Below the pieces are notes generated by a model. The model saw nothing but the letters and a program-made list of their open reading frames with translations, was not told the DNA's origin and did no database searches. The position numbers were made by a program, and so were the translations under genes. From Blastocatellia bacterium (lineage in GTDB: Bacteria > Acidobacteriota > Blastocatellia > HR10 > J050): a stretch of 64,000 nt of DNA. Position 1 is the first letter of the stretch. Each line of letters opens with the position of its first letter. The stretch lies in the NCBI GenBank assembly GCA_026985075.1, contig JALSQX010000105.1, positions 186,001 through 250,000 of the forward strand. Reading direction: 5' to 3'. Shown here piece by piece: positions 1 to 64,000 of this stretch.

Positions 1-352
1 CGCGCTCTCTCAGCCGCTTTACGATATTGACATCTTCGACCGCTTTCTCGACCGAATCGGAGAGTTTCCCATCCCATTGCTCGTCACCATCATGCCGCTG
101 ACCAGCGGTCGGCATGCAGAGTTCCTCCACCATGAGGTACCTGGTATTCTCATTCCCGAGGCGCTGCGGCGGCGCATGCACGAAGCTCGGGAACCAAAAC
201 AAGAAGGGATGCGCATCGCCGAGGAACTCATCGGGCAGCTTCAATCCCGTGTGGCCGGCGTTCACTTCATGGTTCAAGGCGAAGCCGTGGCTACCGTACG
301 GGAATTGCTGTCACGACCCTTCGCTCAAGCGCGTCCATCACCCCGCACCTGA
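1..352 (+). CDS. metF: Methylenetetrahydrofolate reductase, C-terminal part (partial)
   Basis: The reading frame is open from the window edge (first full codon at base 2) to TGA at 350-352, so only the last ~116 residues are present. The segment reads as the end of the flavin-dependent TIM-barrel reductase that makes 5-methyltetrahydrofolate for methionine synthesis: a stretch of the type QPLYDIDIFDRF, then PIPLLVTIMPLTSGRHAEF, then HEVPGILIPEALRRRM and a final helix ending in AGVHFM. These blocks are typical of the last third of the family. In many bacteria this domain is fused behind a homocysteine methyltransferase, and that cannot be decided here. It is convergent with the acyl-CoA dehydrogenase gene. 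Confidence 0.85.
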   Translation, partial: ALSQPLYDIDIFDRFLDRIGEFPIPLLVTIMPLTSGRHAEFLHHEVPGILIPEALRRRMHEAREPKQEGMRIAEELIGQLQSRVAGVHFMVQGEAVATVRELLSRPFAQARPSPRT

Positions 353-410
353 GCTGGTCTCGGCGCTATCGGCGCTCAAGATGAGAAGCGTCCGGAACTG
401 GTGACCTCAT

Positions 411-1595
411 TCACCGCCCGGAGAGGAGGAGCTTGGCGATGGTTTGAAGCTGCATGTTCGACGTGCCTTCGTAAATCTTACCGATCTTGGCGTCACGATA
501 ATATTTTTCCACCGGGTAGTCTTTGGTGTAGCCGTATCCGCCATAGATCTCGATCGCCTGTGAGGTCACCCGTTCGGCCACTTGGGAGGCGAAGTATTTG
601 GCCATCGCTGCCTCTTTGACGAAGTGCTGGCCAGCATCCTTGAGTCGAGCCGCATTGTAGGTCATCAATCGGGCCGCCTCAATGTCGGTGGCCATCTCGG
701 CCAGTTGGAATTGAACGGCCTGAAATTCGGCGATTGGTCGTCCGAACTGTTGACGCTCTTGTGAATAGGCGAGGGCGTGCTCGAAGGCGCCCTGAGCAAC
801 GCCGACCATCTGAGCCGCGATGCCGATCCGGCCTTCGTTGAGCGTCTCGATGGCCACTCGGTATCCTTTCCCCACCTCGCCCAAGACATTCTCCTTGGGA
901 ACTCGACAGTCCTCAAGAATGAGCTCGCAGGTACTGGAGGCGCGAATCCCCAGCTTGTCTTCTTTTTTCCCCACGGCGAATCCGGGAAACGCCCGCTCGA
1001 CGAGAAAGGCCGTGATCCCTTTATATCCTCGAGCGGGATCGATCGTCGCGAAGACGATGAAGATACCCGCCTCGGCGCCATTGGTCGTCCAGAGCTTGCG
1101 GCCATTGAGCACATAATAATCACCCTCGTCGCGAGCTCGGGTTTTCAGGGCGAACGCATCACTGCCCGACTCCGGTTCGGAGAGGGCATAGGCTCCTACC
1201 GTATCGGTAGCCAATCGGGAGAGATATTTTTGCTTCTGTTGTTCATTGGCCCAGCGCTCGATGGCGTTACTGACCAGTGTATTTTGCACATCAACGACCA
1301 CGCCCGCCGAGGCATCCACGCGGGAGAGTTCTTCGACGGCGAGGCAGGCCATGAAAAAACTACTGCCCGCCCCTCCATATTCCGCCGGAATATTAATGCC
1401 CATGAGTCCGAGTTGGAAGAACTGGGCGATGAGACCCTTGTCGAACACACCTTCCCGATCCATCTTCTCAACGAGGGGGCGAACCTGACCCTCGGCGAAC
1501 TGTCGCACGGTCTGGCGGAACAACAGCTCATCTTCGGAGAGTCTGGTCAGAGGAGATCCAGAAGCGAAATCCGAACCGGCACTGTGTTGCGTCAT
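411..1595 (-). CDS. Acyl-CoA dehydrogenase (short/medium-chain type)
   Basis: FAD enzyme that oxidises acyl-CoA to trans-2-enoyl-CoA and passes electrons to electron-transfer flavoprotein. At 394 residues it has the usual family length. The N-terminal helical domain is followed by the flavin motif YALSEPESGSDA, then LWTTNG, and the C-terminal helical domain holds IYGGYGYTKDYPVEKYYRD and YEGTSNMQ. The Glu in that last motif is the expected catalytic base of butyryl/medium-chain enzymes. I chose the ATG at 1595 because AGGAGG lies six bases upstream; an in-frame ATG 45 bases earlier lacks a Shine-Dalgarno sequence. Substrate chain length cannot be read from the sequence. No etfAB or thiolase gene is adjacent, so the pathway (fatty acid or amino acid breakdown) stays open. 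Confidence 0.93.
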   Translation of the reverse strand: MTQHSAGSDFASGSPLTRLSEDELLFRQTVRQFAEGQVRPLVEKMDREGVFDKGLIAQFFQLGLMGINIPAEYGGAGSSFFMACLAVEELSRVDASAGVVVDVQNTLVSNAIERWANEQQKQKYLSRLATDTVGAYALSEPESGSDAFALKTRARDEGDYYVLNGRKLWTTNGAEAGIFIVFATIDPARGYKGITAFLVERAFPGFAVGKKEDKLGIRASSTCELILEDCRVPKENVLGEVGKGYRVAIETLNEGRIGIAAQMVGVAQGAFEHALAYSQERQQFGRPIAEFQAVQFQLAEMATDIEAARLMTYNAARLKDAGQHFVKEAAMAKYFASQVAERVTSQAIEIYGGYGYTKDYPVEKYYRDAKIGKIYEGTSNMQLQTIAKLLLSGR

Positions 1596-1788
1596 AGCGT
1601 TCCTCCTGGCAATGATGATTGGGTGAACATAGTAGCACAAAACCGAGGAGACCGCCTAGCAAAGGCCGTCAGCGCGTGGCTGGAAGGCCCCGCCTCTCCG
1701 GGTGGATGGGTGAGGAGGCCTCTGAAATGAGATTCAGGGATTCCGCCTCTGAGGTGGGCCGATGCGTCGGCGGCGCGCGATAGAGAGG

Positions 1789-1818
1789 TTGTCGCTGAGC
1801 GTCAGAGTGTGCTATAGT
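1789..1818 (+). promoter_or_regulatory. Sigma-70-like promoter before sucD
   Basis: TTGTCG (1789-1794), an 18-base spacer, then TATAGT (1813-1818). The predicted start near 1825 would give a leader of about 35 bases before the TTG codon of sucD. The match is good at both boxes, but this is pattern evidence only. Confidence 0.5.
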
Positions 1819-1860
1819 CCCTGCCCTTAGAGCGCATCATGTTGAGGAGAGGATGGGACA

Positions 1861-2730
1861 TTGAGCATCTTGGTTGACCAGAACACGCGGCTTCTCGTGC
1901 AGGGTATCACCGGTCGGGAAGGAACATTTCATACCCAACAGATGAAGGCTTACGGGACGAACGTGGTGGCCGGCGTCACGCCGGGTCGCGGCGGTCTCAC
2001 TCACGAAGGCGTTCCCGTGTTCAATACGGTCGCTGAGGCTGTTCGCCAGACGGGAGCGAATGCCAGCGTGATTTACGTCCCCGCGGCCTTCGCCGCCGAT
2101 GCTATCATGGAAGCGGCCGATGCCGGGATTCCCCTGGTGGTGTGTATCACCGAGGGTATCCCGGTGTTGGATATGGTTCGGGTGATGGCCTTCCTGAAAG
2201 ATCGTTCGACCCGACTCATCGGTCCCAACTGTCCGGGCGTCATCTCTCCAGGAAAATGCAAGGTAGGCATCATGCCCGGCCAGATCCATCGGGAAGGAGG
2301 CGTCGGCGTCGTCTCTCGCAGCGGCACGTTAACCTACGAAGCGGTCTGGCAAATCACGGAGATGGGATTGGGCCAGTCGACCTGCATCGGGATCGGCGGC
2401 GACCCCATCGTGGGCACGAACTTCGTTGACGCGCTGAAGTTGTTCGAGCAAGACGATCAGACGGAAGCCGTGGTCATCATCGGTGAAATTGGGGGGACCG
2501 CTGAAGAAGAGGCGGCCCGGTTCGTCAAGGAGCATATGTCGAAGCCGGTCATCGGCTTCGTCGCCGGCCGGACGGCCCCGCCAGGTCGACGAATGGGGCA
2601 TGCGGGCGCCATCATCTCTGGGGGACGGGGCACGGCGGCAGAGAAATTCGCAGCCATGCGCGAAGCCGGTATCCACGTGGTGGAGAGTCCGGCCGAGATC
2701 GGTAAGACGGTGGCCGCGGTCCTGAAGTGA
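1861..2730 (+). CDS. sucD: Succinyl-CoA synthetase, alpha subunit
   Basis: Alpha subunit of the TCA-cycle enzyme that converts succinyl-CoA to succinate with NTP formation; it carries the CoA site and the phosphorylated histidine. The 289-residue length is normal. The CoA-binding region has [15 protein letters not shown] and GVTPGRGG, and the phospho-histidine loop reads [11 protein letters not shown] near residue 245. The start is a TTG codon preceded by a GA-rich ribosome site. Unusually, the beta-subunit gene sucC is not directly upstream: that space is a ~265-base gap holding only a promoter-like sequence. sucC must lie elsewhere. ndk follows after 99 bases, an order often seen after sucCD, and NDK can recycle the nucleotide product. 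Confidence 0.95.
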
Positions 2731-2829
2731 GCTTCGACATGTGGTTCTGGAAGAGCGCCGCACTCCCGGGGATATCTCGTCGCTGCGGAATAGAGGACGC
2801 TGGCTACTGAGACGTTGGGGAGAGAGAAG

Positions 2830-3249
2830 ATGGTGGAGCAAACGTTAGGAATCATCAAACCGGATGCCGTCGCTGCCGGTCATATCGGTGACATCATCGC
2901 CCGCATTGAGGCGGAGCGATTCACCATCCGAGCGATGAAGATGGTTCACCTGACCAAATCACAGGCCGAGGGATTCTATCACGTCCATCGGGAGAAACCG
3001 TTCTTCGAGAGCCTGACCACGTTCATGTCCAGTGGGCCGTGTGTGGTGCTGTTGTTGGAGCGCGAATCGGCCATCTCGCATTGGCGCGAGGTGATGGGGG
3101 CGACCGATCCGGCCCAGGCCGCCGAAGGGACGATTCGGCGCGCGCTCGGTTCGTCCATCGAGCGAAACGCCGTTCATGGTTCGGATGCGCCCGAGACGGC
3201 CGCCTTTGAGATCGGATATTTCTTCAATGCCCTGGAGAGGGCGGGGTGA
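2830..3249 (+). CDS. ndk: Nucleoside diphosphate kinase
   Basis: Transfers gamma-phosphate from NTPs to NDPs through a phospho-histidine. The 139-residue protein has the opening LGIIKPDAV with the conserved lysine at residue 10 and the active-site segment RNAVHGSDA with His116. I chose ATG 2830 (GGGGAGAGAG just upstream); an in-frame TTG at 2815 would add five residues. It follows sucD and is followed four bases later by a small membrane-protein gene, so the three are probably co-transcribed. Confidence 0.96.
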
Positions 3250-3253
3250 AAAG

Positions 3254-3496
3254 ATGGATGTCGGTCTCACTGCTCTCGGGAAAACGCTCATCCTCATGGG
3301 CGTCGTCCTGATCATCATCGGCGGCGTGATTTGGCTCGCCGGCCGTTTCCCGCATCTTGGGTTGGGGCGATTGCCCGGCGATATTCTCATCAAGCGAGAT
3401 AACTTCACGTTTTACTTTCCCCTTGGTACGAGCATTCTGATCAGCGTTGTCATCACCCTCATCTGGTTCATCGTCTCCTGGGTGACCCGTCGGTGA
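3254..3496 (+). CDS. DUF2905 small membrane protein
   Basis: An 80-residue protein with two hydrophobic segments (about residues 9-30 and 55-76) separated by LGRLPGDILIKRDNFTFYFP. That hallmark stretch of a short polar loop plus GDI and NFTFYFP identifies the DUF2905 family, which is widespread in bacteria and has no known function. The start ATG is preceded by GGGGTGA and lies four bases after the ndk stop, indicating translational linkage. The family is predicted to sit in the inner membrane; nothing in the sequence suggests an enzymatic activity. Confidence 0.85.
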   Translation: MDVGLTALGKTLILMGVVLIIIGGVIWLAGRFPHLGLGRLPGDILIKRDNFTFYFPLGTSILISVVITLIWFIVSWVTRR

Positions 3497-3897
3497 GCGC
3501 AGAGACATTTGATTGGCGGCCAAAAGGGCGTTGTGCTCTCATTGATTCCTTGGTCCAGAGTAGACCTCGAGAATTTCGGGGGACTCGCATCGATGGCGTT
3601 CCCACGCGCTCGTGTCCTTGCCCGGTAGTCGTAGAGGAGGCCAAAGACAGACAGGAAGGGCACAACCGGTAGTCGGCTCCGTGCCTTGACGCCTCATCGC
3701 CGGTCAGAATGGGGAGCGTGTCCTTGACCATTTCGGCGTGTTTCTCGGGCCTGCGGGGAGGGGCCAACACACCGTCACTGGAGGCACGTTCATTTCGCCA
3801 TCAATCCGGCGATGAGGGGGAGACGGACTTTGCCATCTCCCCGACATCATGTTCTCTCTCGGACGTGGTCCGCCGAACGCCGCCGATGTCCTGGAGC
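3497..3897. other. Intergenic region between convergent genes
   Basis: About 400 bases between the DUF2905 gene and the 3' end of the minus-strand receptor gene. Open frames here have no recognisable protein features and no ribosome site. I see no RNA gene and no strong terminator hairpin. Confidence 0.5.
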
Positions 3898-6800
3898 CTA
3901 GAACGAAACCTTCAGACCAAACTGCATATCTCGGTTTCGACGAGCGCTGAGTGGTTGCCCGAAGTCGTTTCGGGGGATGAGGAAGAAGCGTCGGTTCCTC
4001 GTTCCGCCTGTACGCCGCGAATCGAACATACTCCGATTGACGAACGAGAACTGAGGATGATTGGCGACATTGAATACCTGATAGATGAATTCCACGAACT
4101 TTTTCTCTCCCCATCGGATGCGCTTGCGCAAACTGAGATCGATCTGATTCTGCCCAGGACCACGGAAGGTATTGCGCCCGAAGAAGGGAATGCGATCGAA
4201 GATGACATTGTCTTCATTGAAATCCGTCGCCGAGGCTCCTCCCCCGGCCTCCGCCGAGAATGGGCGCCCGGTAGCGAACCGGGCGATGCCACTCAGACTC
4301 CATCCGCCCAACCCGTGACGCAAGAACCCATTTTTGGCGTTCTTGAAGAAAGGCATTCGCCAAACCCCGCTGATCACCAGGCGATGTGTGCGGTCCAGAT
4401 CGGACAATCCGCGATCCAATCGACTGTTGAACGGATCGAGGAGATTGGAGAATCCGCCGAGTGAGTTCCGATCGGAGATCAACCCGATGTCATCGATGCT
4501 CTTAGAAAGCGTGTACGACGCCAGCAGAGCGAATCCATGCGAGAAACGATGATTCACTCGCAGAGCGAGCCCATGATAGACAGAGTTGGCCACGCTCTCC
4601 AGCATGAGAATCTGGCGGAAATTGGGATTGGGACGAAGGGAGACGGTGGTGACGCCGATACGGGGGATGGTCATCGATTGCACGATGCTGCGTCCATCCT
4701 CGCTCAGTATCAACAGCGTCGCCGTTCCCGTGGGGGGAATGATGTTCACGTTGCGCACGCGGGAGATATGGGTGCCTTTGGTGAATAAATAGGCGATGGA
4801 AACCGTGGTATTCGGGAGCACTTCTCGTTCGATTTCCAAATTGGCTTTTTGGAAGTAGGGATTGACGCGATCGGGCGCAAAGATGCGCAGATCGGCGAAG
4901 GGATCGGAGGGATCAAACCCTCCCGGGGGCTCCTCCAGTCGAGGAAACTCAATGTTGGGCAGATTGAACGGTCCGGCGGCCAGCACCTCATCGATGGGAA
5001 AGGTGATGCCGAACTGCGGAGCGGCATCGGCGCTGAGGAAGACGTTGAACGAATACACGTTGTTATTGGTGAGCACATCGTTGACCAGGAGGTTCGGGGT
5101 TCGACCGTAAAAAATCCCATAGCCACCGCGAATGACCGTCTTGCCATCCTCCGTCGCCGTGATGGCGAATCCGAAGCGCGGGCCGAAGTTGTTGGTATCC
5201 TCATTGATGATGCCCGTTCGCGGCTCTAGCGGATTCACCACCAAAGGGTCGGGGAGCGTTTGCCGATCATAGCGTAATCCATAATAGAGCGTGAATCGAG
5301 GGTTCACTCGAAACGTATCTTGTCCATAAAAGCCGTAATCGACCGAGACTTGTTTCACCAGCGGCGTCAATCCCGGACCGAAGAATCGCTGTTGATAACT
5401 GCTGAAATTGCCTTGGAGAAAATCGGCGATGCTGGAGAAACTGAACCGCCCACTGACCTGCAAGGCGAAGAAGTTGGCGTCCTGCACGCGGTTGATATCC
5501 AGGCCCACTTTAAACGTATGCCGACCTTTGATGATGGAAAGTCCGTCGATCCACTGTTGCCGCCGCTCCTCGGTGAAGCGACCGGGGAACTCGCCGGGCC
5601 GCGATTGGAGGAAATTGCGCGATCCCAGCGCGAAACCGCGGATGCGAATATCGGGCATGAACGGGGCATTACCGAAATCGCCGGTATAATCGAAGACAAA
5701 ATTGAACCGAAATTCGTTGATGACGCTGGGGGACAAGACGGAATTCAGCGTGATCACCGAGGTGTAGCTGTTGGTGAAATTCTTGGCGTTCGCAAAAACC
5801 GAATCGTCCGTCGTCGGTCGGGTGAACACCCCATTCCGGGAATCGAACTGCTGGAAGTTATGCGTCACCGTCAACGTATGATTCTGATTGATGACCCAGT
5901 CGATCCGGGGGAAGAAAGTGATCTGATCGAAATCTCGGGGGAGCGATCCAGTCAACGGGAAGAAGAACGATTGGGCTTGCGAGCGAAGTGGCTCCGGCAA
6001 GGTGACAATCTCATTTTCCAGTTCCGGACCGAGGATGACGCCAACCGGTTCATCGCGTATTTGCTGGTCATAGTTGAGGAAGAAAAACAACCGATCCCGA
6101 ATCAACGGACCGCCAATGTTGCCGCCGAATTGTTGACGTCGTTCGTCGGGCCGTGGGATCGGTGGGATGGAAGATTTGTTGATGACGTTGTTGGCATTAA
6201 AGGCATCGTCACGGATGTAATAGAACCCGCTCCCATGCCACTCGTTCGTCCCCGAACGGGTGATGGCATTGACGATCCCGCCAGTGGCCCGGCCGTATTC
6301 AGCGGCGAAGGTATTGTGCGCTACGCGGAATTCCTTCACCGTCTCCTGGGAGAACTGAAATGGCGCCCGGGTGCGTCCGCGGATCTCGCCGAAGAAACTA
6401 TTGTTGTTGTCGGCTCCGTCAACCTGAATATTGTTCGAGACGCGGTCGGCCCCACCGAATGAGACGTTCCCGAAATCGTCAGCATCGGTCACCCCTGGCG
6501 TGAGCAGGACGAGTTCGGTCCAATTTCGCCCATTCAGGGGAAGATTGTCGATCAGCGTGCGATCGATCACCGTTCCCGGTTGCGTGCGCGTCGGTTCGAT
6601 TAACGGGACTTCTTCTCCAGCTACAACCACCGCCTCTTCTCTGATGCTGGCCGGTGAGAGGTGAGCATCGAGCGTGAGCATATCGCCGACCTGGAGGATG
6701 ACGTGCTCGAACTTCATTTCGGCGAATCCTTGAGCGCTCACCGTGATCGTGTATTCGCCCGTCGGCAAGAGGGGGAGGACATAGTAACCGCGCTGATTCG

Positions 6801-7002
6801 ACTGTGCTGATCGGGTGAACCCCGTATCAACATGTCGAGCCGTCACCACGGCGTCGGGGACGACGGCGCCGGTGGGATCGTAGATCGTACCCTGAACGGT
6901 GGCCGTGGCAGCTTGTGATTGCCCCCAAACCATCGAATGGAAAGAGAGACTCAAGACCAATGCGACAAGAGTGAAGAGCGGCCATCTCCATACCTTGTTC
7001 AT
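3898..7002 (-). CDS. Oar-like TonB-dependent outer-membrane receptor
   Basis: A 1034-residue outer-membrane protein. A signal peptide (about residues 1-28, ending MVWGQ) is followed by a carboxypeptidase-regulatory beta domain (residues ~35-115, with GTIYDPTGAVVPDAVV and GYYVLPLLPTGEY). Then comes a plug domain (LPLNGRNWTELVLLTPGV, EFRVAHNTFAAEYGRATGG) and a long beta-barrel ending in an aromatic residue (LKVSF), as required for barrel assembly. This layout is the Oar/carboxypeptidase-regulatory TonB receptor type, which is hugely expanded in Acidobacteriota; substrates are mostly unknown, with glycans, peptides or proteins suggested. No TonB box is evident. No transporter or glycosidase gene is adjacent, so the ligand cannot be inferred. 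The protein is paralogous to the receptor at 50477-53680. Confidence 0.93.
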   Translation of the reverse strand: MNKVWRWPLFTLVALVLSLSFHSMVWGQSQAATATVQGTIYDPTGAVVPDAVVTARHVDTGFTRSAQSNQRGYYVLPLLPTGEYTITVSAQGFAEMKFEHVILQVGDMLTLDAHLSPASIREEAVVVAGEEVPLIEPTRTQPGTVIDRTLIDNLPLNGRNWTELVLLTPGVTDADDFGNVSFGGADRVSNNIQVDGADNNNSFFGEIRGRTRAPFQFSQETVKEFRVAHNTFAAEYGRATGGIVNAITRSGTNEWHGSGFYYIRDDAFNANNVINKSSIPPIPRPDERRQQFGGNIGGPLIRDRLFFFLNYDQQIRDEPVGVILGPELENEIVTLPEPLRSQAQSFFFPLTGSLPRDFDQITFFPRIDWVINQNHTLTVTHNFQQFDSRNGVFTRPTTDDSVFANAKNFTNSYTSVITLNSVLSPSVINEFRFNFVFDYTGDFGNAPFMPDIRIRGFALGSRNFLQSRPGEFPGRFTEERRQQWIDGLSIIKGRHTFKVGLDINRVQDANFFALQVSGRFSFSSIADFLQGNFSSYQQRFFGPGLTPLVKQVSVDYGFYGQDTFRVNPRFTLYYGLRYDRQTLPDPLVVNPLEPRTGIINEDTNNFGPRFGFAITATEDGKTVIRGGYGIFYGRTPNLLVNDVLTNNNVYSFNVFLSADAAPQFGITFPIDEVLAAGPFNLPNIEFPRLEEPPGGFDPSDPFADLRIFAPDRVNPYFQKANLEIEREVLPNTTVSIAYLFTKGTHISRVRNVNIIPPTGTATLLILSEDGRSIVQSMTIPRIGVTTVSLRPNPNFRQILMLESVANSVYHGLALRVNHRFSHGFALLASYTLSKSIDDIGLISDRNSLGGFSNLLDPFNSRLDRGLSDLDRTHRLVISGVWRMPFFKNAKNGFLRHGLGGWSLSGIARFATGRPFSAEAGGGASATDFNEDNVIFDRIPFFGRNTFRGPGQNQIDLSLRKRIRWGEKKFVEFIYQVFNVANHPQFSFVNRSMFDSRRTGGTRNRRFFLIPRNDFGQPLSARRNRDMQFGLKVSF

Positions 7003-7212
7003 GTCAGTGTCTCCTTATCTGGCGTTGAAGTTCTCAGCCACCCAATCCGGATTCGACGTCGTCAGCCCCTAAAGTTAATCCATGCCCCCCCTGGCGTCAA
7101 GGAGAACAACCCACTGCGGGAGCGCCAATCAGGGACTGGAGAACAACCTGGAGCGCGCATCCCGGGAAGCCGCTCCCCTCATCACCATGAGCGCTGAGAC
7201 GCACACTCTCTG

Positions 7213-9354
7213 TCAATCGAGCTTCTGCTTGCATCTCTCGGCAATGGCCGCCGCCAGGTGACGCTGGGCGATGAGGAGGTCCTGTTGTGACAATCGGTTC
7301 TCGGTGACGAGTTCTTTGATGGCATTATTGGCGGCCATTTGACAGACCATTTCCACATCGGCGCCGCTGAACCCACCGGCCAGCTTCACCAGCACATCCA
7401 GATCGACATCATCGGCGATGGGGCGATGGCGGAGGTGAATCTGAAAGATTTCCTTCAAGGCCTCACTATCGGGCAAGGGCACTTCCAGGAGGAGATCGAA
7501 TCGACCGTGTTCGAAGAGGGCCGGATCGACCGCCTCCAGGCGATTGGTCGCTCCGAGGACGACGAGGCCACGGAGCTGCTCAATGCCATCGATTTGGGAC
7601 AGCAGTTGGCGTAACGCCCGTTCGGCTTGGCTCACCGTATCGCTGCGGTGCTCCGTCGGTGAGAGAGCATCAATCTCATCCAGGAAGATGATCGAAGGCG
7701 CCATCCGACGAGCTCGACCGAATATATCGCGGATCATTTGTTCACAGAGGTTGACGTCTCCCATGATCAGGTCTGTTGCTTTGACCGGGATGAACGTGAT
7801 GCCCGTCTCTTTAGCCAGCGCTCGAGCGAGCAGCGTCTTGCCCGTCCCCGGAGGGCCATGGAGGAGGACGCCTCGGACTGGCCGGGCGCGCACGCGGGTG
7901 AACAGTTGGGGCGATTGCAGGGGCCGGATGACCGCTTCCATCAGTTGTTCGCGTACTTCCTGGAGACCACCGATATCTTCCCAACTGGCCTCGGCGAATT
8001 CACTGGTCGCCGATTCAGCCAACGACGGCGTAATGGTGCGGAGCGCTTCCAGAAAGTGAGCCATCGTGACGCGAATGCCCGCGAGCATCTCGAAACTCGG
8101 TTGGCCCCAATATCCGGTCTCAATCATTTTCTGGCGCAGAGCGATGAATGCCGCTTCCTGACAGAGAATGCTCAGGTCGGCCCCAACGAATCCTTGCGTG
8201 AGCGCCGCCAGTTGGTCCAGATCAACGTCTTCGGCGAGCGGAATGCTCCGGGAGTGAATCTCCAGGATCTCTCGCCGATCCTTGTGGTTCGGCGGTTGAA
8301 CGTCGATTTCGCGCTCGAATCGCCCGTGACGACGAAAGGTGGGATCGATGTCATCAGGGCTCGTCGTTGATCCGATGACGACCACGCGGCCGTTTCGCTC
8401 GAGTCGATCGAGAAGGGTGAGCAGTTCGGTGGCGATGTACTTCTCCGCCTCCGTCGCCGCCAGGCATTGTTGAGAGGCGATGCGCTCCAGTTCGTCAATG
8501 AAGATCACCGCCGGTGGTCGAGCGACGGCGCGCTCGAAGAGGTCGTGGAGGTGCATTTTTTCGTGATGATAGTATTTGTTCAGGATCTCCGGCCCACTGG
8601 TGGCCAGAAACTGCGCCTGAGCTGCCTCGGCGACGACGCGCGCCATGAGCGATTTCCCCGCGCCCGCCGGACCGCTGAGCAGGATGGCTCGAGGAGCCAC
8701 GACGCCCAGCCGTTCGAAGATCTCGGGATGCTTCAGAGGCACTTCCACCATTTCGCGCAGTCGCTGGACTTCCTGTTTGAGACCGCCAATGTCTTCGTAG
8801 ACCAGAAGTTGTTCGGTGGCCTCGGTGGGCGCCCGCTCAACCACCTCGAAGGTCGTCGACAGGTTCACGCGAACGGGACCGGCCGGGTGGCATTCGAGGA
8901 CTTTAAAATCGTGGGCGCTGATGCCAAATGGTGACAGGCGGATCAGATCGCCTTCCACAGCGACCAGGTTGTCGAGTAACTTTCCCAGGTATTTTTCGAT
9001 TCCACGAATATGCTCATCATCCCAGCGAGAGGCTGGCGCCAGGGTGATGCGCTCAGCAACCGCGCAATCGATCGGACGAACGGTCACTTGCTCATCCAGA
9101 TCGACGTCGGCATTGCCGCGCGTGAGACCGTCAATCTGAATCGTTTGTGGTTGCCGGTCGGCATCGAGCGAGGGCATGACCACGGCGACCGTTCGACGTC
9201 GTCCGACGATTTCGATCGCCTGGCCAGGGGAAAGTCCCAGCACCTCCAAGTCCTGAGGGTCAAGACGAGCGATGTTACGACCAACATCTCGACTGCGCGC
9301 TTCCGTGACACGAAACGCTCGCGTGAGTGAAGGCCGGTCCGCTCCATTGCTCAT
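7213..9354 (-). CDS. CDC48/p97-like double AAA+ ATPase
   Basis: A 713-residue protein with an N-terminal double-psi barrel-like region (~1-180) and two AAA+ modules. D1 has Walker A GPAGAGKS (228-235), Walker B VIFIDE and RRHGRFERE at the arginine-finger site. D2 has GPPGTGKT (500-507), Walker B IIFLDE and sensor-1 GATN. CDC48-type proteins unfold substrates by threading them through a hexamer; bacterial members are known but poorly studied. Several key positions differ: the D1 pore segment reads KYYHHEK where KYYGES is usual, the D1 sensor-1 reads GSTTSP rather than GATNRP, and D2 has FEHGRFD in place of LRPGRFD. The D2 second-region helix (EERLRE-like) is also divergent. Cofactors such as Ufd1/Npl4 are not expected in bacteria, so the client is unknown. 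Confidence 0.9.
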   Translation of the reverse strand: MSNGADRPSLTRAFRVTEARSRDVGRNIARLDPQDLEVLGLSPGQAIEIVGRRRTVAVVMPSLDADRQPQTIQIDGLTRGNADVDLDEQVTVRPIDCAVAERITLAPASRWDDEHIRGIEKYLGKLLDNLVAVEGDLIRLSPFGISAHDFKVLECHPAGPVRVNLSTTFEVVERAPTEATEQLLVYEDIGGLKQEVQRLREMVEVPLKHPEIFERLGVVAPRAILLSGPAGAGKSLMARVVAEAAQAQFLATSGPEILNKYYHHEKMHLHDLFERAVARPPAVIFIDELERIASQQCLAATEAEKYIATELLTLLDRLERNGRVVVIGSTTSPDDIDPTFRRHGRFEREIDVQPPNHKDRREILEIHSRSIPLAEDVDLDQLAALTQGFVGADLSILCQEAAFIALRQKMIETGYWGQPSFEMLAGIRVTMAHFLEALRTITPSLAESATSEFAEASWEDIGGLQEVREQLMEAVIRPLQSPQLFTRVRARPVRGVLLHGPPGTGKTLLARALAKETGITFIPVKATDLIMGDVNLCEQMIRDIFGRARRMAPSIIFLDEIDALSPTEHRSDTVSQAERALRQLLSQIDGIEQLRGLVVLGATNRLEAVDPALFEHGRFDLLLEVPLPDSEALKEIFQIHLRHRPIADDVDLDVLVKLAGGFSGADVEMVCQMAANNAIKELVTENRLSQQDLLIAQRHLAAAIAERCKQKLD

Positions 9355-9405
9355 AAAATCTTCTCCATTTTATACTAATTCCTCAGGGAGCATCAACACG
9401 AGGGG

Positions 9406-9933
9406 ATGAACGTGCGGGGAGATCAAAAAGCGACGTCAGTCGGTGAACCCGTCCCGTCGCGCGCCTCATCGCCCATTCTTCATGTCGCCCTCATCGAGCC
9501 CGAGATCCATCCCAACACGGGCAACATCGCTCGCCTTTGCGCGGCCAACGAGATTCCACTCCATTTAGTGGGCGCGCTCGGGTTCCGCATCGACGATAAG
9601 GCCGTTCGACGCGCCGGTCTCGATTACTGGCCATATGTCGATGTGCGCCGGCATCGATCCATCGACGCGCTCTATGCCGCCCTCCCCGACGCCCGATTCT
9701 TTTACTTCACGACCAAGGCTGAAAAGCTATATACTTCGGTGACATTCCGACCGGGCGATTGTCTCGTGTTCGGAAGCGAGACGCGTGGATTGCCTGAGCC
9801 CCTGCTCAAGGCGAATTGGGATCGAGCCGTGACCATTCCTATGCGTTCGCCTCACGTGCGCAGCCTCAATCTGGCGACGGCGGTGGCCATCGCCGTCTAT
9901 GAGGCCCTGCGGCAGATGGGATCCGGTCGCTGA
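9406..9933 (+). CDS. trmL: tRNA (cytidine(34)-2'-O)-methyltransferase
   Basis: A SPOUT-class methyltransferase of 175 residues that methylates the ribose of the wobble base in certain leucine tRNAs using S-adenosylmethionine. Visible family blocks are VALIEPEIHPNTGNIARLC near residue 30, LHLVGALGF, DYWPYVDV, FGSETRGLPEPLL and VRSLNLATAVAIAVYE; the last two form the knotted cofactor site. The first ~22 residues are a variable extension. The start at 9406 follows a GAGGGG ribosome site. It diverges from the CDC48-like gene with 51 bases between, so the promoters must overlap. Confidence 0.92.
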   Translation: MNVRGDQKATSVGEPVPSRASSPILHVALIEPEIHPNTGNIARLCAANEIPLHLVGALGFRIDDKAVRRAGLDYWPYVDVRRHRSIDALYAALPDARFFYFTTKAEKLYTSVTFRPGDCLVFGSETRGLPEPLLKANWDRAVTIPMRSPHVRSLNLATAVAIAVYEALRQMGSGR

Positions 9934-10292
9934 CCGACTCGTTCGTCTCCATCGACGAGTGTGGTGAGCATGAAGGAAAGGGGGGCGATGCCTTTCCGTT
10001 TCTTGAATGCCCCCGGGACATGGGCGATTCCAGGCAGAACATTGGGCGAGGGGGCCTCTTGCGTCATTTGGCTTTCGTTCTTCGTGATAGACTCAGAGCC
10101 TCTGAGTAACCCCTTCGTGAGAGACACTGGATCCGGTCAGGCGATTCCTTATGGTGAGGCGATGATGGTTGTGCTCGTGAGTCGAGTATTCCCACTGATC
10201 CTGGGATCAGATCACAACGCGGAGGCTGACAAACCGGGCATCGTCTGCTAGCATTGGCATCTTTAGTGTATCTCGTTCATCGGTGAGAGACT
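9934..10292. other. Intergenic region upstream of lysS
   Basis: About 360 bases. Open frames here look non-coding, and I find no tRNA or structured RNA that I can support. The lysS promoter presumably lies in the last ~100 bases, but no clear pair of boxes stands out. Confidence 0.4.
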
Positions 10293-11828
10293 ATGAAACT
10301 GTTTGATGAGGAAAACGAATTGGTCGTTCAACGGCGAAAGAACTTTCAGGAGATCATCGAACTGGGATTCGAGCCATTCCCCCACAAATTCCATCGGTCC
10401 CATACGATCACCGAAATCGCCGAACAATACGGCCATTATGCCGGGCAGCGGTCTCCTCAGGAGCTGGAACGCATCAATCGGGAACTGAATCGCGTCGAGG
10501 TCCGCATCGCCGGGCGGATGATGACCCAGCGCCTGATGGGGAAAGCGGGATTCGCTCACCTCTCGGATGGTGATCGGCAACTCCAGATCTATGTGCGCAG
10601 CAATGAGGTCTCTGAGCGCGAGTGGGTGCTGTTCAAGAAATTGCTCGATCTCGGCGATATCATCGGCGTCGAGGGCTACTTGTTCGTCACCAAGACAGGC
10701 GAGCTTTCGGTGCACGTTCGACAACTGGCTTTCCTCGCCAAAGCCTTCCTCCCTTGGCCCGAGAAGTGGCATGGGCTTCAGGACGTCGAGTTGCGGCATC
10801 GGTTGCGGTATCTCGATTTGATGGTCAATCGCCATTCGCGACAGGTGTTCGTCAAGCGCTCCCGCATCATTCGCGCCATTCGAGCATTTTTCGACCAGCG
10901 GGGATACATCGAAGTGGAGACGCCTATGCTCACTCCCATCGCCACCGGTGCGGCCGCTCGACCTTTCAAAACGCACCATAACGCGCTGGACATCGATCTT
11001 TATGCGCGCATCGCTCCGGAGCTGTATCTGAAGCGCCTCGTGGTGGGGGGGTTCGAGAAGGTGTACGAACTCAATCGCAATTTCCGCAATGAGGGACTCT
11101 CCCATCGGCATAATCCGGAATTCACCATGCTGGAATTCTATCAAGCCTACAGCAGTTACGAGGATCTCATGGATCTCACCGAGGAGCTCCTCATTCACGT
11201 CGTCGAAGACGTCAATGGCTCTTTGGAGATCATCTACGATGGCCGACCGATTCATTTTGGGCGCCCCTGGCGACGCCTCACATTGATCGAGGCCATCATC
11301 ACGTATTGGCCTCATCCGGCGTCACGACCGAGTCCCGAAGAACTCTGGGATAGTGAGCGTCTGACGGCCCTCATGAAATCGGTGGAATGTACGGTCGATC
11401 CGCAGGCTCCCGTCGGACAGCGACTGGTGAAGCTCTTCGAGCACGTGGCCGAATCCCATCTCATTCAACCGACGTTCATTATCGAGTTTCCCACCGAGGC
11501 CAGTCCACTGGCCAAACAGAGCGAGACTGATCCACGACTCGTTCATCGCTTCGAGCTTTATGTTGGCGGATTGGAATTGGCCAACGCCTTCTGCGAACTC
11601 AACGATCCCGAGGAACAACGTCGTCGATTCGAAGAACAAATGCAATTGCGTCAGCGGGGGGATGAGGAGGCGATGATGATGGATGAAGATTACGTGCGCG
11701 CGCTGGGGTATGGATTACCTCCTACAGCGGGCGAGGGCATCGGCATCGATCGACTGGTCATGATCTTGACCGATCAAAAATCCATCCGCGATGTGATTCT
11801 CTTTCCCCACATGCGGCCTGAAGCATGA
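10293..11828 (+). CDS. lysS: Lysyl-tRNA synthetase, class II
   Basis: Charges tRNA-Lys with lysine. The 511-residue protein has an N-terminal OB-fold anticodon-binding domain (about residues 65-160, starting [18 protein letters not shown]) and the class II catalytic core. Visible motif 2 is [20 protein letters not shown] and motif 3 is the C-terminal [20 protein letters not shown]. The SYLK-type substrate region PELYLKRL is present. The length is typical of bacterial LysS. The start ATG follows GGTGAGAG. A compact hairpin with a short T-run follows the stop. Confidence 0.97.
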
Positions 11829-11843
11829 GTTATGACTCCTCAT

Positions 11844-11860
11844 GGCCCTCCAGGGCCTTT
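11844..11860 (+). terminator. Short hairpin after lysS
   Basis: GGCCCT-CC-AGGGCC followed by TTT, 16 bases after the lysS stop and before the convergent minus-strand gene. The stem is only six pairs and the T-run is short, so termination may be weak. Confidence 0.45.
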
Positions 11861-11880
11861 CCTCGAGGGGGCCTGTCGAG

Positions 11881-12699
11881 TCACTTCACTTTCTTGGGAT
11901 TCGTGGGTTTTTCGAACAAGCGAGGATCGACGGCGCGATTGAACACGACCGAACTATAGGCGATGCGCGACGTTTGAACGCCATTTCGATAATGATCAAT
12001 ACGAAATGGCCAGCGAATGCCGTCGATATCCTGGTAGAGGAAAAAGCGATCCTCTTCGTTCCCGTAGGCGACGCTGAGCGGGAGATGCGTTTGGGGATCG
12101 ATATACACCTCGACCACATCTTCGCTCCCATCGGGAAGGGTGAAGCGAATCTCGACACCCTGACCGCGCTGGCGAAACCAGATCTCGCGCTCGCCCAGAT
12201 ATCGAAGGGGGGGCTTCGATTGATGCCAGCGGCGGAGGATATTATCGAGACTGTGTCGAAATCCGCGTTGGAAGTTCTCCACCTGCTCTGGCGTTTGATC
12301 GCGAATGGCCTTTTGCTGACCATCGTAAATCCAACCGGTGGTGCCGATGTTGGTTTGAATGAAACGGTTTTTCCCCTTGCCGAACTCGGTCCGCTCTTTG
12401 TCCGGGTAAACGATGTAATCGACGAATTTCGCCAGGAACTCGAGATTCCCATTCTCGTCAAACTGCGAATACATGCCCTTGCCCACAATCGTCTTGAGGG
12501 CGAGGAACGTCTCACCACCCAGCGCTTCGATGGCCGCGTGGAGCAATTGGCGCGCCTGAGATGTCGATGGAGCGCGATCGTTTTGGGCGTGAGCGAGCGG
12601 GAGTGAAGGAGGGAAGCAGATGAAAACCCCGATCAACAGGGCATATCGGTATCTGGTGAGTCCTGGTCTCTTCTGGTCCACGTCCCGTTCGTCGCTCAA
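11881..12699 (-). CDS. Secreted protein, LolA/outer-membrane lipoprotein-sorting-like
   Basis: A 272-residue protein with a signal peptide (hydrophobic run about residues 19-36, ending LAHAQ). The mature part starts with QARQLLHAAIEALGG and continues with alternating beta strands such as KGMYSQFDENGN, GTTGWIYDG, EVYIDPQTHLPLSVAY and DGIRWPFRIDHYRNG. This pattern resembles the open beta-barrel LolA/LolB fold of many acidobacterial periplasmic proteins; the assignment is by shape, not by a diagnostic motif. Its start is a TTG that overlaps the stop of the upstream Clp gene by three bases, so translation is probably coupled. A GTG six codons later is an alternative start. Function is unknown. 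Confidence 0.7.
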   Translation of the reverse strand: MSDERDVDQKRPGLTRYRYALLIGVFICFPPSLPLAHAQNDRAPSTSQARQLLHAAIEALGGETFLALKTIVGKGMYSQFDENGNLEFLAKFVDYIVYPDKERTEFGKGKNRFIQTNIGTTGWIYDGQQKAIRDQTPEQVENFQRGFRHSLDNILRRWHQSKPPLRYLGEREIWFRQRGQGVEIRFTLPDGSEDVVEVYIDPQTHLPLSVAYGNEEDRFFLYQDIDGIRWPFRIDHYRNGVQTSRIAYSSVVFNRAVDPRLFEKPTNPKKVK

Positions 12700-14978
12700 A
12701 CTCTGACTGTGGGAGCCATATCCGCTTGTTCGGTGAATATCACCACCTCACCATCTCTGGCATCCACGGTGAACGCATCTCCTTCTTTCCACATCATGGT
12801 GATGGGGAGCTTGACGTGCTCGTCGATAGTTCGTTTCAGATAGCGAGCTCCATAAGCCTCGGAGTATCCCATCTCCACCAGTTGATCCAGTGCTGCGTCG
12901 GTGACGCGCAGCGATTTCCCGGCCTGCTTCATTTGGTGTTCCACTTTCCGGAGATACATTTGGGCGATTTGACGGACATCCTCTCGGCAGAGCGGCGAGA
13001 AGACGACGATTTCGTCTAACCGGTTGCGGAATTCGGGTGAGAATCGCTCTTCGGCCACTTTGAGGATTTCTCGTTTAATGGACTCGATCTTGGACTTATC
13101 CTGCGGCGCGAAACCCAGCGGTTTGAGGTACCGCCTGTATTTTTCGCTGCCCAGGTTGGACGTCATGATGATGATGGCATCGGACAGATAGACGCGCTTG
13201 CCACGGCCATCGGTGATCCAGCCTTCGTCGAAGGCTTGTAGGAAGAGATTCATCAGGTAGGTCGATGCCTTTTCGATTTCGTCCAATAACAGAACAGTGA
13301 ACGGGTTATCCCGAAGCTGTTCGGTGAGCACGCCGCCGCGCTCGCTCCCCACGATGCCGCGAGGCATGCCGATGAGCTTCTCGATGCCGATGGTTCCGTC
13401 TTGATATTCGGAACAATCGATGCGAATCATCTTCTGCTCATCGCCGAACATGAACTCGGCGACAGCCTTAGCCAGTTCCGTCTTGCCGACACCCGTGGGC
13501 CCGAGGAAGAGAAGCACTCCATCGGGACGATAGAAATTCTCTTTGAGCGGACCTTTATTGAGCCGCAATCGTCGGGCCACCGCTTCGATGGCTTCCCGCT
13601 GACCGACGACGCGGCGGGCCAAAGCTTCTTCCATTCCTTTGAAGCGCTCGCTCACATCGCGAAAGATCATATCGCGAGGGATGCGAGCGTCTTGCGAGAT
13701 GACTTCGATGACGTGTTCCGGCTTGACGATGAGTTGATCGGGTTGATTGATCTCCACCTTGACCGACGCCGTATCCAGCCAGCCAATGACCTTATCGGGG
13801 AGGTGGAGATTGCGGATGTATCGTGGCGCCATCTCCAGAGCCGTCTCGATCGCTTCATCGGAGATGGTCACCGAGTAATTTCGCTCTAACCGTGGTTTGA
13901 TCCCGCGGAGAATCTGGCGCGTTTCTTCCAGGTTGGGTTCGTCAATTTTCACTAAGCGGAAGCGCCGCGCCAGCGCTTCATCCTCGGCAATGTACTCCTT
14001 GTACTCGTTCATGGTGGTGGCGCCGATGATGCGAATCTCGCCTCGGGCCAGACTGGCTTTGAAGATGTTGGCGGCATCATTGGATACGCCCAGAGCCGCC
14101 CCGGCGCCGATGATGGTGTGGGCTTCATCGATGAACAGGATGATGTTCTCTCGCTCCTTCACTTCGTTGATGATGCCGTGAAGCCGCTCTTCGAACATTC
14201 CTCGGAGCATCGTTCCGGCGACCACGCCGGACATCTGGAGACCCACAATATGGGCGTTCCGCAGCCGCGGGGGCACTTTCTCCGGTTCCAGTTCGATGAG
14301 TCGCGCCAGGCCTTCAACCACCGCCGTCTTTCCCACCCCCGGCTCCCCCACGAGCATCGGCGAGTTGGCGCGTTCCCGGTGGCAGAGGATTTCCATGATT
14401 TGTTGCAGCTCGCGCTCCCGACCGATGAGGGGAGGGAGCTTATCCTGGCGGGCGAGCTTATTGAAACTGATCCCAAAGTGTTTCAAGTAGGGAGGGAGTT
14501 CGTACCTTCGCCGGTAGCGCTCCTCGCGCTCTTCCCGCGTGTGGACCCGGGTCATGATCTTCTTGACCACCATGTCCGGATCAGCCCCCAGTTGACGCAG
14601 GATCTCTACCGGCGCTCCTTCGCGGCTCTGGAACAGGCTCACAAACAGATCGGCGGAGTTGATCTCTTTTCGCCCTCGTTGGCGAGCCCGATCGTAAGCG
14701 ATGCGAAGTAATGGACGCACCGCATGCACGCGCATACCGCGGCCCGTGTACTGGCGGGGAACCGAGAGCACTTCGTGCAACGCGCGGATGACGGTGTCCG
14801 GGTCCAGATTGAGACTCTGCATGACCTCATTGAACAGACCACGTTCGACCTCGATGAGGGCGAGAAAAATGTGTTCAGGGCCTATGAAGTTATGATCAAG
14901 ATTGCGGGACTCTTCCATAGCTCGCGACAATACCCGCTTGGCGCTCTCCGAAAACTGATACGGCCCGAAATCAATCAT
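12696..14978 (-). CDS. ClpC/ClpA-like Hsp100 ATPase with unusual pore loops
   Basis: A 760-residue two-ring AAA+ unfoldase. It has an N-domain (1-~145) and AAA1 with Walker A GEPGVGKT (211-218) and Walker B ILFIDE (280-285). AAA2 has Walker A GPTGVGKT (493-500) and Walker B VLLLDE. The short linker between the rings lacks a ClpB-type coiled coil, and the LGF tripeptide at 621-623 sits where ClpA/ClpC/ClpX bind ClpP, so it is probably a protease partner. The odd point is the substrate-gripping loops: AAA1 reads AGTMLRG where family members have AGAKYRG, and AAA2 reads GIVG where GYVG is usual. Both pore tyrosines are therefore missing. The start ATG follows GGAGG, and a strong promoter lies just upstream. 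No clpP is adjacent. Confidence 0.93.
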   Translation of the reverse strand: MIDFGPYQFSESAKRVLSRAMEESRNLDHNFIGPEHIFLALIEVERGLFNEVMQSLNLDPDTVIRALHEVLSVPRQYTGRGMRVHAVRPLLRIAYDRARQRGRKEINSADLFVSLFQSREGAPVEILRQLGADPDMVVKKIMTRVHTREEREERYRRRYELPPYLKHFGISFNKLARQDKLPPLIGRERELQQIMEILCHRERANSPMLVGEPGVGKTAVVEGLARLIELEPEKVPPRLRNAHIVGLQMSGVVAGTMLRGMFEERLHGIINEVKERENIILFIDEAHTIIGAGAALGVSNDAANIFKASLARGEIRIIGATTMNEYKEYIAEDEALARRFRLVKIDEPNLEETRQILRGIKPRLERNYSVTISDEAIETALEMAPRYIRNLHLPDKVIGWLDTASVKVEINQPDQLIVKPEHVIEVISQDARIPRDMIFRDVSERFKGMEEALARRVVGQREAIEAVARRLRLNKGPLKENFYRPDGVLLFLGPTGVGKTELAKAVAEFMFGDEQKMIRIDCSEYQDGTIGIEKLIGMPRGIVGSERGGVLTEQLRDNPFTVLLLDEIEKASTYLMNLFLQAFDEGWITDGRGKRVYLSDAIIIMTSNLGSEKYRRYLKPLGFAPQDKSKIESIKREILKVAEERFSPEFRNRLDEIVVFSPLCREDVRQIAQMYLRKVEHQMKQAGKSLRVTDAALDQLVEMGYSEAYGARYLKRTIDEHVKLPITMMWKEGDAFTVDARDGEVVIFTEQADMAPTVRV

Positions 14979-14998
14979 GTCGATCCTCCAGAGATTTT

Positions 14999-15027
14999 AT
15001 TATACCAACAGCCCCTGCCCGGCACAA
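14999..15027 (-). promoter_or_regulatory. Sigma-70-like promoter of the Clp gene
   Basis: On the minus strand: TTGTGC (15027-15022), a 17-base spacer, then TATAAT (15004-14999), a perfect -10 box. The predicted start is only ~15 bases before the ATG, leaving just the GGAGG site in the leader. No CIRCE or sigma-32-type sequence is visible. Confidence 0.65.
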
Positions 15028-15102
15028 CTTACCGTCTACTGCCATCAATCCTGATGGTGGCCGACGTTCGCTTCGCGCTCTCGTGTCATCGCTCTTCGAG
15101 AA

Positions 15103-15157
15103 GGACCCGCTTTTCTCTGCCCCAGCAAGCGGACTCACGGACAAGAAAAGAGGGTCC
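15103..15157 (-). terminator. Imperfect inverted repeat after groEL
   Basis: Arms 15103-15116 and 15144-15157 pair over 13 of 14 positions (GGACCC-CTTTTCT against AGAAAAG-GGGTCC), with a 27-base loop. It starts 11 bases after the groEL stop on the minus strand. There is no T-run after the stem, so it may stabilise the mRNA end or act with Rho rather than as a classical terminator. Confidence 0.45.
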
Positions 15158-15168
15158 CTCTCCAGCGG

Positions 15169-16815
<1,647 letters not shown>

Positions 16816-17538
16816 TTAAGCCAAAGTCGTTTTCTTCTCGGCCGGTGGGGGGGATTCGGCCGCGTCAGGAGCAGTCGCTCGCGCCTTCCCCACGCGCACC
16901 TGGGCCGGTCGAATGAGCGTATCTTCTCCGAGCCGATAGCCCGGTTGTAGCACCTCGATGACCATGCCGTCGCGCTCGGGTTCGACGGGTACCGTCTCCA
17001 CCACATGGTGAAAGCGAGGATCAAATGGTTCTCCTAGCGGATTGATGATAGAGACGCCCTCGGCTTCCAGATGACGTTCGAAGAGGGCCGCTGTGGCCCG
17101 AATCCCTTCCAGGAGGCCTTCGACGTTGCGAGTTTGTTGGCCCGCCTCGATGGCCCGTTTGAGATTATCGAGGACGTCCAGAAGGCGGGCGATGAACTGC
17201 GCTTTACTTTGATGGAGCTGATCGGCCATGGTCCGGCGCAACCGCTCGCGAATGGCCTCCACCTCTGATTGCATCTGCTGCCGCGCCTGGCGAACCTGCT
17301 CAGCGTACTCGAGCAGTCGCGCTTCGCTGGCCTTGAGCTTGTTCTGTAATTCCTCCACATAGGATGGGTATCGCGGCTGTTCTTCCACCGGTTCCACGGT
17401 GGAGAGATCCTCCTCCAATAACCGCAAGAATCGCCGTTTGTCGACCACTCGCGGCTTTCCTTCGTCCACATCTTCCCGATCGCCATCGGGGCGGGTGTGA
17501 GATCGGAGCGTTTCGTGCTTTTCTCTGTCTGTGTTCAT
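16816..17538 (-). CDS. grpE: GrpE nucleotide-exchange factor
   Basis: A 240-residue protein matching GrpE, which releases ADP from DnaK. A long coiled coil (about residues 58-125, LQNKLKASEARLLEYAEQ) leads to the family block ARLLDVLDNLKRAIEAG. The C-terminal beta domain carries GEPFDPRFHHVVETV and a pattern ending GYRLGEDTLIRPAQVRVG. It is longer than average because of charged N-terminal and Ala/Pro-rich C-terminal extensions. It is placed between htpX (22 bases upstream) and groEL (15 bases downstream) in one transcription unit. dnaK and dnaJ, the usual partners, are absent from the window. Confidence 0.93.
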   Translation of the reverse strand: MNTDREKHETLRSHTRPDGDREDVDEGKPRVVDKRRFLRLLEEDLSTVEPVEEQPRYPSYVEELQNKLKASEARLLEYAEQVRQARQQMQSEVEAIRERLRRTMADQLHQSKAQFIARLLDVLDNLKRAIEAGQQTRNVEGLLEGIRATAALFERHLEAEGVSIINPLGEPFDPRFHHVVETVPVEPERDGMVIEVLQPGYRLGEDTLIRPAQVRVGKARATAPDAAESPPPAEKKTTLA

Positions 17539-17559
17539 CCTGCTCTCCCTGCGTGAAAC

Positions 17560-18420
17560 TCATTCCATTCCCCCTTCGGGGAGCATTCCGATTAATCGAC
17601 GAATCCGCTCTTCGGTCGGCGGATGGGTGCTGAAGAGCGTGGCCACCAGTCCACGCCGCAGTGGATTCACGATCATCATATGAGCTGTCGCCGGATCGGC
17701 CTCCCGCATGGGAAGGCGCGCGGTTCCACGCTCCAGTTTCTCCAGAGCCCGAGCCAGCCCATAGGGACTCCCCGCCAGTCTCGCTCCAGTGGCATCGGCT
17801 TCAAATTCGCGCGAACGGGAGATGGCCATCTGGATGAGCAGGGCCGCGATGGGCGCGAGAATGATGAAGAGGAGCGCTCCTGCGGCGCCCAGGGGGTTAT
17901 CTCGGTCATCGTCGCCGCCGAGTCCGCCAAAGAAGAAGGCGAATCGGGCCAGCATCATCAACGCGCCGGCGATGGTGGCGGCAATTGATTGGGTGAGAAT
18001 ATCGCGATTTTTGACGTGGGCCAGTTCGTGGGCCAGCACGCCTTCGAGTTCGTCCTCATCGAGGAGTCGCAGGATACCTTCGGTCACGGCGACCACGGCG
18101 TGCTGCGGATCGCGACCGGTGGCAAAAGCATTGGGCGAGGCGCTGGGAATGAGGTAGAGGCGGGGCATGGGAAGATGGTTGCGCTCGGTCAAGCGCCGGA
18201 CGATCCGATAGACCTGCGGTAACTCTGCCTCTGTCACGGGCCGGGCGCGATACGCCGAGAGAGCGAGCCGATCAGAAAAATAATAGGCCCCGAGGTTCAT
18301 CACGGCAGCAAAGAAGAAGGCCGTGATCATGCCCTGACGACCACCGATGAGTTCACCGGCTACCAGTACGAGCCCGGTGAGAAGACCTAAGAGAAGAACT
18401 GTCCGAATGTTATTTCCCAT
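17560..18420 (-). CDS. htpX: HtpX-type membrane zinc protease (M48)
   Basis: A 286-residue inner-membrane metalloprotease that degrades damaged membrane proteins. Two hydrophobic segments lie at the N-terminus (about 7-22 and 30-48). The zinc motif HELAH is at 131-135, the third-ligand region [15 protein letters not shown] follows, and two more hydrophobic segments lie between (about 145-165 and 180-197). The C-terminal [14 protein letters not shown] is the usual family end. It is the first gene of htpX-grpE-groEL, a gene order that supports a heat-stress role. Its promoter (TTGACA/TAGAAT) abuts the promoter of the divergent sigma-54 activator gene. Confidence 0.95.
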
Positions 18421-18492
18421 CGTTGAACCCCTTCTGTTACTTACTGGTAAACGCCCGATACCCGGCTTGATTCCCGAGTCGAATTATATCAC

Positions 18493-18522
18493 ATTCTATG
18501 GATGGAAGTGTAAGTTTGTCAA
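18493..18522 (-). promoter_or_regulatory. Promoter of htpX-grpE-groEL
   Basis: On the minus strand: perfect -35 TTGACA (18522-18517), an 18-base spacer and -10 TAGAAT (18498-18493). The expected start is about 65 bases before the htpX ATG. It looks like a housekeeping promoter; I see no CIRCE element or sigma-32 consensus nearby. The -35 box is three bases from that of the divergent promoter. Confidence 0.6.
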
Positions 18523-18525
18523 TAT

Positions 18526-18554
18526 TTGGCTTGGACGCCTGTTCAGGTTATAAT
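18526..18554 (+). promoter_or_regulatory. Promoter of the sigma-54 activator gene
   Basis: TTGGCT (18526-18531), a 17-base spacer and a perfect TATAAT (18549-18554). The predicted transcript starts near 18561, leaving a ~35-base leader with a GAGAGGAAGGA ribosome site. It is back to back with the htpX promoter. Confidence 0.6.
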
Positions 18555-18595
18555 TGAGTGACTCATGAAAAGTGCACCCTGATGGAGAGGAAGGA

Positions 18596-19990
18596 ATGTT
18601 CAAGATTCTCATCGTCGATGATGAAGCCAGCATTCGGGACGTCCTCCGTCTGATGTTGGAGGGGGAGGGATACCAGGTCGCAGAAGCCTCCAGTGGCGAG
18701 ATGGCTCTCCGCTTGCTCGGACGAGACGACTATGATCTGGTGCTCACCGATCTGAAGATGGAGCCCATGTCGGGCATGGAGTTATTGAAGCGCATCAAGC
18801 CAGCACATCCGCATACCGACGTGATGATGATGACAGCCTTCGGGTCTATTGACTCGGCGGTGGAGGCGATGAAGCTTGGTGCTTGCGACTATGTGACTAA
18901 ACCTTTCCAGCACGATGAACTCCTGATTCGCGTGTGGAATGTCCTGGAGAAGAAGAAACTGCGCAAGGAAGTCGAATTGCTCCGGCGCGAGTTCTACGAT
19001 CGATTCGGCGTGGAGAACATCATTGGTGAATCGAGCGAACTGTTGAAGGTCCTGGACACGATACGGCGGGTGGCGCCGAGCGAGAGCACGGTATTGGTGA
19101 CGGGGGAGACGGGGGTGGGGAAGGAGTTGGTGGCCAAGGCGATACACACGTTGAGTCGGCGGGCGGGGCGGCCGTTTGTGTCGGTCAATTGTGCGGCGTT
19201 TCCCGAGCAGTTATTGGAGAGCGAGCTGTTTGGGCATGTGAAGGGGGCGTTTACGGGGGCGGTGCGGAGTCGGAAGGGGTTGATTGAGGAGGCCGATGGG
19301 GGGACGTTTTTTTTGGACGAGGTGGGGGCGATGCCATTGAGTGTGCAGGCCAAGTTATTGCGGGTGTTGGAGGAGCGGGTGATCCGGCGGATTGGGGAGA
19401 ATCGGGAGGTGGGGGTGGACATTCGGGTGGTGGCGGCGACCAATCAGGATTTGGGGGAGGCGATACGGGAGCGGGCGTTTCGGGAGGATTTGTATTATCG
19501 GTTGAATGTGATTACGATTCATGTGCCGCCGTTGCGGGCGCGGCGGAGTGACATACCGGTGTTGGCCGAGCATTTTCGGCAGGTGTATGCCGAGCGGGAG
19601 GGCAAGGGGGTGGAGGGGATTGCGCCGGAGGCGATGCGGGCGTTGTTGGCCTATGAGTATCCGGGGAATGTGCGGGAATTGAAGCACATCATCGAGCAGG
19701 CGGTGACCATGGCCGAGGGACCGTTGATCACCCTGGATCTTCTCCCCCCTCAACTCCGCGAGGCAGCCCGCGACAAACTCGGTCGAGGGGAAGAGGAACT
19801 CATCGAGTTGGAGGCTGGGCGGAGCAGTCGCCCCCGGTTGAAAGCCCTCGATGAGAAGGAGCGGGAGCTTATCTTAGAAGCCATCGAGCGGAATCGCGGC
19901 AATCTGGAGCGGGCGGCCAAGGAGTTGGGGATCAGTCGGGTCACTCTCTGGCGACGGATGAAGAAATTCAACATCTCCGTCAGGCGATGA
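18596..19990 (+). CDS. NtrC-family sigma-54-dependent response regulator
   Basis: A 464-residue regulator with a receiver domain (1-~120; acidic DDE at 8-10, phospho-acceptor Asp52, TKPF with Lys102). A sigma-54-activating AAA+ domain (~140-380) has Walker A GETGVGKE (170-177) and the sigma-54 contact loop GAFTGA (217-222). The C-terminal Fis-type helix-turn-helix reads NRGNLERAAKELGISRVTLWRRM. It activates sigma-54 promoters when phosphorylated. ATG 18596 is chosen because GAGAGG precedes it; upstream codons would add eight unconserved residues. Bases ~19060-19690, the AAA+ core, have codon use strikingly different from both ends of the same gene (G- and T-rich sense strand with many GGG, GCG and TTG codons). 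No histidine kinase gene is adjacent. Confidence 0.95.
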   Translation: MFKILIVDDEASIRDVLRLMLEGEGYQVAEASSGEMALRLLGRDDYDLVLTDLKMEPMSGMELLKRIKPAHPHTDVMMMTAFGSIDSAVEAMKLGACDYVTKPFQHDELLIRVWNVLEKKKLRKEVELLRREFYDRFGVENIIGESSELLKVLDTIRRVAPSESTVLVTGETGVGKELVAKAIHTLSRRAGRPFVSVNCAAFPEQLLESELFGHVKGAFTGAVRSRKGLIEEADGGTFFLDEVGAMPLSVQAKLLRVLEERVIRRIGENREVGVDIRVVAATNQDLGEAIRERAFREDLYYRLNVITIHVPPLRARRSDIPVLAEHFRQVYAEREGKGVEGIAPEAMRALLAYEYPGNVRELKHIIEQAVTMAEGPLITLDLLPPQLREAARDKLGRGEEELIELEAGRSSRPRLKALDEKERELILEAIERNRGNLERAAKELGISRVTLWRRMKKFNISVRR

Positions 19991-20084
19991 CGATGGTCGG
20001 GATCTCTCGTCGTAGCGGGTGAATGGCGACCCGCGGTGCCCTGGACCGATAGTTCCCCGGTGAAGGTCAGCGACAGAAGCGCCT

Positions 20085-20189
20085 CTCCCACGCCGAACCT
20101 CTCTCCCTTCACGGCGCCAGTGGTCAATTCCCTGAGGGTAGCGATCCGTACCGGGTTACTCCCACGTCGAACCTCTCTCCCTTCATGGC
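20085..20189. repeat. Pair of 31-base direct repeats
   Basis: Copies at 20085-20115 and 20159-20189 match at 29 of 31 positions (CTCCCACG then CGAACCTCTCTCCCTTCA, then GGC). They are 74 bases apart, and the second runs into the 3' end of the nth gene. They lie between two convergent genes. Purpose unknown; possibly a leftover of a small duplication. Confidence 0.7.
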
Positions 20190-20851
20190 ATCGACGAGGA
20201 TTGGCCGAAAGCGCAACACTCGATGAGTGGGCATGTATCGCATCGGGGATTATGAGGCCGGCAAATCTCTCGGCCCAGACGGATCAAGTTGATGTGGGCG
20301 GAGTAGCATTTTTTCGGTGGAATGAGCTCCTGGAGGATCTCGTGAGCGCGCTCATCCGAACACTTGACCGGGATGAGTCCCAGGCGCCGGGTCACCCGCA
20401 GGATGTGCGTGTCGGCGGGGAAGACGGGGCGCTGACAGGCGAACAACAGCACGCAGGCGGCCGTCTTGGGTCCCACCCCATCGAGTGAGAGGAGGAAGCG
20501 CCTCGCCTCTTCCACGGGAATCTGGCAGAGGAATGAAAGGTCGAGCGCACCACACTGCCGTTTGATCTCATTGAGGATCGTTTTGATGCGTATCGACTTG
20601 ATGTTGGCCAGTCCGCCGCAGCGGATAGCCTTGGCGATCGTCTCCGAACGCGCGCGACGCACTTTCTCCCAGGTGGGAAAGCGTCGCTTCAACTCGGTGA
20701 AAGCGCGATCGCGATTACTATCGGTCGTTGATTGAGAGAGGATCGTTTCAATCAATACGTCCAAGGGATCTCCCCGTCGTCGGGGGAAAGGGACGCCAAA
20801 TGTCGCTTCCAGGTTTTGAATGAGGGTGGTGATGGTTTCGCGTTGATTCAT
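20183..20851 (-). CDS. nth: Endonuclease III (DNA glycosylase/AP lyase)
   Basis: A 222-residue base-excision repair enzyme that removes oxidised pyrimidines and cuts at abasic sites. The helix-hairpin-helix is visible as SLDGVGPKTAACVLLF with its catalytic lysine, the catalytic aspartate lies in FPADTHILRV, and the C-terminal four cysteines follow C-x6-C-x2-C-x5-C (CRPHNPRCDTCP and on), binding a 4Fe-4S cluster. ATG 20851 is chosen because AGGG lies just upstream and the family begins there; longer open frame upstream overlaps bshA and looks non-coding. It lies 38 bases downstream of bshA. Confidence 0.93.
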   Translation of the reverse strand: MNQRETITTLIQNLEATFGVPFPRRRGDPLDVLIETILSQSTTDSNRDRAFTELKRRFPTWEKVRRARSETIAKAIRCGGLANIKSIRIKTILNEIKRQCGALDLSFLCQIPVEEARRFLLSLDGVGPKTAACVLLFACQRPVFPADTHILRVTRRLGLIPVKCSDERAHEILQELIPPKKCYSAHINLIRLGREICRPHNPRCDTCPLIECCAFGQSSSMP

Positions 20852-20889
20852 AAAATCCCTCGCTGGGCAGGACTCTCTGACTCCCAATC

Positions 20890-22017
20890 TCACGTTCGTC
20901 GCTGGAGAACGTCTCGATAGAACGCTTCGTAAAGAGGGACCACCTGGTCGCTGGAGAACCGATGCACCGCCCAGGCGCGCGCCTGCTCGGCCATCTCTCG
21001 ATGGAGTTCCTCGTCTCGGAGAAGGCGAATGGCCGCCTCGGCCATGGCCTCCAGATTTCCCGGTTCGATGAGATACCCGGTGACGCCGTGTTTGACGACC
21101 TCCGGGAGTCCACCGACGCGGCTGGCAATGACTGGGACTTCGCACGCCATGGCCTCCAATGCGGCCAATCCGAACGATTCCATCTGACTGGGAAGAAGCA
21201 GAAGGTCGGCCACCGAGAGGCAGTCGGAGATGTTCGGTTGTTTGCCGGCGAAGTGCACGAAATCAGCCACCCCTCGCTGTTGAGCGACCCATTCGGCCTG
21301 AGCTCGATCCGGGCCGTCGCCCACCATGACCAACCGGGCTTTCACTTTTTCGCGAATGCGGGCGAAGATCTCGATGCAGTCGGGCGCTCGTTTCAGTGGC
21401 CGGAAGTTCGAGATGTGCATGATGATCTTTTCGCCCTCTGGAGCCAGGCGGGCGCGGTGGGCCTCGTTGGGTCGCCGTCGAGATCGTTCTCGATTGATGA
21501 AGTTGGGGATCACTCGGATGTGGCAAATGCCGAACGTCTCGCAGGTCGCTCGCCGCAGATAGTGGGAGACCGCCGTCACGCCATCGCTTTGTTGAATACC
21601 GAATCGGGTGATCTGCAAATAGGAGCGGTCCCGCCCCACCAGCGTGATATCCGTCCCGTGAAGCGTGGTGATGATGGGGAGAGAATGGTTCGGTTTGAGC
21701 ATCTCTCGGGCGAGGAAGGCGCTGATAGAGTGAGGGATGGCGTAGTGCACGTGAAGAATATCGAGACCAACGTCCAGGGCGACCTCCGCCTGTTTGGTGG
21801 CCAGTGCCAGATCGTAGGGGAGATGCTCAAAGAGGGGATAATCCATCATCTCCACCTCATGAAAGGTGATGCGTTCCGGCAGTTCGGCCAATCGCGTGGG
21901 GAGCGAGGCGCAGATGAAGTGAACCGAATGTCCTCGAGCCGCTAATTCCAACCCCAGCTCGGAGGCCACAATCCCGCTCCCGCCGTAGGTTGGATAACAG
22001 GTGATGCCGATGTTCAT
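20890..22017 (-). CDS. bshA: N-acetyl-alpha-D-glucosaminyl L-malate synthase
   Basis: A GT4-family glycosyltransferase of 375 residues. The opening ITCYPTYGGSGIVASELG is diagnostic for BshA, which joins UDP-GlcNAc to L-malate in the first step of bacillithiol synthesis. Other family signs are HVHYAIPHSISAFLA, TTLHGTDITLVG, SNFRPLKRA and the C-terminal PSQMESFGLAALEAMACEVPV followed by GGLPEVV. Bacillithiol is the low-molecular-weight thiol of Firmicutes, Deinococcus, Bacteroidetes and Acidobacteriota. bshB and bshC are not adjacent. The gene sits 27 bases downstream of an unknown gene and 38 bases upstream of nth, so the three may share a transcript. Confidence 0.93.
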   Translation of the reverse strand: MNIGITCYPTYGGSGIVASELGLELAARGHSVHFICASLPTRLAELPERITFHEVEMMDYPLFEHLPYDLALATKQAEVALDVGLDILHVHYAIPHSISAFLAREMLKPNHSLPIITTLHGTDITLVGRDRSYLQITRFGIQQSDGVTAVSHYLRRATCETFGICHIRVIPNFINRERSRRRPNEAHRARLAPEGEKIIMHISNFRPLKRAPDCIEIFARIREKVKARLVMVGDGPDRAQAEWVAQQRGVADFVHFAGKQPNISDCLSVADLLLLPSQMESFGLAALEAMACEVPVIASRVGGLPEVVKHGVTGYLIEPGNLEAMAEAAIRLLRDEELHREMAEQARAWAVHRFSSDQVVPLYEAFYRDVLQRRT

Positions 22018-22044
22018 TGGATGAATATCGAGCTCATGACCGGT

Positions 22045-22485
22045 TCACGTCGAAGCGATGAACGCTTCGAACTCATCTAGCAACATGAGGCCACTTTCCT
22101 GCGGGTCTTCCACCACGCCGTGAGTCAACTTGGCGATTGTCGCCACCACGCGCAACTGAAAGAGGGTCGGTTGCCCGTACTCATCGCTTTCGCCCACGAT
22201 GGTGTATTTACGGGCCGCCCCTTTCACCTGAAAGGGAAGGTCTTCATAATCTTCCACCATCTTCTCAATGTCTTCCCGGGATGGCGTGGCCGCCGTGACT
22301 GTGCAGCTCTGGCTCTGGCCTTCGGTCTCGGTGGCCAGTTCCAGGCGCTTCCAATGCCAGGAATTTTCCCCGCCATCTTGCTCGGCCACCCGCGAGGGAA
22401 AGCCAGCCGCCGCCAAGGCATCGCAGATGTCTGAGATAGATGGAATGCGCGTTTTATTGGTCCAGACGAAAAATTCCTGCTTCAT
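22045..22485 (-). CDS. Hypothetical protein
   Basis: A 146-residue soluble protein with no signal peptide or membrane segment. It opens MKQEFFVWTNKTRIPSISD and has a central acidic helix (REDIEKMVEDYEDLPFQV) and a C-terminal helix ending LLDEFEAFIAST. I do not recognise a family. Coding is supported by sensible composition, an ATG start and position just upstream of bshA on the same strand with a 27-base gap. It may belong to the bshA-nth unit, but no function can be inferred. Confidence 0.65.
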   Translation of the reverse strand: MKQEFFVWTNKTRIPSISDICDALAAAGFPSRVAEQDGGENSWHWKRLELATETEGQSQSCTVTAATPSREDIEKMVEDYEDLPFQVKGAARKYTIVGESDEYGQPTLFQLRVVATIAKLTHGVVEDPQESGLMLLDEFEAFIAST

Positions 22486-22702
22486 GGGGTCTTCTCTCAG
22501 TCATGATCGAGCTTCGCCTCGGTGCGAGGCTCGCGGAGGGGATAGTCCCATCGACGCTTTGACGTCAATGAGCGAACCGGGCGCTCAGTGAACCCGTCGC
22601 CTGGGAATTCCAAATTACGATTCCAGTCTCGCCTCATGGCTGAGCCCACGTGTTGACCTCGTCTCCTGTCCGGGAGCATTGTAGTCAAGCCGTTTCCATT
22701 TT

Positions 22703-23467
22703 TCAACCCTCCCGGCGGGGCATGGTATGCCAACCAGACCGTGGAGGTCTCCAGAGCGCGCCGGGCCACAGGCCGGGCTCACGCCTCAGGACGCCGGCCT
22801 CCCATTCCCAGCCATTCTCGCAGGGGCCAAGATGTTTGGGCGCCCCGGTGGGACCGGAGTATCTTCCCCCAGCTTTTGAGGGCCGGACGCGGCCATCCTT
22901 TTTCTGCTTCTCCTTTTGTTCCCTCTCCTGGCGGAGTTGCTCCTCACTCTGGCGAGCGTCCTGATAGGCCAACTCCACATCTTCCAAAGCCCGCTCCAGT
23001 GCCTGCTGCGTCGCCCTATCGGTGATCTGCGCGCGGAGAGCGCGCAGGCGCTCCAGGTGGTGTTCGACGTGCTGACGGAAGATGCTGAGCGCTTTCAGGA
23101 TGTATTTGTCGTCTGGATTGCGATCGTAGGCGTCCTCGAAGTTGATGATCGTCTCCTCGATGGCCCGGCGATATTGATTGAGCATCTCGGCCGGCGAGCC
23201 CGCCGGCAGTGGACCCCACCGAGCCTCGTCCCGTTTGGACTGTTCCAGCTCGGGTGACTCCACCAACGTCAGACGACGTTCGGCGATCTTCATGAAGACG
23301 CGAACACGCCAATCGATGCGCTGGGCCTCGCGGACGCGATCGGCTTCCTGCTCGGTCAAGTAATCGAGACGCCCTTGCCCCAGGGCGAAGAACGTCCCCA
23401 TCAGCGCTAGTCCCCAGATCACACCGATCGCTCCCGTGATGCCTTCTCCCATTCGTTTTCGCCGCAT
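22703..23467 (-). CDS. Hypothetical membrane-anchored coiled-coil protein
   Basis: 254 residues. A hydrophobic N-terminal segment (about 9-31) could be a signal peptide or an anchor. The next ~170 residues are helical and charged, with YRRAIEETIINFEDAYDRN and DDKYILKALSIFRQHVEHH; similar architecture is common in uncharacterised acidobacterial periplasmic proteins. A Glu/Lys-rich stretch (EQLRQEREQKEKQKKDG) follows. The last ~50 residues are Gly/Trp/Arg-rich and look unlike the rest, so the natural C-terminus may be earlier or the end may have been extended by a lost stop codon. Function unknown. Confidence 0.6.
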   Translation of the reverse strand: MRRKRMGEGITGAIGVIWGLALMGTFFALGQGRLDYLTEQEADRVREAQRIDWRVRVFMKIAERRLTLVESPELEQSKRDEARWGPLPAGSPAEMLNQYRRAIEETIINFEDAYDRNPDDKYILKALSIFRQHVEHHLERLRALRAQITDRATQQALERALEDVELAYQDARQSEEQLRQEREQKEKQKKDGRVRPSKAGGRYSGPTGAPKHLGPCENGWEWEAGVLRREPGLWPGALWRPPRSGWHTMPRREG

Positions 23468-23593
23468 GAGTCTGGAGAGATGCTACGCAATCGATCCACC
23501 ATTGTCAACGGCGAGCGCCCGACAGGAAGGGCAAATCCCCCTGCTTCGCTCCGATGCTCGGAGCAGAACGAGGCGGATCGCCCCGGAGAACGC

Positions 23594-24187
23594 TCAGGCG
23601 TGCTGTCGAGCCTCAGAGCGGTCGGCGGCCGCTCCGGGGACGAAGCAGCGGCGGCATCGAGGTTCATACACGCCGCTGGCGCCGACCAGAACGCGGTCAG
23701 TGCTCTCCACAAGCCGTTGCGAATGATTAGCCGGGTTGCCGCATTTGACACAGATGGCCAGCGTCTTGGTGATATACTCGGCGACGGCCAGAAGCTGAGG
23801 CATCGGCTCGAAAGGCTGTCCCATGTAATCTTGATCGAGACCGGCGACGATCACTCGTTTCCCCCGATTGGCCAACGTATTACACACGTCCACGAGGTCG
23901 AGATCGAAGAATTGCCCCTCGTCGATGCCGACGACCTCGGTGTCCTCGCGCACGCGCTCCATAATCTCCTGGGCCGAGTTCACCGATTCGGCGTCGATGC
24001 GCATTTGACTGTGGGAGACGAGTTGATGTTCCTCATATCGTGTATCAATGGCTGGTTTGAAAATCTGGACGCGCTGTCGCGCAATCTGAGCGCGGCGGAG
24101 TCGGCGAATGAGTTCTTCCGTTTTCCCGCTGAACATTCCACCGCAGATCACTTCGATCCATCCTGTCGGCTCTCTGACAATGTTCAT
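23594..24187 (-). CDS. tdk: Thymidine kinase (type II)
   Basis: Phosphorylates thymidine to dTMP in the salvage pathway. The 197-residue protein has the P-loop [14 protein letters not shown] near the N-terminus and the IDEGQFFD block with the catalytic Glu. The lasso region has [14 protein letters not shown], and zinc cysteines lie in CVKCG and CRRC. ATG 24187 is chosen (AGGTGA five bases upstream); a GTG three codons earlier is possible. The C-terminal tail after CRRCF is Ala/Arg-rich. It diverges from the LeuA-like gene; a near-palindrome TTGA-TTTTAAAA-TCAA lies between them at about 24237-24253. Confidence 0.94.
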
Positions 24188-24291
24188 CTCAATCACCTCA
24201 CCTCAGCACACAGTTGACAAAGGAGATTCTAGCTGATTGAATTTTAAAATCAACTGGAGGAGATGATCACCAATTCACTGGGAGAGACGCT

Positions 24292-25503
24292 GTGGGTGAG
24301 GAAACGCTGATCTACGATTGGAATATTGTTGGCGGCGATCGGCCCCAGAAGTACGACATCGAGTTCGACGACGAGACGTTACGCGATGGGTTGCAATCGC
24401 CCTCGGTGACCACTCCGTCGATTGATGAGAAGATCGAGATCCTTCATCTCATGGCCGATCTGGGCATTGAGTCGGCCGATGTGGGCTTGCCCGGCGCCGG
24501 GCCGCACGTCGTCGAAGATGTCACCCGGTTGGTCAGGGAGATCGTCGAGGCGCACCTTCCTATAAAGCCTAACTGCGCGGCACGGACCGTCCGCGCTGAT
24601 ATCCAACCGATCATTGATATTTCCGAGGCCGTGGGTTTGCCCATTGAGGCGAGCACGTTCATCGGATCCAGTCCCATTCGTCAATACGCCGAGGGCTGGT
24701 CGCTGGATATGATGCGGCGAGCGACCGAAGACGCCGTTTCCTTCGCTGTGAAACATGGGCTCCCGGTCATGTATGTCACCGAAGACACGACGCGGGCTGA
24801 CCCGGAAACGCTGCGCAAGTTGTATACCACGGCTATTGAATGCGGAGCCCGTCGCGTGTGCCTCGCCGATACTGTCGGTCATGCCACTCCACGGGGCGTC
24901 ACGGCGCTGGTCGCCTTCATCAAGGAAGTTATTGAGGCGACGGGCGAAGAGGTGAAGATCGATTGGCATGGTCATATGGATCGTGGATTGGGCGTCATCA
25001 ATGCTATTGCGGCTGTGGAGGCAGGAGCAGACCGGATTCACGGCTGCGCTCTCGGCATCGGCGAGCGATGCGGAAACGTTCCCATGGATCAGTTGTTGGT
25101 GAATCTCCAGCTCATGGGGTATATCGATCGGGACCTCTCCAAATTGCCTCAGTATTGCGAGACCGTCTCCCGCGCCTGTCAGGTGCCCATCCCGTTCAAC
25201 TATCCGGTCGTCGGGCGCGATGCCTTTCGCACGGCCACCGGCGTTCACGCCGCCGCCGTGATCAAGGCGTTGAAGAAGAACGACCTGCACCTGGCCAATA
25301 CGGTCTACTCGGGAGTTCCCTCCCACCTGTTCGGGCGAGAACAGATCATCGATATTGGTCCGGTGAGCGGGCGCTCCAATGTCATCTATTGGTTAACTCG
25401 GCGGGGCATCGAGCCGACTGAAGAGCGCGTCCAGCGTATTCTCGATTACGCCAAACGGTCATCCCGAGTGCTCACTGAAGAGGAGATCATGCGCCTGGTC
25501 TGA
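24292..25503 (+). CDS. LeuA-like acyltransferase (DRE-TIM family) without regulatory domain
   Basis: A 403-residue member of the isopropylmalate/homocitrate/citramalate synthase family, which condenses acetyl-CoA with a 2-oxoacid. Family signs are FDDETLRDGLQSPSVT (metal site), SADVGLPGAGP, WHGHMDRGLGV (metal histidines) and GCALGIGERCGNVPMD. The C-terminal leucine-binding dimer domain found in true LeuA is absent; the protein ends soon after a helical subdomain. The start is a GTG with GGGAGAG upstream. A complete LeuA is encoded at 62168-63724, so this paralogue probably uses another substrate, such as pyruvate (citramalate) or a longer oxoacid, but the sequence does not settle which. An M20 peptidase gene follows after 34 bases. 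Confidence 0.85.
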   Translation: MGEETLIYDWNIVGGDRPQKYDIEFDDETLRDGLQSPSVTTPSIDEKIEILHLMADLGIESADVGLPGAGPHVVEDVTRLVREIVEAHLPIKPNCAARTVRADIQPIIDISEAVGLPIEASTFIGSSPIRQYAEGWSLDMMRRATEDAVSFAVKHGLPVMYVTEDTTRADPETLRKLYTTAIECGARRVCLADTVGHATPRGVTALVAFIKEVIEATGEEVKIDWHGHMDRGLGVINAIAAVEAGADRIHGCALGIGERCGNVPMDQLLVNLQLMGYIDRDLSKLPQYCETVSRACQVPIPFNYPVVGRDAFRTATGVHAAAVIKALKKNDLHLANTVYSGVPSHLFGREQIIDIGPVSGRSNVIYWLTRRGIEPTEERVQRILDYAKRSSRVLTEEEIMRLV

Positions 25504-25537
25504 ACAGGTGGAGCGGAAAGACGAAGAGGTGTGAGAG

Positions 25538-26761
25538 GTGAAGGAGACGAGCGTTCACCGATTGGAGATAGCTCAGCTTCTGGATGCGCCGTCAGTGCGT
25601 CGCGCTTTCCACATCATCGACGCCTTGGCCGACGCCACCATGCGCGAACACGTGGCCATTTGTGAGATCCCCGCTCCACCGTTTGGCGAGGAACAACGGG
25701 CCCAATATTTCGAGCGTCGATTTCGAGAGCTGGGATTGGAAGAGGTTCGGAGAGATGCGGTGGGTAACGTCATGGGGCTCCGGCGGGGGTGGTCGGATAG
25801 GCCAACGATCGTCATGTCAGCTCATTTGGACACCATATTCCCCTCGGGCGTCGACGTTCGCGTCCGCCGTCGAAATGGTCGATACCATGCGCCGGGCATC
25901 GGCGATAATGCTTCCGGATTAGTGGCCCTCCTGGCGCTGATCGAGGTCGTGCAACGAGTGCGGTTGACGACCATTGGGACGCTGGTGTTTCTCTGTACGG
26001 TAGGCGAGGAGGGGGAAGGGAATTTGCGAGGAGTGAGGCACTTTTTCTCTGCCGATGGTTGGGCCGAGAAGACCGATGCCTTCATCTCGCTCGATGGGCA
26101 TGGCGTCGAGCGTATTGTCTCTGGAGCGCTCGGTTCACGTCGGTATCGCATCACTATCGCCGGTCCGGGAGGACACAGTTGGGGCGATTTCGGCATCGTC
26201 AATCCCATTCATCCGCTGGCCGAAGTGATCAGGCAGCTGGTGGAGTATCCGTTGCCCCGACGACCGCGGACCAGTCTGACCGTGGGTCGCATTGAGGGAG
26301 GACAGTCCGTCAATGCCATTCCTCAGTCAGCATCCATGGATGTCGACATCCGGTCCACGTCGTCGGCCATCCTCGACCAGATCAGCGAATATGTGAAGTG
26401 CGCGGTGGCTCAGGCCGTTCGGCAAGAGAATGCACGTTGTGCCGCCACGGGGACTCGGCTCTCATTTGACATTCGGTGTCTCGGCGATCGGCCAACGGGA
26501 GAGACGCCGCCCAACGCAGATATCATCCGGATTGCCCAGGAGGCCTCTCGCCTCCTCGGCATCGAGCCTCAACTCGAATGGGCGTCGACGGACGCCAATA
26601 TCCCTATTTCGCTGGGAATTCCAGCTATCGCTATGGGTGCTGGAGGGAATGCCGGGAATCCCCACACGTTGGATGAATGGTATGAGGCGACCAATCGGGA
26701 GTTGGGCCTCAAACGAGCCTTGCTGGTCATGCTGGCGCTGGTGGGGATTCCCGAGATCTGA
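25538..26761 (+). CDS. M20-family metallopeptidase
   Basis: A 407-residue di-zinc peptidase or deacylase. The catalytic domain shows MSAHLDTIFP (first His and catalytic Asp), GIGDNASGLVALL (bridging Asp), TVGEEGEGNLRG (catalytic Glu pair) and a C-terminal AGGNAGNPHTLDEWY with the last His ligand. The inserted dimerisation domain runs from about residue 195 to 310. The layout resembles peptidase T-like aminotripeptidases, but M20 enzymes also hydrolyse acyl amino acids and carbamoyl compounds, so the substrate is open. The start is a GTG with GAGAGG immediately upstream, and spacing suggests co-transcription with the LeuA-like gene. Confidence 0.9.
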   Translation: MKETSVHRLEIAQLLDAPSVRRAFHIIDALADATMREHVAICEIPAPPFGEEQRAQYFERRFRELGLEEVRRDAVGNVMGLRRGWSDRPTIVMSAHLDTIFPSGVDVRVRRRNGRYHAPGIGDNASGLVALLALIEVVQRVRLTTIGTLVFLCTVGEEGEGNLRGVRHFFSADGWAEKTDAFISLDGHGVERIVSGALGSRRYRITIAGPGGHSWGDFGIVNPIHPLAEVIRQLVEYPLPRRPRTSLTVGRIEGGQSVNAIPQSASMDVDIRSTSSAILDQISEYVKCAVAQAVRQENARCAATGTRLSFDIRCLGDRPTGETPPNADIIRIAQEASRLLGIEPQLEWASTDANIPISLGIPAIAMGAGGNAGNPHTLDEWYEATNRELGLKRALLVMLALVGIPEI

Positions 26762-27073
26762 AGCTGGCGCGAGGAAGCTCCTCAGTGTCTTTCCCGGCGT
26801 GGCGTCTGGTGGAGCGAGCGCGGAATCGGCGAGACTCGGGGTCAAGTTATCTCTTGTGTGAAAATAAGGTGACGCCAGTTGGCAGCTCGCGCGACTTCAT
26901 TCTTCGTGGTGGGCCTTTGTACATGAGCGATTCCCTGGAATAAAGGGATCATCAGTGATAGATTGATCTTCTCCACGTTACCCTCGCTCGGCGAACTCGG
27001 GCATCGTCTCGGATGAGCGCGGGGGAGAGGAGCCGCTGAGACCTCTCTGTCCCCACGCCCCCGATGGTTCAGG
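26762..27073. other. Intergenic region between convergent genes
   Basis: About 310 bases after the M20 gene and before the end of the minus-strand gene at 27074. The sequence has no convincing reading frame, tRNA or strong terminator. Confidence 0.4.
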
Positions 27074-27622
27074 TCAGCGGAGATCGAGCCCCAGGGCCTT
27101 CATGATCGTTCGTCGTGGCTCGGGACCGAATCCCACGTCAATCAGACCGAGCGAGAGAAAGGCCGGCGCGGCGAGCCGGTTCTCGATGAACCGTTCGAGG
27201 CCGGCCAGCCGTCGGCGTTGCTCTTCGGTGAGGATGTCCATGAATCCGCTCCGGAATGTGTCTTCGGCATCGGCAATCTGCTGTCGGGTGCTGCGAATGG
27301 TCAACACGACGCTGCCGACAGCGATGGGATCAGGATCTGGAGCGCGCAAGAGCCTTCCCAATTCGCGCGTTTGTTCGGCCCAGGCCCTTCGGAGCGGATC
27401 GATCGTCTCGGCTCGGGCTCTCAACAGTCTGAGGAAACTCTCGAACTGATCGTCGTTCAGCCGGAGGAACGCTCTCACCACCGCCGCTCGACGATCAGGT
27501 GGTGGTGAGGGTTGGGCCGAGGGCTGATCCTGAGAGGGTTGATCGGGGAGAGCCACAGCCGTGTGGACGCTCCCCAGCGAAGTGACCAGGAGAATCAAGA
27601 CAAAGAGTGCTTTTCGATGCAT
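27074..27622 (-). CDS. Periplasmic Spy/CpxP-like protein
   Basis: 182 residues with a clear signal peptide (LFVLILLVTSLGSVHTAVA). A Pro/Gln-rich linker is followed by a helical domain: FLRLNDDQFESFLRLLRAR, then a second helix pair containing ILTEEQRRRLAGLERFI. The LTEEQ-type turn near the end is the hallmark of the Spy/CpxP and LTXXQ group of periplasmic helical proteins, some of which are chaperones or metal-stress sensors. Similarity is at the level of pattern. No two-component system is adjacent. The ATG is preceded by GGAGGAGAGG. Confidence 0.65.
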   Translation of the reverse strand: MHRKALFVLILLVTSLGSVHTAVALPDQPSQDQPSAQPSPPPDRRAAVVRAFLRLNDDQFESFLRLLRARAETIDPLRRAWAEQTRELGRLLRAPDPDPIAVGSVVLTIRSTRQQIADAEDTFRSGFMDILTEEQRRRLAGLERFIENRLAAPAFLSLGLIDVGFGPEPRRTIMKALGLDLR

Positions 27623-27772
27623 AATACCTCTCCTCCTTCATGAGTGTTCGAATGGGTCATCCGGTGGTTATGACGAAATTGAGAAGTGCCTGGACGGAAT
27701 TTCTCAACGCGATGAACCGCCACCTCGGGAGGGCGCGTCTCGGCTGACTCGCCCTTGCGGAGGAGCGTCGGG

Positions 27773-28690
27773 ATGAGCCGCGGGGTGGATGACGAGGGCA
27801 TCGATTCAATGTACCATTATCCGGTTATGGAGCGACGCGCATTTCAGCTTCGATTGCCTCATCGGACGATGGAATTAGGCCGGCGAACGCTCATCATGGG
27901 CGTGCTCAACGTGACGCCCGACTCGTTTTCCGATGGTGGAGAATTTTTCTCTCCCCGCCGAGCCATCGAACGGGCTTTGGCCATGGAGGCCGAGGGGGCG
28001 GACATCATCGATATCGGCGGCGAGTCGACGCGCCCTGGGGCGCGACCCGTTTCCGTGGAAGAGGAACTCCGTCGCGTCATGCCGGTCATCGAGTCGCTCA
28101 TCGGTCGAGTGAGCGTTCCCCTGTCCATCGATACCAGGAAATACGAGGTGGCCCGCCGGGCGCTGCGAGCCGGGGCGGAAATCCTCAATGATGTGAGTGG
28201 TCTTCGACAGGATGCCCGGTTGGCCGATCTCGCCGGACAATCAGGGGCGGCCCTCATCATCATGAACATGCGGGGGACTCCCGAAGTGATGCAGAAGATT
28301 CCCCCCAGTCCGGATATCTTCGCCGAAATCGAGGCTCATTTCGAATGGGCGGTCGCCGAAGCCAAGGCGCGAGGAGTGACGTCAGAACAACTCCTTCTCG
28401 ATCCGGGCATCGGGTTCGGCAAGACGGTGAAACAAAATTGTGCCCTCATCAATCATCTGGACCGGTTCGCCCGGTTCAATCTGCCCTTGATGATCGGGAC
28501 GTCGAGGAAGACGTTCATCGGCAAGATCCTGAACAAGCCGCCCGAGGAACGACTCATGGGCACGGCGGCCTCGGTCGTCGCCGCCATCTTTCGCGGCGTC
28601 CATATTGTGCGCGTCCACGATGTTCGAGAGATGAAGGAGGTCGTCACCGTGGCCGATGCCATTCTCAATGCGTCTAGGGATAGTCGCTAA
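27773..28690 (+). CDS. folP: Dihydropteroate synthase
   Basis: Joins p-aminobenzoate to dihydropterin pyrophosphate in folate synthesis and is the sulfonamide target. The TIM barrel shows LIMGVLNVTPDSFSDGGEF, DIIDIGGESTRPGA, ILNDVSGL, LLLDPGIGFGK and GTSRKTFIG, all family hallmarks. I chose ATG 27773, which has GGAGG nine bases upstream; later ATG codons at 27809 and 27827 lack ribosome sites but would match the usual N-terminus (MERRAFQLRLPH), so the first 12-18 residues are uncertain. The 3' end overlaps the stop of the convergent gene by four bases. Confidence 0.94.
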   Translation: MSRGVDDEGIDSMYHYPVMERRAFQLRLPHRTMELGRRTLIMGVLNVTPDSFSDGGEFFSPRRAIERALAMEAEGADIIDIGGESTRPGARPVSVEEELRRVMPVIESLIGRVSVPLSIDTRKYEVARRALRAGAEILNDVSGLRQDARLADLAGQSGAALIIMNMRGTPEVMQKIPPSPDIFAEIEAHFEWAVAEAKARGVTSEQLLLDPGIGFGKTVKQNCALINHLDRFARFNLPLMIGTSRKTFIGKILNKPPEERLMGTAASVVAAIFRGVHIVRVHDVREMKEVVTVADAILNASRDSR

Positions 28691-29283
28691 GGGGAGGATA
28701 ACGTTGCGCTGAGCCCGGCGACGTCGAGAGTCAGTTCGGGGAATGCGACGCGCAGGTCGTAGGTTCCTTCTCGAACGTCATCGAAAATGAATTCACCATA
28801 CTCGTTGGTTCTCGTCTGGAGGATGAGGCGAGGACCGCGGAGCAATTGGATCTCAGCCTCAATATGCGCCATTGATCCGGATTCGCGCGACATGACCTGA
28901 CCGATGATGTCGACGCACCTCTCCTCGTCAGCGCGGTCGATATGAACATCGATATCGAAAAGGGAAGTGCGGTAAAGCAGATGACGAGACGTCGGTCCCG
29001 TGCTGCGAAATCCCAACAGGCGGCCCTCAGCAAAGCTATCCACCAGGAGGATGGCGGGCAGAGAGCAATGGCCCGGTAAGCGCGAAGGGACCCCGGTTCT
29101 CCGGAAGGCCCCTGTTGCCTCAGATGGTGAGTCATCAGGGGAGTGAGCGGTGAGGAGCTGTTGCCAGCGTCGGCAGCACCTCTGGCAGCCGCCGGTTAAA
29201 TGGGAGCGAATAGCTTCCACCCGGTCCGGAGGGAGCGAGCCGCGAGCCAACTTCCATAGATCTCCCAGAGATACGCACTCCAT
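28687..29283 (-). CDS. Zinc-finger/beta-domain regulatory protein (paralogue 1)
   Basis: A 198-residue protein paralogous to that at 34689-35294. The N-terminus reads LWKLARGSLPPDRVEAIRSHL and then a zinc-type motif H-x4-C-x2-C (HLTGGCQRC), as in anti-sigma factors of the ZAS/zf-HC2 type. There is no membrane segment; after a linker both proteins share AILLVDS-AEGRLLGFR-GP-SRHLLYR, then D-I-I-D strands. Both end in a carboxypeptidase-regulatory-like beta domain (RTNEYGEFIFDDVREGTYDLRV). Function is unknown; the layout suggests a cytoplasmic adaptor or anti-sigma-like sensor. It lies downstream of the histidine kinase gene on the same strand, separated by 314 bases. Confidence 0.65.
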   Translation of the reverse strand: MECVSLGDLWKLARGSLPPDRVEAIRSHLTGGCQRCCRRWQQLLTAHSPDDSPSEATGAFRRTGVPSRLPGHCSLPAILLVDSFAEGRLLGFRSTGPTSRHLLYRTSLFDIDVHIDRADEERCVDIIGQVMSRESGSMAHIEAEIQLLRGPRLILQTRTNEYGEFIFDDVREGTYDLRVAFPELTLDVAGLSATLSSP

Positions 29284-29597
29284 GAGTTTCTTTACCTGTG
29301 GTCAGCTTCCATGATCGGTCTTGTGCTCACGAGCATCTTCACCGAGCTTCTTAATGATCTATTGTCTCATTTTTCATTCCCCTTCGACAATTGGCGATAT
29401 TACCTATTGGGCCAGGTATTATTACTGAGAGCGCCTTGAGCGCCCTGGAATGACCCTCGCTCTCCGGCGTTCCGGCTCCACTGACGATGAGCAGGAGAGA
29501 CTTCAGGCGAGGGAGTTGGCCGGCCTGGGATGATTGCTGGCGTGGTGGGAGTGTTGAAGCTACTGGCGCAATCACATGAGCCCAGGCCGGCGCAACC
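29284..29597. other. Intergenic region downstream of the histidine kinase
   Basis: About 310 bases. It presumably holds the promoter of paralogue 1. The 9-mer GACAATAGA (minus strand, 29366-29358) is also found upstream of paralogue 2 (35350-35342). No other structure was seen. Confidence 0.45.
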
Positions 29598-31739
29598 TCA
29601 AGAGTCATCGGCTAACGCATCTCGAATGATTCGAATCACCTCCTCGTTGATGAATGGCTTCTCCAGGAATCGACTGTTCGATTGTTTCAAGAATTCGCGC
29701 GTTTGCGGGCTGACCACATCCCCGGTCACAAAGATGATCTTTCGGGCCAACGCCCCATTGCGCGTCTTAATCTCCCGATAGAGTTCCTGGCCGTCCATGT
29801 GCGGCATTTTGATATCGCAGAAGATGAGATCGTAATCTTTTTTCCGGAGCTTCTCCAAGGCATGAGCACCACTGGTCGCCGTCTCCGGCCGGTGTCCTTC
29901 GTCTCGCACAATCTGGCGCAGGAGATTGAGAATCCCTGGCTCATCGTCGATGATCAGCACATCCTTAGGGCTCACCTCTTTTTTGGGGGGCAACTCGACT
30001 TTCGGTTCACCTTGCTCGGCGCTCTCCCGGACGATGGGGAGTTCGATGATGAAGGTCGCTCCTCGTCCGGGCTCGCTCTGCACGTAGATGTGGCCGCCGT
30101 GATTTTGAATGATGGTGTGAGAGACAGAAAGGCCCAATCCCGTTCCTTTCCCCACTGGTTTGGTGGTGAAGAAGGGTTCGAAAATGCGATGGAGGTTCTC
30201 CGGGGGGATGCCCGGCCCATCATCGGCAACGGTAATTTCGATGAAGGGATCACCCGCAGAGCGGGTTCCCGGAGGCGACGGCTTCAATCGCGTCCGGAGC
30301 ATCAGTCGCCCGCGGCCGTGGGCCTCCAGCATCGCTTGCTCGGCATTCATGATGAGGTTCAAAAAGACTTGCTGGAGCTGATGGGGATCGGCTACAGTCC
30401 GGGGAAGATCGGGAGTCAACTCCTTCACGACTTCGATATTATTGACGTTCAGTTCATACTCGCGCAGAGCCACCGTGCGCTCGATCAGTTCGTTGATGTT
30501 GACGCTGACGTGAGCGGCTTTGTGTTGTCGGGCGAAGGTGAGCAGATTCTGGACGATTTTTCCCGCCCGTCGGGCGGCTTCCTGAATGACCTCCAATCCT
30601 TGCCGGACTGATCCGGTCAGGTTCTTCTCCATACCCAGGAGTTCGCTATAGCCGATCATCACCGTCAAGGGGTTATTCAGTTCGTGAGCGACGCCGGAGA
30701 TCAATTGGCCGAGAGCGGCCATCTTTTCCGAGCGAACCACCTGTTCTCTGAGGATTTTTTGCTCCGTCACGTCGCGGATGATGTATTGCACGGCCGGTCG
30801 GCCATTATACTCGATGAGTGAGCCACGGACTTCCAGAGAGACCTCTTGGCCATCTTTGCGCCGAGCGACGATGTCGAAGGTCGGTGCGTCTCCACCCTGG
30901 AGCAACTGCTCGCACTGTTGCCGCATCGGTTCGCGATCTTGTTCTCGCAAAAGGATGAGGACGTCGTCCAGTCGGTAGAGTTCGTCCAGTGTATATCCGC
31001 TGATGTCGGCAGCACTTTGATTGGCGTACTGAATGCGTCCATCCTGGATGAGGATGACGGCGTCTTTGGCATTCTCAATGAGCGAACGATACTTATGCTC
31101 GGAAGCTCGGAGTTGATCCGATTGCTGCTTCAATTGCTCGGCCAACCGGGCGATGTTTTGATAAAGCGTGGCGTTCTCGATGGCCACGCCGATGACATCT
31201 CCCACCGATGAGAGGAAGTCGCTGCTGTTGCGATCGACTAATCGCAAGCGGCGGCAACAGAGGCCCATAATGCCCAACGTCTTTCCCTTCGCCTTCAGAG
31301 GGATGACCACACAGAAGGAGAATCCTTCGCGTCGAAGCTGCTGCGCCACGCGATCGCCCGAGGACGTCGGAATCTCGCCGATGAGTGGCTGGCCCGTCCT
31401 GGCGACTGCGCCGATGAAGGCCTCATCCGGATGCAATCGTTCGATGAGGCGCATCGATTGTTCGGAGAGACCCTGGGCGGCGTTCATCAGGAGGCATTCT
31501 GCGTCCCGATCGAGCAGGGCGATCCAGCCCGCTTCGAATTCCATCAGGTGGAGGACATGCTCGATGGCCGTCGTCAAAATCTCATTGAAATTGAGCGATT
31601 GACTCACCGACGAGGCAATCATGTTCAGTGCCGTCAGTTGCCGATTGCGCTCGATGATTTCGCTGGTTCGCCTCAGGATGCGCTCATGCGTGGAGAGCTG
31701 ATCGAGATTGTGTGGTGCGTTGAACTTGGTGACATTCAT
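29598..31739 (-). CDS. GAF-PAS hybrid sensor histidine kinase
   Basis: A 713-residue soluble kinase. Domains in order: a GAF domain (~50-195), a coiled-coil linker and a PAS domain (~213-328, YRSLIENAKDAVILIQDG). A HisKA domain follows with phospho-acceptor His352 in GVAHELNNPLTVMIGYSELL, then an ATPase domain (NLIMNAEQAM, VADDGPGIPPENL, KGTGLGLSVSH). The C-terminal receiver has Asp642 (IFCDIKMPHMDG) and KPF at 694-696. There are no transmembrane segments, so it senses a cytoplasmic signal. The last gene of a minus-strand unit behind the CHAT protease (27-base gap), it may be controlled by it or act with it. The receiver has no output domain, so a phosphorelay partner is expected elsewhere. 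Confidence 0.93.
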   Translation of the reverse strand: MNVTKFNAPHNLDQLSTHERILRRTSEIIERNRQLTALNMIASSVSQSLNFNEILTTAIEHVLHLMEFEAGWIALLDRDAECLLMNAAQGLSEQSMRLIERLHPDEAFIGAVARTGQPLIGEIPTSSGDRVAQQLRREGFSFCVVIPLKAKGKTLGIMGLCCRRLRLVDRNSSDFLSSVGDVIGVAIENATLYQNIARLAEQLKQQSDQLRASEHKYRSLIENAKDAVILIQDGRIQYANQSAADISGYTLDELYRLDDVLILLREQDREPMRQQCEQLLQGGDAPTFDIVARRKDGQEVSLEVRGSLIEYNGRPAVQYIIRDVTEQKILREQVVRSEKMAALGQLISGVAHELNNPLTVMIGYSELLGMEKNLTGSVRQGLEVIQEAARRAGKIVQNLLTFARQHKAAHVSVNINELIERTVALREYELNVNNIEVVKELTPDLPRTVADPHQLQQVFLNLIMNAEQAMLEAHGRGRLMLRTRLKPSPPGTRSAGDPFIEITVADDGPGIPPENLHRIFEPFFTTKPVGKGTGLGLSVSHTIIQNHGGHIYVQSEPGRGATFIIELPIVRESAEQGEPKVELPPKKEVSPKDVLIIDDEPGILNLLRQIVRDEGHRPETATSGAHALEKLRKKDYDLIFCDIKMPHMDGQELYREIKTRNGALARKIIFVTGDVVSPQTREFLKQSNSRFLEKPFINEEVIRIIRDALADDS

Positions 31740-31766
31740 AGACCCTGTCCTCCTTCCGAGCCCTCG

Positions 31767-34655
31767 CTACGCCGGAGCTCCCATGAGGATGAAAGGCGCC
31801 CAGTAATACGGGTGCGGATACCTCTGCCGGACATCCTGCTGGGCGCGTCGCAGCGCCGTTCGCTTCGGCAGTCCATCCCTCAGATTCGAATAGAAGCATC
31901 TCATGAACTCGGCCGTCGAGCAATCATTGACGATCCATAAACTGACCACCAACGATGGGGCGCCGGCATAAAGAAAACCGCGCATGAGACCGAAAAGTTC
32001 ATCCCCCGGAAAAATTTCGTTCATTCCCGTTTCGCACGCACTCAGCGTGACCAGGTCGGCATTCACGGTGAGATTGAAGATGTCATAGAAGCTCAGCCAG
32101 GAATCGGCTAACTTCAAAGCCGAAAACATGGGATTGTCGCGGCGGAAGACCCCATGCGTGGCCAGGTGCAACAGGCGACATTGAGGAGCGTTCTGTTTCA
32201 GTCGCTCTAATGTCGCCTCGGCGCCAGTGAACACGAGGACATCCGGCCATAAGGACTTGACCGTCTCCACCTCCTGAAAAATGTAGGGCATGGCTTCGTC
32301 GGGCACGCCCATGATCAGCGCCGGGCCCCTTCGCCGCGGTTGGTCGGCTTTTTCTCTACACAGCTTGAAGACACTGGCACTTGGGCAGTAAGAGATCTCA
32401 TATTCGTCGAGCAGATATCCTTGACCGTTATGAAGAGCGTGAAAGGGAACGTAATGCAGAACTTCGTGGGGAACGAAGATGACTTTTTTCCCCGTTAATA
32501 ATGAGACCACCGGCTCGACGAGTTCCGAATAGAGCGCCATCAGGCATTGCGTCGTCGCCGCCTGGAGACTGGTTTGATGAATGTTCACATACTCGCCGCT
32601 GAGGGTGAACTTGTCAAAATAGAACCGAAGCCGCCGGAGAAGTGGAGCGATCTTGCCCACTGTCGTCACATCGTGAACGATGTGGACGCCCTCTCGAGTG
32701 ACGACGAAGATCTTGACGCTTCCCTTCACGATGTAGTATTCGAGCAGAACTTCGTCGACGGCCAGGCATTGGCGGAGTTCCGCGATCTCGGGCCGGGAGA
32801 CCGTCTGAAGCGAAGAGTATTCGGCATCTTCGATGCGCATGCGACGAGCCAACTTGGCCAGTTCACGCTCTCGGACTTGAATCTCTCGGCGCAGTTGAGC
32901 ACTCATCCCGGGGGGGCGCTGAGGAGCCCGAAGTTCGTAGTAATTCATGCGATTGTAATACCAGTTGAGCTCCTGGCGCAGTTGCTGCCATCGGCGATAG
33001 GTGCCTTCAGCCTCGGGGGTCGACGCCTTGCCGCGAATGGACTGACTGGTGGCCAGCAGTTCGACCAGCGCCCGCGACTTGGCCGCCTCAACATAAGAGA
33101 GCGCTTCGTTCACCTTATCCGGAGTGCCCTCTCGCAGGCAGAGCTCGACGAGGTCTTCATAGACCCTGAGCTTGTCGCGCAGAAACGTGCATTTCAGCTC
33201 ATCGACCCGGATCGTGCTGCGCAAGCTCTCCAGATGCTCCACGGCCTGCCGATAGCAACGGTAAGCTTCCTGGCGATCTCCCCGTTGTTCCATAACATTG
33301 CCCAATAGATGGAGTCCCTGATACTTGAGCCAGGGGGCTTCGATCTGGTCGAGACGGGCGATGGCGGAGTGCGCCTGCTGCTGCGCTTCGGTAATTTCGC
33401 CCAGGGTCAGCATCAGTCGAGCCAATTGTAACTGGGCCTGAGCCGCTTGAGCGGGGAGCTGATGTGCACTGAAGATTCGATACGCTTCGTTACAGAGCTG
33501 AACGGCCCGGGTCCATTCGTGTTGCCGCCGGAACACGTCGCTCAAATAGATGTCGGTGACGGCCGTGAAGACCTCATTTCCCTCGGCCTGGAATCCGCGT
33601 CGTGCCTCCTGGAGTTCTCGTTCAGCCGTGGCCAGATCGTTCGACTGCGTATGAACGACGCCGAGATACATCTTCGCCTTGACGTACTCGTAGGTCATGT
33701 TCAACTCGGTGAACTTCTCGGCCGCTGATTTCGCCGACTCAATGGCATCCTCATACGCGTTCAACCGGATGTATACCTCGGCCAGATCCAGATCGCAGAG
33801 CGCTTCCAGGACGCGATCATCGAGTTCCAGAGAGCGATCGCGAACCCGGGCGAATAACTTGAGGCTCTCGTGAAGATGACCGCGGAGGTAATAGAGCCAG
33901 GCAATGCTGTACTCAACATCATTCACCATGCGCCGCATTCCCAGTTTCTCGTAGACGCATCCCGCTTGGCGATAAAGATCGAGCGCCTGATCGAATTCAT
34001 TGAGACAGGTGTACTGATTGGCGCAGTTGAAATTGACGAGCGCTAAGGCCAGCTCATCGTGATGGGCGGCGAAAATCTCCCGGGCGCGCTCGTAGGCTTC
34101 CAAAGCTTCATGGTAACGATCCAGGCGATGGTAAATCGAGCCGACGTTGGCCTCGAGCTGGGCCAGAAGGAGATCCTCTCCGTGCTTCTGAAAAATCCGC
34201 CCGGCCTTGGCGGCAATATCGAGCGCTTTCTTGTACTCGCCGAGGTACATCAAGGCGCCAATCTTAGCGCGTGAAGTCTTCGCGGCTTCTATCTCTAAGC
34301 CAAGCCGAGTATAAACCTTTTCAGCTCGATCGTAGTATTGGACAGCATCTGTGTGTTCTCCGGATATGTGCAGTGCATGTGCATATGTATGGTCAGCAAT
34401 GGCCTGACAGAGAGGATCATCGGTCAGAGTGGCCGCTTCCTGAGCCGCTTGAGCCAGGATCATGGCGCGAGAAATATCCGCCTTAACCCAATAAGAGACT
34501 TTTTCCCTGAGCATCTGGATGACCGATGGGGTGAGGCGATCTCGTTCGGCGTGGAGGATTCGCCGGATCTCCTCCATCTCCGAGAGGCCGGCCAGGTGTT
34601 CGACGAACTGTTCGTCAGTCCAGGATTCTCTTGTGAGCGCTTCTGCCACGTCCAT
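31767..34655 (-). CDS. TPR-CHAT caspase-like protease
   Basis: A 962-residue protein. The N-terminal two-thirds (~70-500) is an array of tetratricopeptide repeats, for example YDRAEKVYTRLGLEIEAAKT and ALEAYERAREIFAAHHDELA. It leads through a coiled helical linker (~560-620) to a C-terminal CHAT domain (~670-962). The catalytic dyad is intact: His834 in HLATHG and Cys874 in TLSACETG. CHAT proteases belong to the caspase/separase clan; characterised TPR-CHAT proteins are activated by a partner bound to the repeats and cut specific targets, including in type III-E CRISPR defence. No CRISPR gene is present here. Upstream, 33 bases away, lies a zinc-finger/beta-domain protein; downstream lies the hybrid kinase, so a signalling role is likely. 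Confidence 0.93.
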   Translation of the reverse strand: MDVAEALTRESWTDEQFVEHLAGLSEMEEIRRILHAERDRLTPSVIQMLREKVSYWVKADISRAMILAQAAQEAATLTDDPLCQAIADHTYAHALHISGEHTDAVQYYDRAEKVYTRLGLEIEAAKTSRAKIGALMYLGEYKKALDIAAKAGRIFQKHGEDLLLAQLEANVGSIYHRLDRYHEALEAYERAREIFAAHHDELALALVNFNCANQYTCLNEFDQALDLYRQAGCVYEKLGMRRMVNDVEYSIAWLYYLRGHLHESLKLFARVRDRSLELDDRVLEALCDLDLAEVYIRLNAYEDAIESAKSAAEKFTELNMTYEYVKAKMYLGVVHTQSNDLATAERELQEARRGFQAEGNEVFTAVTDIYLSDVFRRQHEWTRAVQLCNEAYRIFSAHQLPAQAAQAQLQLARLMLTLGEITEAQQQAHSAIARLDQIEAPWLKYQGLHLLGNVMEQRGDRQEAYRCYRQAVEHLESLRSTIRVDELKCTFLRDKLRVYEDLVELCLREGTPDKVNEALSYVEAAKSRALVELLATSQSIRGKASTPEAEGTYRRWQQLRQELNWYYNRMNYYELRAPQRPPGMSAQLRREIQVRERELAKLARRMRIEDAEYSSLQTVSRPEIAELRQCLAVDEVLLEYYIVKGSVKIFVVTREGVHIVHDVTTVGKIAPLLRRLRFYFDKFTLSGEYVNIHQTSLQAATTQCLMALYSELVEPVVSLLTGKKVIFVPHEVLHYVPFHALHNGQGYLLDEYEISYCPSASVFKLCREKADQPRRRGPALIMGVPDEAMPYIFQEVETVKSLWPDVLVFTGAEATLERLKQNAPQCRLLHLATHGVFRRDNPMFSALKLADSWLSFYDIFNLTVNADLVTLSACETGMNEIFPGDELFGLMRGFLYAGAPSLVVSLWIVNDCSTAEFMRCFYSNLRDGLPKRTALRRAQQDVRQRYPHPYYWAPFILMGAPA

Positions 34656-34688
34656 GACTCTCTGTATCCTGCATGCGGCCGACGCCGA

Positions 34689-35294
34689 TCATCCAGTCGA
34701 GACGGTCAACCCGATGATCTCCACTTCTTCATCCTTCAATTTGAGTCTCAGGTCATAGACATCCGGCCGGACGCCGTCCAGGATGAACTCGCCGAATTCG
34801 TTCATCCTGGTGACCGAGTTGACCTGAGAACCCTTCAAGAGTTGGACTTCTCCCTCGGCGACGGTGTTCAAGTCGGCATCGAGTGGCATCGACTGACCGA
34901 TGATGCTGGTCGACTGCGTCTGCTCCACATAGTCGATGGAGAGGTCGATATCGTAGTTCCCAGCCCGGTAGAGCAAATGACGGGATGCCGGCCCGGCACC
35001 ACGAAATCCGAGCAGCCGTCCCTCGGCCCCACTATCAACGATCAGGACGGCCGGGATGCGCTTCGGTCGATCGGTGAGAGCCCCGGTTCCCCGCTCATCC
35101 AGCAGGCTGAGGACACGTGGAGACGGTTCAATATCTTGTGAATCCGTCACTGCCGATTGCTTCTTGATTCTCTCCAGCGCCGCATGACAGTCGCGACATC
35201 CGGTTCGCAGATGATCGTAGACAGCCTCCGTCTCTTCAGCAGGAAGTGAACCTCGAACGAACTTCAATAGTCTATTCAGGGGTATGCACCTCAT
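34689..35294 (-). CDS. Zinc-finger/beta-domain regulatory protein (paralogue 2)
   Basis: A 201-residue protein, first gene of the unit that continues with the CHAT protease and the kinase. It shares the architecture of the 28687-29283 protein: N-terminal LLKFVRGSLPAEETEAVYDHL, zinc-type H-x4-C-x2-C (HLRTGCRDC), the middle block AVLIVDSGAEGRLLGFRGAG and a C-terminal beta domain (RMNEFGEFILDGVRPDVYDL). There is no signal peptide or membrane segment. Zinc-finger proteins of this kind often sit beside ECF sigma factors, but none is encoded nearby. It could recruit, inhibit or be cut by the CHAT protease; this is inference from gene order only. The ATG follows AAAGGAGGG at a somewhat long distance. 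Confidence 0.7.
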   Translation of the reverse strand: MRCIPLNRLLKFVRGSLPAEETEAVYDHLRTGCRDCHAALERIKKQSAVTDSQDIEPSPRVLSLLDERGTGALTDRPKRIPAVLIVDSGAEGRLLGFRGAGPASRHLLYRAGNYDIDLSIDYVEQTQSTSIIGQSMPLDADLNTVAEGEVQLLKGSQVNSVTRMNEFGEFILDGVRPDVYDLRLKLKDEEVEIIGLTVSTG

Positions 35295-35623
35295 GAGCGT
35301 TGTCTTTCCCTCCTTTTTTTCTCACATCTGATCCCATTCAGTCTATTGTCCGCATATGGAAGCTGGCATGCCCAGCGGGGCACTGCGCACGAGAATACGG
35401 CCGATCTGTGCTAACTGCTCAGGTATCTATCTGTTAAGGATTCAACCTCTGAATCTCTCAGTGCCCGATCTAAATTTAGGGCTCTTCAAGAGATATGCCT
35501 GCGGCTTCTGTGGCTCAATTCCGGTGCAGCATTATGATAGCAGGAATCTTAGGTGAAGTCAACCAGAAATTCTTCGGAAATGCGTACCACGTTTTGTTGT
35601 GTTCGTGAACGTGAACATTTTTA

Positions 35624-35652
35624 TTGCGCTAAGTATTTCATTTTGATAAAAT
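35624..35652 (+). promoter_or_regulatory. Promoter before a small membrane-peptide gene
   Basis: TTGCGC (35624-35629), a 17-base spacer and TAAAAT (35647-35652), in an AT-rich pocket that stands out from its surroundings. The predicted start lies ~48 bases before the small ORF at 35707. Confidence 0.5.
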
Positions 35653-35706
35653 ACGGTTGGCTCCGTGGTGGGGAGTCCAGACCAAATTCAGGTGGGAGAA
35701 AGCAGT

Positions 35707-35796
35707 ATGAAGCTACTGGCGCTACTTACAGTATTGGCGGAGCTTGGCATCTGGGGGACCATTCTCTATCAGCGAGCTCACTTGTTCCTTGACTGA
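35707..35796 (+). CDS. Predicted 29-residue single-pass membrane peptide
   Basis: A small frame encoding a peptide that starts MKLLALLTVLAELGIWG and ends QRAHLFLD. Residues 3-21 form one hydrophobic helix flanked by Lys at the start and Arg/His at the end, so the N-terminus would probably stay in the cytoplasm or the segment would span the inner membrane. Support comes from a good promoter 55 bases upstream and an AGGTGGGAG ribosome site at the right distance. It stands alone in a ~900-base gap and resembles no family I recognise. It could be a regulatory membrane peptide or toxin-like peptide, or a chance frame. Confidence 0.4.
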   Translation: MKLLALLTVLAELGIWGTILYQRAHLFLD

Positions 35797-36194
35797 AAGT
35801 CATTGAGCAACCCAGGCCACCACGAGTGCCAAGCGAATAGTCAATGGGAGGTTAACGGTTCCTCAGTCGGTTGCAGCTCGGCTGCGATGGAACCACTAGA
35901 TCGCCCCGGCGGGATGTCTTCAGTCGAGCGCCCCGTCGGGGCGAAGTCATGTGAGGCGTCGGTTCTCCCTCTCTTCTCACATCTTTTGATTTGATCCACG
36001 ACGAGCATGGTCTCCGCAGCCCATTGACGACCGGACCCCATCGCCCACACAACGGCTCATCCGTTCATTTTCCGACCGGTTGGTGACTCATGGTGGGTGG
36101 TGCCTCCGGGAACCATTTTTTGGTTGCAATGTTCATACGAACTGACTACCTTAAGGGACGCGGGATGGTGAGGCCATTCCCGAGAGGGTGAGAG
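35797..36194. other. Intergenic region with GC-rich hairpin
   Basis: About 400 bases without a convincing gene. A palindrome CGCCCCG-T-CGGGGCG lies at 35929-35943, and a related CGCCCCGGCGGG stands 27 bases before it. Overlapping frames on the minus strand across this stretch have biased composition and no ribosome sites, so I do not call them. Confidence 0.45.
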
Positions 36195-37697
36195 ATGCTG
36201 ACCGACATAGCGCGCGCCAAGTATGAGATCGAGCAATTTCTCTGTCAATCTGACCGCTGGCAGTGCCACCAGGATGGCATCCCCTCGGCCTCAATGACCT
36301 CCCACAATTTGGCTGTGACGGTGGAGTTCGGCAAGCTCATCTTCAGTTATTGGGGGGAAGACTTTGCAGAGAGTTGGCGGATCGAAGGGTATCGCATTCG
36401 GGGCCACCGCCTCTGTCTCGACCTGAGTCGACGGATGGGACGAGAGCGCCTTCACATGGAATTGCGACTGCCAGGCGAGGCCGATCCGCTGACACCTGGT
36501 GTTATTGAGCGTCGTCGTCGATTCCAGGAACTCATGTGCCGATGGGTGAAAGAGCAATTCCCTCGGGGACGGATCGAGCGGGTATCGACTCGCCGTGATG
36601 ATAGGCGGCAATTGTCAGGCAAATATACCCGATTACTTCTCGCCGAGGGACAAAGACGGTTCGCGGCCATTGGCGTGAACGCTCAGGAAGACCCATCGGC
36701 GATTGATGGATTGCTCACAGCGGCCATCATCTGGTATGATCGAGTCAGTCGTCAGGGGGACCGAAAACCCGACCGACTGCTGCTCCTGGCGCCAGTGGGG
36801 CGAGCGATGAAGCTCGCTCGTCGGTTGACGGTGATCACGCCTCCCCATCCTTTGAGGATGGAACTCTACGAGGTTGATGAACGATGGGCGACAGCGAAGT
36901 TCATGCGTCCCTTCGATCAGGGGTCGCTCTTTGATGCTTCTGGCCTGCGGTTGCCTCGGCCGGAGGTGCCGATCAAAGCCAATCCGCTGCGAGATCGGTT
37001 GCTGGAAGACTTTCCCGAACTCACGGTGTACCGCCGGCCTGGAAGCTCGATGGAGTCACTCCGCCTCCGTGGGTTGGAAGTGGCCCGGTTGCGAGGCGAG
37101 CGGGTGTACTACGGCGTGGGAGCGAAGAAACAGCGCCTCGAGGGAACTGATCTGGCGCCTCTCATGACGCTCATTCATCAGGTCCGGCGGCTTCGATGTC
37201 CAGAGAGCCCCCAGCGGTGGCATCCCATTTACCGACAGCAAGCCGAGCGTTGGTTGGAGGAGATCATTCGCGAGGATATTCGGGTGCTGGATGTGCGGCT
37301 GGATCCGCGCATCGTCTACCCTCAGATTCCGGCATATGGCGACGACGAGTACGGCCTCGTTGATCTCTTGGCCATCACCGAACAAGGACGCGTGGTCATT
37401 GTCGAACTGAAGGTGACCGAGGATGTTGAGTTACCGATGCAGGGGGTTGATTACTGGTTGAAGATGGAGTGGCACCGTCGTCGCGGCGACTTCCGCCGAC
37501 GGGGCTATTTCCCCGGCAAGACGATCGCTGACCAGCCGGCGCTCTTGTTTCTCGTCTCTCCACTATTACGGTTTCATCGGACGTTCGATGTAGTGGCCCG
37601 TTGGATTGACGCTCGGGTTCCCGTCTATAAAGTCGGGATTAACGACACCTGGCGTCAGGGTGTTCGCGTGTTGCTCAAGGAGCGCATCCATGGCTGA
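36195..37697 (+). CDS. Uncharacterised protein with PD-(D/E)XK-like nuclease domain
   Basis: A 500-residue protein. The first ~340 residues have no recognisable motif but are rich in Arg and beta-strand patterns (a block of the type RLLLAEGQRRFAAIGVNAQED recurs in related proteins I recall only as hypothetical). The C-terminal ~150 residues carry a restriction-endonuclease-like core: an acidic residue in YGLVDLLAI (Asp390), then VVIVELKVTED with Glu404 and Lys406, then Gln416 in MQGVDYW. This D-ExK-Q series fits PD-(D/E)XK nucleases and resembles the NucS/DUF91 arrangement. It is probably a DNA-acting enzyme, possibly in repair; no methyltransferase is adjacent, so a restriction system is not indicated. 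Its stop overlaps the truB start by eight bases. Confidence 0.65.
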   Translation: MLTDIARAKYEIEQFLCQSDRWQCHQDGIPSASMTSHNLAVTVEFGKLIFSYWGEDFAESWRIEGYRIRGHRLCLDLSRRMGRERLHMELRLPGEADPLTPGVIERRRRFQELMCRWVKEQFPRGRIERVSTRRDDRRQLSGKYTRLLLAEGQRRFAAIGVNAQEDPSAIDGLLTAAIIWYDRVSRQGDRKPDRLLLLAPVGRAMKLARRLTVITPPHPLRMELYEVDERWATAKFMRPFDQGSLFDASGLRLPRPEVPIKANPLRDRLLEDFPELTVYRRPGSSMESLRLRGLEVARLRGERVYYGVGAKKQRLEGTDLAPLMTLIHQVRRLRCPESPQRWHPIYRQQAERWLEEIIREDIRVLDVRLDPRIVYPQIPAYGDDEYGLVDLLAITEQGRVVIVELKVTEDVELPMQGVDYWLKMEWHRRRGDFRRRGYFPGKTIADQPALLFLVSPLLRFHRTFDVVARWIDARVPVYKVGINDTWRQGVRVLLKERIHG

Positions 37698-38610
37698 TGT
37701 TGATGGGTTACTCATCATCGACAAGCCGGAGGGCCTGACCTCTCACGATGTCGTCGCTCGAGTCCGACGAGCATTAGGGATGAGACGAATCGGCCACACC
37801 GGGACACTGGATCCCTTGGCCACCGGCGTACTGGTCCTCTGTTTGGGTCGCGCGACGCGGCTTCAACGGTTCTTCATAGGCAGTGACAAGGAGTACATCG
37901 CGCGGATTCGCCTGGGGTTTGCTACGGACACGTATGATCGGACAGGAAAACCAGCATCCCCCATGGCCGCATCTAACGAGGTGATGGAAGAGCAGGTCAA
38001 AGCGGTGTTGCAACAGTTGCAAGGGACGCGGCGACAAATCCCTCCTATGTATTCGGCCAAGAAACGAGCGGGGGTTCGGCTCTACAAGCTTGCGCGTCGG
38101 GGTCAAGATGTTCCTCGGAAGGCTGTTCTCGTGACCATTCACACCATTGAGCCCCTCCTGGAGGGAGGCGTTTTTCTTCACCGTCATCCCGATGGGACTG
38201 CGGACTTCTCGGTACGCATCCGATGCTCGGCGGGAACATATATTCGGAGTCTGGCCCATGAGATCGGAGAACAACTGGGTTGCGGCGGGCACCTGTTGGC
38301 GTTGCGACGGACGGCGGTGGGATCATTTCGGCTTGAGCAGGCCATCGGCCTGGAGGCGTTCGAGCAACTGGCCGCGGCGGGCCGGGCCAACGAGCGCATC
38401 ATCCCATTGGATGAGATCCCCTTGGACTTACCCGCCGTCATTCTCTCTGCGAGCGAAGTAGAAGACGTGCGGCACGGGCGATCGATTGAGCGGCGAGTAA
38501 CGGCTTCGGGACTGTACTGTCGACTCCTGGATGCTGAAGGACGCCTCCTCGCCATCGGCGAGATCGTGGCTCAGGGTGCGGCGGTTCAGCCCCGCATCGT
38601 GTTGTATTGA
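37690..38610 (+). CDS. truB: tRNA pseudouridine(55) synthase
   Basis: Makes the universal pseudouridine 55 in the T-loop of tRNAs. The 306-residue protein has DGLLIIDKPEGLTSHDVV at the start, the catalytic loop GHTGTLDPLATGVL with Asp41, KEYIARIRLGFATDTYD, the QIPPMYSAKK motif and the RCSAGTYIRSLAHEIG region. The C-terminal PUA-like domain (~235-306) is present. ATG 37690 lies within the end of the upstream nuclease-like gene in another frame, so the two are translationally coupled. Confidence 0.95.
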   Translation: MADVDGLLIIDKPEGLTSHDVVARVRRALGMRRIGHTGTLDPLATGVLVLCLGRATRLQRFFIGSDKEYIARIRLGFATDTYDRTGKPASPMAASNEVMEEQVKAVLQQLQGTRRQIPPMYSAKKRAGVRLYKLARRGQDVPRKAVLVTIHTIEPLLEGGVFLHRHPDGTADFSVRIRCSAGTYIRSLAHEIGEQLGCGGHLLALRRTAVGSFRLEQAIGLEAFEQLAAAGRANERIIPLDEIPLDLPAVILSASEVEDVRHGRSIERRVTASGLYCRLLDAEGRLLAIGEIVAQGAAVQPRIVLY

Positions 38611-38830
38611 TTCGGGGGTGCCGTTGCGTGTATACTATAGGTGCCGGTGTCAACCGGCGGACGATGCTTATGACAAGGGAAACCACAGCTGGAGACGAAG
38701 CGCCACAACAACTTCGTCGAGACCGGCTGCTCCGAGGCAACAAACTGCTCTTTCCAGTCCGAATAAGAGAAGCGATCTGATATTGAGTCAGTCCCGCCCG
38801 CGATCAGCGGACGGAAGGAGGCGAGCAAAG

Positions 38831-40768
38831 ATGGAGGACGAGAAGAAGAGAAATCTAGATTTAGCCAGATTACTCGAAAGCCATCGGCAAGAGCGCGAGC
38901 GACTCCGTTGGGAAGGCAACTTCCGTGAGTATTTCGAGTTGGTGACGGCCAATCCTCGATTGGCGCGCCTGGCGCACGCGCGGATTTGGGATATGATCGT
39001 CTCGGCGGGCGTGGAAAAGATCAACGAAGGTGGACTGGGAGAAGTTACCCGCTACCGGTTCTTCTCCGAAGAGCTGTTTGGCATCGACAAGTCGATTGAG
39101 CGCATCGCGGAATATTTCAAGTCGGCGGCGCAGCGATTGGAAGTGCGCAAACGGATTCTCCTGCTCATGGGGCCGGTCGGCGGTGGGAAGTCAACAATTG
39201 TGGCGTTGCTGAAGCGGGGATTGGAGCGCTACACGCGGACCGAGGAGGGGGCCATCTACGCCATCAAAGGGTGCCCGATGCACGAGGAACCGCTCCACCT
39301 CATCCCTCACGAATTGCGGCCCGAGATCGAGCGCCATTATGGGATTTACATCGAAGGCGATCTCTGTCCGCGGTGTCAGTATAATCTGGAACATGTCTAC
39401 CACGGCCGCCACGAGGATGTGCTCGTTGAACGGATTGTCTTCTCGGAAAAAGAACGCATCGGCATCGGCACGTTCAGTCCTTCAGATCCCAAGAGTCAGG
39501 ATATCACTGAACTGACCGGTTCGATCGACCTCTCCACCATTGGCGAGGTGGGCGTGGAATCGGATCCCCGCGCCTACCGCTTCGATGGAGAATTGAACAT
39601 CGCCAATCGAGGCATCATGGAGTTCATCGAAATGCTCAAGTGCGATGAGAAGTTCCTCTATTCGCTCCTCACGCTGTCGCAGGAACAGTCGATCAAGACC
39701 GGCCGCTTCGCCATGATCTATGCTGACGAGGTCATCATCTCGCACACCAACGAGAACGAATACAACGCCTTCGTCGCCAACAAGAAGAATGAGGCGCTCC
39801 AAGATCGCATCATCATGATCAAGGTGCCCTATAACTTGAAGGTGAGCGAGGAGGAGAAGATCTATCAAAAGCTGCTCAACCAGAGCGACATCCCCAAGAC
39901 CATTCATATCGCCCCGCATACGCTCAAGGTCGCCGCGATGTTCGCCGTGCTCACCCGCCTGGAACCCTCCAAGCGCCAGAACGTCGATCTGGTCAAGAAG
40001 ATGAAGCTCTATGATGGGCAAGAAGTCGATGACCTGAAGGCCAAGGACATTCGTGAGCTCCAGGAAGAGGCAGAGCGGGAGGGGATGGATGGCATCTCGC
40101 CTCGCTATGTTATCAATCGACTCTCCAGCGCGTTGGTGCGCGAGGGCATCACCTGTCTGACGCCGATTGACGCTCTGCGGGCCATTCGAGATGGGTTCGA
40201 TCAGCACACCGGGATTTCGGCCGAAGATCGGGAGAAGTATCTCAATTTCATCTCTCTAGTGCGCAAAGAATACGATGAGATCGCCAAGAATGAGGTCCAA
40301 CGCGCCTTCGTCTATTCCTTCGAGGAGATGGCGCGCACGCTGTTTGAGAAGTACCTGGACAATGTGGAGGCCTACTGCAACAAGGAGAAGATCAGAGACC
40401 CATTCACCGAGGAAGAGCTCGAGCCGGATGAGAAGCTCATGCGCTCTATTGAGGAACAGATCGGCATCTCCGAGAATGCCAAGAACACGTTCCGGCAGGA
40501 GATCCTCATTCGCATTTCCAGTTATGCGCGCCGGGGTCAGACGTTCGACTATCGTTCACACGAACGCCTGCGCGAGGCCATCGAGCGACGGATTTTCGCC
40601 GATCTGAAGGACGTCGTCAGGATCACCACTACTTCCAAGACGAAGGATCCCGACCAACTGCGCCGGATCAACGAAGTGATCGATCGGCTGGTGAAAGAGC
40701 ACGGCTATTGCTCGGTGTGTGCTAATGACCTGCTCAATTATGTTGGCTCGCTCCTGTCACGGGCCTGA
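38831..40768 (+). CDS. prkA: PrkA serine protein kinase
   Basis: A 645-residue AAA+ protein of the PrkA family, which has kinase and, in some reports, protease activity and works with YeaH and SpoVR during stress or stationary phase. The Walker A GPVGGGKS (114-121) lies in the N-terminal AAA domain, a zinc-like CPRCQYNLEHVY segment follows, and TGSIDLSTIGEVG and KCDEKFLYSLLTLSQEQSIK are conserved blocks of the family. ATG 38831 has AAGGAGG nine bases upstream. A long in-frame extension further upstream, reaching into the truB end, is Arg/Ser-rich and non-conserved and is rejected. It heads the prkA-yeaH-spoVR operon. Confidence 0.95.
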   Translation: MEDEKKRNLDLARLLESHRQERERLRWEGNFREYFELVTANPRLARLAHARIWDMIVSAGVEKINEGGLGEVTRYRFFSEELFGIDKSIERIAEYFKSAAQRLEVRKRILLLMGPVGGGKSTIVALLKRGLERYTRTEEGAIYAIKGCPMHEEPLHLIPHELRPEIERHYGIYIEGDLCPRCQYNLEHVYHGRHEDVLVERIVFSEKERIGIGTFSPSDPKSQDITELTGSIDLSTIGEVGVESDPRAYRFDGELNIANRGIMEFIEMLKCDEKFLYSLLTLSQEQSIKTGRFAMIYADEVIISHTNENEYNAFVANKKNEALQDRIIMIKVPYNLKVSEEEKIYQKLLNQSDIPKTIHIAPHTLKVAAMFAVLTRLEPSKRQNVDLVKKMKLYDGQEVDDLKAKDIRELQEEAEREGMDGISPRYVINRLSSALVREGITCLTPIDALRAIRDGFDQHTGISAEDREKYLNFISLVRKEYDEIAKNEVQRAFVYSFEEMARTLFEKYLDNVEAYCNKEKIRDPFTEEELEPDEKLMRSIEEQIGISENAKNTFRQEILIRISSYARRGQTFDYRSHERLREAIERRIFADLKDVVRITTTSKTKDPDQLRRINEVIDRLVKEHGYCSVCANDLLNYVGSLLSRA

Positions 40769-40828
40769 GACAGCCTGGGGAATCCGCATGCCAGCGTGAG
40801 ACCACGGGAGACCAGAAGAATGAGAACG

Positions 40829-40869
40829 GAGAAGAGGAGACGACGGGTGAATCCCCCCCTCCTCTTCTC
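40829..40869 (+). terminator. Inverted repeat between prkA and yeaH
   Basis: Arms GAGAAGAGGAG (40829-40839) and CTCCTCTTCTC (40859-40869) pair perfectly over 11 bases with a 19-base loop; a short T-tract follows only after 6 bases. It could attenuate transcription into yeaH or stabilise the prkA transcript. Confidence 0.4.
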
Positions 40870-40911
40870 TCGTCCGTCTTTGTGTCCCGTGCGTACAGGG
40901 AGGGAGGTCAT

Positions 40912-42072
40912 ATGAGCGTCCAACGCCACGATTGGTCACTGCAACGCAAAGGATATATCGACCAGCAGCGCCACAAGGAGCGCGTCCGGGAGGCCATTCG
41001 CAAGAATCTGGGCTCGATCGTCTCTAACGAGTCGATCATCCTCTCGGATGGCAAAAAGACGGTGCGCATCCCCATTCGCTCGCTCGATGAGTATCGGTTT
41101 CGCTTCGACCATCGCAAGAAGAAACATGTGGGTCAGGGCGATGGCCATTCCAAGGTCGGCGATGTCATCGGGCGGGAAAGTCAAGGACGGGGACCGGGTC
41201 GTGGCGCCGGTGCCGGTGATCGTCCGGGAGTCGACTATTATGAAGCAGAAGTCGAAATCGACGAGATCGCCAAGATGGTCTTCGATGATCTTCACCTCCC
41301 TTACCTGGAGGAGAAGAAAAAGCAGGCCATCCGCTCGCGGCAGATTCGATTCAATGAGGTGCGGCGGACGGGGATCTTGACCAATCTGGACAAGCGGCGG
41401 ACGATCTTGGAAAACCTCAAGCGGATGGCTCAAGAGACGGGCAAGGCCCGGATGGGACCGATCAAGAAAGAGGACCTGCGATTCCGGACCTGGGACGAAG
41501 AAATCAAATATGAATCCAACGCCGTCGTCCTCGCTATGATGGATGTGTCGGGGTCCATGGGCGAGTTCAAGAAGTACATCGCGCGATCGTTCTACTTTTG
41601 GATGGTCCGATTCCTGCGCACGAAGTATGATAACGTGAAGATCGTTTTCATCAGTCATCATACGGAAGCCAAGGAAGTCACCGAAGAAGAGTTCTTCACC
41701 CAGGGTGAATCCGGAGGAACCGTCGTCAGCTCGGCGTATCGCTTGGCTTTAGACATCATCAAAGAGCGATACAATCCCGCCGATTGGAATATCTACCCCT
41801 TCCATTTCTCCGACGGCGACAACTACTACTCGGATAATGATGAGGCCGTCCGTCTGGCCGATAAGCTCATCGCCACTTGCAACCTGTTCGGCTATGGCGA
41901 GATTGGCGAGGAAGAGTTCACCAGCTACCGGCGCGCATCCGGCGCCCTGCTCTCCATCTTCGAAGAGCGCCTCCAGAATAAAGATCGCTTCGTCGGCGTG
42001 CGTATCGATAGCAAAGAGGATGTCTATCCCGCACTGAAGGCTTTCTTTGGCAAGCGAGGTGAATGGGTATAA
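40912..42072 (+). CDS. yeaH: YeaH/YhbH family protein (DUF444)
   Basis: A 386-residue protein of DUF444, found with PrkA and SpoVR in many bacteria. The N-terminal basic region is followed by a Gly-rich linker ([13 protein letters not shown], about 90-102) and a von Willebrand A-type domain in the C-terminal half with the metal-site motif DVSGSMG at 211-217. The partner acidic residues lie in the later strands ([13 protein letters not shown]). The ATG has GGGAGGGAGG upstream. The family has been linked to stress and cell-envelope adaptation, but the mechanism is unknown. It overlaps or abuts spoVR. Confidence 0.93.
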
Positions 42073-42095
42073 TCCCACTTGGGGGAATGGATGAC

Positions 42096-43532
42096 ATGAT
42101 GTCCACCACACCGTACGACCGTGAACTTCAGCAACTCGAAGCGGCCATCGAACAGATCTGGGACAAGGGTGTCGAGCTCGGGCTGGACCCCTATCCGATC
42201 AACTTTGAGATCGTGCCGGCCACGGTCATGTATGAGATTGGTTCCTACGCGTTGCCCGGTCGCTACTCGCATTGGACGTTCGGCAAGGCCTACCACAAGA
42301 TGAAGATGATGTACGACTTCGGGCTGTCGCGCATCTACGAAGTGGTCATCAACACCAATCCCGCCTACGCCTTCCTGCTGGAAGGGAACTCGCTGATCCA
42401 AAACAAGATGATCATTGCCCACGTGATGGCCCATGTCGATTTCTTCAAGAACAACGTGTATTTCTCCCATACGAATCGAAACATGCTCGATGTGGTGGCC
42501 ACCCATGCGGCCCGCATTCGCGAATACGAGTTCAAGTATGGCCAGAAGACAGTGGAGGCATTCCTCGATGCCGTGATGTCGATTCAAGAACACATCGATC
42601 CTGATTTTTTCATTCGCCGAAAGCGGTCCGACGATGAGGAAGAACAACCCGCGTCGGCCCCCCAGCGGCCGCGGACGCCCTATGATGATCTCTTCGAACT
42701 GGAAGAGCTGCAAGCCGAGCGAGAGCGGGTCAAAGAAGACGAGGGGGAACATCGCCAACCGCCGCGCCCGGAGAAGGATCTCGTCTATTACATCATGGAG
42801 CACTCGCCCGTACTGGAACCCTGGCAGCGGGATGTGATGGGGATGATTCACGAGGAGATGGAATATTTCATTCCTCAAATGCAGACCAAGATTCTCAATG
42901 AAGGATGGGCGAGTTTCTGGCATTCCCGTATCATGCGGGAGCTGGATTTGAGTGACGAGGAGTTCATCGAGTTTGCGGATCTGCACGCTCACGTCGTTTC
43001 GCCTCACCGAGGGAGTCTCAACCCCTATTACATCGGATACAAGATCCTGGAGGATATTGAACGGCGCTGGGATCATCCAACGCCCGAAGAGCAGCAACGG
43101 TTTGGCCGTCGAGCTGGGGAGGGCCATCAGAAGCTCTTCGAGGTGAGGGAGTTGGAGAACGACATCTCTTTTCTCCGCAACTACCTGACTAAGGAACTGG
43201 TGGAAGAACTGGATCTCTACATCTACCAGCTGCGCGACGAAGAGGAATGGGTCATCACTGATAAGACCTGGGAGCACGTGCGCGATCAATTGGTCGCCGA
43301 TATGACCAATTTCGGTTTCCCCTACATCGAAGTCCTCGACGGCGACTATAACCGGAATCGGGAGCTTTACCTCCGCCACCGATTTGAAGGCGCCGAGCTC
43401 GATCTGGAATACGCCCAGAAGACGATGGAATATATTTACAAGATGTGGGGCCGCGATGTGCATCTGGAGACGGTGCTCGATGGCGAACCGGTGGTGTTGC
43501 ATTTCGATGGCGATGAACACTGGGAGGACTGA
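42096..43532 (+). CDS. spoVR: SpoVR family protein
   Basis: About 478 residues; the third gene of the triad. Family blocks are [53 protein letters not shown] and [13 protein letters not shown]. SpoVR is needed for spore cortex formation in Bacillus, yet it occurs in many non-sporulating bacteria together with PrkA. An inserted stretch (about 190-240, Pro/Glu/Arg-rich) varies between members. I chose ATG 42096, nine bases after GGGGGA; an in-frame ATG at 42063, overlapping the yeaH end by 10 bases, is possible. Confidence 0.93.
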
Positions 43533-43602
43533 AGCTCAATAGGCTGGTGTGACGAGAGAAGAAGACGATCAATACCCTGTGATCCTTTTGTGAGGAGGCG
43601 TC

Positions 43603-44178
43603 ATGTCACTACACGATGTGGAACTGAGTCTGGAGAAGGCGCTTCGAGAAGCACTGGCGACGCGACGCGCCATTCATGCACGCATTGCTGAAGCCGAGGA
43701 AGAGCTTCGCTCGCTCCGTCAGCGGGCCGCCGAGCTCGATGCCATCATCGAGCATACGCAGGCGGCGCTCGGTCGGACTCCGGTTGCTGAGCGTGTGCCC
43801 GGGTTGCCCGAACCGAGTGCATCTTCGACGACCGCTGAACCGGCGTCTACCGAGAGCGTTCCATCGACCCATCCCCCTGTGCGCTATGAGAAACCTCCAC
43901 TGCGATCGAACATCAAGCCAACGAGCCTGAGGTTTCGCGATCTGACGGCCACCCAGGCGGCCACCATCGTGTTGCGGGAAGCCGGAGGTCCCCTTCACGT
44001 GAACGCCATCTATAACAAGCTGTTGGAGAATGGCTTCGAATTCCACGGCGACCACCCCACCATTTCTTTAGCCGTCACGCTCAACCGCTCGAAGCGATTC
44101 CGGAAAGTGGCGCCGGCCACATTCGATCTCGTCATCCGTGATGTTCCCGAGCAGCGGATGTCGAGTTCCGGTCCCTGA
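43603..44178 (+). CDS. Coiled-coil protein with HARE-type winged-helix domain
   Basis: 191 residues. The N-terminus (1-~60) is a coiled coil (RIAEAEEELRSLRQRAAEL), the middle (~62-105) is a disordered Ser/Thr/Pro/Glu-rich linker, and the C-terminal ~75 residues form a winged-helix domain. That domain reads TATQAATIVLREAGGPLHVN, then AIYNKLLENGFEFHGDHPTI, then a strand ending RFRKVAPATFDLV. This pattern fits the HARE-HTH superfamily (HB1, ASXL, RNA polymerase delta subunit and restriction enzymes), used to bind DNA or RNA polymerase. The gene follows spoVR after 70 bases and may be the last of the operon. I infer a DNA-binding or polymerase-associated regulator. Confidence 0.65.
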   Translation: MSLHDVELSLEKALREALATRRAIHARIAEAEEELRSLRQRAAELDAIIEHTQAALGRTPVAERVPGLPEPSASSTTAEPASTESVPSTHPPVRYEKPPLRSNIKPTSLRFRDLTATQAATIVLREAGGPLHVNAIYNKLLENGFEFHGDHPTISLAVTLNRSKRFRKVAPATFDLVIRDVPEQRMSSSGP

Positions 44179-44188
44179 AATCAAAAAG

Positions 44189-44221
44189 CCGGGCCTCATC
44201 ATCCCAGGATGAGAGGCCCGG
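44189..44221 (-). terminator. Rho-independent terminator of the cytochrome gene
   Basis: CCGGGCCTC and GAGGCCCGG pair, with an inner CATCC/GGATG stem. On the minus strand the hairpin is followed by a TTTTT run, so it terminates the cytochrome gene and not the plus-strand HARE gene. It ends 18 bases beyond the cytochrome stop codon. Confidence 0.75.
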
Positions 44222-44238
44222 AGTGCGCGGCATCGGCC

Positions 44239-45414
44239 TCATCGACCGAACATCTGAAGTTTTCTCATTTGATCGCTGGTCAGAGGTTGAGCAAACAGCA
44301 TCTGCTTCCCATCCGCCCCTGTCTTCAAGAACTCCCACAGCTGAGGATCCGTTTCAGGAGCGGTCGGATCGCCCAGATAGTCGAGGAAATCGATCTGGAG
44401 CGCCTGCTGCCAGTCCGGAGGAACGGGGATAACCCCCTCTGTCTGGATGAGCTGCCCGCTCTGAGCATCCCATCGGGTGACGGTGATCTTGCCCGTCTCC
44501 GCATATTCGCGAAGCGCCTGACTATTGTGGCAGTCATCGCAATCGCGAGCCGTTCGGGAGATGGTGTGGGCTCGATACGGGGCGAGGGCATAAAATGTCT
44601 TGCCTTGGTAGGTCATCGTCATGAGATTACCGGCATGAACCTTTCCGGTCTCTTCCCGGCGCAGCAGGAAGATCCAGTTCCGAAGAACCCCAAAAGGACG
44701 CTTCCGATTGCCGGCCACTTCGCTCTCAAAATGGCAGTTGTAGCACGTGATGATCGATTGGGTGTGGCAGGCCGTGCAGTCGACCGAACTGAAGTGGATG
44801 ATATGGGCCACATTCTGAGTCGCCTCCTGGATGTGACAGTTCTCACACTTGACGTCCATCGCGCCGGGCGCGAGCCAGGAACTATATTCAATGCCATCAC
44901 CATGCATTTCGCGCGATGTATGGCAGTCGCGGCACTGGAAACCAGCATCTCGGTGAACGTCCGAGAAGCCGAATTTGATCTCCAGCGCCTGTCGGCCATG
45001 GCAGGAGAGACACGTTTGATCGGGGACAGGATCGCCGATTTTCTGGTGGCAATCGTTGCAGCTCGGTTCGTATTCTTCAGGAGGAATGGTCGGATGACAC
45101 TTCAGGCACGTTAACTGCTCGATGGGAACCCCGGTCAACGTTTCAAAGCCTCCATTTTCGGCACTATACCAGGTGATTTTCCCTCGCCGGGTCGCGTGCA
45201 GGCTGGTGGGAAACGTGTCGTAAGGAGAGGGCGAGGTGGCATTCTGCTCATCCTGATGCTCCATCACGGCGACTGGGAGGCGCTCGACCGCAGTGACCGC
45301 CCTGTGATCTTGCGCGTGCTGGCCGGCTTTGGCTCCGAGAGAGAGATCGAAGACCAGGAACAGGAAAGCCGTGAGGGCCATCCAGTGAGCCATCCGTCTC
45401 TTGCTTCTGCTCAT
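44239..45414 (-). CDS. Periplasmic octahaem c-type cytochrome
   Basis: A 391-residue secreted cytochrome with a signal peptide (ALTAFLFLVFDLSLGAKA) and eight CxxCH haem sites: CLKCH, CNDCH, CLSCH, CRDCH, CENCH, CTACH, CYNCH and CDDCH, between about residues 101 and 295. The spacing alternates between close pairs, as in tetrahaem and octahaem reductase-type cytochromes. The last ~90 residues carry no haem motif. No membrane anchor or known catalytic motif (such as the CxxCK of nitrite reductases) is seen, so it may transfer electrons between inner-membrane and terminal enzymes. Its promoter matches the sigma-54 -24/-12 pattern. No cytochrome-maturation genes lie nearby. Confidence 0.88.
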   Translation of the reverse strand: MSRSKRRMAHWMALTAFLFLVFDLSLGAKAGQHAQDHRAVTAVERLPVAVMEHQDEQNATSPSPYDTFPTSLHATRRGKITWYSAENGGFETLTGVPIEQLTCLKCHPTIPPEEYEPSCNDCHQKIGDPVPDQTCLSCHGRQALEIKFGFSDVHRDAGFQCRDCHTSREMHGDGIEYSSWLAPGAMDVKCENCHIQEATQNVAHIIHFSSVDCTACHTQSIITCYNCHFESEVAGNRKRPFGVLRNWIFLLRREETGKVHAGNLMTMTYQGKTFYALAPYRAHTISRTARDCDDCHNSQALREYAETGKITVTRWDAQSGQLIQTEGVIPVPPDWQQALQIDFLDYLGDPTAPETDPQLWEFLKTGADGKQMLFAQPLTSDQMRKLQMFGR

Positions 45415-45460
45415 CGTGCACCTCCTTCAGTCCGAGAATGACATACCCATTACTCCGCTC

Positions 45461-45477
45461 ATGCAAGTGGTGTGCCA
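45461..45477 (-). promoter_or_regulatory. Sigma-54 promoter of the octahaem cytochrome gene
   Basis: Minus strand TGGCAC-ACCAC-TTGCAT: GG and GC are exactly 10 bases apart, matching the sigma-54 consensus TGGCACG-N4-TTGC(A/T) nearly perfectly. The predicted start lies about 35 bases before the gene. The same layout appears before the receptor gene at 53680. Confidence 0.8.
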
Positions 45478-45601
45478 AAGGGGAACTCCAGGGCAAGAAT
45501 GTAACCCTCAAACTATCAATCACATCGGGGAGGCCCCCCGGGGCCATCGCCGGATTCTCTGCACTGACGGGGCCTTTTGACTCAGATTTGGGTGATTTTT
45601 C

Positions 45602-45664
45602 GAGAAAATTTTCAGGAGGATGAATCGTTTTTCGTCAAAAATACGTCTATTAGTAATGAAGGCA
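45602..45664 (+). promoter_or_regulatory. ECF-like promoter element, copy 1
   Basis: An AT-rich element GAGAAAATTTTC, then GAAT (45622-45625), an 18-base spacer ending TCAAAAATA, then CGTCTAT (from 45644). GAA(T/C) and CGTC with this spacing resemble an ECF sigma -35/-10 pair. A second copy occurs at 47261-47325 with the same internal spacing. It is 12 bases upstream of an ATG (45676) that opens a ~49-codon frame of uncertain coding value. Confidence 0.5.
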
Positions 45665-46044
45665 CAGCATGCAACACACTTCGAATCGGGCATTGACGAC
45701 ACCTCTGAACCTCCCTGGGTGGCGCGCTCCGGAGACCTCGCCCGCACATCGAGTCACCTACGTAAACAACCACCTCGAACCCGGGCCGCGCCACCCAGTT
45801 CCCCCCGGGGCCGGGGATGAGTGACGTGACTGCTGGACTTCCACACAACGCCGACCGATATGGAAATGCCACCCAGGGGCGACATCTTCCCGGAGATTCG
45901 CAATTTTTCCGATGTAATTTGTTGAAATTCATTGAGTTGGTGATGGGGGGGACAGGTGCGTGGCGTGCCTTGACTGCATATGATAAAGGCTGTGATGTGA
46001 TGTTGGAGTCATGTCAAGCTTTTGGCAAAGGGAGGAGTGGCTAT

Positions 46045-47121
46045 GTGGAACCTGAGGCATCTCATCTCACCTCACCTATGATGTGGATTTTGTTCTCTCT
46101 GGTATTGGTCTTAGTGCTCGGCCTTGGGCCGGTGCAGTCGCAAACGTCAAACATGTTTGAGCGAATTAAGCAAGTCCAAAAGCGGCATGAAGACGCGCTG
46201 TTTGAAATTTCAGGCGTCAATGCTGTGGGTATCGGGAAGGAAGGTCAGGAGTACGTGTTGCATGTATATGTGAACGAAGAGGTCAATCCCACACCCGGGC
46301 GGGATGTACCAGATCAGCTCGAAGGTGTACGCGTGGTGGTCATCAAGGAGAAAGGCGAGTTTTGGGCGTTGACAGCTTTACCTCTCGATAATGGACCGGA
46401 ACATCGACAAACCTTTCCACCTCCGGTACCCATGGGCGTATCGACGAGCAACGATCTTCTTTGCGCGGCTGGCACGCTGGGCTTCCGGGCGCAAGACCCC
46501 AACACTGGACAAGTCGGTTACATCACCAACAATCATGTGGCTGTCGCCGGTAGTGGGTTGGGATGTCCGAACAGCGCTCCCATAGGAACGGATCAGCTCC
46601 AGGCTGGAGTACTGGACTCCGGGTGTAATACCCCGGCAACGGACATTGGTGATCTGGATCGATTTATTCCCATCCAGTTTGGGCTGTTCAGCAGCAATCT
46701 GGTTGATGCCGCATTTGTGGCCAGCAGTACAGGGCTGATCTCCAACAGTATTCTCGATATCGGTCCGCCTGTAGGTACAGCCCGAGATCCGGTCCTGGCA
46801 GAATTCGTGCAAAAGAGCGGGCGAACAACCAGCCTTACAACAGGGCAGGTCAGAAGCGTTAATGCAACAGTAAGGATCAACTACGGCATTATTCCTGGTC
46901 TATGTGGTTCGGCTCGATTTCTCGGTCAGGTGGCAATTGTGGACGTCTTCGGCCCTTTTGGGCGAGGAGGCGATTCTGGATCACCCGTGCTGAGTCTGAG
47001 TGGAGAGCCGGTGGGGCTTCTCTTTGGGGGGAGGGTTTTTCGGTGCGCACGGTTCAGAAGGACTTGGCGGTGTTTCGGCGGGAGGGTTTGGTCGAGGGGC
47101 AGGGCGAGGCGTTGCGGGTGA
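46045..47121 (+). pseudogene. Secreted trypsin-like serine protease, 3' end lost
   Basis: A frame with a signal peptide (MMWILFSLVLVLVLGLGPVQSQ) and a chymotrypsin-like fold. His is in YITNNHVAVAG, the catalytic Ser in GRGGDSGSPVLSL, and an Asp-containing strand lies between (DLDRFIPI). The N-terminal ~60 mature residues resemble the helper domain of Nal1-like bacterial peptidases. After VGLLFGG, near 47030, the sequence changes to an Arg/Cys-rich tail that no longer looks like a protease: the last strand and C-terminal helix of the fold are missing, and the DNA switches to an HTH fragment in another frame. The GTG start at 46045 has GGAGGAG seven bases upstream; ATG 46078 is an alternative. 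Activity of the product is doubtful. Confidence 0.65.
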
Positions 47122-47165
47122 AAGAACCAACTGGCCTGCGCCACTACCTCGAATCGATCGAGTAA
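47040..47165 (+). pseudogene. Fragment of a helix-turn-helix protein
   Basis: A ~41-residue in-frame end reading SVRTVQKDLAVFRREGLVEG then a tail to TAA at 47163-47165. The VRTVQKDL-EGLV pattern is a DeoR-like winged-helix recognition region. Nothing upstream in this frame belongs to it, so it is the remains of a gene joined to the truncated protease at about 47030-47040. Its codon use is G/T-rich, like the patch inside the sigma-54 activator gene. Confidence 0.45.
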
Positions 47166-47260
47166 ACTGTCTGCAGGACCTTACATTGGAGTCATCCCCG
47201 CGCTTCCTGGATCTCCACTTCGATCCGATAACGAGAGGCTCGATCCCGGAAGATTGACAG

Positions 47261-47325
47261 GGAGAAAAATTTTCTCCGCACGAATAATTTTCCCTCAAAA
47301 ATGCGTCTATATATAAGTGGAGGTG
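47261..47325 (+). promoter_or_regulatory. ECF-like promoter element, copy 2
   Basis: A second copy of the 45602-45664 element, with GAGAAAAATTTTC, GAAT (47282-47285), an 18-base spacer ending TCAAAAATG and CGTCTAT (from 47304). An ATG at 47328 follows GTGGAGG and opens a ~72-codon Pro/Ser-rich frame that I do not call as a gene. Roughly 70% of positions match between the copies by eye. Confidence 0.5.
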
Positions 47326-47758
47326 CAATGAGGCGGGAACCAACCAATCGTTCAATCGACCTCCTTAGTCCCGCCAGCCTGAGTGGCATGGCCCTGGGCC
47401 TACCCCCAAACAGCCCGAGGATCTCGCCGACACCTCACCGGGCCATGCCACTATGCACATTCTCAACACTGGATTCCTCCTCTTCGGACCGTAGGTCACA
47501 CAACTTCCCTGGTCAATCTGCCCTCAATGCTGTGCTTGTCGGATGAGGATCTTTTCACCGCGCTGTTTCCAGCAGAGTCGGGTGTCACCTGTGGAACTCG
47601 CGCCAATCGTCGGTGATCAGAATGAAGGTAGTCCATTGCGGAGAGACATTGGCCTCGCATCCAGGAGAGCATAAGAGCGATCTCCTGGAGGAGAATGAGC
47701 AGCTCATCGAAGAATCGCCCAGATGAGTGCATGAGAGTGAATCGAGGAGGTGATGCCC

Positions 47759-48398
47759 ATGACGGCACTCTCATGAAAAGCACTGCTGTGTCCTCAATGT
47801 CACTTGGTGTTCTCCACTCGGATCGTCTCCTCTTATAGGCATGGGGGGAAGATACGGACTTCTGCCTACATTTCCGAGGAGAGAATCCGTTGCCCTACTT
47901 CCTTCACCGATGCCCTAAGTGTCATTTTGCCGCTTATGACGAGGAGTTCGATGAGCCGTCTGAGACCATGTCCGAGGAGGATCTCCCCCCGGGACCCTCA
48001 GGACTCAGGGATAAAGCGCTATTCGGATGCTGCCGCTCATTATGCTACGTGGCGTGAGCAGGCCTTACGGATTGCTGACACTTTCATGAGAGCCGTTTGG
48101 TGCGCGCGCCGGGAACGACGCGTAGATGAGGAACGAGCCCTGCTCCGCGAGGCGACGCGGTGGTTCACCAAGGCGCTGGATGGACGAACCGTTGAATCCG
48201 ACCAGCGAGCGACAGTGATATACCTCGCCGGAGAAGTGTATCGCCGCTGCGGGGAGTTCGCCGGAGCAGAGAGCCTCTTCGAGCAAGCGCGAACCGATGG
48301 ATGATGAAACACGCAGGGGGTCGCCTCAGTACATCGAGCGCCAGTTAGCCCTCGCCCGAGCTCGAGATGCGAGGAATACGGTGTTTGAGGAGGGATGA
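47759..48398 (+). pseudogene. Broken DUF2225 gene
   Basis: Pieces in three frames together make a DUF2225 protein of about 213 residues. The ATG at 47759 has GAGGAGG upstream, but the frame meets TGA at 47774. The frame then continues LLCPQCHLVFSTRIVSSYRH. A shift at a GGGGGGAA run (~47845) gives DTDFCLHFRGENPLPYF then HRCPKCHFAAYDEEF. A second shift near ~47990-48010 restores the first frame: HYATWREQALRIADTFMRAV, then a helical part ending AGEVYRRCGEFAGAESLFEQ. A third shift near 48290-48320 gives QYIERQLALARARDA to the stop at 48398. The paired CPxC motifs are the zinc site of the family. Decay or sequence error are both possible; three shifts and a stop favour decay. Confidence 0.7.
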
Positions 48399-48541
48399 GC
48401 CAAAACGGCGGAGGTGCAGAGACCCTCGGTGCGCATGTTATCGCGTTGCCTCTCGCGGGGCGTTGGCCGGGGGACGCCATTCCTGCTCTGCGCATCCGAA
48501 GAGATCTGCATGGGCTATACGTCTTGGCTCCCTCTTGGGGC

Positions 48542-49162
48542 TCAGGGCGAAGGTTCCTTTTTCGATTCGTCGGTTTCAGGCTCAGGCCGTCGTTGCCGTT
48601 CGAGTTTTTCCAGTTCTCTCCTGACTCTCTCGATCGTTCGTTTGACTTCTATGAGCTGTTCACGAAGTTGGTGGTCTTGCTCACTCAGGCGCGCTCGTTC
48701 TTGATCGAGCTGGCGAAGCTCGCGCTGGAGTTGTTTGCGGATTTGCGCGCGCGCTTCCTCTTGGGTGATGAAGGCGCTTCCCGTCACGATGAGCTCCTTA
48801 TCCAGATGTTGTAGTCGTTGATTGATGGCTGCGACCCGCGCATCGATGGCCTGGAGGCGCGCCTCCAGGTCGGCCATCCGTTGCTCTAACAATATCCGAC
48901 GTTGTTCGTAGAGCACCGATTGCCAAAGAATGGTCACTCTGGTCAGGTCTTTCTGGAATCGCTTCAGTTGCTCAGTGAGTTCGCCGAGGCGGTCATTCAG
49001 TCGCTCCATCGATTGGGCGAGTTGTCGGAAAGGACTCTGTTCGGGCGATGGCGACGGCGGAGCTGGTTTGGTGGGCGTTTCCTGCGCCCAGGCGGTCGCC
49101 ACGGACATGAGCATAGAAAGGAGAACGATCCTCCTCGCCAGATAATACCATCGTTGTGTCAT
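48542..49162 (-). CDS. Periplasmic coiled-coil protein
   Basis: 206 residues with a signal peptide (IVLLSMLMSVATAWAQ) followed by a Pro-rich linker. The rest is a long, charged helix (about 45-195) rich in Leu, Gln, Arg and Glu heptads, e.g. SMERLNDRLGELTEQLKRFQ and LEARLQAIDARVAAINQRLQ. It ends in a short Pro/Lys-rich tail. No family-specific motif is seen; it could be a structural periplasmic protein. The start ATG has GGGAG some ten bases upstream. It stands alone between a pseudogene and a plus-strand gene. Confidence 0.65.
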   Translation of the reverse strand: MTQRWYYLARRIVLLSMLMSVATAWAQETPTKPAPPSPSPEQSPFRQLAQSMERLNDRLGELTEQLKRFQKDLTRVTILWQSVLYEQRRILLEQRMADLEARLQAIDARVAAINQRLQHLDKELIVTGSAFITQEEARAQIRKQLQRELRQLDQERARLSEQDHQLREQLIEVKRTIERVRRELEKLERQRRPEPETDESKKEPSP

Positions 49163-49524
49163 GGCATCACTCCCTCCCCTGGGACTCTCACGCTCGCTCC
49201 ATCGAAAAGATATCAGATCGAGACCCTGGGCTCAACTCCTCGGCCGATCGGTCCCAGGCTCACCGGAGAGAAAAAGACCCTCCCAAAGTGCTCGGCGAGA
49301 TGGAGCTTGGGTGCCGCATCGCCCCCAGCGGATGTGGATAGCGTTGGCTCCGCCCTCTGTGTGGTGATCACGGGTGGGGAGAAACACATCCTTTCCCGAG
49401 AGACGCATCGTCCGCCCACTGCTCATGGTGAGGAGAGCCGTTCGATGGGATTTCTCCCGAGGGGTTCGTCACGCCTCGTCAGGGTGACCAGCTCTCGGCC
49501 GGTGCACCACCTCGGAATGGATTG

Positions 49525-49554
49525 TTGACAACCGGAATGGAGACCGGGTATAAG
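49525..49554 (+). promoter_or_regulatory. Promoter before the fatty-acid-hydroxylase-type gene
   Basis: Perfect TTGACA (49525-49530), an 18-base spacer and TATAAG (49549-49554). The expected start is about 25 bases before the ATG at 49585. The rest of the ~420-base gap between 49163 and 49584 shows no gene. Confidence 0.6.
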
Positions 49555-49584
49555 TGATGTGAATCTGAGCGCGAGGGTACAATC

Positions 49585-50175
49585 ATGAAGAGCGGCGATT
49601 GGCGCTACTTCAAACCTTTTTTCCTCTACCCCCCCATTGGCCTGGGACTCCTCATCGGGGCCGGTGCCCATGCCTCGATGTCGAGCTGGATAGGCGGAGG
49701 ATTGTTTCTGGTCGGTATGGCCAGTTGGACGTTGCTCGAATATGTGATTCACCGTGGCCTGTTCCACTTTCCGGCTCGTTCGCCGCGCATGAGGGCGTTC
49801 GTCTATGCGGCTCACTGGGCTCATCATGAGAATCCCACCGATATTCGGCACATCTTCGCTGGACTCTCTACGAGCATTCCGGTGAGCGTGATGTGGTTTC
49901 TCCTGCTCTGGGCTCTATGGCGACAGTGGTCATCGGCGGCGATTGTCTTAACCGGCTCATGGGCCGGATACATCTGTTATGAATTCATCCACTACTCCAT
50001 ACACTTTCGCACGCCACGGACGCGATGGATGCGCTATCTGAAGCGATACCATCTCCTCCATCATTATCAGGATGAGACGACCCGGTTCGGCGTCACCACC
50101 CCGTTGATCGATTGGCTGTTGAGCACTTATCGTCCGGTTTCGGCGAGTGCGAGCCTTCAAGCACAGTCGGATTGA
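49585..50175 (+). CDS. Fatty acid hydroxylase/sterol desaturase family protein
   Basis: A 196-residue integral membrane di-iron enzyme. Four or so hydrophobic segments surround clustered histidines: LEYVIHRGLFHF (about residues 51-62), AAHWAHHENPTD, ICYEFIHYSIHF and YLKRYHLLHHYQDET. These eight or more histidines are the di-iron ligands of the fatty acid 2-hydroxylase/sterol desaturase/carotenoid hydroxylase group. Such enzymes modify membrane lipids or carotenoids; the short form suggests a fatty acid 2-hydroxylase-like or lipid-modifying role, but the substrate is not shown. No neighbouring lipid gene exists to guide it. Confidence 0.85.
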   Translation: MKSGDWRYFKPFFLYPPIGLGLLIGAGAHASMSSWIGGGLFLVGMASWTLLEYVIHRGLFHFPARSPRMRAFVYAAHWAHHENPTDIRHIFAGLSTSIPVSVMWFLLLWALWRQWSSAAIVLTGSWAGYICYEFIHYSIHFRTPRTRWMRYLKRYHLLHHYQDETTRFGVTTPLIDWLLSTYRPVSASASLQAQSD

Positions 50176-50476
50176 GGATCACGGTGTGGCGGGATTCCCT
50201 CAAGCATTCGCTCGGCCGGCAGATGGGCGATGTTAAGACCTTCAGCGTTCTCCCTCAGAGTGGAGCGAGAGGCCAGGAATGAAGCTGAGTCGCCATATAG
50301 ACTCAACAATTTGACGGCATGCCTCTCAGAGTGAAATGAGAGCCAGGGGCCATGAAGTGGGGGAGGATAGCCGATGAACACGTCCCCTCAGCCCTGTGGC
50401 CGGAGGGGACGAGCGGGTGAACGTGAGCCTCACCTGAGGGAGACTCACGTCCACTCCACTCAGTGGGGATTTGACC
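50176..50476. repeat. Intergenic region with degenerate direct repeats
   Basis: About 300 bases downstream of both flanking genes. CTCAGAGTG-AG-GAGAG-CCAGG is repeated at about 50253-50283 and 50325-50355 with several mismatches; the second copy contains a CTCTCA/TGAGAG stem. No gene or clear terminator is seen. Confidence 0.4.
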
Positions 50477-53400
50477 TCAGAATACCAGCCGAAAACCTAA
50501 TTGAATGCGGCGAGGATCGAAAGCTGAGGTGAATCCGAGCGGTTCGCTCGGTCGGCGATCCTTCCGCCCGTGGAGATCGAACGGTGGACCAATGAGCCCG
50601 ACAGTATTGTTGATGCTGGCGAAGTTGAGTCGATTGAACAGATTGAACGACTCGAACATGAGTTCCACGTACCGTCGCTCAGATCCCAGACCGACTCGGC
50701 GCGTCACCCGCAAATCGAATGTCCAGAAGTTCGGACCGCGGCCCGTATTTCGACCGGCGAACGGTGGGCGATCGGTCGTCGAGTGCCGATCTCCGTTGAT
50801 ATCCGATCCCACGAGCAGGTTGAACGGTCGGGCGCTGTTGGCCCGCAGGATGGGCGTGATCATGAACCTGGAGAACACGCGAGCCAGCGGGTGACGGCCG
50901 GGACCGCCTTGGAAGGGGCTCTCCAGCACCGCGTAGACGACCAGCTTGTGTCGTTGATCGAATGCCGACAACGACCGTTCGGCCCGCAGGTTGGTTTGAT
51001 CGGAAGCTTGGAAGTCGCTGTTGAAATCGGTCACTTCGTCAATGGCTTTGGACAGCGTGTAACTGAACGAGAGACTGACGTGATGGCTGAAGCGTTTGGT
51101 CAGTTCCAGGATGAACCCGTGATAGAACGCGCGCGCCGTGGATTCATAGACGTTGTCCTGTAGTCGAAGCGGATCGACGAAACAACCGATCGGGCACGGC
51201 GGGACATTCCATTGTCGGATGCCCAGCGGGCCAATGGGCGCCGTGGGAAGCAGGTTCTTGTCGCGCGCGCGCGTGATCTTCAACGTCCGCGAGAAAATAT
51301 AACTCACCGATATCGCCCAGTTGCCGGCCAGTTGTCGATCGATGCCCAGGCTCGCCTGCTGGGAGTAGGCGTTGACATAGTCGTCGGAATTGGTGAACAG
51401 CACCGTCAACGGTGGGATGGGACCGTCGTGCGTGATCTGAATGCCAAATTGCGTCAAATCGGATGGTTGAATGGAGCGCGTCGGTGAGGGAATGCCGATC
51501 ACGCCCTGAGCCAGGAGCGTTTGATAGATGTCGGCGGAGGTGAGCGGCTTTCCCGTCATCGGATTGATGACTGGTGCGCCGGTCAATGGGACGAAGATCT
51601 GGGCGATCTGTCGGAAGTTATTGGGGCCAATGGCATTCAAGGCATTGACCACGTAATCGATCTGGAAATAAATGGGCGAATAATAAATGCCATAGCCGCC
51701 TCGGATGGTCGTCTTCCCATCCCCAATGGGGTCCCAGGCAAATCCGATGCGCGGCGCGAAGTTGTTCGTATCAGTGGGGAGCGGATCGCGACGGTCGTCC
51801 AATTCGTAGCGGAGGCCATAGTTGAACGTGAACGTGGGCGTGACCTTCCAACTATCCTGCCAGTAGAAGGCGAAGAAGGGAAGGGTGGCATCGACGGTGG
51901 GATCACCGAATCCCTGCTGGAAGAACTGAGGTGCGCCGAGCTCGAACGCTTGCAAGCCGGTGATCGAGGTCGACTGGAGCTGCGGACTCACTACGAACCC
52001 GGGCAACGGACCGAACTGGAAGCGCCCGGCGAAGAAGGTGTGAGATTCGGTCACGTTCCGGTGGATGAGGAGTTCGCCGCCGAACTTCATATTGTGAGCC
52101 CCGCGCGTGTAACTCATGTTGTCCACGATCTGATAGCGACGGGCGGTGGTGAAGCTGGGCAGGAAAATGTCGCGGTTGAAGAAACCGAATCCGGAGATGT
52201 TCAATTCCGGCCCGATGGGGTCGTTGGGGATCACGTCGAAGGTATTGTAATTCCATTGGGCTCGGAGTTCGTTGATCATTTGGGGGTTGAACACGTGCGT
52301 CCAGGTGATCATCGCGGTACTATCGAACTGTTTGATGACGTTGCCCCGCGAGAAGCCGACCAGCGCTCGGAGATTCTCGTTGCGCTCTTCCAGTTCGGCA
52401 AAGTTATAGCGGAACATGAACTGATTATTGACGTCGAACTGATGATCGAGGCGCACCGACCACAACGTGTTGTTGGCTACGAAGGGGAAGATTCCGCTGT
52501 TGCGTTTGAACAGTTCGATGGTGCTCGGCGAATCGACAGTCAATAGGCCCTCCAGAACCTGAGCGCACGCTGCCGGCGGAAGCAGCACGAAAGGAGGTGC
52601 CGATCCCAGACACTCGACGGGCGTCGAACTCGGATTGGTTCGCAGTTGATCGAGGATTTGTCGCTGTTCCGCCGTCGGCTGGAAGATAGAGAAATCGGTC
52701 AATACGGGGACCACGGCCGACTCATCCTTGTTGAGTTTTTCGAAAGCTCCGAACACGAACGTCCGATCCTTGGTGATGGGGAAGCTCAGCGTACCGCCAT
52801 ACTGCTGGCGGTTCGACGGCGGCTTGACGCGCACCAACTGTCCGTTGACCAGATCTACGGCGAAGGGATCGGCGGCATCCAACGAATCGTGGCGGAAGAA
52901 TCCGAAGATGCTGCCGCGAAACTGATTATCGCCGGACTTGGTGACGATGTTGATCACCCCTCCACTCGCCCCTCCGAACTCCGCCGTATAGTTGCTCCGA
53001 TTGATCTGGAATTCCTGAACGGCCTCTTGACTGACGGTCGGCCGAACGCCACCCGCCTCATCGTTCGCCTCGCCTCCGTCGACGGTGATACTATTGCCCC
53101 GTCCATTACTCCCGTAAAACGATAGTCCGCTTTGCGGCGTTTGGGTCACGCGGAAATCGGTGTTGTCGGCGAAGGCATTCGAATCGACGATGCCCGGAGC
53201 CAGCAAGGTGAACGTGAGGTAGTCCCGGCGATCGATGGGGAGGGCTTCGATGTACCGCTCTTCGATGGTATCCGATTGCTGGGTGCGTTCAGTCTCGATC
53301 AACTGGGGAGCAGCCGTGACTTCCATGACCTCCACGGGCGCTCCGACTTCCAATTGGAAATCCAGCACGGCAATTTGTCCGACGGTGAGCTCAACGTCTT

Positions 53401-53680
53401 TCTTGACCTGCGTCACGAATCCTTCGGCCTCGGCTTTGACTTCGTACTTCCCGGGAGGCAGTAACAGGATGCGATACTCTCCACGTTCGTTGGTTGTCGC
53501 CGTGCGGACCAAAGCACGCTCGCTGTTGGTGGCGGTGATGCGGACATCGGGCAACACCGCTCCCGTGGGATCAGTGACCGTTCCGGTGAGCTCAGCCGTC
53601 GTCGCATGCGACTGAGCCATGACCATCATCGGGGAGAAGAGGAAAATGAGCAGTGAAATCAGTCGATTTGTTTTCATCAT
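50477..53680 (-). CDS. Oar-like TonB-dependent outer-membrane receptor (second)
   Basis: 1067 residues. Signal peptide LISLLIFLFSPMMVMAQ, carboxypeptidase-regulatory domain (~27-110, GTVTDPTGAVLPDVRIT and YRILLLPPGKYEVKAEAEGF), plug (IEALPIDRRDYLTFTLLAPG; SITVDGGEAND; EFQINRSNYTAEFGGASGG) and a ~750-residue barrel ending LGFRLVF with the terminal Phe needed for assembly. A paired cysteine stretch (PPCPIGCF) may form an extracellular disulphide. Its promoter region carries a sigma-54 -24/-12 element, unlike the first receptor at 3898-7002. ATG 53680 and 53677 are both possible starts; the second has better spacing to GGAGG. Ligand unknown; no transport genes are adjacent. Confidence 0.93.
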   Translation of the reverse strand: MMKTNRLISLLIFLFSPMMVMAQSHATTAELTGTVTDPTGAVLPDVRITATNSERALVRTATTNERGEYRILLLPPGKYEVKAEAEGFVTQVKKDVELTVGQIAVLDFQLEVGAPVEVMEVTAAPQLIETERTQQSDTIEERYIEALPIDRRDYLTFTLLAPGIVDSNAFADNTDFRVTQTPQSGLSFYGSNGRGNSITVDGGEANDEAGGVRPTVSQEAVQEFQINRSNYTAEFGGASGGVINIVTKSGDNQFRGSIFGFFRHDSLDAADPFAVDLVNGQLVRVKPPSNRQQYGGTLSFPITKDRTFVFGAFEKLNKDESAVVPVLTDFSIFQPTAEQRQILDQLRTNPSSTPVECLGSAPPFVLLPPAACAQVLEGLLTVDSPSTIELFKRNSGIFPFVANNTLWSVRLDHQFDVNNQFMFRYNFAELEERNENLRALVGFSRGNVIKQFDSTAMITWTHVFNPQMINELRAQWNYNTFDVIPNDPIGPELNISGFGFFNRDIFLPSFTTARRYQIVDNMSYTRGAHNMKFGGELLIHRNVTESHTFFAGRFQFGPLPGFVVSPQLQSTSITGLQAFELGAPQFFQQGFGDPTVDATLPFFAFYWQDSWKVTPTFTFNYGLRYELDDRRDPLPTDTNNFAPRIGFAWDPIGDGKTTIRGGYGIYYSPIYFQIDYVVNALNAIGPNNFRQIAQIFVPLTGAPVINPMTGKPLTSADIYQTLLAQGVIGIPSPTRSIQPSDLTQFGIQITHDGPIPPLTVLFTNSDDYVNAYSQQASLGIDRQLAGNWAISVSYIFSRTLKITRARDKNLLPTAPIGPLGIRQWNVPPCPIGCFVDPLRLQDNVYESTARAFYHGFILELTKRFSHHVSLSFSYTLSKAIDEVTDFNSDFQASDQTNLRAERSLSAFDQRHKLVVYAVLESPFQGGPGRHPLARVFSRFMITPILRANSARPFNLLVGSDINGDRHSTTDRPPFAGRNTGRGPNFWTFDLRVTRRVGLGSERRYVELMFESFNLFNRLNFASINNTVGLIGPPFDLHGRKDRRPSEPLGFTSAFDPRRIQLGFRLVF

Positions 53681-53756
53681 TGGTCCTCCTTTGCGTCCAC
53701 GCCCCTACGGAAACCGAGACGGGTATTCTCGCCTTCCACAATCCTCCATGTAGGTC

Positions 53757-53773
53757 ATGCAAATTGTGTGCCA
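53757..53773 (-). promoter_or_regulatory. Sigma-54 promoter of the second receptor gene
   Basis: Minus strand TGGCAC-ACAAT-TTGCAT, with the invariant GG and GC 10 bases apart. The predicted start lies ~65 bases before the ATG. The match to the element at 45461-45477 extends beyond the core (TCATGCAA and GTGTGCCA on the plus strand, then a G-run). Confidence 0.8.
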
Positions 53774-54050
53774 GGGGGGAGGAAAAAGTCAACCGTCTCA
53801 ACATCAAAACGTTAGCTCTCGGCCGAGAGTCGCCGGTTTCCAAATTTTCGGAAATTCCATCCGAAAAATCGGAAGCCCTCAAGTCGCGCGCTGGCCGGGT
53901 GATCGTTTCGACTTTTTGGTGCCGATGAAAACAAAAGTTCCGGCTCGGTGGGCGATGAGCACATCGATCGACACAGAAACGGCGGGATTCTCACAGATCA
54001 CCCCAAAAGGCACATCGTTACGCTCCCCGCTCATAGCGTGAAATCCGACT

Positions 54051-54153
54051 CCTCCCCGCGGACCAGCTGCGGAGCTTCCCAGACAGAGGGAAGAAAATGC
54101 CATGAACGAGCTGACATCGTGAGGCCTCCCCGCAGACGAGCTGCGAGACTTCC
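54051..54153. repeat. Pair of 29-base imperfect direct repeats
   Basis: Copies at 54051-54079 and 54125-54153, starting CCTCCCCGC and ending CTTCC, match at about 24 of 29 positions, and each contains a small internal GCAGCT-type inverted motif. They lie in the ~650-base gap between the receptor promoter and the next gene. The rest of the gap shows a CTCTCGGCCGAGAG palindrome (about 53818-53831) and no gene. Confidence 0.45.
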
Positions 54154-54250
54154 ATTGATGCAAATCCCGCCTCTCGCCGTGCCGATCCGGGTTCGATCCG
54201 CTCCCCCTTCCCAGAACCTTCTTTGGAACAATGATCTGGCCGGAATGTGC

Positions 54251-54280
54251 TTCCCTCAGCTAGTGGGGCTATGCTATACT
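54251..54280 (+). promoter_or_regulatory. Possible promoter of the secreted protein gene
   Basis: TTCCCT (54251-54256), an 18-base spacer and TATACT (54275-54280). The -10 box is good, the -35 box weak. The predicted start is about 48 bases before the ATG at 54335. Confidence 0.4.
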
Positions 54281-54334
54281 AGCGGCGCTTTCAGGCGGAA
54301 GGTAGTAGAAAATCTGATTAAGAGGAGGAAGGCC

Positions 54335-54856
54335 ATGAATGTGAAACTATTGATGCGAAGACCCCTCGTCGTACTGGTCATCATGGTTGGTCTTGGCGTG
54401 GTCGCGATGAGTGCTGTATCCCATTGGAACGACAGTTCGGTAGCGCGCGCCCAGGCGGGATTTTCGGCCGCCAGCTTCCAGGGCACGTATGCCTTCGTCA
54501 CGGCTGGTGGGAGCATTGACGAAGCGACCTTGGGGATACTGGTCGCCGACGGAAATGGCAATATCACCTCCGGATCATTGACGTTGAACGTTCCCGCTTC
54601 GGTCCTCGCTCCTGGGGCGCCCGGCCGGACGGTGATTCCCGCCACGGTGACGCAGGGCAGCTATACAGTTAACGCCAATGGGACGGGAACGGCGACGGCT
54701 ACCGTCAATACGCCAGGCGGGACGTTAGAGCGCTCGTTCGATTTCGTCATTGCTCAGGCTGACGGCTCACTCGCCACGGAGATCTTCCTGGCCCAGCGGG
54801 AGCCAACGCTCACCGAAGAACTCGGCTATTTCAAGCTCAAGCGGTTATCGGAATAG
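54335..54856 (+). CDS. Secreted protein of unknown function (acidobacterial type)
   Basis: 173 residues. A signal peptide (VVLVIMVGLGVVAMSAVS) precedes a small beta-rich domain with SFQGTYAFVTAGGSIDEATL, then LVADGNGNITSGSLTLN, then TQGSYTVNANGTGTATATVN. This FxGTYAF / DGNGNIT / GSYTVNANGTG pattern recurs in many secreted acidobacterial proteins, but no activity is known. ATG 54335 follows GAGGAGG at five-base distance and replaces a longer open frame that begins upstream without a ribosome site. It has a predicted promoter and stands alone. Confidence 0.75.
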   Translation: MNVKLLMRRPLVVLVIMVGLGVVAMSAVSHWNDSSVARAQAGFSAASFQGTYAFVTAGGSIDEATLGILVADGNGNITSGSLTLNVPASVLAPGAPGRTVIPATVTQGSYTVNANGTGTATATVNTPGGTLERSFDFVIAQADGSLATEIFLAQREPTLTEELGYFKLKRLSE

Positions 54857-55091
54857 TCTGGTGAACGGAGTGGCGCCGGCCATCAACGGGCACCGTTGAT
54901 CATGTTCCTCGTGGGCGTCAGCTCACGAGCGACTCGTTGAATCATATATCCACCTTCCAGTGTGGGCCCGGGCACAGAGGGCGATTTTTGTGGAAACAAA
55001 AAAAAATAAGTCCGCCTCAGACTCATGTCCCATTGCCATATGAGATCCCGGCTCGGCTGCCCTACCTGCTGTTCTCTTGAGAGAGGCATGA

Positions 55092-55130
55092 AAGAAGCCG
55101 TGTCTTCATTGAGCGAGGACGCGGCTTCTT
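55092..55130 (-). terminator. Hairpin after pyruvate kinase gene
   Basis: Arms AAGAAGCCGTGTC (55092-55104) and GACGCGGCTTCTT (55118-55130) pair over 13 positions with one G-U-type mismatch; the loop is 13 bases. It starts 4 bases after the minus-strand stop codon of pyk. The T-run behind it is weak (TTCTTTC). Confidence 0.55.
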
Positions 55131-55134
55131 CATC

Positions 55135-56547
55135 TCACAGAATCTCGGCTTTGATGAGGTTCGTCGTTCCGGGAATGCCCAAGGGAACGCCGGCGGTGAT
55201 GACGACCGTATCCCCCCGTTTGACGAGACCCGCCCGCCGAGCGGCGGCGAAAGCTTTCTCCATCATCTCATCAGTCGTCTGTGTCGTCTCGCTGAGCATG
55301 GGAATGACGCCCCAGATGAGCGCCAACCGGCGGTAGGTTTCCTCCAGCGGCGTGGGCGCCAGAATGGGAGGGCGCGGGCGATATTTGGCGACCAATCGCG
55401 CCGTGCTCCCCGATTGCGTGAAAGTGATGATCGACCGGGCGCGAATATTCTCGGCCAGCGCGCAGGCCGCCCGACTGACCGCTTCGGGCAGAGAGACCGG
55501 CTCTCCGGGCTCGAGCCGACTCGCCCAGGCGCTGAAGGGGAATCCCGATTCGGCGTCTTCGGCAATTCGCACCATCATCTGAACCGCCTCCACGGGATAC
55601 TTTCCCACGGCCGTTTCTTCCGAGAGCATGACGGCGTCTGTCCCATCGAGAATGGCATTGGCCACATCGGTGACCTCAGCTCGGGTGGGCCGGGGATTGT
55701 TGACCATCGAGCGCAACATTTGCGTGGCAGTGATGACCGGTTTGCCCGCCCGATTGCATTTGTGGATGAGCATCTTTTGCACCAGGGGCACCTTCTCCAG
55801 CGGCGTCTCGACGCCCAGATCGCCTCGCGCGACCATGATGCCATCGACCACCTCGATGATCTCATCGATATGGGCCAGAGCTTCGTGTTTCTCGATCTTG
55901 GCGATGAGCGGAACGATCCGCCCGCGCTCGGCCATGAGTCGTCTCGCCTGGAGCACATCGGCGGACGAGCGCACAAAAGAGAGGGCCACGTAATCGACGC
56001 CCCGTTCCAGGCCGAAGGCGAGATCGTCACGATCCTTCTCCGTTATGCTGGGCACACGGAGCGAGCGCGTGGGAACGTTAATCCCTTTGTGGGAACTGAG
56101 CGGTCCGCCGACGACCACGCGACAGATGATCTCGTCCTCGCGCGTCTCCTCTACTCTCAATTCTAGCGCGCCATCGTTCAATAGGAGCGTATCCCCAGGC
56201 CGAACGTCGCGGGGGAGCGCCGAATAGGTGATCGAGACTCTGTGTTCGTCGCCGGGCACGGCCTCAGTGGTGAGGATGAACCGGACGCCCGCCTGCAGGT
56301 GAACGGTGCCCGTGGCGATCTCGCCAATCCTGATCTTCGGGCCGGCGAGATCTTGCAAGATAGCCAGCGGCCGACCCAGCCGGGCGGCGATCTCTCGCAG
56401 CCGGACGATGACCTCTTCATGCTCCTCATGGGAGCCGTGAGAGAAATTGAGTCGGGCCACATTCATGCCCGCGGCGATGAGGTGCTCCAGCTTCTCGGGA
56501 GATCGCGAAGCCGGTCCAATCGTACACACAATTTTGGTCCGTGGCAT
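55135..56547 (-). CDS. pyk: Pyruvate kinase
   Basis: A 470-residue enzyme making ATP and pyruvate from phosphoenolpyruvate. Motifs: TKIVCTIGPAS and ARLNFSHG (start of barrel), QDLAGPKIRIG, PLIAKIEKHEAL with the catalytic lysine, IMVARGDLGVETPLEKV and TATQMLRSMVNNPRPTRAE. The C-terminal allosteric-type domain (~350-470) is complete. ATG 56547 is preceded by GAGGAGG on the minus strand; a TTG one codon earlier is not preferred. It follows the glycerate kinase gene after 13 bases in the same direction. Confidence 0.96.
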   Translation of the reverse strand: MPRTKIVCTIGPASRSPEKLEHLIAAGMNVARLNFSHGSHEEHEEVIVRLREIAARLGRPLAILQDLAGPKIRIGEIATGTVHLQAGVRFILTTEAVPGDEHRVSITYSALPRDVRPGDTLLLNDGALELRVEETREDEIICRVVVGGPLSSHKGINVPTRSLRVPSITEKDRDDLAFGLERGVDYVALSFVRSSADVLQARRLMAERGRIVPLIAKIEKHEALAHIDEIIEVVDGIMVARGDLGVETPLEKVPLVQKMLIHKCNRAGKPVITATQMLRSMVNNPRPTRAEVTDVANAILDGTDAVMLSEETAVGKYPVEAVQMMVRIAEDAESGFPFSAWASRLEPGEPVSLPEAVSRAACALAENIRARSIITFTQSGSTARLVAKYRPRPPILAPTPLEETYRRLALIWGVIPMLSETTQTTDEMMEKAFAAARRAGLVKRGDTVVITAGVPLGIPGTTNLIKAEIL

Positions 56548-56560
56548 CAATTGCCTCCTC

Positions 56561-57895
56561 TCATCCTACGAGAACCAGCCGGAGGTCCATGACATTGGTG
56601 TAGGTCGGCCCCGTGATGAGCAGGTCATCCAATTGCTCGAAGAAATGGTAAGAGTCGTTGTTCCGAAGATAGCGCTCAGGGTCCAATCGCCGCTGACGGG
56701 CGCGAGCGACGGTCGTTCCATCGGCGATGGCTCCGGCAGCATCGGTCGGCCCATCGGTTCCATCCGTCCCCCCGCTCAGGATGACTACGCCGTTCAGCCC
56801 ATCAATATCGAGAGCGGCGGCCAGGACGAATTCCTGATTCCGCCCTCCCAATCCGTCGCCGCGAATGGTGACCGTCGTCTCGCCGCCGGAGATGATGCAT
56901 GCCGGCCGGGGTAACGGATTCCCCGTGCTGAGGATCTCCCGAGCGATGGCCGCATGGACGTGAGCCACCTCTCGGGTCTCTCCCCGAATGAAGCTGGACA
57001 GGATCAGACTGTGATATCCGAAGTTCTCGGCGCGCCGGCGGGCAGCGGCCAGGGCCAGGCGATTGTTTCCCACGATGACGTTCTGGACCCGCTCAAACAG
57101 AGGATCTGATGGTTTGGGGGTCTCGGGAATCTCGCCTCGCGCTCCCCGCTGAAGATAGTCCAGGACGCGCGCCGGGATTTTGGCTTCCAGGTCATATTTG
57201 GCCAGGATGTGAAGGCAATCGGCGAACGTCGTCCGATCGGGCACTGTGGGACCGGAAGCAATCACGTCGAGATCATCGCCGATGACATCCGAGAGAATGA
57301 GCGAGACGAGCGCCGAAGGGAAGGCCCACTGGGCCAGCCGCCCGCCTTTGACCCGGGAGATGTGCTTGCGCACGGCGTTGATCTCATGGATGGTGGCGCC
57401 GCATTGGAGCAGGAGCTGTGTGACGCGTTGTTTGTCGCCCAGCGTCAATCCTTCGGCCGGATAGGGCAGCAGCGCCGAGCCGCCCCCTGAAATGAGACAG
57501 ATGACCAGGTCACGCTCCCCGGTGCGCTGGAGCAGGTCGATGATCTGTTCGGTTCCTTTGAGCCCCGCTTCATCGGGGAGAGGATGGCCAGCCTCCGTCA
57601 CGCAGATCGTTTTGAGGGGAAGCCCGTAGCCATACTTGACGTTGATCCGGCCTTCTCGTATTCGATCGCCGAGAACGTCCTCCACGGCCCGAGCCATCGC
57701 TGCCGCCGCTTTGCCCATCCCGATGACGTAGATGCCCTCGTACGCCGTCAAATCATAAGACCGATCGTCGATGAGGAGATGCTGCCCGCGTCGGGCGAGG
57801 TGATGTTTGACGACACCCACGGGATCGACCGCCTTCAATCCCGCCTGGAAGATCTCCATCGCCTCGTTTCGCAATCGGATGACATCATGAGCCAT
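56561..57895 (-). CDS. Glycerate 2-kinase (MOFRL/GckA family)
   Basis: A 444-residue kinase that phosphorylates D-glycerate to 2-phosphoglycerate. Family marks: an N-terminal domain (DUF4147-type; YVIGMGKAAAAMARAVE, PLPDEAG, LISGGGSALLPYPAEGLT, INAVRKHISRVKGGRLA) and a C-terminal MOFRL domain (ISGGETTVTIRGDGLGGRNQ and LSGGTDGTDGPTDAAGAIA). ATG 57895 is used; the ~45 codons of open frame further upstream lack family similarity. Because pyk is next, glycerate could enter lower glycolysis here: glycerate kinase makes 2-phosphoglycerate, enolase makes PEP, pyk makes pyruvate. The operon partner relation is inference. Confidence 0.9.
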   Translation of the reverse strand: MAHDVIRLRNEAMEIFQAGLKAVDPVGVVKHHLARRGQHLLIDDRSYDLTAYEGIYVIGMGKAAAAMARAVEDVLGDRIREGRINVKYGYGLPLKTICVTEAGHPLPDEAGLKGTEQIIDLLQRTGERDLVICLISGGGSALLPYPAEGLTLGDKQRVTQLLLQCGATIHEINAVRKHISRVKGGRLAQWAFPSALVSLILSDVIGDDLDVIASGPTVPDRTTFADCLHILAKYDLEAKIPARVLDYLQRGARGEIPETPKPSDPLFERVQNVIVGNNRLALAAARRRAENFGYHSLILSSFIRGETREVAHVHAAIAREILSTGNPLPRPACIISGGETTVTIRGDGLGGRNQEFVLAAALDIDGLNGVVILSGGTDGTDGPTDAAGAIADGTTVARARQRRLDPERYLRNNDSYHFFEQLDDLLITGPTYTNVMDLRLVLVG

Positions 57896-57993
57896 TGGCC
57901 AGAAGTATACCGAATGCCCGAGACGCGTGACAAGCAGTCCGACCGAGGGCGCTCCCAAAGAGAAGGGCGAAGAAGCGCCGAAGGCCCGGCCAG

Positions 57994-59070
57994 TCATTCT
58001 TCGGCGATCGCTTGAGCGAGGAGGCGACACACCTGATCGCCCATCTCTCGAGTGCCCACCAGTTGACCCTCACCGCGATAAATGTCCGCCGTGCGATAGC
58101 CTCGTTCCAGGACGCCTTCGATGGCCCGTTCGATGGCTCGCGCTTCCTCGTTCAGCCCGAAACTGTGCCGGAGCATGAGCGCCGCCGAAGCGATCGTGGC
58201 CAGGGGATTGGCTTTATTCTGTCCGGCGATATCCGGCGCCGAGCCGTGGACCGGTTCATAAATACCGGTCGCCTCGCCCAGGCTCGCCGAGGGGAGCAAC
58301 CCGATCGAGCCGGTCAACATGGCCGCTTCATCACTGAGAATGTCCCCAAACAGATTCCCGGTGAGAATGACGTCGAATTGTTGTGGTCGGGCAATCAACT
58401 GCATGGCGCAATTATCCACGTACATCGACGTCCATTCGACGTCCGGATACTGTCGCCCCACCTCGGCGACGACTCCTCGCCAGAGTTGAGAGCATTCCAG
58501 CACGTTGGCCTTGTCAACCAGAGTGACCTTCCGACGGCGTTGCCGAGCCGCCCGGAACGCCACGTGAGCAATGCGTTCAATCTCCGATCGGGTGTAGCGC
58601 ATGGTATTGTACGCTTCATTGTCGTGGAGACCGCGCGGCGTGCCGAAGTAGATGCCCCCGGTCAACTCGCGCACGATGAGCAGATCGGTTCCCTCGACTA
58701 CTTCGGGTTTGAGCGAGGAGGCGTTCAAGAGTGGTCGATAAACCAGCGCCGGCCGCAGGTTGGCGAATGTGCCCAGCTCTTGCCGCAGGCGCAACAGCGC
58801 CGTCTCCGGTTTGAGAGGGGGAGGCGCGTCATCATACTCGGGCGCGCCGACCGCTCCCAGCAACACGGCGGCGCTCTGTCGACAGGCGCGGAGCGTTTCT
58901 TCGGGAAGAGGGACGCCGACCGATCGGAGCGCCGCGCCCCCAATAGCGTACTCGTTGAGATGCAGTTGGTGACCGAATCGCTCGGCCACGCCGTGGAGGA
59001 CGTTCACCGCCTGGGCCACGACCTCAGGACCGATGCCGTCCCCCGGCAGGATGACGATGTCGATGAGCAT
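57994..59070 (-). CDS. leuB: 3-Isopropylmalate dehydrogenase
   Basis: A 358-residue NAD-dependent enzyme of leucine synthesis. Hallmarks: [12 protein letters not shown] at the start, [11 protein letters not shown] with the substrate Arg/Tyr region, [18 protein letters not shown] (catalytic Lys), [20 protein letters not shown] with metal aspartates, and [23 protein letters not shown] with the NAD-binding loop. The length is typical. It stands about 98 bases upstream of the glycerate kinase gene and on the opposite strand from leuA, so the leucine genes are scattered; leuCD are not in the window. Confidence 0.96.
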
Positions 59071-59243
59071 AGCACCTTCGCACCGAAAGATTTTTTAAAC
59101 GGGGTAGGGTATTCGATTTCCGTCGTCGAGGCAATCCCTGGCCGAGTCTCCCGCCGCCGGCGACGTTCATGACCTCTTCCTTGCTCCCATCGAGGGAACT
59201 CGCTATTATCGGAGAGAGAATCCGATCGCGGAATGAAGAGCCT

Positions 59244-60998
59244 ATGACCAATAAAGAGATCGCTCGCATCCTCTATGAAATCTCACTCTATTTGGAGATG
59301 GAAGGGGATCCTTTTCGACCGCGCGCCTACGAGAAGGCCGCGCACGCTATTGAGGCCGCCGTCGAGCCAGTGAGCGAGACCTACGCCCGTGGCGGGCTGA
59401 AAGCCCTCCAGCAGATTCCCGGCGTGGGGCGGAGCATGGCCGAGAAGATCGAAGAATTACTGACCACCGGGCGATTGCGATACTACGAGGAGTTGAAGAA
59501 GAAAATCCCCGTCGACGTCATTGGTCTGACGGCCATTGAAGGCGTGGGGCCCAAGATGGTCAGGGCGCTCTACGAGACTTTGGGCATCACCAACCTCGAC
59601 GAACTCGAAGCGGCCGCCCGCGCCGGCAAGATTCGTCGCCTCCCCCATTTCGGCGAGAAGACCGAACAGAAGATTCTCAAGGGATTGCAGTTTCTCAAAC
59701 AGCACGCCCAGCGATTTCTCCTCGGTGAGATATGGCCGCTGGTCGAAGAGATCGCCCAACGCTTGCGCGAGCTGAAGGAGGTGCAACGAGTGGAAATCGC
59801 CGGGTCCATCCGCCGTCGAAAAGAGACGGTGGGCGATGCCGATCTTCTCGTCATCTCCAAGCGGCCAGCGCCGATCATGGAGTTCTTCGTCTCCATGCCG
59901 GAGGTCATGCACGTCTACAGTCACGGCGAGACGCGGAGCAGCGTGAGGCTGAAGAATGGACTGGATATGGACCTGCGGGTGGTCCCCGAGAAGAGTTTCG
60001 GGGCGGCGCTCAACTATTTCACCGGGAGCAAGGACCACAACGTTGCGCTCCGTCGCATCGCTCAGGAGATGGGCCTGAAGCTCAATGAGTATGGACTGTT
60101 TCGCGGCACTCGGTTCATTGCCGGGCGGACCGAGGAGGAGATCTACGAGGCATTGGGGCTCAGCTACATCCCTCCGGAATTGAGAGAGAATCGCGGCGAA
60201 ATTGAGGCCGCGCAGGAGGGGCGTCTGCCGCGGCTCATCCCCTATGGCGCGCTGCGCGGCGACCTCCAGGTGCAGACCAATTGGACCGACGGCGCCAATA
60301 GCATCGAAGAGATGGTGGAATCGGCCCGAGCCTACGGTCTGCAGTACATCGCCATCACCGATCATACGCGCGATCTGGCCATGACGCGGGGATCGGATGA
60401 GAAGAAATTGCTCGAGCAGATGGCCGCCATCGATCGCGTGAATCGGCGCTTGCGGGGGTTCCGGGTGCTCAAAGGAGCGGAGGTCAATATCCGCAAGGAT
60501 GGGTCATTGGATATCGACGATGCCGTATTGGCCAGGCTGGATGTCGTGGGCATCGCCGTCCACACCCATTTCAATATGTCTCGGGAGGAGATGACGGCGC
60601 GCATCATTCGGGCCATGCGCAATCCGCACGCCGATATCCTCTTCCATCCCACCGGTCGCGTATTGCAAAAACGCGAGCCGTACGACGTGGATATCGAGGA
60701 GATCATCAAGGTGGCCAAAGAAACGGGCACCATCCTGGAGATCGATGCCTTCCCCGAACGATTGGATCTTCGCGACGAACATATCCGCCTGGCCGTGCAA
60801 GCTGGTGTGAAGCTGGTGATCGATTCTGATGCCCACAACCGCCATCATTTCTCCGTGCTGGAATACGGCGTCGCTCAGGCGCGGCGGGGATGGGCTCGCG
60901 CCGAAGACGTTCTCAACACGCTCCCCTGCGAGGCATTTCTCCGTCAATTGAAAGATGGGCGAGCGACCCGGCGAACTCGCCAAAGGGGCAAACGCTGA
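59244..60998 (+). CDS. polX: PolX-type DNA polymerase with PHP exonuclease domain
   Basis: A 584-residue family X repair polymerase. Domains: an N-terminal 8-kDa helical region (~1-85) with the helix-hairpin-helix PGVGRSMAEKIEELL, a second hairpin region (EGVGPKMVRALYETL), the polymerase palm with IAGSIRRRKETVGDADLLVI (metal aspartates DAD) and DMDLRVVPEKSFGAAL, and a C-terminal PHP domain (~335-570). The PHP ligands appear in GDLQVQTNWTDGANSIEEM, ITDHTRDLAMTRG, KGAEVNI and DSDAHNRHHFS. One oddity: the first PHP motif reads LQVQTNWTDG where LHxHTxWSDG is usual, so two metal histidines are replaced by Gln, and 3'-5' exonuclease activity may be weakened. ATG 59244 suits the family start. Confidence 0.93.
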   Translation: MTNKEIARILYEISLYLEMEGDPFRPRAYEKAAHAIEAAVEPVSETYARGGLKALQQIPGVGRSMAEKIEELLTTGRLRYYEELKKKIPVDVIGLTAIEGVGPKMVRALYETLGITNLDELEAAARAGKIRRLPHFGEKTEQKILKGLQFLKQHAQRFLLGEIWPLVEEIAQRLRELKEVQRVEIAGSIRRRKETVGDADLLVISKRPAPIMEFFVSMPEVMHVYSHGETRSSVRLKNGLDMDLRVVPEKSFGAALNYFTGSKDHNVALRRIAQEMGLKLNEYGLFRGTRFIAGRTEEEIYEALGLSYIPPELRENRGEIEAAQEGRLPRLIPYGALRGDLQVQTNWTDGANSIEEMVESARAYGLQYIAITDHTRDLAMTRGSDEKKLLEQMAAIDRVNRRLRGFRVLKGAEVNIRKDGSLDIDDAVLARLDVVGIAVHTHFNMSREEMTARIIRAMRNPHADILFHPTGRVLQKREPYDVDIEEIIKVAKETGTILEIDAFPERLDLRDEHIRLAVQAGVKLVIDSDAHNRHHFSVLEYGVAQARRGWARAEDVLNTLPCEAFLRQLKDGRATRRTRQRGKR

Positions 60999-61063
60999 AC
61001 TCCCCTCGCACATGGAATCGGAGATCGAAGCGGACCCCTCCCGATGGCCCTCCCCGGCGGGCG

Positions 61064-61993
61064 TCAAGCCCCCGCTCGTTGGCATCCCTTGGGCACGGCT
61101 TCCCTGGGCTGCACCCGATGCTCTTTGACTAACTCCAGGAAAGCGCTGGCCGCGTGCGAGAGGACGCGATCTCGCAAATATACCACGCGGAGCGTGCGCT
61201 TGATATCCATGTCGCGCACGGGGACGGAGACCAGTCGCCCGGTTCGAATCTCTTCCTCTACGCACATTCGAGGAACGATGGCCAGCCCCATGTCCATCTC
61301 GGCGAATCGTTTGATGGTCTCGATGGTGGCCAATTCGATGCTGATGTTGAGAGGGACCCGGTGATCGCGAAAGAGCTGAACGACCTTCTGTCGCGAGGGG
61401 GAGTGCACATTGTGCGCCAGGAACGTCTCCTGGCCCAGTTCTTCTACGGTGACCTCCGCTCTCTTGGCCAGTCGGTGGCGGGGGCTCATGATGAGCACGA
61501 GCTCATCTTCCAGAATGGGAAACGATTCCAATTCGCTGTCCTCAGGAGCGAACGAGAGAATACCAAAGTCGACCCGATGCTCCTTCACCGCCTTGGGCAG
61601 CTTCTCCGAAAACGTGCGGAACACCTCCACCTTGATGCGCGGATGCTTCTGACGATAGGCGAGAATGAGCTGGGGCAGGAGATAGAGACTGGTGCTCTCG
61701 TTGGCGCCAATGGTGACTTTCCCGTGGTGGAGTTGGCGCAGCTCCTCAATGGCGCTCACCGCTTCGCTGCGCAGGTTGATGATCTTCTGCGCATATTCGA
61801 GGAGCACCTCCCCGGCGTCGGTCAAGGCCACGTTCTTTCGCGACCGGTCCAGCAGCGGCGCGCCCACTTCCTCTTCCAGCTTCTTGATGGCAATACTGAT
61901 GGCCGGTTGCGTCCGCGCTAGCCGCTCCGCCGCCCGCGAGAAGCTGCGTTCCCGGGCAATGGTCACTAGCGCCTCCAGTTGAGCAAATTCCAT
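61064..61993 (-). CDS. LysR-family transcriptional regulator
   Basis: A 309-residue regulator with an N-terminal winged helix-turn-helix (1-~65: LVTIARERSFSRAAERLART, QPAISIAIKKLEEEVGAPLL) and a linker helix. A two-lobed co-inducer-binding domain (~90-295) follows, starting KVTIGANESTSLYLLPQLIL. The C-terminus is a variable tail. LysR proteins commonly control the divergent gene; here that is leuA, 174 bases away, and the shared spacer is AT-rich. The effector could be a leucine-pathway intermediate, but this is only a guess from position. No T-N11-A site was clearly identified. Confidence 0.9.
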   Translation of the reverse strand: MEFAQLEALVTIARERSFSRAAERLARTQPAISIAIKKLEEEVGAPLLDRSRKNVALTDAGEVLLEYAQKIINLRSEAVSAIEELRQLHHGKVTIGANESTSLYLLPQLILAYRQKHPRIKVEVFRTFSEKLPKAVKEHRVDFGILSFAPEDSELESFPILEDELVLIMSPRHRLAKRAEVTVEELGQETFLAHNVHSPSRQKVVQLFRDHRVPLNISIELATIETIKRFAEMDMGLAIVPRMCVEEEIRTGRLVSVPVRDMDIKRTLRVVYLRDRVLSHAASAFLELVKEHRVQPREAVPKGCQRAGA

Positions 61994-62085
61994 CGTTCCC
62001 TCGACGTTCGGTGCGTTCAGTCTCTTCTCACAGGGAGCCGCATTTTATCATAAACGAGATTAATTGTCACTGAAAAAGAATAAAT

Positions 62086-62114
62086 TTTACAAACGGCGGT
62101 TTCCCTGTTAAAGT
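62086..62114 (+). promoter_or_regulatory. Promoter of leuA
   Basis: TTTACA (62086-62091), a 17-base spacer and TAAAGT (62109-62114) in an AT-rich stretch of the leuA-lysR gap. The predicted start leaves a ~45-base leader, too short for a large leucine attenuator or a T-box. Confidence 0.5.
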
Positions 62115-62167
62115 ATCATGACGAGCGGTAGCGAGGCTGGGAGGTGCAATCAGGGAGATCACGCGAT

Positions 62168-63724
62168 ATGGCAGACCGGGTCATCATATTTGATACGACG
62201 TTGCGCGATGGCGAGCAGTCGCCGGGCGCGAGCATGAATGTCGAAGAGAAGCTGAAGATGGCGCAACAACTGGAAGCGCTCGGTGTAGATGTCATCGAGG
62301 CTGGGTTCCCCATCTCCTCGGATGAAGACTTTGAGGCGGTCAGAACCATCGCTCGCCAGGTTCGAGGCCCGGTCATCGCCGGTCTGGCGCGGGCAGTGCC
62401 CGAAGATATCGAACGGGCTTGGGAAGCGCTGGCCGATGCGCGGCGGCCGCGCATTCATACGTTCATCGCCACGTCGGACATTCATCTGGAGTACAAGTTG
62501 AAGAAGACGCGGGAAGAGGTCCTCGAGGATGCTCGCCGGGCCGTGCGATTGGCCAAGAGTTTCACCGAAGACGTGGAATTCTCCGCCGAAGATGCCACGC
62601 GAACGGATCTGGACTACCTCTGTCAGGTCGTCCAGGCGGTGATCGAAGAGGGAGCCACTACGGTGAACATCCCCGATACGGTGGGCTATACGATTCCCAG
62701 TGAGTTCACCACAATCATCACCACCCTGCGCCAGCGCGTGCCCAACATCGATCGCTGTCGGTTGAGCGTCCATTGTCATAATGATCTCGGATTGGCCGTG
62801 GCCAATAGCTTAGCGGCCATCCAGGCGGGCGCCCGTCAGGTCGAGTGCACCATCAATGGCATCGGCGAGCGGGCGGGTAACGCTTCGTTGGAAGAGATCG
62901 TCATGGCGCTGCACGTGCGGCACGATTTGCTCCCGTTCACGACCGGCGTGCGGACGCCAGAGATTTATAAGACGAGCCAACTGTTGAGCAACATCACCGG
63001 CATCATGGTCCAGCCCAATAAAGCCATCGTGGGCAAGAACGCCTTCGCCCATGAGGCGGGCATTCATCAACATGGGGTGCTCAGCCACAAGCTGACCTAT
63101 GAGATCATGACGCCGGAGTCGGTCGGCGTGCCTCAGAGCACGTTGGTGTTGGGGAAGCATTCGGGGCGGCATGCATTGAAGAAACGCTACGAGGAGATGG
63201 GCTACCATCTGTCTCGGGCCGAGTTGGATAAAGCCTACAAGCTGTTCACCAAGCTGGCCGATCGGAAGAAGCAGATCTTCGAAGAAGATCTGCTCGTCAT
63301 CCTGCAAGATGGGATTCGCGAGATCCCCGAGACGTATTCGCTTCGCCTCGTCCAGGCCTTGGCCGGTAATCATAAACCTTCGACGGCGACGGTCGTCCTG
63401 GAGCGGGATGGCCGTGTCTTCGTCCAGTCGGCGACCGGAGATGGTCCGGTGGCCGCGGCCTATGAAGCCATCGACGGCATCACCGGACTTCGCGGGGAAG
63501 TCATCGATTATACGATTCGGTCGGTGACCGGTGGGCGCGACGCCGTCGGCGAGGTCTTCGTTCATGTCAATTTCGATGGCCGGACGTTCACTGGCCGGGC
63601 GGCGAGCACCGACATCATCGACGCCAGCGCGCGCGCTTATCTGCATGCCGTCAACAAAGTGCTCTATGCTACGGAGCGCCAGAAAGCGTCCAGAGATGAG
63701 GTGCCCGTAGCCCAGCAGGCTTAG
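62168..63724 (+). CDS. leuA: 2-Isopropylmalate synthase
   Basis: A 518-residue enzyme that commits carbon to leucine by condensing acetyl-CoA with 2-oxoisovalerate. The catalytic barrel has [48 protein letters not shown] with metal histidines and [21 protein letters not shown] linker with [15 protein letters not shown] follows, then a C-terminal LeuA dimer domain (~370-505) for leucine feedback inhibition. ATG 62168 has GGGAG ten bases upstream; a frame start 24 bases earlier is unlikely. This is the canonical copy; the shorter paralogue at 24292-25503 lacks the regulatory domain. Confidence 0.96.
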
Positions 63725-64000
63725 GAGGGAATGGGAATGAGGAACGAGTGGCGGAGCATGTCTGACCGGAGGCGATCCGAGCGCCTCATTGGTCGTCGTC
63801 TTTTCGGGCTCGTTCCTGATTCTCAGAGTTGCACGAGCCGGTGGCTTCCTGATCCCCTCACGAGGCTCCAGCTCGTCTCATGAACCCTCCTCCTGCACTC
63901 AGCCCTGGAGGGGTGGCCACCCCCGGTCACTCCTCCAGTCCTATCCCTAGGGGCGGCCCTCGTGCCGCCCCATTTCCATATCCGCTCCATTAATAGTGGC
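63725..64000. other. Intergenic end of window with hairpins
   Basis: No gene is evident. A large inverted repeat has arms at 63735-63748 and 63809-63822 (13 of 14 pairs, GGAACGAG with CTCGTTCC) and follows leuA. Two compact GC-rich hairpins lie further on: GGGGTGGCCACCCC at about 63910-63923 and GGGGCGG/CCGCCCC at 63950-63971; the last is followed by ATTTCC and could terminate transcription. Confidence 0.5.

Follow-up and report, generated by a model that had tools for sequence, protein, structure and literature searches.

The window analysed here is a stretch of 64,000 nucleotides from a Blastocatellia bacterium (contig JALSQX010000105.1, positions 186,001 to 250,000 of the forward strand). 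It encodes, on the same strand and in this order, htpX, grpE, groEL, a two-ring Clp/Hsp100 ATPase of 760 residues (referred to below as the 760-aa Clp) and a secreted-type protein of 272 residues. The features, in window coordinates, are as follows.

18493–18522, minus strand: sigma-70-like promoter match TTGACA-18-TAGAAT upstream of htpX (11/12 matches, a consensus match only)
17560–18420, minus strand: membrane protease of the HtpX type, whose gene heads the presumed operon
16816–17538, minus strand: GrpE
15169–16800, minus strand: GroEL, upstream of the 760-aa Clp, one of three in the genome
12696–14978, minus strand: 760-aa Clp, a two-ring Clp/Hsp100 ATPase of a separate clade, without M-domain (open reading frame, Pfam, alignment, tree and model)
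14505–14978, minus strand: N-domain of the Clp_N type, residues 1–158 (Pfam PF02861, 2.5e-15, and model)
14325–14348, minus strand: ring-1 Walker A GEPGVGKT, residues 211–218, canonical (alignment)
14199–14219, minus strand: ring-1 pore-1 loop AGTMLRG, residues 254–260, Leu258 replacing Tyr (alignment)
14124–14138, minus strand: ring-1 Walker B LFIDE, residues 281–285 (alignment)
13479–13502, minus strand: ring-2 Walker A GPTGVGKT, residues 493–500 (alignment)
13380–13400, minus strand: ring-2 pore-2 loop region DGTIGIE, residues 527–533, rewritten and one residue longer than in other Hsp100s (alignment)
13338–13370, minus strand: ring-2 pore-1 loop GMPRGIVGSER, residues 537–547, Ile542 replacing Tyr (alignment)
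13278–13292, minus strand: ring-2 Walker B LLLDE, residues 563–567 (alignment)
13110–13118, minus strand: tripeptide LGF of the ClpP-docking type, residues 621–623 (orthologue alignment)
11881–12699, minus strand: secreted-type protein with a LolA/LolB/RseB-like fold, downstream of the 760-aa Clp with a 4-base overlap (open reading frame and model)

Chaperone genes recur next to the orthologues of the 760-aa Clp. Among 39 loci, ClpB lies nearby in 18, GrpE in 16, Hsp20 in 16, GroEL in 7 and HtpX in 3; at least one of these is present in 23 loci and none in 16. The fullest order is Hsp20, ClpB, Hsp20, GrpE, GroEL, 760-aa Clp and the downstream gene, the family names having been confirmed in one locus. 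This linkage is absent for most orthologues outside Blastocatellia, where GroEL lies upstream in one of six loci (L080). The LolA-like family is linked to the 760-aa Clp gene in 20 of the 39 loci, always on the same strand; its fold comes from a moderate model (pLDDT 71), and the family (window 11881–12699, minus strand) has no Pfam or NCBIfam match. The recurring neighbour families that could be named, part of the single-locus neighbours being annotated, are chaperones, GrpE, HtpX and the LolA-like protein. No CIRCE element (HrcA site) was found within the window at up to 3 mismatches. A role in anti-phage defence was considered and rejected, PADLOC having given generic AAA matches only. The same genome encodes canonical ClpC and ClpB, two clear ClpP and three GroEL proteins; the 760-aa Clp is thus an addition to these and not a replacement.

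Two other proteins of the window deserve mention. The GroEL encoded at 15169–16800 (minus strand) ends in an acidic tail without GGM repeat, and no groES is seen adjoining its gene. A CDC48/p97-type AAA ATPase (7213–9354, minus strand) has DLIMGDVNL as its ring-2 pore loop, the loop of p97 at the corresponding site being LLTMWFGESE. One of its ring-2 arginine finger positions is changed (LRPGR to LFEHGR), and among its sporadic relatives, too, the pore loops vary greatly.

The 760-aa Clp has the Pfam domains Clp_N, AAA, AAA lid 9, AAA_2 and ClpB_D2-small. It shares with class 1 (two-ring) Clp/Hsp100 proteins the Clp_N domain, the two AAA modules, the D2-small domain and Walker A and B motifs in both modules. 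That these motifs are kept in both rings, as the initial annotation had stated, is confirmed by alignment with E. coli ClpA and ClpB, B. subtilis and Listeria ClpC, Listeria ClpE, ClpL, ClpK, TssH and the Acidobacteriota paralogues; the same alignment shows canonical arginine fingers, as well as a canonical sensor 1 in ring 1 and sensor 2 in ring 2. There is no M-domain: ring 1 passes into ring 2 at residues 412–418, where ClpC has about 60 residues more. The predicted model (mean pLDDT 81) matches ClpC, ClpA and ClpB chains (Z 29–34), mostly over residues 161–753 but along almost the whole protein for the ClpC–ClpP model 9a66; the ring-2 pore-1 loop of the predicted model has a pLDDT below 50, too low to give its shape.

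The pore-1 loops read AGTMLRG in ring 1, where AGxKYRG is usual, and GMPRGIVGSER in ring 2, where GxPPGYVG is usual (GIVG being residues 541–544). The replacement of the pore tyrosines by Leu and Ile had been noticed at the outset: the loops align where they had been placed, and they are common to every orthologue examined. Pore loops elsewhere in the protein, or relatives with canonical tyrosines, were seen neither in the alignment nor among the orthologues. A misplacement of the loops is ruled out by alignment with ClpA, ClpB, ClpC, ClpE and TssH and by the model; a sequencing error or a pseudogene is ruled out by the intact orthologues with the same loops in dozens of genomes, and chance is no better an explanation for loops found in every orthologue examined.

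The conservation of these loops was assessed on 60 aligned orthologues, 56–99% identical, in which 28% of the positions are invariant overall. Residue 258 is Leu in 58 of them and Phe in 2, while Ile542 is present in all 60. Met257, Arg540, Ile542, Val543 and Ser545 are fixed, and the whole block of residues 534–545 (KLIGMPRGIVGS) is invariant (60/60). The fixation of Ile542 is worthy of note since, among the 60 Ile positions in the protein, no more than 5, this one included, are invariant in the family. The changes extend around it: compared to other Hsp100s, PPG has become PRG before residue 542, the Y/F/H that follows the GYVG-type motif has become Ser after GIVG, and the pore-2 segment EKH-xVSRL has become DGTxxIEKL with one extra residue. 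No aromatic residue remains at ring-2 positions 526–553. Wherever the ring-2 loop is intact, the reference proteins have GYVG, GYIG or GYLG; an aliphatic residue at the ring-2 position was not found in any other Hsp100, Tyr being present in every other intact loop examined. An aromatic pore-1 residue in both rings, which the 760-aa Clp lacks, is a usual trait of class 1 Clp/Hsp100 proteins; since natural exceptions occur in ring 1 (ClpE, TssH), its loss is no bar to membership of the superfamily. At the level of sequence, we consider it firmly established that the family is an exception with naturally altered pore loops, and we infer that the surface of its ring-2 channel has been re-specialised as one unit. 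The LGF tripeptide, said from the start to be retained, is indeed kept (L in 58, G in 60 and F in 59 of the 60 orthologues), within a loop that varies on either side of it.

The orthologues form one clade (support 100/100) outside ClpA, ClpB, ClpC, ClpE, ClpL and ClpK in three maximum-likelihood trees, with a long stem of 1.6–2.0 changes per site. The initial annotation was thus right to envisage a distinct clade with shared substitutions; its description of the protein as "ClpC-like" is appropriate for the fold and for the LGF-type ClpP-docking loop, but not for the missing M-domain nor for the position in the tree, outside the ClpC rows. TssH joins the clade with 97–100% support in the two trees in which it was included, a join of long branches with unlike composition that the tree program flags as possibly false and that is perhaps due to long-branch attraction; if it holds, the clade would be the sister of ClpV/TssH. 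The scores of the 760-aa Clp against NCBIfam models fall well short of the equivalog cut-offs: 602 bits for ClpA (TIGR02639, cut-off 993), 621 for ClpB (TIGR03346, cut-off 1232) and 559 for ClpV/TssH (TIGR03345, cut-off 885); it is also far under the NCBI cut-offs for ClpK and ClpG. Simple orthology to ClpC or ClpA is ruled out by the trees and by these cut-offs. An assignment to ClpB is contradicted by the low score, the lack of M-domain and the presence of LGF (ClpB has no ClpP loop), and an assignment to ClpE by Ile542 in place of the ring-2 Tyr and by the position of Listeria ClpE elsewhere in the trees.

Orthologues were found in 53 of the 58 searched genomes related to that of the window, in the class Blastocatellia (66–99% identity), and most of the genomes that lack one are incomplete. 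Six further orthologues (56–62% identity), none of them from Blastocatellia, came from a draw of 297 genomes of the phylum; the gene is rare in Acidobacteriota other than Blastocatellia. The matches in public records are from Blastocatellia, Chloracidobacterium and Pyrinomonadaceae, from which the class was inferred, and the nearest is an Acidobacteria metagenome-assembled genome (99% identical). A scan of genomes by exact 8-residue words gave matches in Acidobacteriota only; such a scan reaches near relatives only, and the family may also occur in other phyla. Between the same pairs of genomes, conservation of the 760-aa Clp is close to that of ClpB and exceeds that of ClpA. As judged from sequence, the family is a new subfamily of double-ring Clp/Hsp100 proteins, so far only in Acidobacteriota; no earlier description of it was found in the open-licence literature.

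Among the plasmid records listed, none exceeds about 41% identity to the 760-aa Clp, and no plasmid record at all reaches 60%. Short Clp ATPases from plasmids of Lactiplantibacillus and Enterococcus (L121:1429-3213 and L128:1495-3123) miss the ring-2 GYVG loop altogether (LLGTADAGGTLTE and LIGDSHTDGSLIRK); they have also lost the ring-1 loop and carry no LGF. On a linear plasmid of Runella rosea, a few genes separate a Clp ATPase gene (L125:330-2315) from one for a phage tail sheath, and this Clp ATPase perhaps serves a contractile injection system as its recycling ATPase.

We tentatively favor, at slightly less than even confidence, the idea that the 760-aa Clp is a stress-linked threading motor, probably docking on ClpP, whose softened aliphatic grip would serve loosely folded or dedicated clients. 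The protein would form a hexamer, usually docked on ClpP, that burns ATP and, in the manner of ClpA or ClpC, threads polypeptides along its axial pore. The aliphatic Leu/Ile pore and the added, invariant Arg540 would give a weaker grip or another preference for side chains. Large aliphatic side chains would still touch the substrate, though with less contact, and the motor should therefore slip on stable folds, which would be spared and left to the cell's canonical ClpC or ClpA, and process clients that are already unfolded, loosely folded or dedicated to it under stress. The conserved LGF suggests that chains may be handed to ClpP, and the residence in chaperone clusters suggests that the clients may be heat-denatured.

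Several observations are in favor of this softened grip: the ATPase motifs are intact and conserved, the pore block is invariant in a protein that mostly is not, LGF persists amid varying flanks in a genome with two ClpP genes, the fold is that of ClpC, ClpA and ClpB, canonical ClpC and ClpB coexist with the protein, chaperones are neighbours in 23 of the 39 loci, and conservation is like that of ClpB. ClpX holds its substrate chiefly through non-specific van der Waals contacts made by its YVG loops (PMC6677533). ClpE of E. faecalis, an active ClpP unfoldase, carries a natural Ile194 in ring 1 together with Tyr526 in ring 2, and its I194A variant degrades some substrates much less (PMC13125188); ClpE shows that the ring-1 Tyr can be dispensed with. 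In yeast Cdc48, the non-aromatic residue of the ring-1 pore prevents harmful degradation, and restoring the aromatic is lethal, apparently because essential proteins are fed to the proteasome (PMC5511170). On the other side, ring 2 is the main motor of ClpA, ring 1 assisting it (PMC9663308), and in ClpG the Tyr to Ala substitution lowers activity in ring 1 and abolishes disaggregation in ring 2 (PMC8024975), so that threading might fail entirely with an aliphatic ring 2. Moreover, ClpP docking is deduced from one tripeptide, and the chaperone linkage is missing in 16 of the 39 loci.

It may be, although we would sooner doubt it, that this phylum-restricted Hsp100 has abandoned the aromatic grip in both rings for low-force or non-threading remodelling, and resorts to ClpP only when the client does not have to be unfolded by force. 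In its strict form, that of a remodeller or holdase whose ATP cycles alter its shape and partners without pulling on chains, as proposed for torsins, the idea appears improbable but is a serious alternative. It would account for the lack of any aromatic residue in or near the ring-2 loop, for the rewriting of both ring-2 pore loops and for the chaperones as neighbours, and torsins, whose pore loops lack aromatics and which are probably not threading machines, are a precedent (PMC5425593). However, torsins have lost the loops altogether, whereas those of the 760-aa Clp are hydrophobic and strictly conserved; LGF would be pointless without delivery into ClpP, and the arginine fingers, Walker motifs and sensors required for double-ring cycling are kept. 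Another view, that of an ordinary unfoldase of full strength for which Leu and Ile are just as good as Tyr, is quite improbable: everything else is canonical and ClpE functions with Ile in ring 1, but ring 2 has Tyr in every other intact Hsp100 loop examined, and the adjoining residues were changed too and are now invariant, a pattern that suggests a new requirement rather than drift.

ClpV is a motor dedicated to the sheath of the type VI secretion system, and the 760-aa Clp could likewise serve one or a few clients, its pore (Met257, Leu258, Arg540, Ile542, Ser545 and the new pore-2 loop) being tuned to a client tail. The nearly frozen loop block in a protein that mostly varies, the join with TssH in two trees, the aliphatic ring-1 residue of TssH and the LolA-like gene that comes next in 20 of the 39 loci all point that way. 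We nevertheless find it unlikely, though a serious alternative, since the join is a meeting of long branches, no single client gene is linked in every locus, and the downstream product looks exported and is therefore unlikely to encounter a cytosolic motor except before export. That the protein is a regulatory subunit which mixes into canonical ClpC, ClpA or ClpB hexamers and tunes their grip is very unlikely: the genome also encodes a canonical Hsp100, and 18 of the 39 loci have ClpB nearby, but the protein is only about 37% identical to these three, lacks the M-domain and keeps all its own interface motifs, and we know of no mixed hexamers of different Hsp100 families. Of the roles suggested in the initial annotation, that of a weak or specialised unfoldase is plausible, whereas that of adaptor for disaggregation gains nothing direct beyond this proximity to ClpB.

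The pore Tyr of ring 2 is treated as an essential gripping residue of Clp/Hsp100 motors. The 760-aa Clp family is a natural and strictly conserved exception, changed in both rings, with canonical paralogues in the same cells. It raises the question of whether a softer grip is enough for an unfoldase to function, and makes it possible to test the share of the aromatic residue in unfolding force and substrate choice, and the use of a softer pore. If it is a low-force or non-threading remodeller, it would be, to our knowledge, the first Hsp100 whose main motor (ring 2) is naturally non-aromatic.

ClpC (Bacillus subtilis, Staphylococcus aureus), which gives the best matches among solved structures, has the same fold, double ring, LGF-type ClpP loop, ATPase motifs and N-domain, but the 760-aa Clp is only about 37% identical to it, lacks its M-domain, has Leu and Ile instead of Tyr in the pores and belongs to a separate clade. 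ClpA (Escherichia coli and Acidobacteriota) shares the N-D1-D2 arrangement without M-domain, the ClpP loop and the length of about 760 residues; unlike the 760-aa Clp, it has canonical KYR and GYVG loops, and it forms its own 100/100 clade. ClpE (Enterococcus faecalis, Listeria) also has a natural aliphatic residue, Ile, in the ring-1 pore loop and ClpP as a partner, but it keeps the ring-2 Tyr (Tyr526), has another N-domain and an M-domain, and groups elsewhere. TssH/ClpV, which joins the clade in trees, has an aliphatic ring-1 residue too (ASVRG), whereas its ring-2 GYVG is kept, LGF is absent and its neighbours are those of type VI secretion. Last, ring 1 of eukaryotic Cdc48/p97 and the torsins are, like the 760-aa Clp, AAA motors without a pore aromatic, but they belong to other AAA clades or have a single ring, and Cdc48 keeps the aromatics of ring 2.

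What the first reader, a model, noticed from the sequence alone, without database searches (positions are those of the whole stretch)
45602..47325. Duplicated ECF-like promoter element flanking a decayed protease gene
Two ~65-base elements (45602-45664 and 47261-47325) share the order GAGAAAA-TTTTC, GAAT, an 18-base spacer ending TCAAAAAT, CGTCTAT. GAA(T/C) plus CGTC at this spacing resembles an ECF sigma promoter. They lie 1.6 kb apart in direct orientation around the truncated protease. They could be two promoters of one regulon or arms of a past duplication; each precedes a short ATG frame.
Basis: partly seen in the sequence, partly recalled or inferred. Interest (0 to 1): 0.5.

Follow-up and report, generated by a model that had tools for sequence, protein, structure and literature searches.

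The report
ECF sigma promoters driving small RNAs
The two repeated DNA elements look like on-switches used by one stress-type sigma factor across this bacterium's genome, and one of them appears to drive a small structured RNA rather than a protein.

Summary
The two elements (E1 45602-45650, E2 47262-47310) are 2 of 10 copies in the host genome. Related copies occur in a same-genus genome (5) and a same-family genome (8); elsewhere only weak, scattered hits were seen. Seven host copies stand in front of intact-looking protein genes, an eighth before a decayed frame. One sits at the junction of an ECF sigma gene and its zf-HC2/TPR anti-sigma gene, with a TPR-CHAT gene next; the order recurs in the other genus. 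Motif: A/T tract, about 6-9 bases, (T/C)GAA(T/G), 18 or 19 bases, CGTC.

The short ATG frames are not genes: E2's ATG is interrupted in the sister genome. Behind E2 lies an RNA-like unit of about 140 bases, conserved as an island from promoter to the end of a long hairpin, and found in the other genus with a different gene downstream. Behind E1 lies another long hairpin, then the truncated protease gene.

Best reading: an ECF regulon with at least one small-RNA arm. RNA function and the sigma assignment are inferred; nothing was measured.

The parts
45602..45650 (+). E1: predicted ECF promoter (A/T tract 45602-45613, -35-like GAAT 45622-45625, 18-base spacer, -10-like CGTCTAT 45644-45650)
   Evidence: one of 10 host copies, R1 E=1.1e-15 (a training member); orthologous copy in G001
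45651..45798 (+). E1 transcript leader or small RNA (start inferred from the promoter, end from the hairpin)
   Evidence: long hairpin predicted in both species; 2 compensatory pairs of 14 between G000 and G001
45715..45732 (+). E1 hairpin P2, 5' arm (pairs with 45781-45798)
   Evidence: inverted repeat I1, 89% complementary
45781..45798 (+). E1 hairpin P2, 3' arm
   Evidence: I1
46078..47033 (+). Truncated protease gene, the first gene that an E1 transcript would reach; about the last 23 codons of the G001 orthologue are missing; start codon chosen by me
   Evidence: 91% identical to G001; Nal1_C match below cut-off here, just above it in G001; breakpoint; signal-peptide-like start read by eye
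47034..47165 (+). Remnant of a Crp-type regulator gene (HTH tail) fused behind the protease by a deletion
   Evidence: HTH_Crp_2 weak match; 243-aa gene with cNMP_binding and HTH_Crp_2 in G001
47262..47310 (+). E2: predicted ECF promoter (A/T tract 47262-47274, GAAT 47282-47285, 18-base spacer, CGTCTAT 47304-47310)
   Evidence: orthologous copy in G001
47314..47453 (+). E2 small structured RNA (start inferred from promoter, end from where conservation stops)
   Evidence: isolated conserved island 47281-47452, 84% to G001, flanks without match; homologue in G002; no Rfam match
47332..47375 (+). E2 hairpin P1 (47332-47338 with 47369-47375)
   Evidence: invariant between G000 and G001; not aligned in the G002 RNA
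47382..47452 (+). E2 hairpin P2 (47382-47394 with 47440-47452)
   Evidence: I10, 100% complementary; 10 core pairs chosen by me are kept in 3 of 3 species, 2 with changes on both sides
47423..47432 (+). Conserved CTCGCCGACA in the P2 loop, possible contact site
   Evidence: identical in E2 of G000, E2 of G001 and the G002 RNA

Best explanation
The two elements are promoters of one ECF sigma regulon. The likely sigma factor is the 246-aa ECF protein on contig C83, held by a zf-HC2/TPR anti-sigma factor with a membrane segment and encoded beside a TPR-CHAT protease that may help to release it. When active, it transcribes the anti-sigma/CHAT operon, outer-membrane and secreted-type proteins, sensor kinases and other genes, and at this locus two hairpin-containing transcripts. 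E2 drives a free-standing small RNA of about 140 bases that most likely acts in trans on mRNAs through its conserved, predicted-unpaired CTCGCCGACA loop. E1 drives a transcript that begins with another long hairpin and can run into the protease gene. Shown by computation: the repeated promoter, its positions, the conserved RNA-like island and the kept pairs. Inferred: which sigma factor reads it, that transcripts exist, the role of the CHAT protein, and what the RNAs do.
For: Promoter set: blastn with E1 in the host gave 22 matches, of which five further ones are promoter copies (C66 3e-7, C83 2e-6, C4 3e-4, C80 0.0036, C94 only 1.99) and cover query 6-67 only; it did not list E2. Model R1 from these 7 sites found 3 more in the host, 5 in G001 (E 6e-15 to 8e-3) and 5 in G002 at E<=0.007 (two more at 0.024 and 0.12). 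R3 from 22 sites added one in G002, E=2.7e-7, before Exo_endo_phos_3 and thermolysin-type genes. CGTC is invariant in 22 of 22 sites, spacer 18 in 13 and 19 in 9. Recurring targets: Oar-like outer-membrane protein in G000 and G002 and, by its start, G001; Reg_prop/Y_Y_Y kinases, two in G000, the C49 counterpart in G001 by its start. Sigma link: G000 C83 (element overlaps the end of the sigma ORF) and G002 C113 (element between), anti-sigma then CHAT next. The sigma protein matches G001 (69%, 359 bits) and G002 (38%, 186 bits) best, next 35-37% and at most 117 bits; no match in G003-G009 of the order, where no convincing site was found. RNA: E2 island; interrupted ATG; different downstream genes in 3 species. 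The G002 RNA matches E2 in sequence (0 of 300 shuffles) and E2 of G001 (2 of 300), is the best R2 match in its locus (E=2.2e-4), folds with z=-3.71 and lies 440 bases behind the counterpart (66% identity) of window gene 43603-44178. Fold z-scores: E2 G000 -2.77, E1 G001 -2.42.
Against: No transcript data. G001's sigma gene has no element and no anti-sigma gene directly behind it, although 5 promoter copies remain there. With 2-3 sequences the covariation does not beat the pair-shuffling control (115 of 500 and 123 of 500 shuffles reach it), and the pairs counted were helices I chose. In the cmsearch alignment of the G002 RNA, P1 is not aligned and three pairs are non-standard; the whole-genome R2 search did not list it. 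E1 in G000 folds little better than shuffles (z=-0.88); E2 in G001 has z=-1.21 and its minimum-energy fold breaks part of P2. No terminator-like site follows either RNA. The -35-like GAAT/GAAG differs from E. coli RpoE's GGAACTT (passage of PMC8103513). E1 and E2 RNAs are not alike in sequence. R1 also gave weak hits (E<=0.5) in 59 of the 95 genomes outside the family and R3 in 9 of 17; I treat these as noise. The trans-acting role is untested: exact complements of the loop give 26, 24 and 29 matches in three genomes against 17, 16 and 23 control matches, no target list.
Confidence: 0.7

Rival explanations
1. The promoters belong to one regulon, but a different sigma factor reads them (another ECF factor of this genome), and the copy beside the C83 sigma gene only makes that operon one more target.
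For: A G002 copy precedes a second sigma gene (L155; Sigma70_r2) with no meaningful similarity to the C83 protein, and the C66 copy precedes a frame that looks like a decayed sigma gene by eye, so sigma genes may themselves be targets. G001's C83-type sigma gene has no element. I did not count the ECF genes of the host.
Against: Position at the sigma/anti-sigma junction in two genera; presence of the C83-type sigma and of convincing sites coincide over the 10 genomes of the order.
Confidence: 0.2
2. The hairpins are 5' leaders that control translation or termination of downstream genes (protease behind E1), not independent small RNAs.
For: E1 lies about 0.43 kb before the protease start on the same strand, and the stretch is kept in G001, without a terminator-like site here.
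Against: For E2 the downstream genes differ in all three species and in G001 the next ORF is convergent, while promoter plus RNA is what is conserved.
Confidence: 0.2
3. The elements are a repeat left by a mobile element or a duplication around the protease.
For: Direct orientation around a decayed gene.
Against: Ten copies on nine contigs in front of unrelated genes; the blastn matches to other copies do not reach beyond the promoter part; orthologous positions kept in G001.
Confidence: 0.03
4. The short frames after each element encode small peptides.
For: GGAGG/GAAGG stretches lie before both ATGs.
Against: E2's ATG is interrupted in G001; E1's frame shifts by one base; no Pfam match for the two frames tried.
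Confidence: 0.05

Closest known systems
E. coli sigma-E (RpoE) regulon with its small-RNA arm MicA, RybB, MicL; F. nucleatum sigma-E small RNAs such as FoxJ
   Same: An ECF factor drives both envelope protein genes and small RNAs (PMC8103513, passages seen; PMC11005410, title and start of abstract in the listings).
   Different: Different -35 sequence, an RNA without an Rfam match, and a TPR-CHAT gene in the sigma operon; probably another phylum (recalled, not tested).
CASP-sigma / Csx30 / Csx29 module of type III-E CRISPR systems (PMC10028731, passages seen)
   Same: ECF sigma, an inhibitor and a TPR-CHAT protein encoded together; the sigma protein scores on NCBIfam NF041236 (CAS_III-E_sigma) at E=2.2e-6; CASP-sigma has motif matches in the cas1 promoter, and in G002 a copy of our promoter precedes a type I-C cas3-cas5c-cas8c operon.
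   Different: 27.8 bits against a cut-off of 100; the inhibitor is a zf-HC2/TPR protein; the cas operon behind the element was seen in G002 only.
ECF sigma / zf-HC2 anti-sigma operons in general (recalled)
   Same: Sigma gene followed by zf-HC2 anti-sigma gene with a promoter of the regulon.
   Different: The promoter lies at the junction of the two genes, and the anti-sigma protein shares membrane segment and TPR part with the CHAT protein (38% over 214 positions).

Membership tests
ECF sigma regulon | Two-part promoter with constant spacing repeated in front of several genes | tested here: met
   22 aligned sites, CGTC invariant, spacer 18 (13 sites) or 19 (9 sites); 10 sites in the host
ECF sigma regulon | Sigma protein matches ECF sigma models | tested here: met
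   TIGR02937 sigma70-ECF 52.0 bits, cut-off 42.9; Pfam Sigma70_ECF 21.7, cut-off 21.1
ECF sigma regulon | Anti-sigma gene and a promoter of the regulon in the sigma locus | tested here: met
   G000 C83 and G002 C113; not met directly behind the G001 sigma gene
ECF sigma regulon | Transcription of the sites depends on the sigma factor | not testable with these tools
   needs expression data
sigma-E-type small RNA arm | Conserved RNA-like unit without conserved start codon behind a promoter of the regulon | tested here: met
   E2 island in G000/G001 and homologue in G002; transcript itself not seen
sigma-E-type small RNA arm | Hfq in the genome | tested here: met
   PF17209, best of 3 matches 90.6 bits, C1:71930-72106; binding not tested
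sigma-E-type small RNA arm | Rho-independent terminator at the RNA end | tested here: not met
   no terminator-like site at 45798 or 47453 in the simple scan
sigma-E-type small RNA arm | Base pairing with envelope mRNAs | tested here: inconclusive
   loop-complement search not discriminating
CASP (type III-E) sigma module | Sigma protein above the NF041236 cut-off | tested here: not met
   27.8 bits, cut-off 100
CASP (type III-E) sigma module | TPR-CHAT protein beside sigma and inhibitor | tested here: met
   CHAT E=3.9e-68; HLATHF and LSACQSG, taken as the His and Cys motifs from recall, present by eye
CASP (type III-E) sigma module | Cas7-11 and Csx30 genes in the locus | not tested
   no model was run for them

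The most novel reading that the evidence does not exclude
A chromosomal ECF circuit in which a membrane TPR-CHAT protease, of the general kind used by type III-E CRISPR, cuts the anti-sigma factor with which it shares its TPR part; the freed sigma factor then fires envelope genes, a new family of small RNAs and, in a sister genus, a type I-C CRISPR-Cas operon. The CRISPR protease-sigma module would then be a specialised offshoot of a wider housekeeping stress circuit.
Probability: 0.22. Interest if true: 0.75.

Novelty: new variant of a known kind. Interest (0 to 1): 0.52.

Why it matters
It gives a concrete, testable regulon (sigma factor, inhibitor, promoter motif, about 10 targets) for an unnamed lineage, and it places a conserved structured RNA that Rfam does not know under that promoter. 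If true, the protein-plus-small-RNA layout of the sigma-E response is not confined to the groups where it has been described. The sigma/anti-sigma/TPR-CHAT operon is a natural place to test whether CHAT proteases control sigma factors outside CRISPR.

Tried and rejected
Pattern scans outside the lineage: TCAAAAATNCGTCTAT gave 79 viral stretches and the GAAT-N13 version 5 genome stretches. I looked at 24 bases before and 60 after each; 2 of 79 viral ones have GAA at the right place, many are one repeated sequence, and I treated all 84 as chance. Exact matches in 58 relatives: G000 and G055 only; the G055 one lies on the opposite strand inside a long ORF.

Anti-Shine-Dalgarno idea: E2's P1 loop holds ACCUCCUUA, the 16S tail (recalled), and CCUCC is kept in G001, but the G002 RNA reads GACCTACT, so it was dropped as the core mechanism.

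E1 and E2 as paralogous RNAs: R2 scored E1 at 11.3 bits, E=0.039 in 29 kb, less than the antisense strand there (13.4), and 109 of 300 shuffles reach the E1-E2 score; not claimed. C66's leader: 7 of 300 shuffles reach its score with E2 of G001, 142 of 300 with E2 of G000; not claimed.

Weak model hits: those in G004 and G005 lie at the start of a coding frame (MGKKYVYFF) and are taken as chance. G035 C42 (E=0.0015) looks promoter-like by eye and is left open; G035 has 11 hits at E<=0.2. In the host an 11th R3 hit (E=0.197) and in G002 a ninth (E=0.113) were dropped.

Solved structures: the CHAT protein matched 53 sequences at E<=0.001, all with their best stretch in the TPR part; the sigma protein's best was E=0.16. 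Kinship with Csx29 or CASP-sigma structures is not shown. PADLOC gave nothing for sigma and anti-sigma and one weak TPR model for the CHAT protein. Rfam on the G002 RNA gave one match, mir-722 at E=0.35, taken as chance. E2 has no match in the plasmid collection.

Literature: listings only, apart from passages of two papers. Acidobacteria + ECF sigma factor + small RNA + promoter: 0 papers. ECF sigma factor + CHAT domain + anti-sigma + tetratricopeptide: 1. CHAT domain, zf-HC2, sigma factor, any 2: 4. TPR-CHAT, sigma factor, Csx30, anti-sigma factor, any 3: 4. Acidobacteria, ECF sigma, promoter motif, regulon, any 3: 73, of which 15 were listed. I saw no report of this system in these listings; that is all that is claimed.

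Full report
What was checked. The two elements are real. They are 73% identical over 49 ungapped bases, and GAAT-N16..20-CGTCTAT is far above the shuffled expectation in the window (3 against 0.16), although one of the three matches (40288) is inside an ORF. The window is contig C105 of a 5.2-Mb, 98.7% complete genome, G000.

The regulon. A blastn search with 45595-45830 in the own genome gave 22 matches. One is E1 itself; five are promoter copies, on C66, C83, C4, C80 and C94 (E 3e-7 to 0.0036, C94 only 1.99), each matching only the promoter part (query 6-67). The remaining 16 are short and were dropped; E2 was not listed. A sequence-only model (R1) of these seven sites, run on 98 genomes, found three more in the host (C100, C40, C49), five in the same-genus genome G001, and a set in the same-family genome G002. 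In the same search 62 of 98 genomes had some match at E<=0.5; outside the family the best was 0.003. A laxer search gave the same 10 host sites and nothing else up to E=2. R3, built from 22 sites, again gave 10 host sites, 5 in G001 and 8 in G002, besides one dropped hit each in G000 (0.197) and G002 (0.113). In the other 17 of 20 genomes the best hit was E=9.6e-4, inside a coding start. Sites used to build a model match it by construction: the independent finds are those of R1 outside its 7 members and the G002 C133 site of R3.

What stands behind the sites. Host: C83, zf-HC2/TPR anti-sigma then TPR-CHAT; C80, LTD/TIG protein; C4, two DUF488 genes and a RecQ-like helicase; C94, Oar-like outer-membrane protein; C100, an AAA+ regulator that looks like the sigma-54 type (named by eye, no model run); C40 and C49, Reg_prop/Y_Y_Y sensor kinases; C66, a decayed frame that looks sigma-like by eye (no Pfam match); and E1 and E2. 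G001: counterparts of C80, C94 and C49 by their sequence starts, plus E1 and E2. G002: the anti-sigma/CHAT operon, an Oar-like protein, a second sigma gene, a Trans_reg_C/TPR protein, Exo_endo_phos_3 with a thermolysin-type gene, a cas3-cas5c-cas8c operon, a kinase-like start cut by the contig end (named by eye), and an RNA. By a rough ORF model of the window, 5.3% of random placements fall in front of an ORF of at least 150 aa on the same strand. Seven of 10 host sites do, 1.3e-7 by binomial. C66's frame is shorter and was not counted. The null also asked for no overlap with another ORF; I did not apply this to the sites, and mechanical opposite-strand ORFs overlap C80 and C4.

The sigma factor. 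On G000 C83 the element overlaps the last codons of an ECF sigma ORF and precedes a zf-HC2/TPR anti-sigma gene and a TPR-CHAT gene; on G002 C113 it lies between the sigma and anti-sigma genes, CHAT next. Relatives of the sigma protein occur in 15 of 39 genomes. The best are G001 (69%, 359 bits) and G002 (38%, 186 bits); the next have 35-37% but at most 117 bits; none is found in the other seven genomes of the order. That fits the spread of the promoter. Against it, the G001 sigma gene lacks the element, and the next ORF behind it runs the other way. The sigma/anti-sigma/CHAT order is also found in G013. In G035 a TPR protein but no CHAT gene follows directly. In G022 one 1,204-aa protein with TPRs and CHAT stands behind the sigma gene; its N-terminus looks like a zf-HC2 domain by eye but Pfam did not call it. 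In G000 the anti-sigma and CHAT proteins share 38% identity over 214 positions, including the membrane segment and TPRs.

The RNAs. In G001 both elements lie at the same place, 3.6 kb apart. The window and G001 align at 88% up to 47033, then only at 47034-47155 and 47281-47452 until 48556. The second block is E2's promoter plus about 140 bases that end with the 3' arm of hairpin P2. E2's ATG is interrupted in G001. In G002 the site on C108 stands 440 bases behind the counterpart (66%) of window gene 43603-44178, so it is syntenic with this locus. The RNA behind it aligns with E2 (score 26, shuffled maximum 17, 0 of 300; 2 of 300 for E2 of G001), shares CTCGCCGACA, and folds with z=-3.71. A P2 core of 10 pairs, chosen by me, is kept in all 3 species, with U-A, U-G and C-G at one pair and C-G to G-C at another. 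In the full E2 model the G002 RNA leaves P1 unaligned and has three non-standard pairs. A P2 helix of 14 pairs in E1 is kept between two species with two double changes. With so few sequences the pair-shuffling control is not beaten; the slid controls are. Fold z-scores are mixed: E2 -2.77 and -1.21, E1 -0.88 and -2.42 in G000 and G001. A genome search with R2 found strong matches only in G000 and G001 among 39 genomes; the G002 RNA appeared only in the unfiltered local search. Rfam has no match in the window.

The decayed protease. Relative to G001, 1,248 bases are missing, removing about 23 codons of the protease and most of a Crp-type regulator gene. Both elements outlived the deletion.

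Comparison. An ECF regulon that includes small RNAs is a known principle (sigma-E with MicA, RybB, MicL: PMC8103513, passages). The operon recalls the CASP-sigma/Csx30/Csx29 module, where the CHAT protease cuts the sigma inhibitor and the sigma motif occurs in the cas1 promoter (PMC10028731, passages). Membership in that family is not claimed: the sigma score is far below the family cut-off. The cas operon in G002 is one observation in one genome.

Taxonomy. From recall only, one relative with a 2.68-Mb contig (G024) resembles Chloracidobacterium, which would place the window in Acidobacteriota, class Blastocatellia; this was not tested.

Noticed in passing
window 47033/47034: Deletion of 1,248 bases relative to the sister genome G001 fuses the protease gene to the tail of a Crp-type regulator gene.
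   Followed up: yes
window 47804-48304: DUF2225/TPR-type ORF behind E2; the corresponding stretch of G001 has no aligned sequence.
   Followed up: partly
L205 (G002 C95) 433-5000: A copy of the promoter stands before a type I-C cas3-cas5c-cas8c operon in the sister genus.
   Followed up: partly
L201 (G022 C6) 2899-6513 minus: One protein behind an ECF sigma gene carries TPRs and a CHAT domain and, by eye, a zf-HC2-like N-terminus: a possible anti-sigma/protease fusion.
   Followed up: partly
L155 (G002 C31) 3658-4368 minus: A copy of the promoter precedes a second sigma-70 region 2 gene with no meaningful similarity to the C83 sigma factor, hinting at a sigma cascade.
   Followed up: partly
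L236 (G035 C42) 1980-2034: Promoter-like site (E=0.0015) with A/T tract and AACGTCTATTAG in a distant family that has a 37% sigma relative; may be a diverged regulon.
   Followed up: no
L143 (G000 C66) 3695-4142: Promoter copy followed by a decayed, sigma-like frame whose leader has a G+C-rich inverted repeat, both seen by eye.
   Followed up: partly
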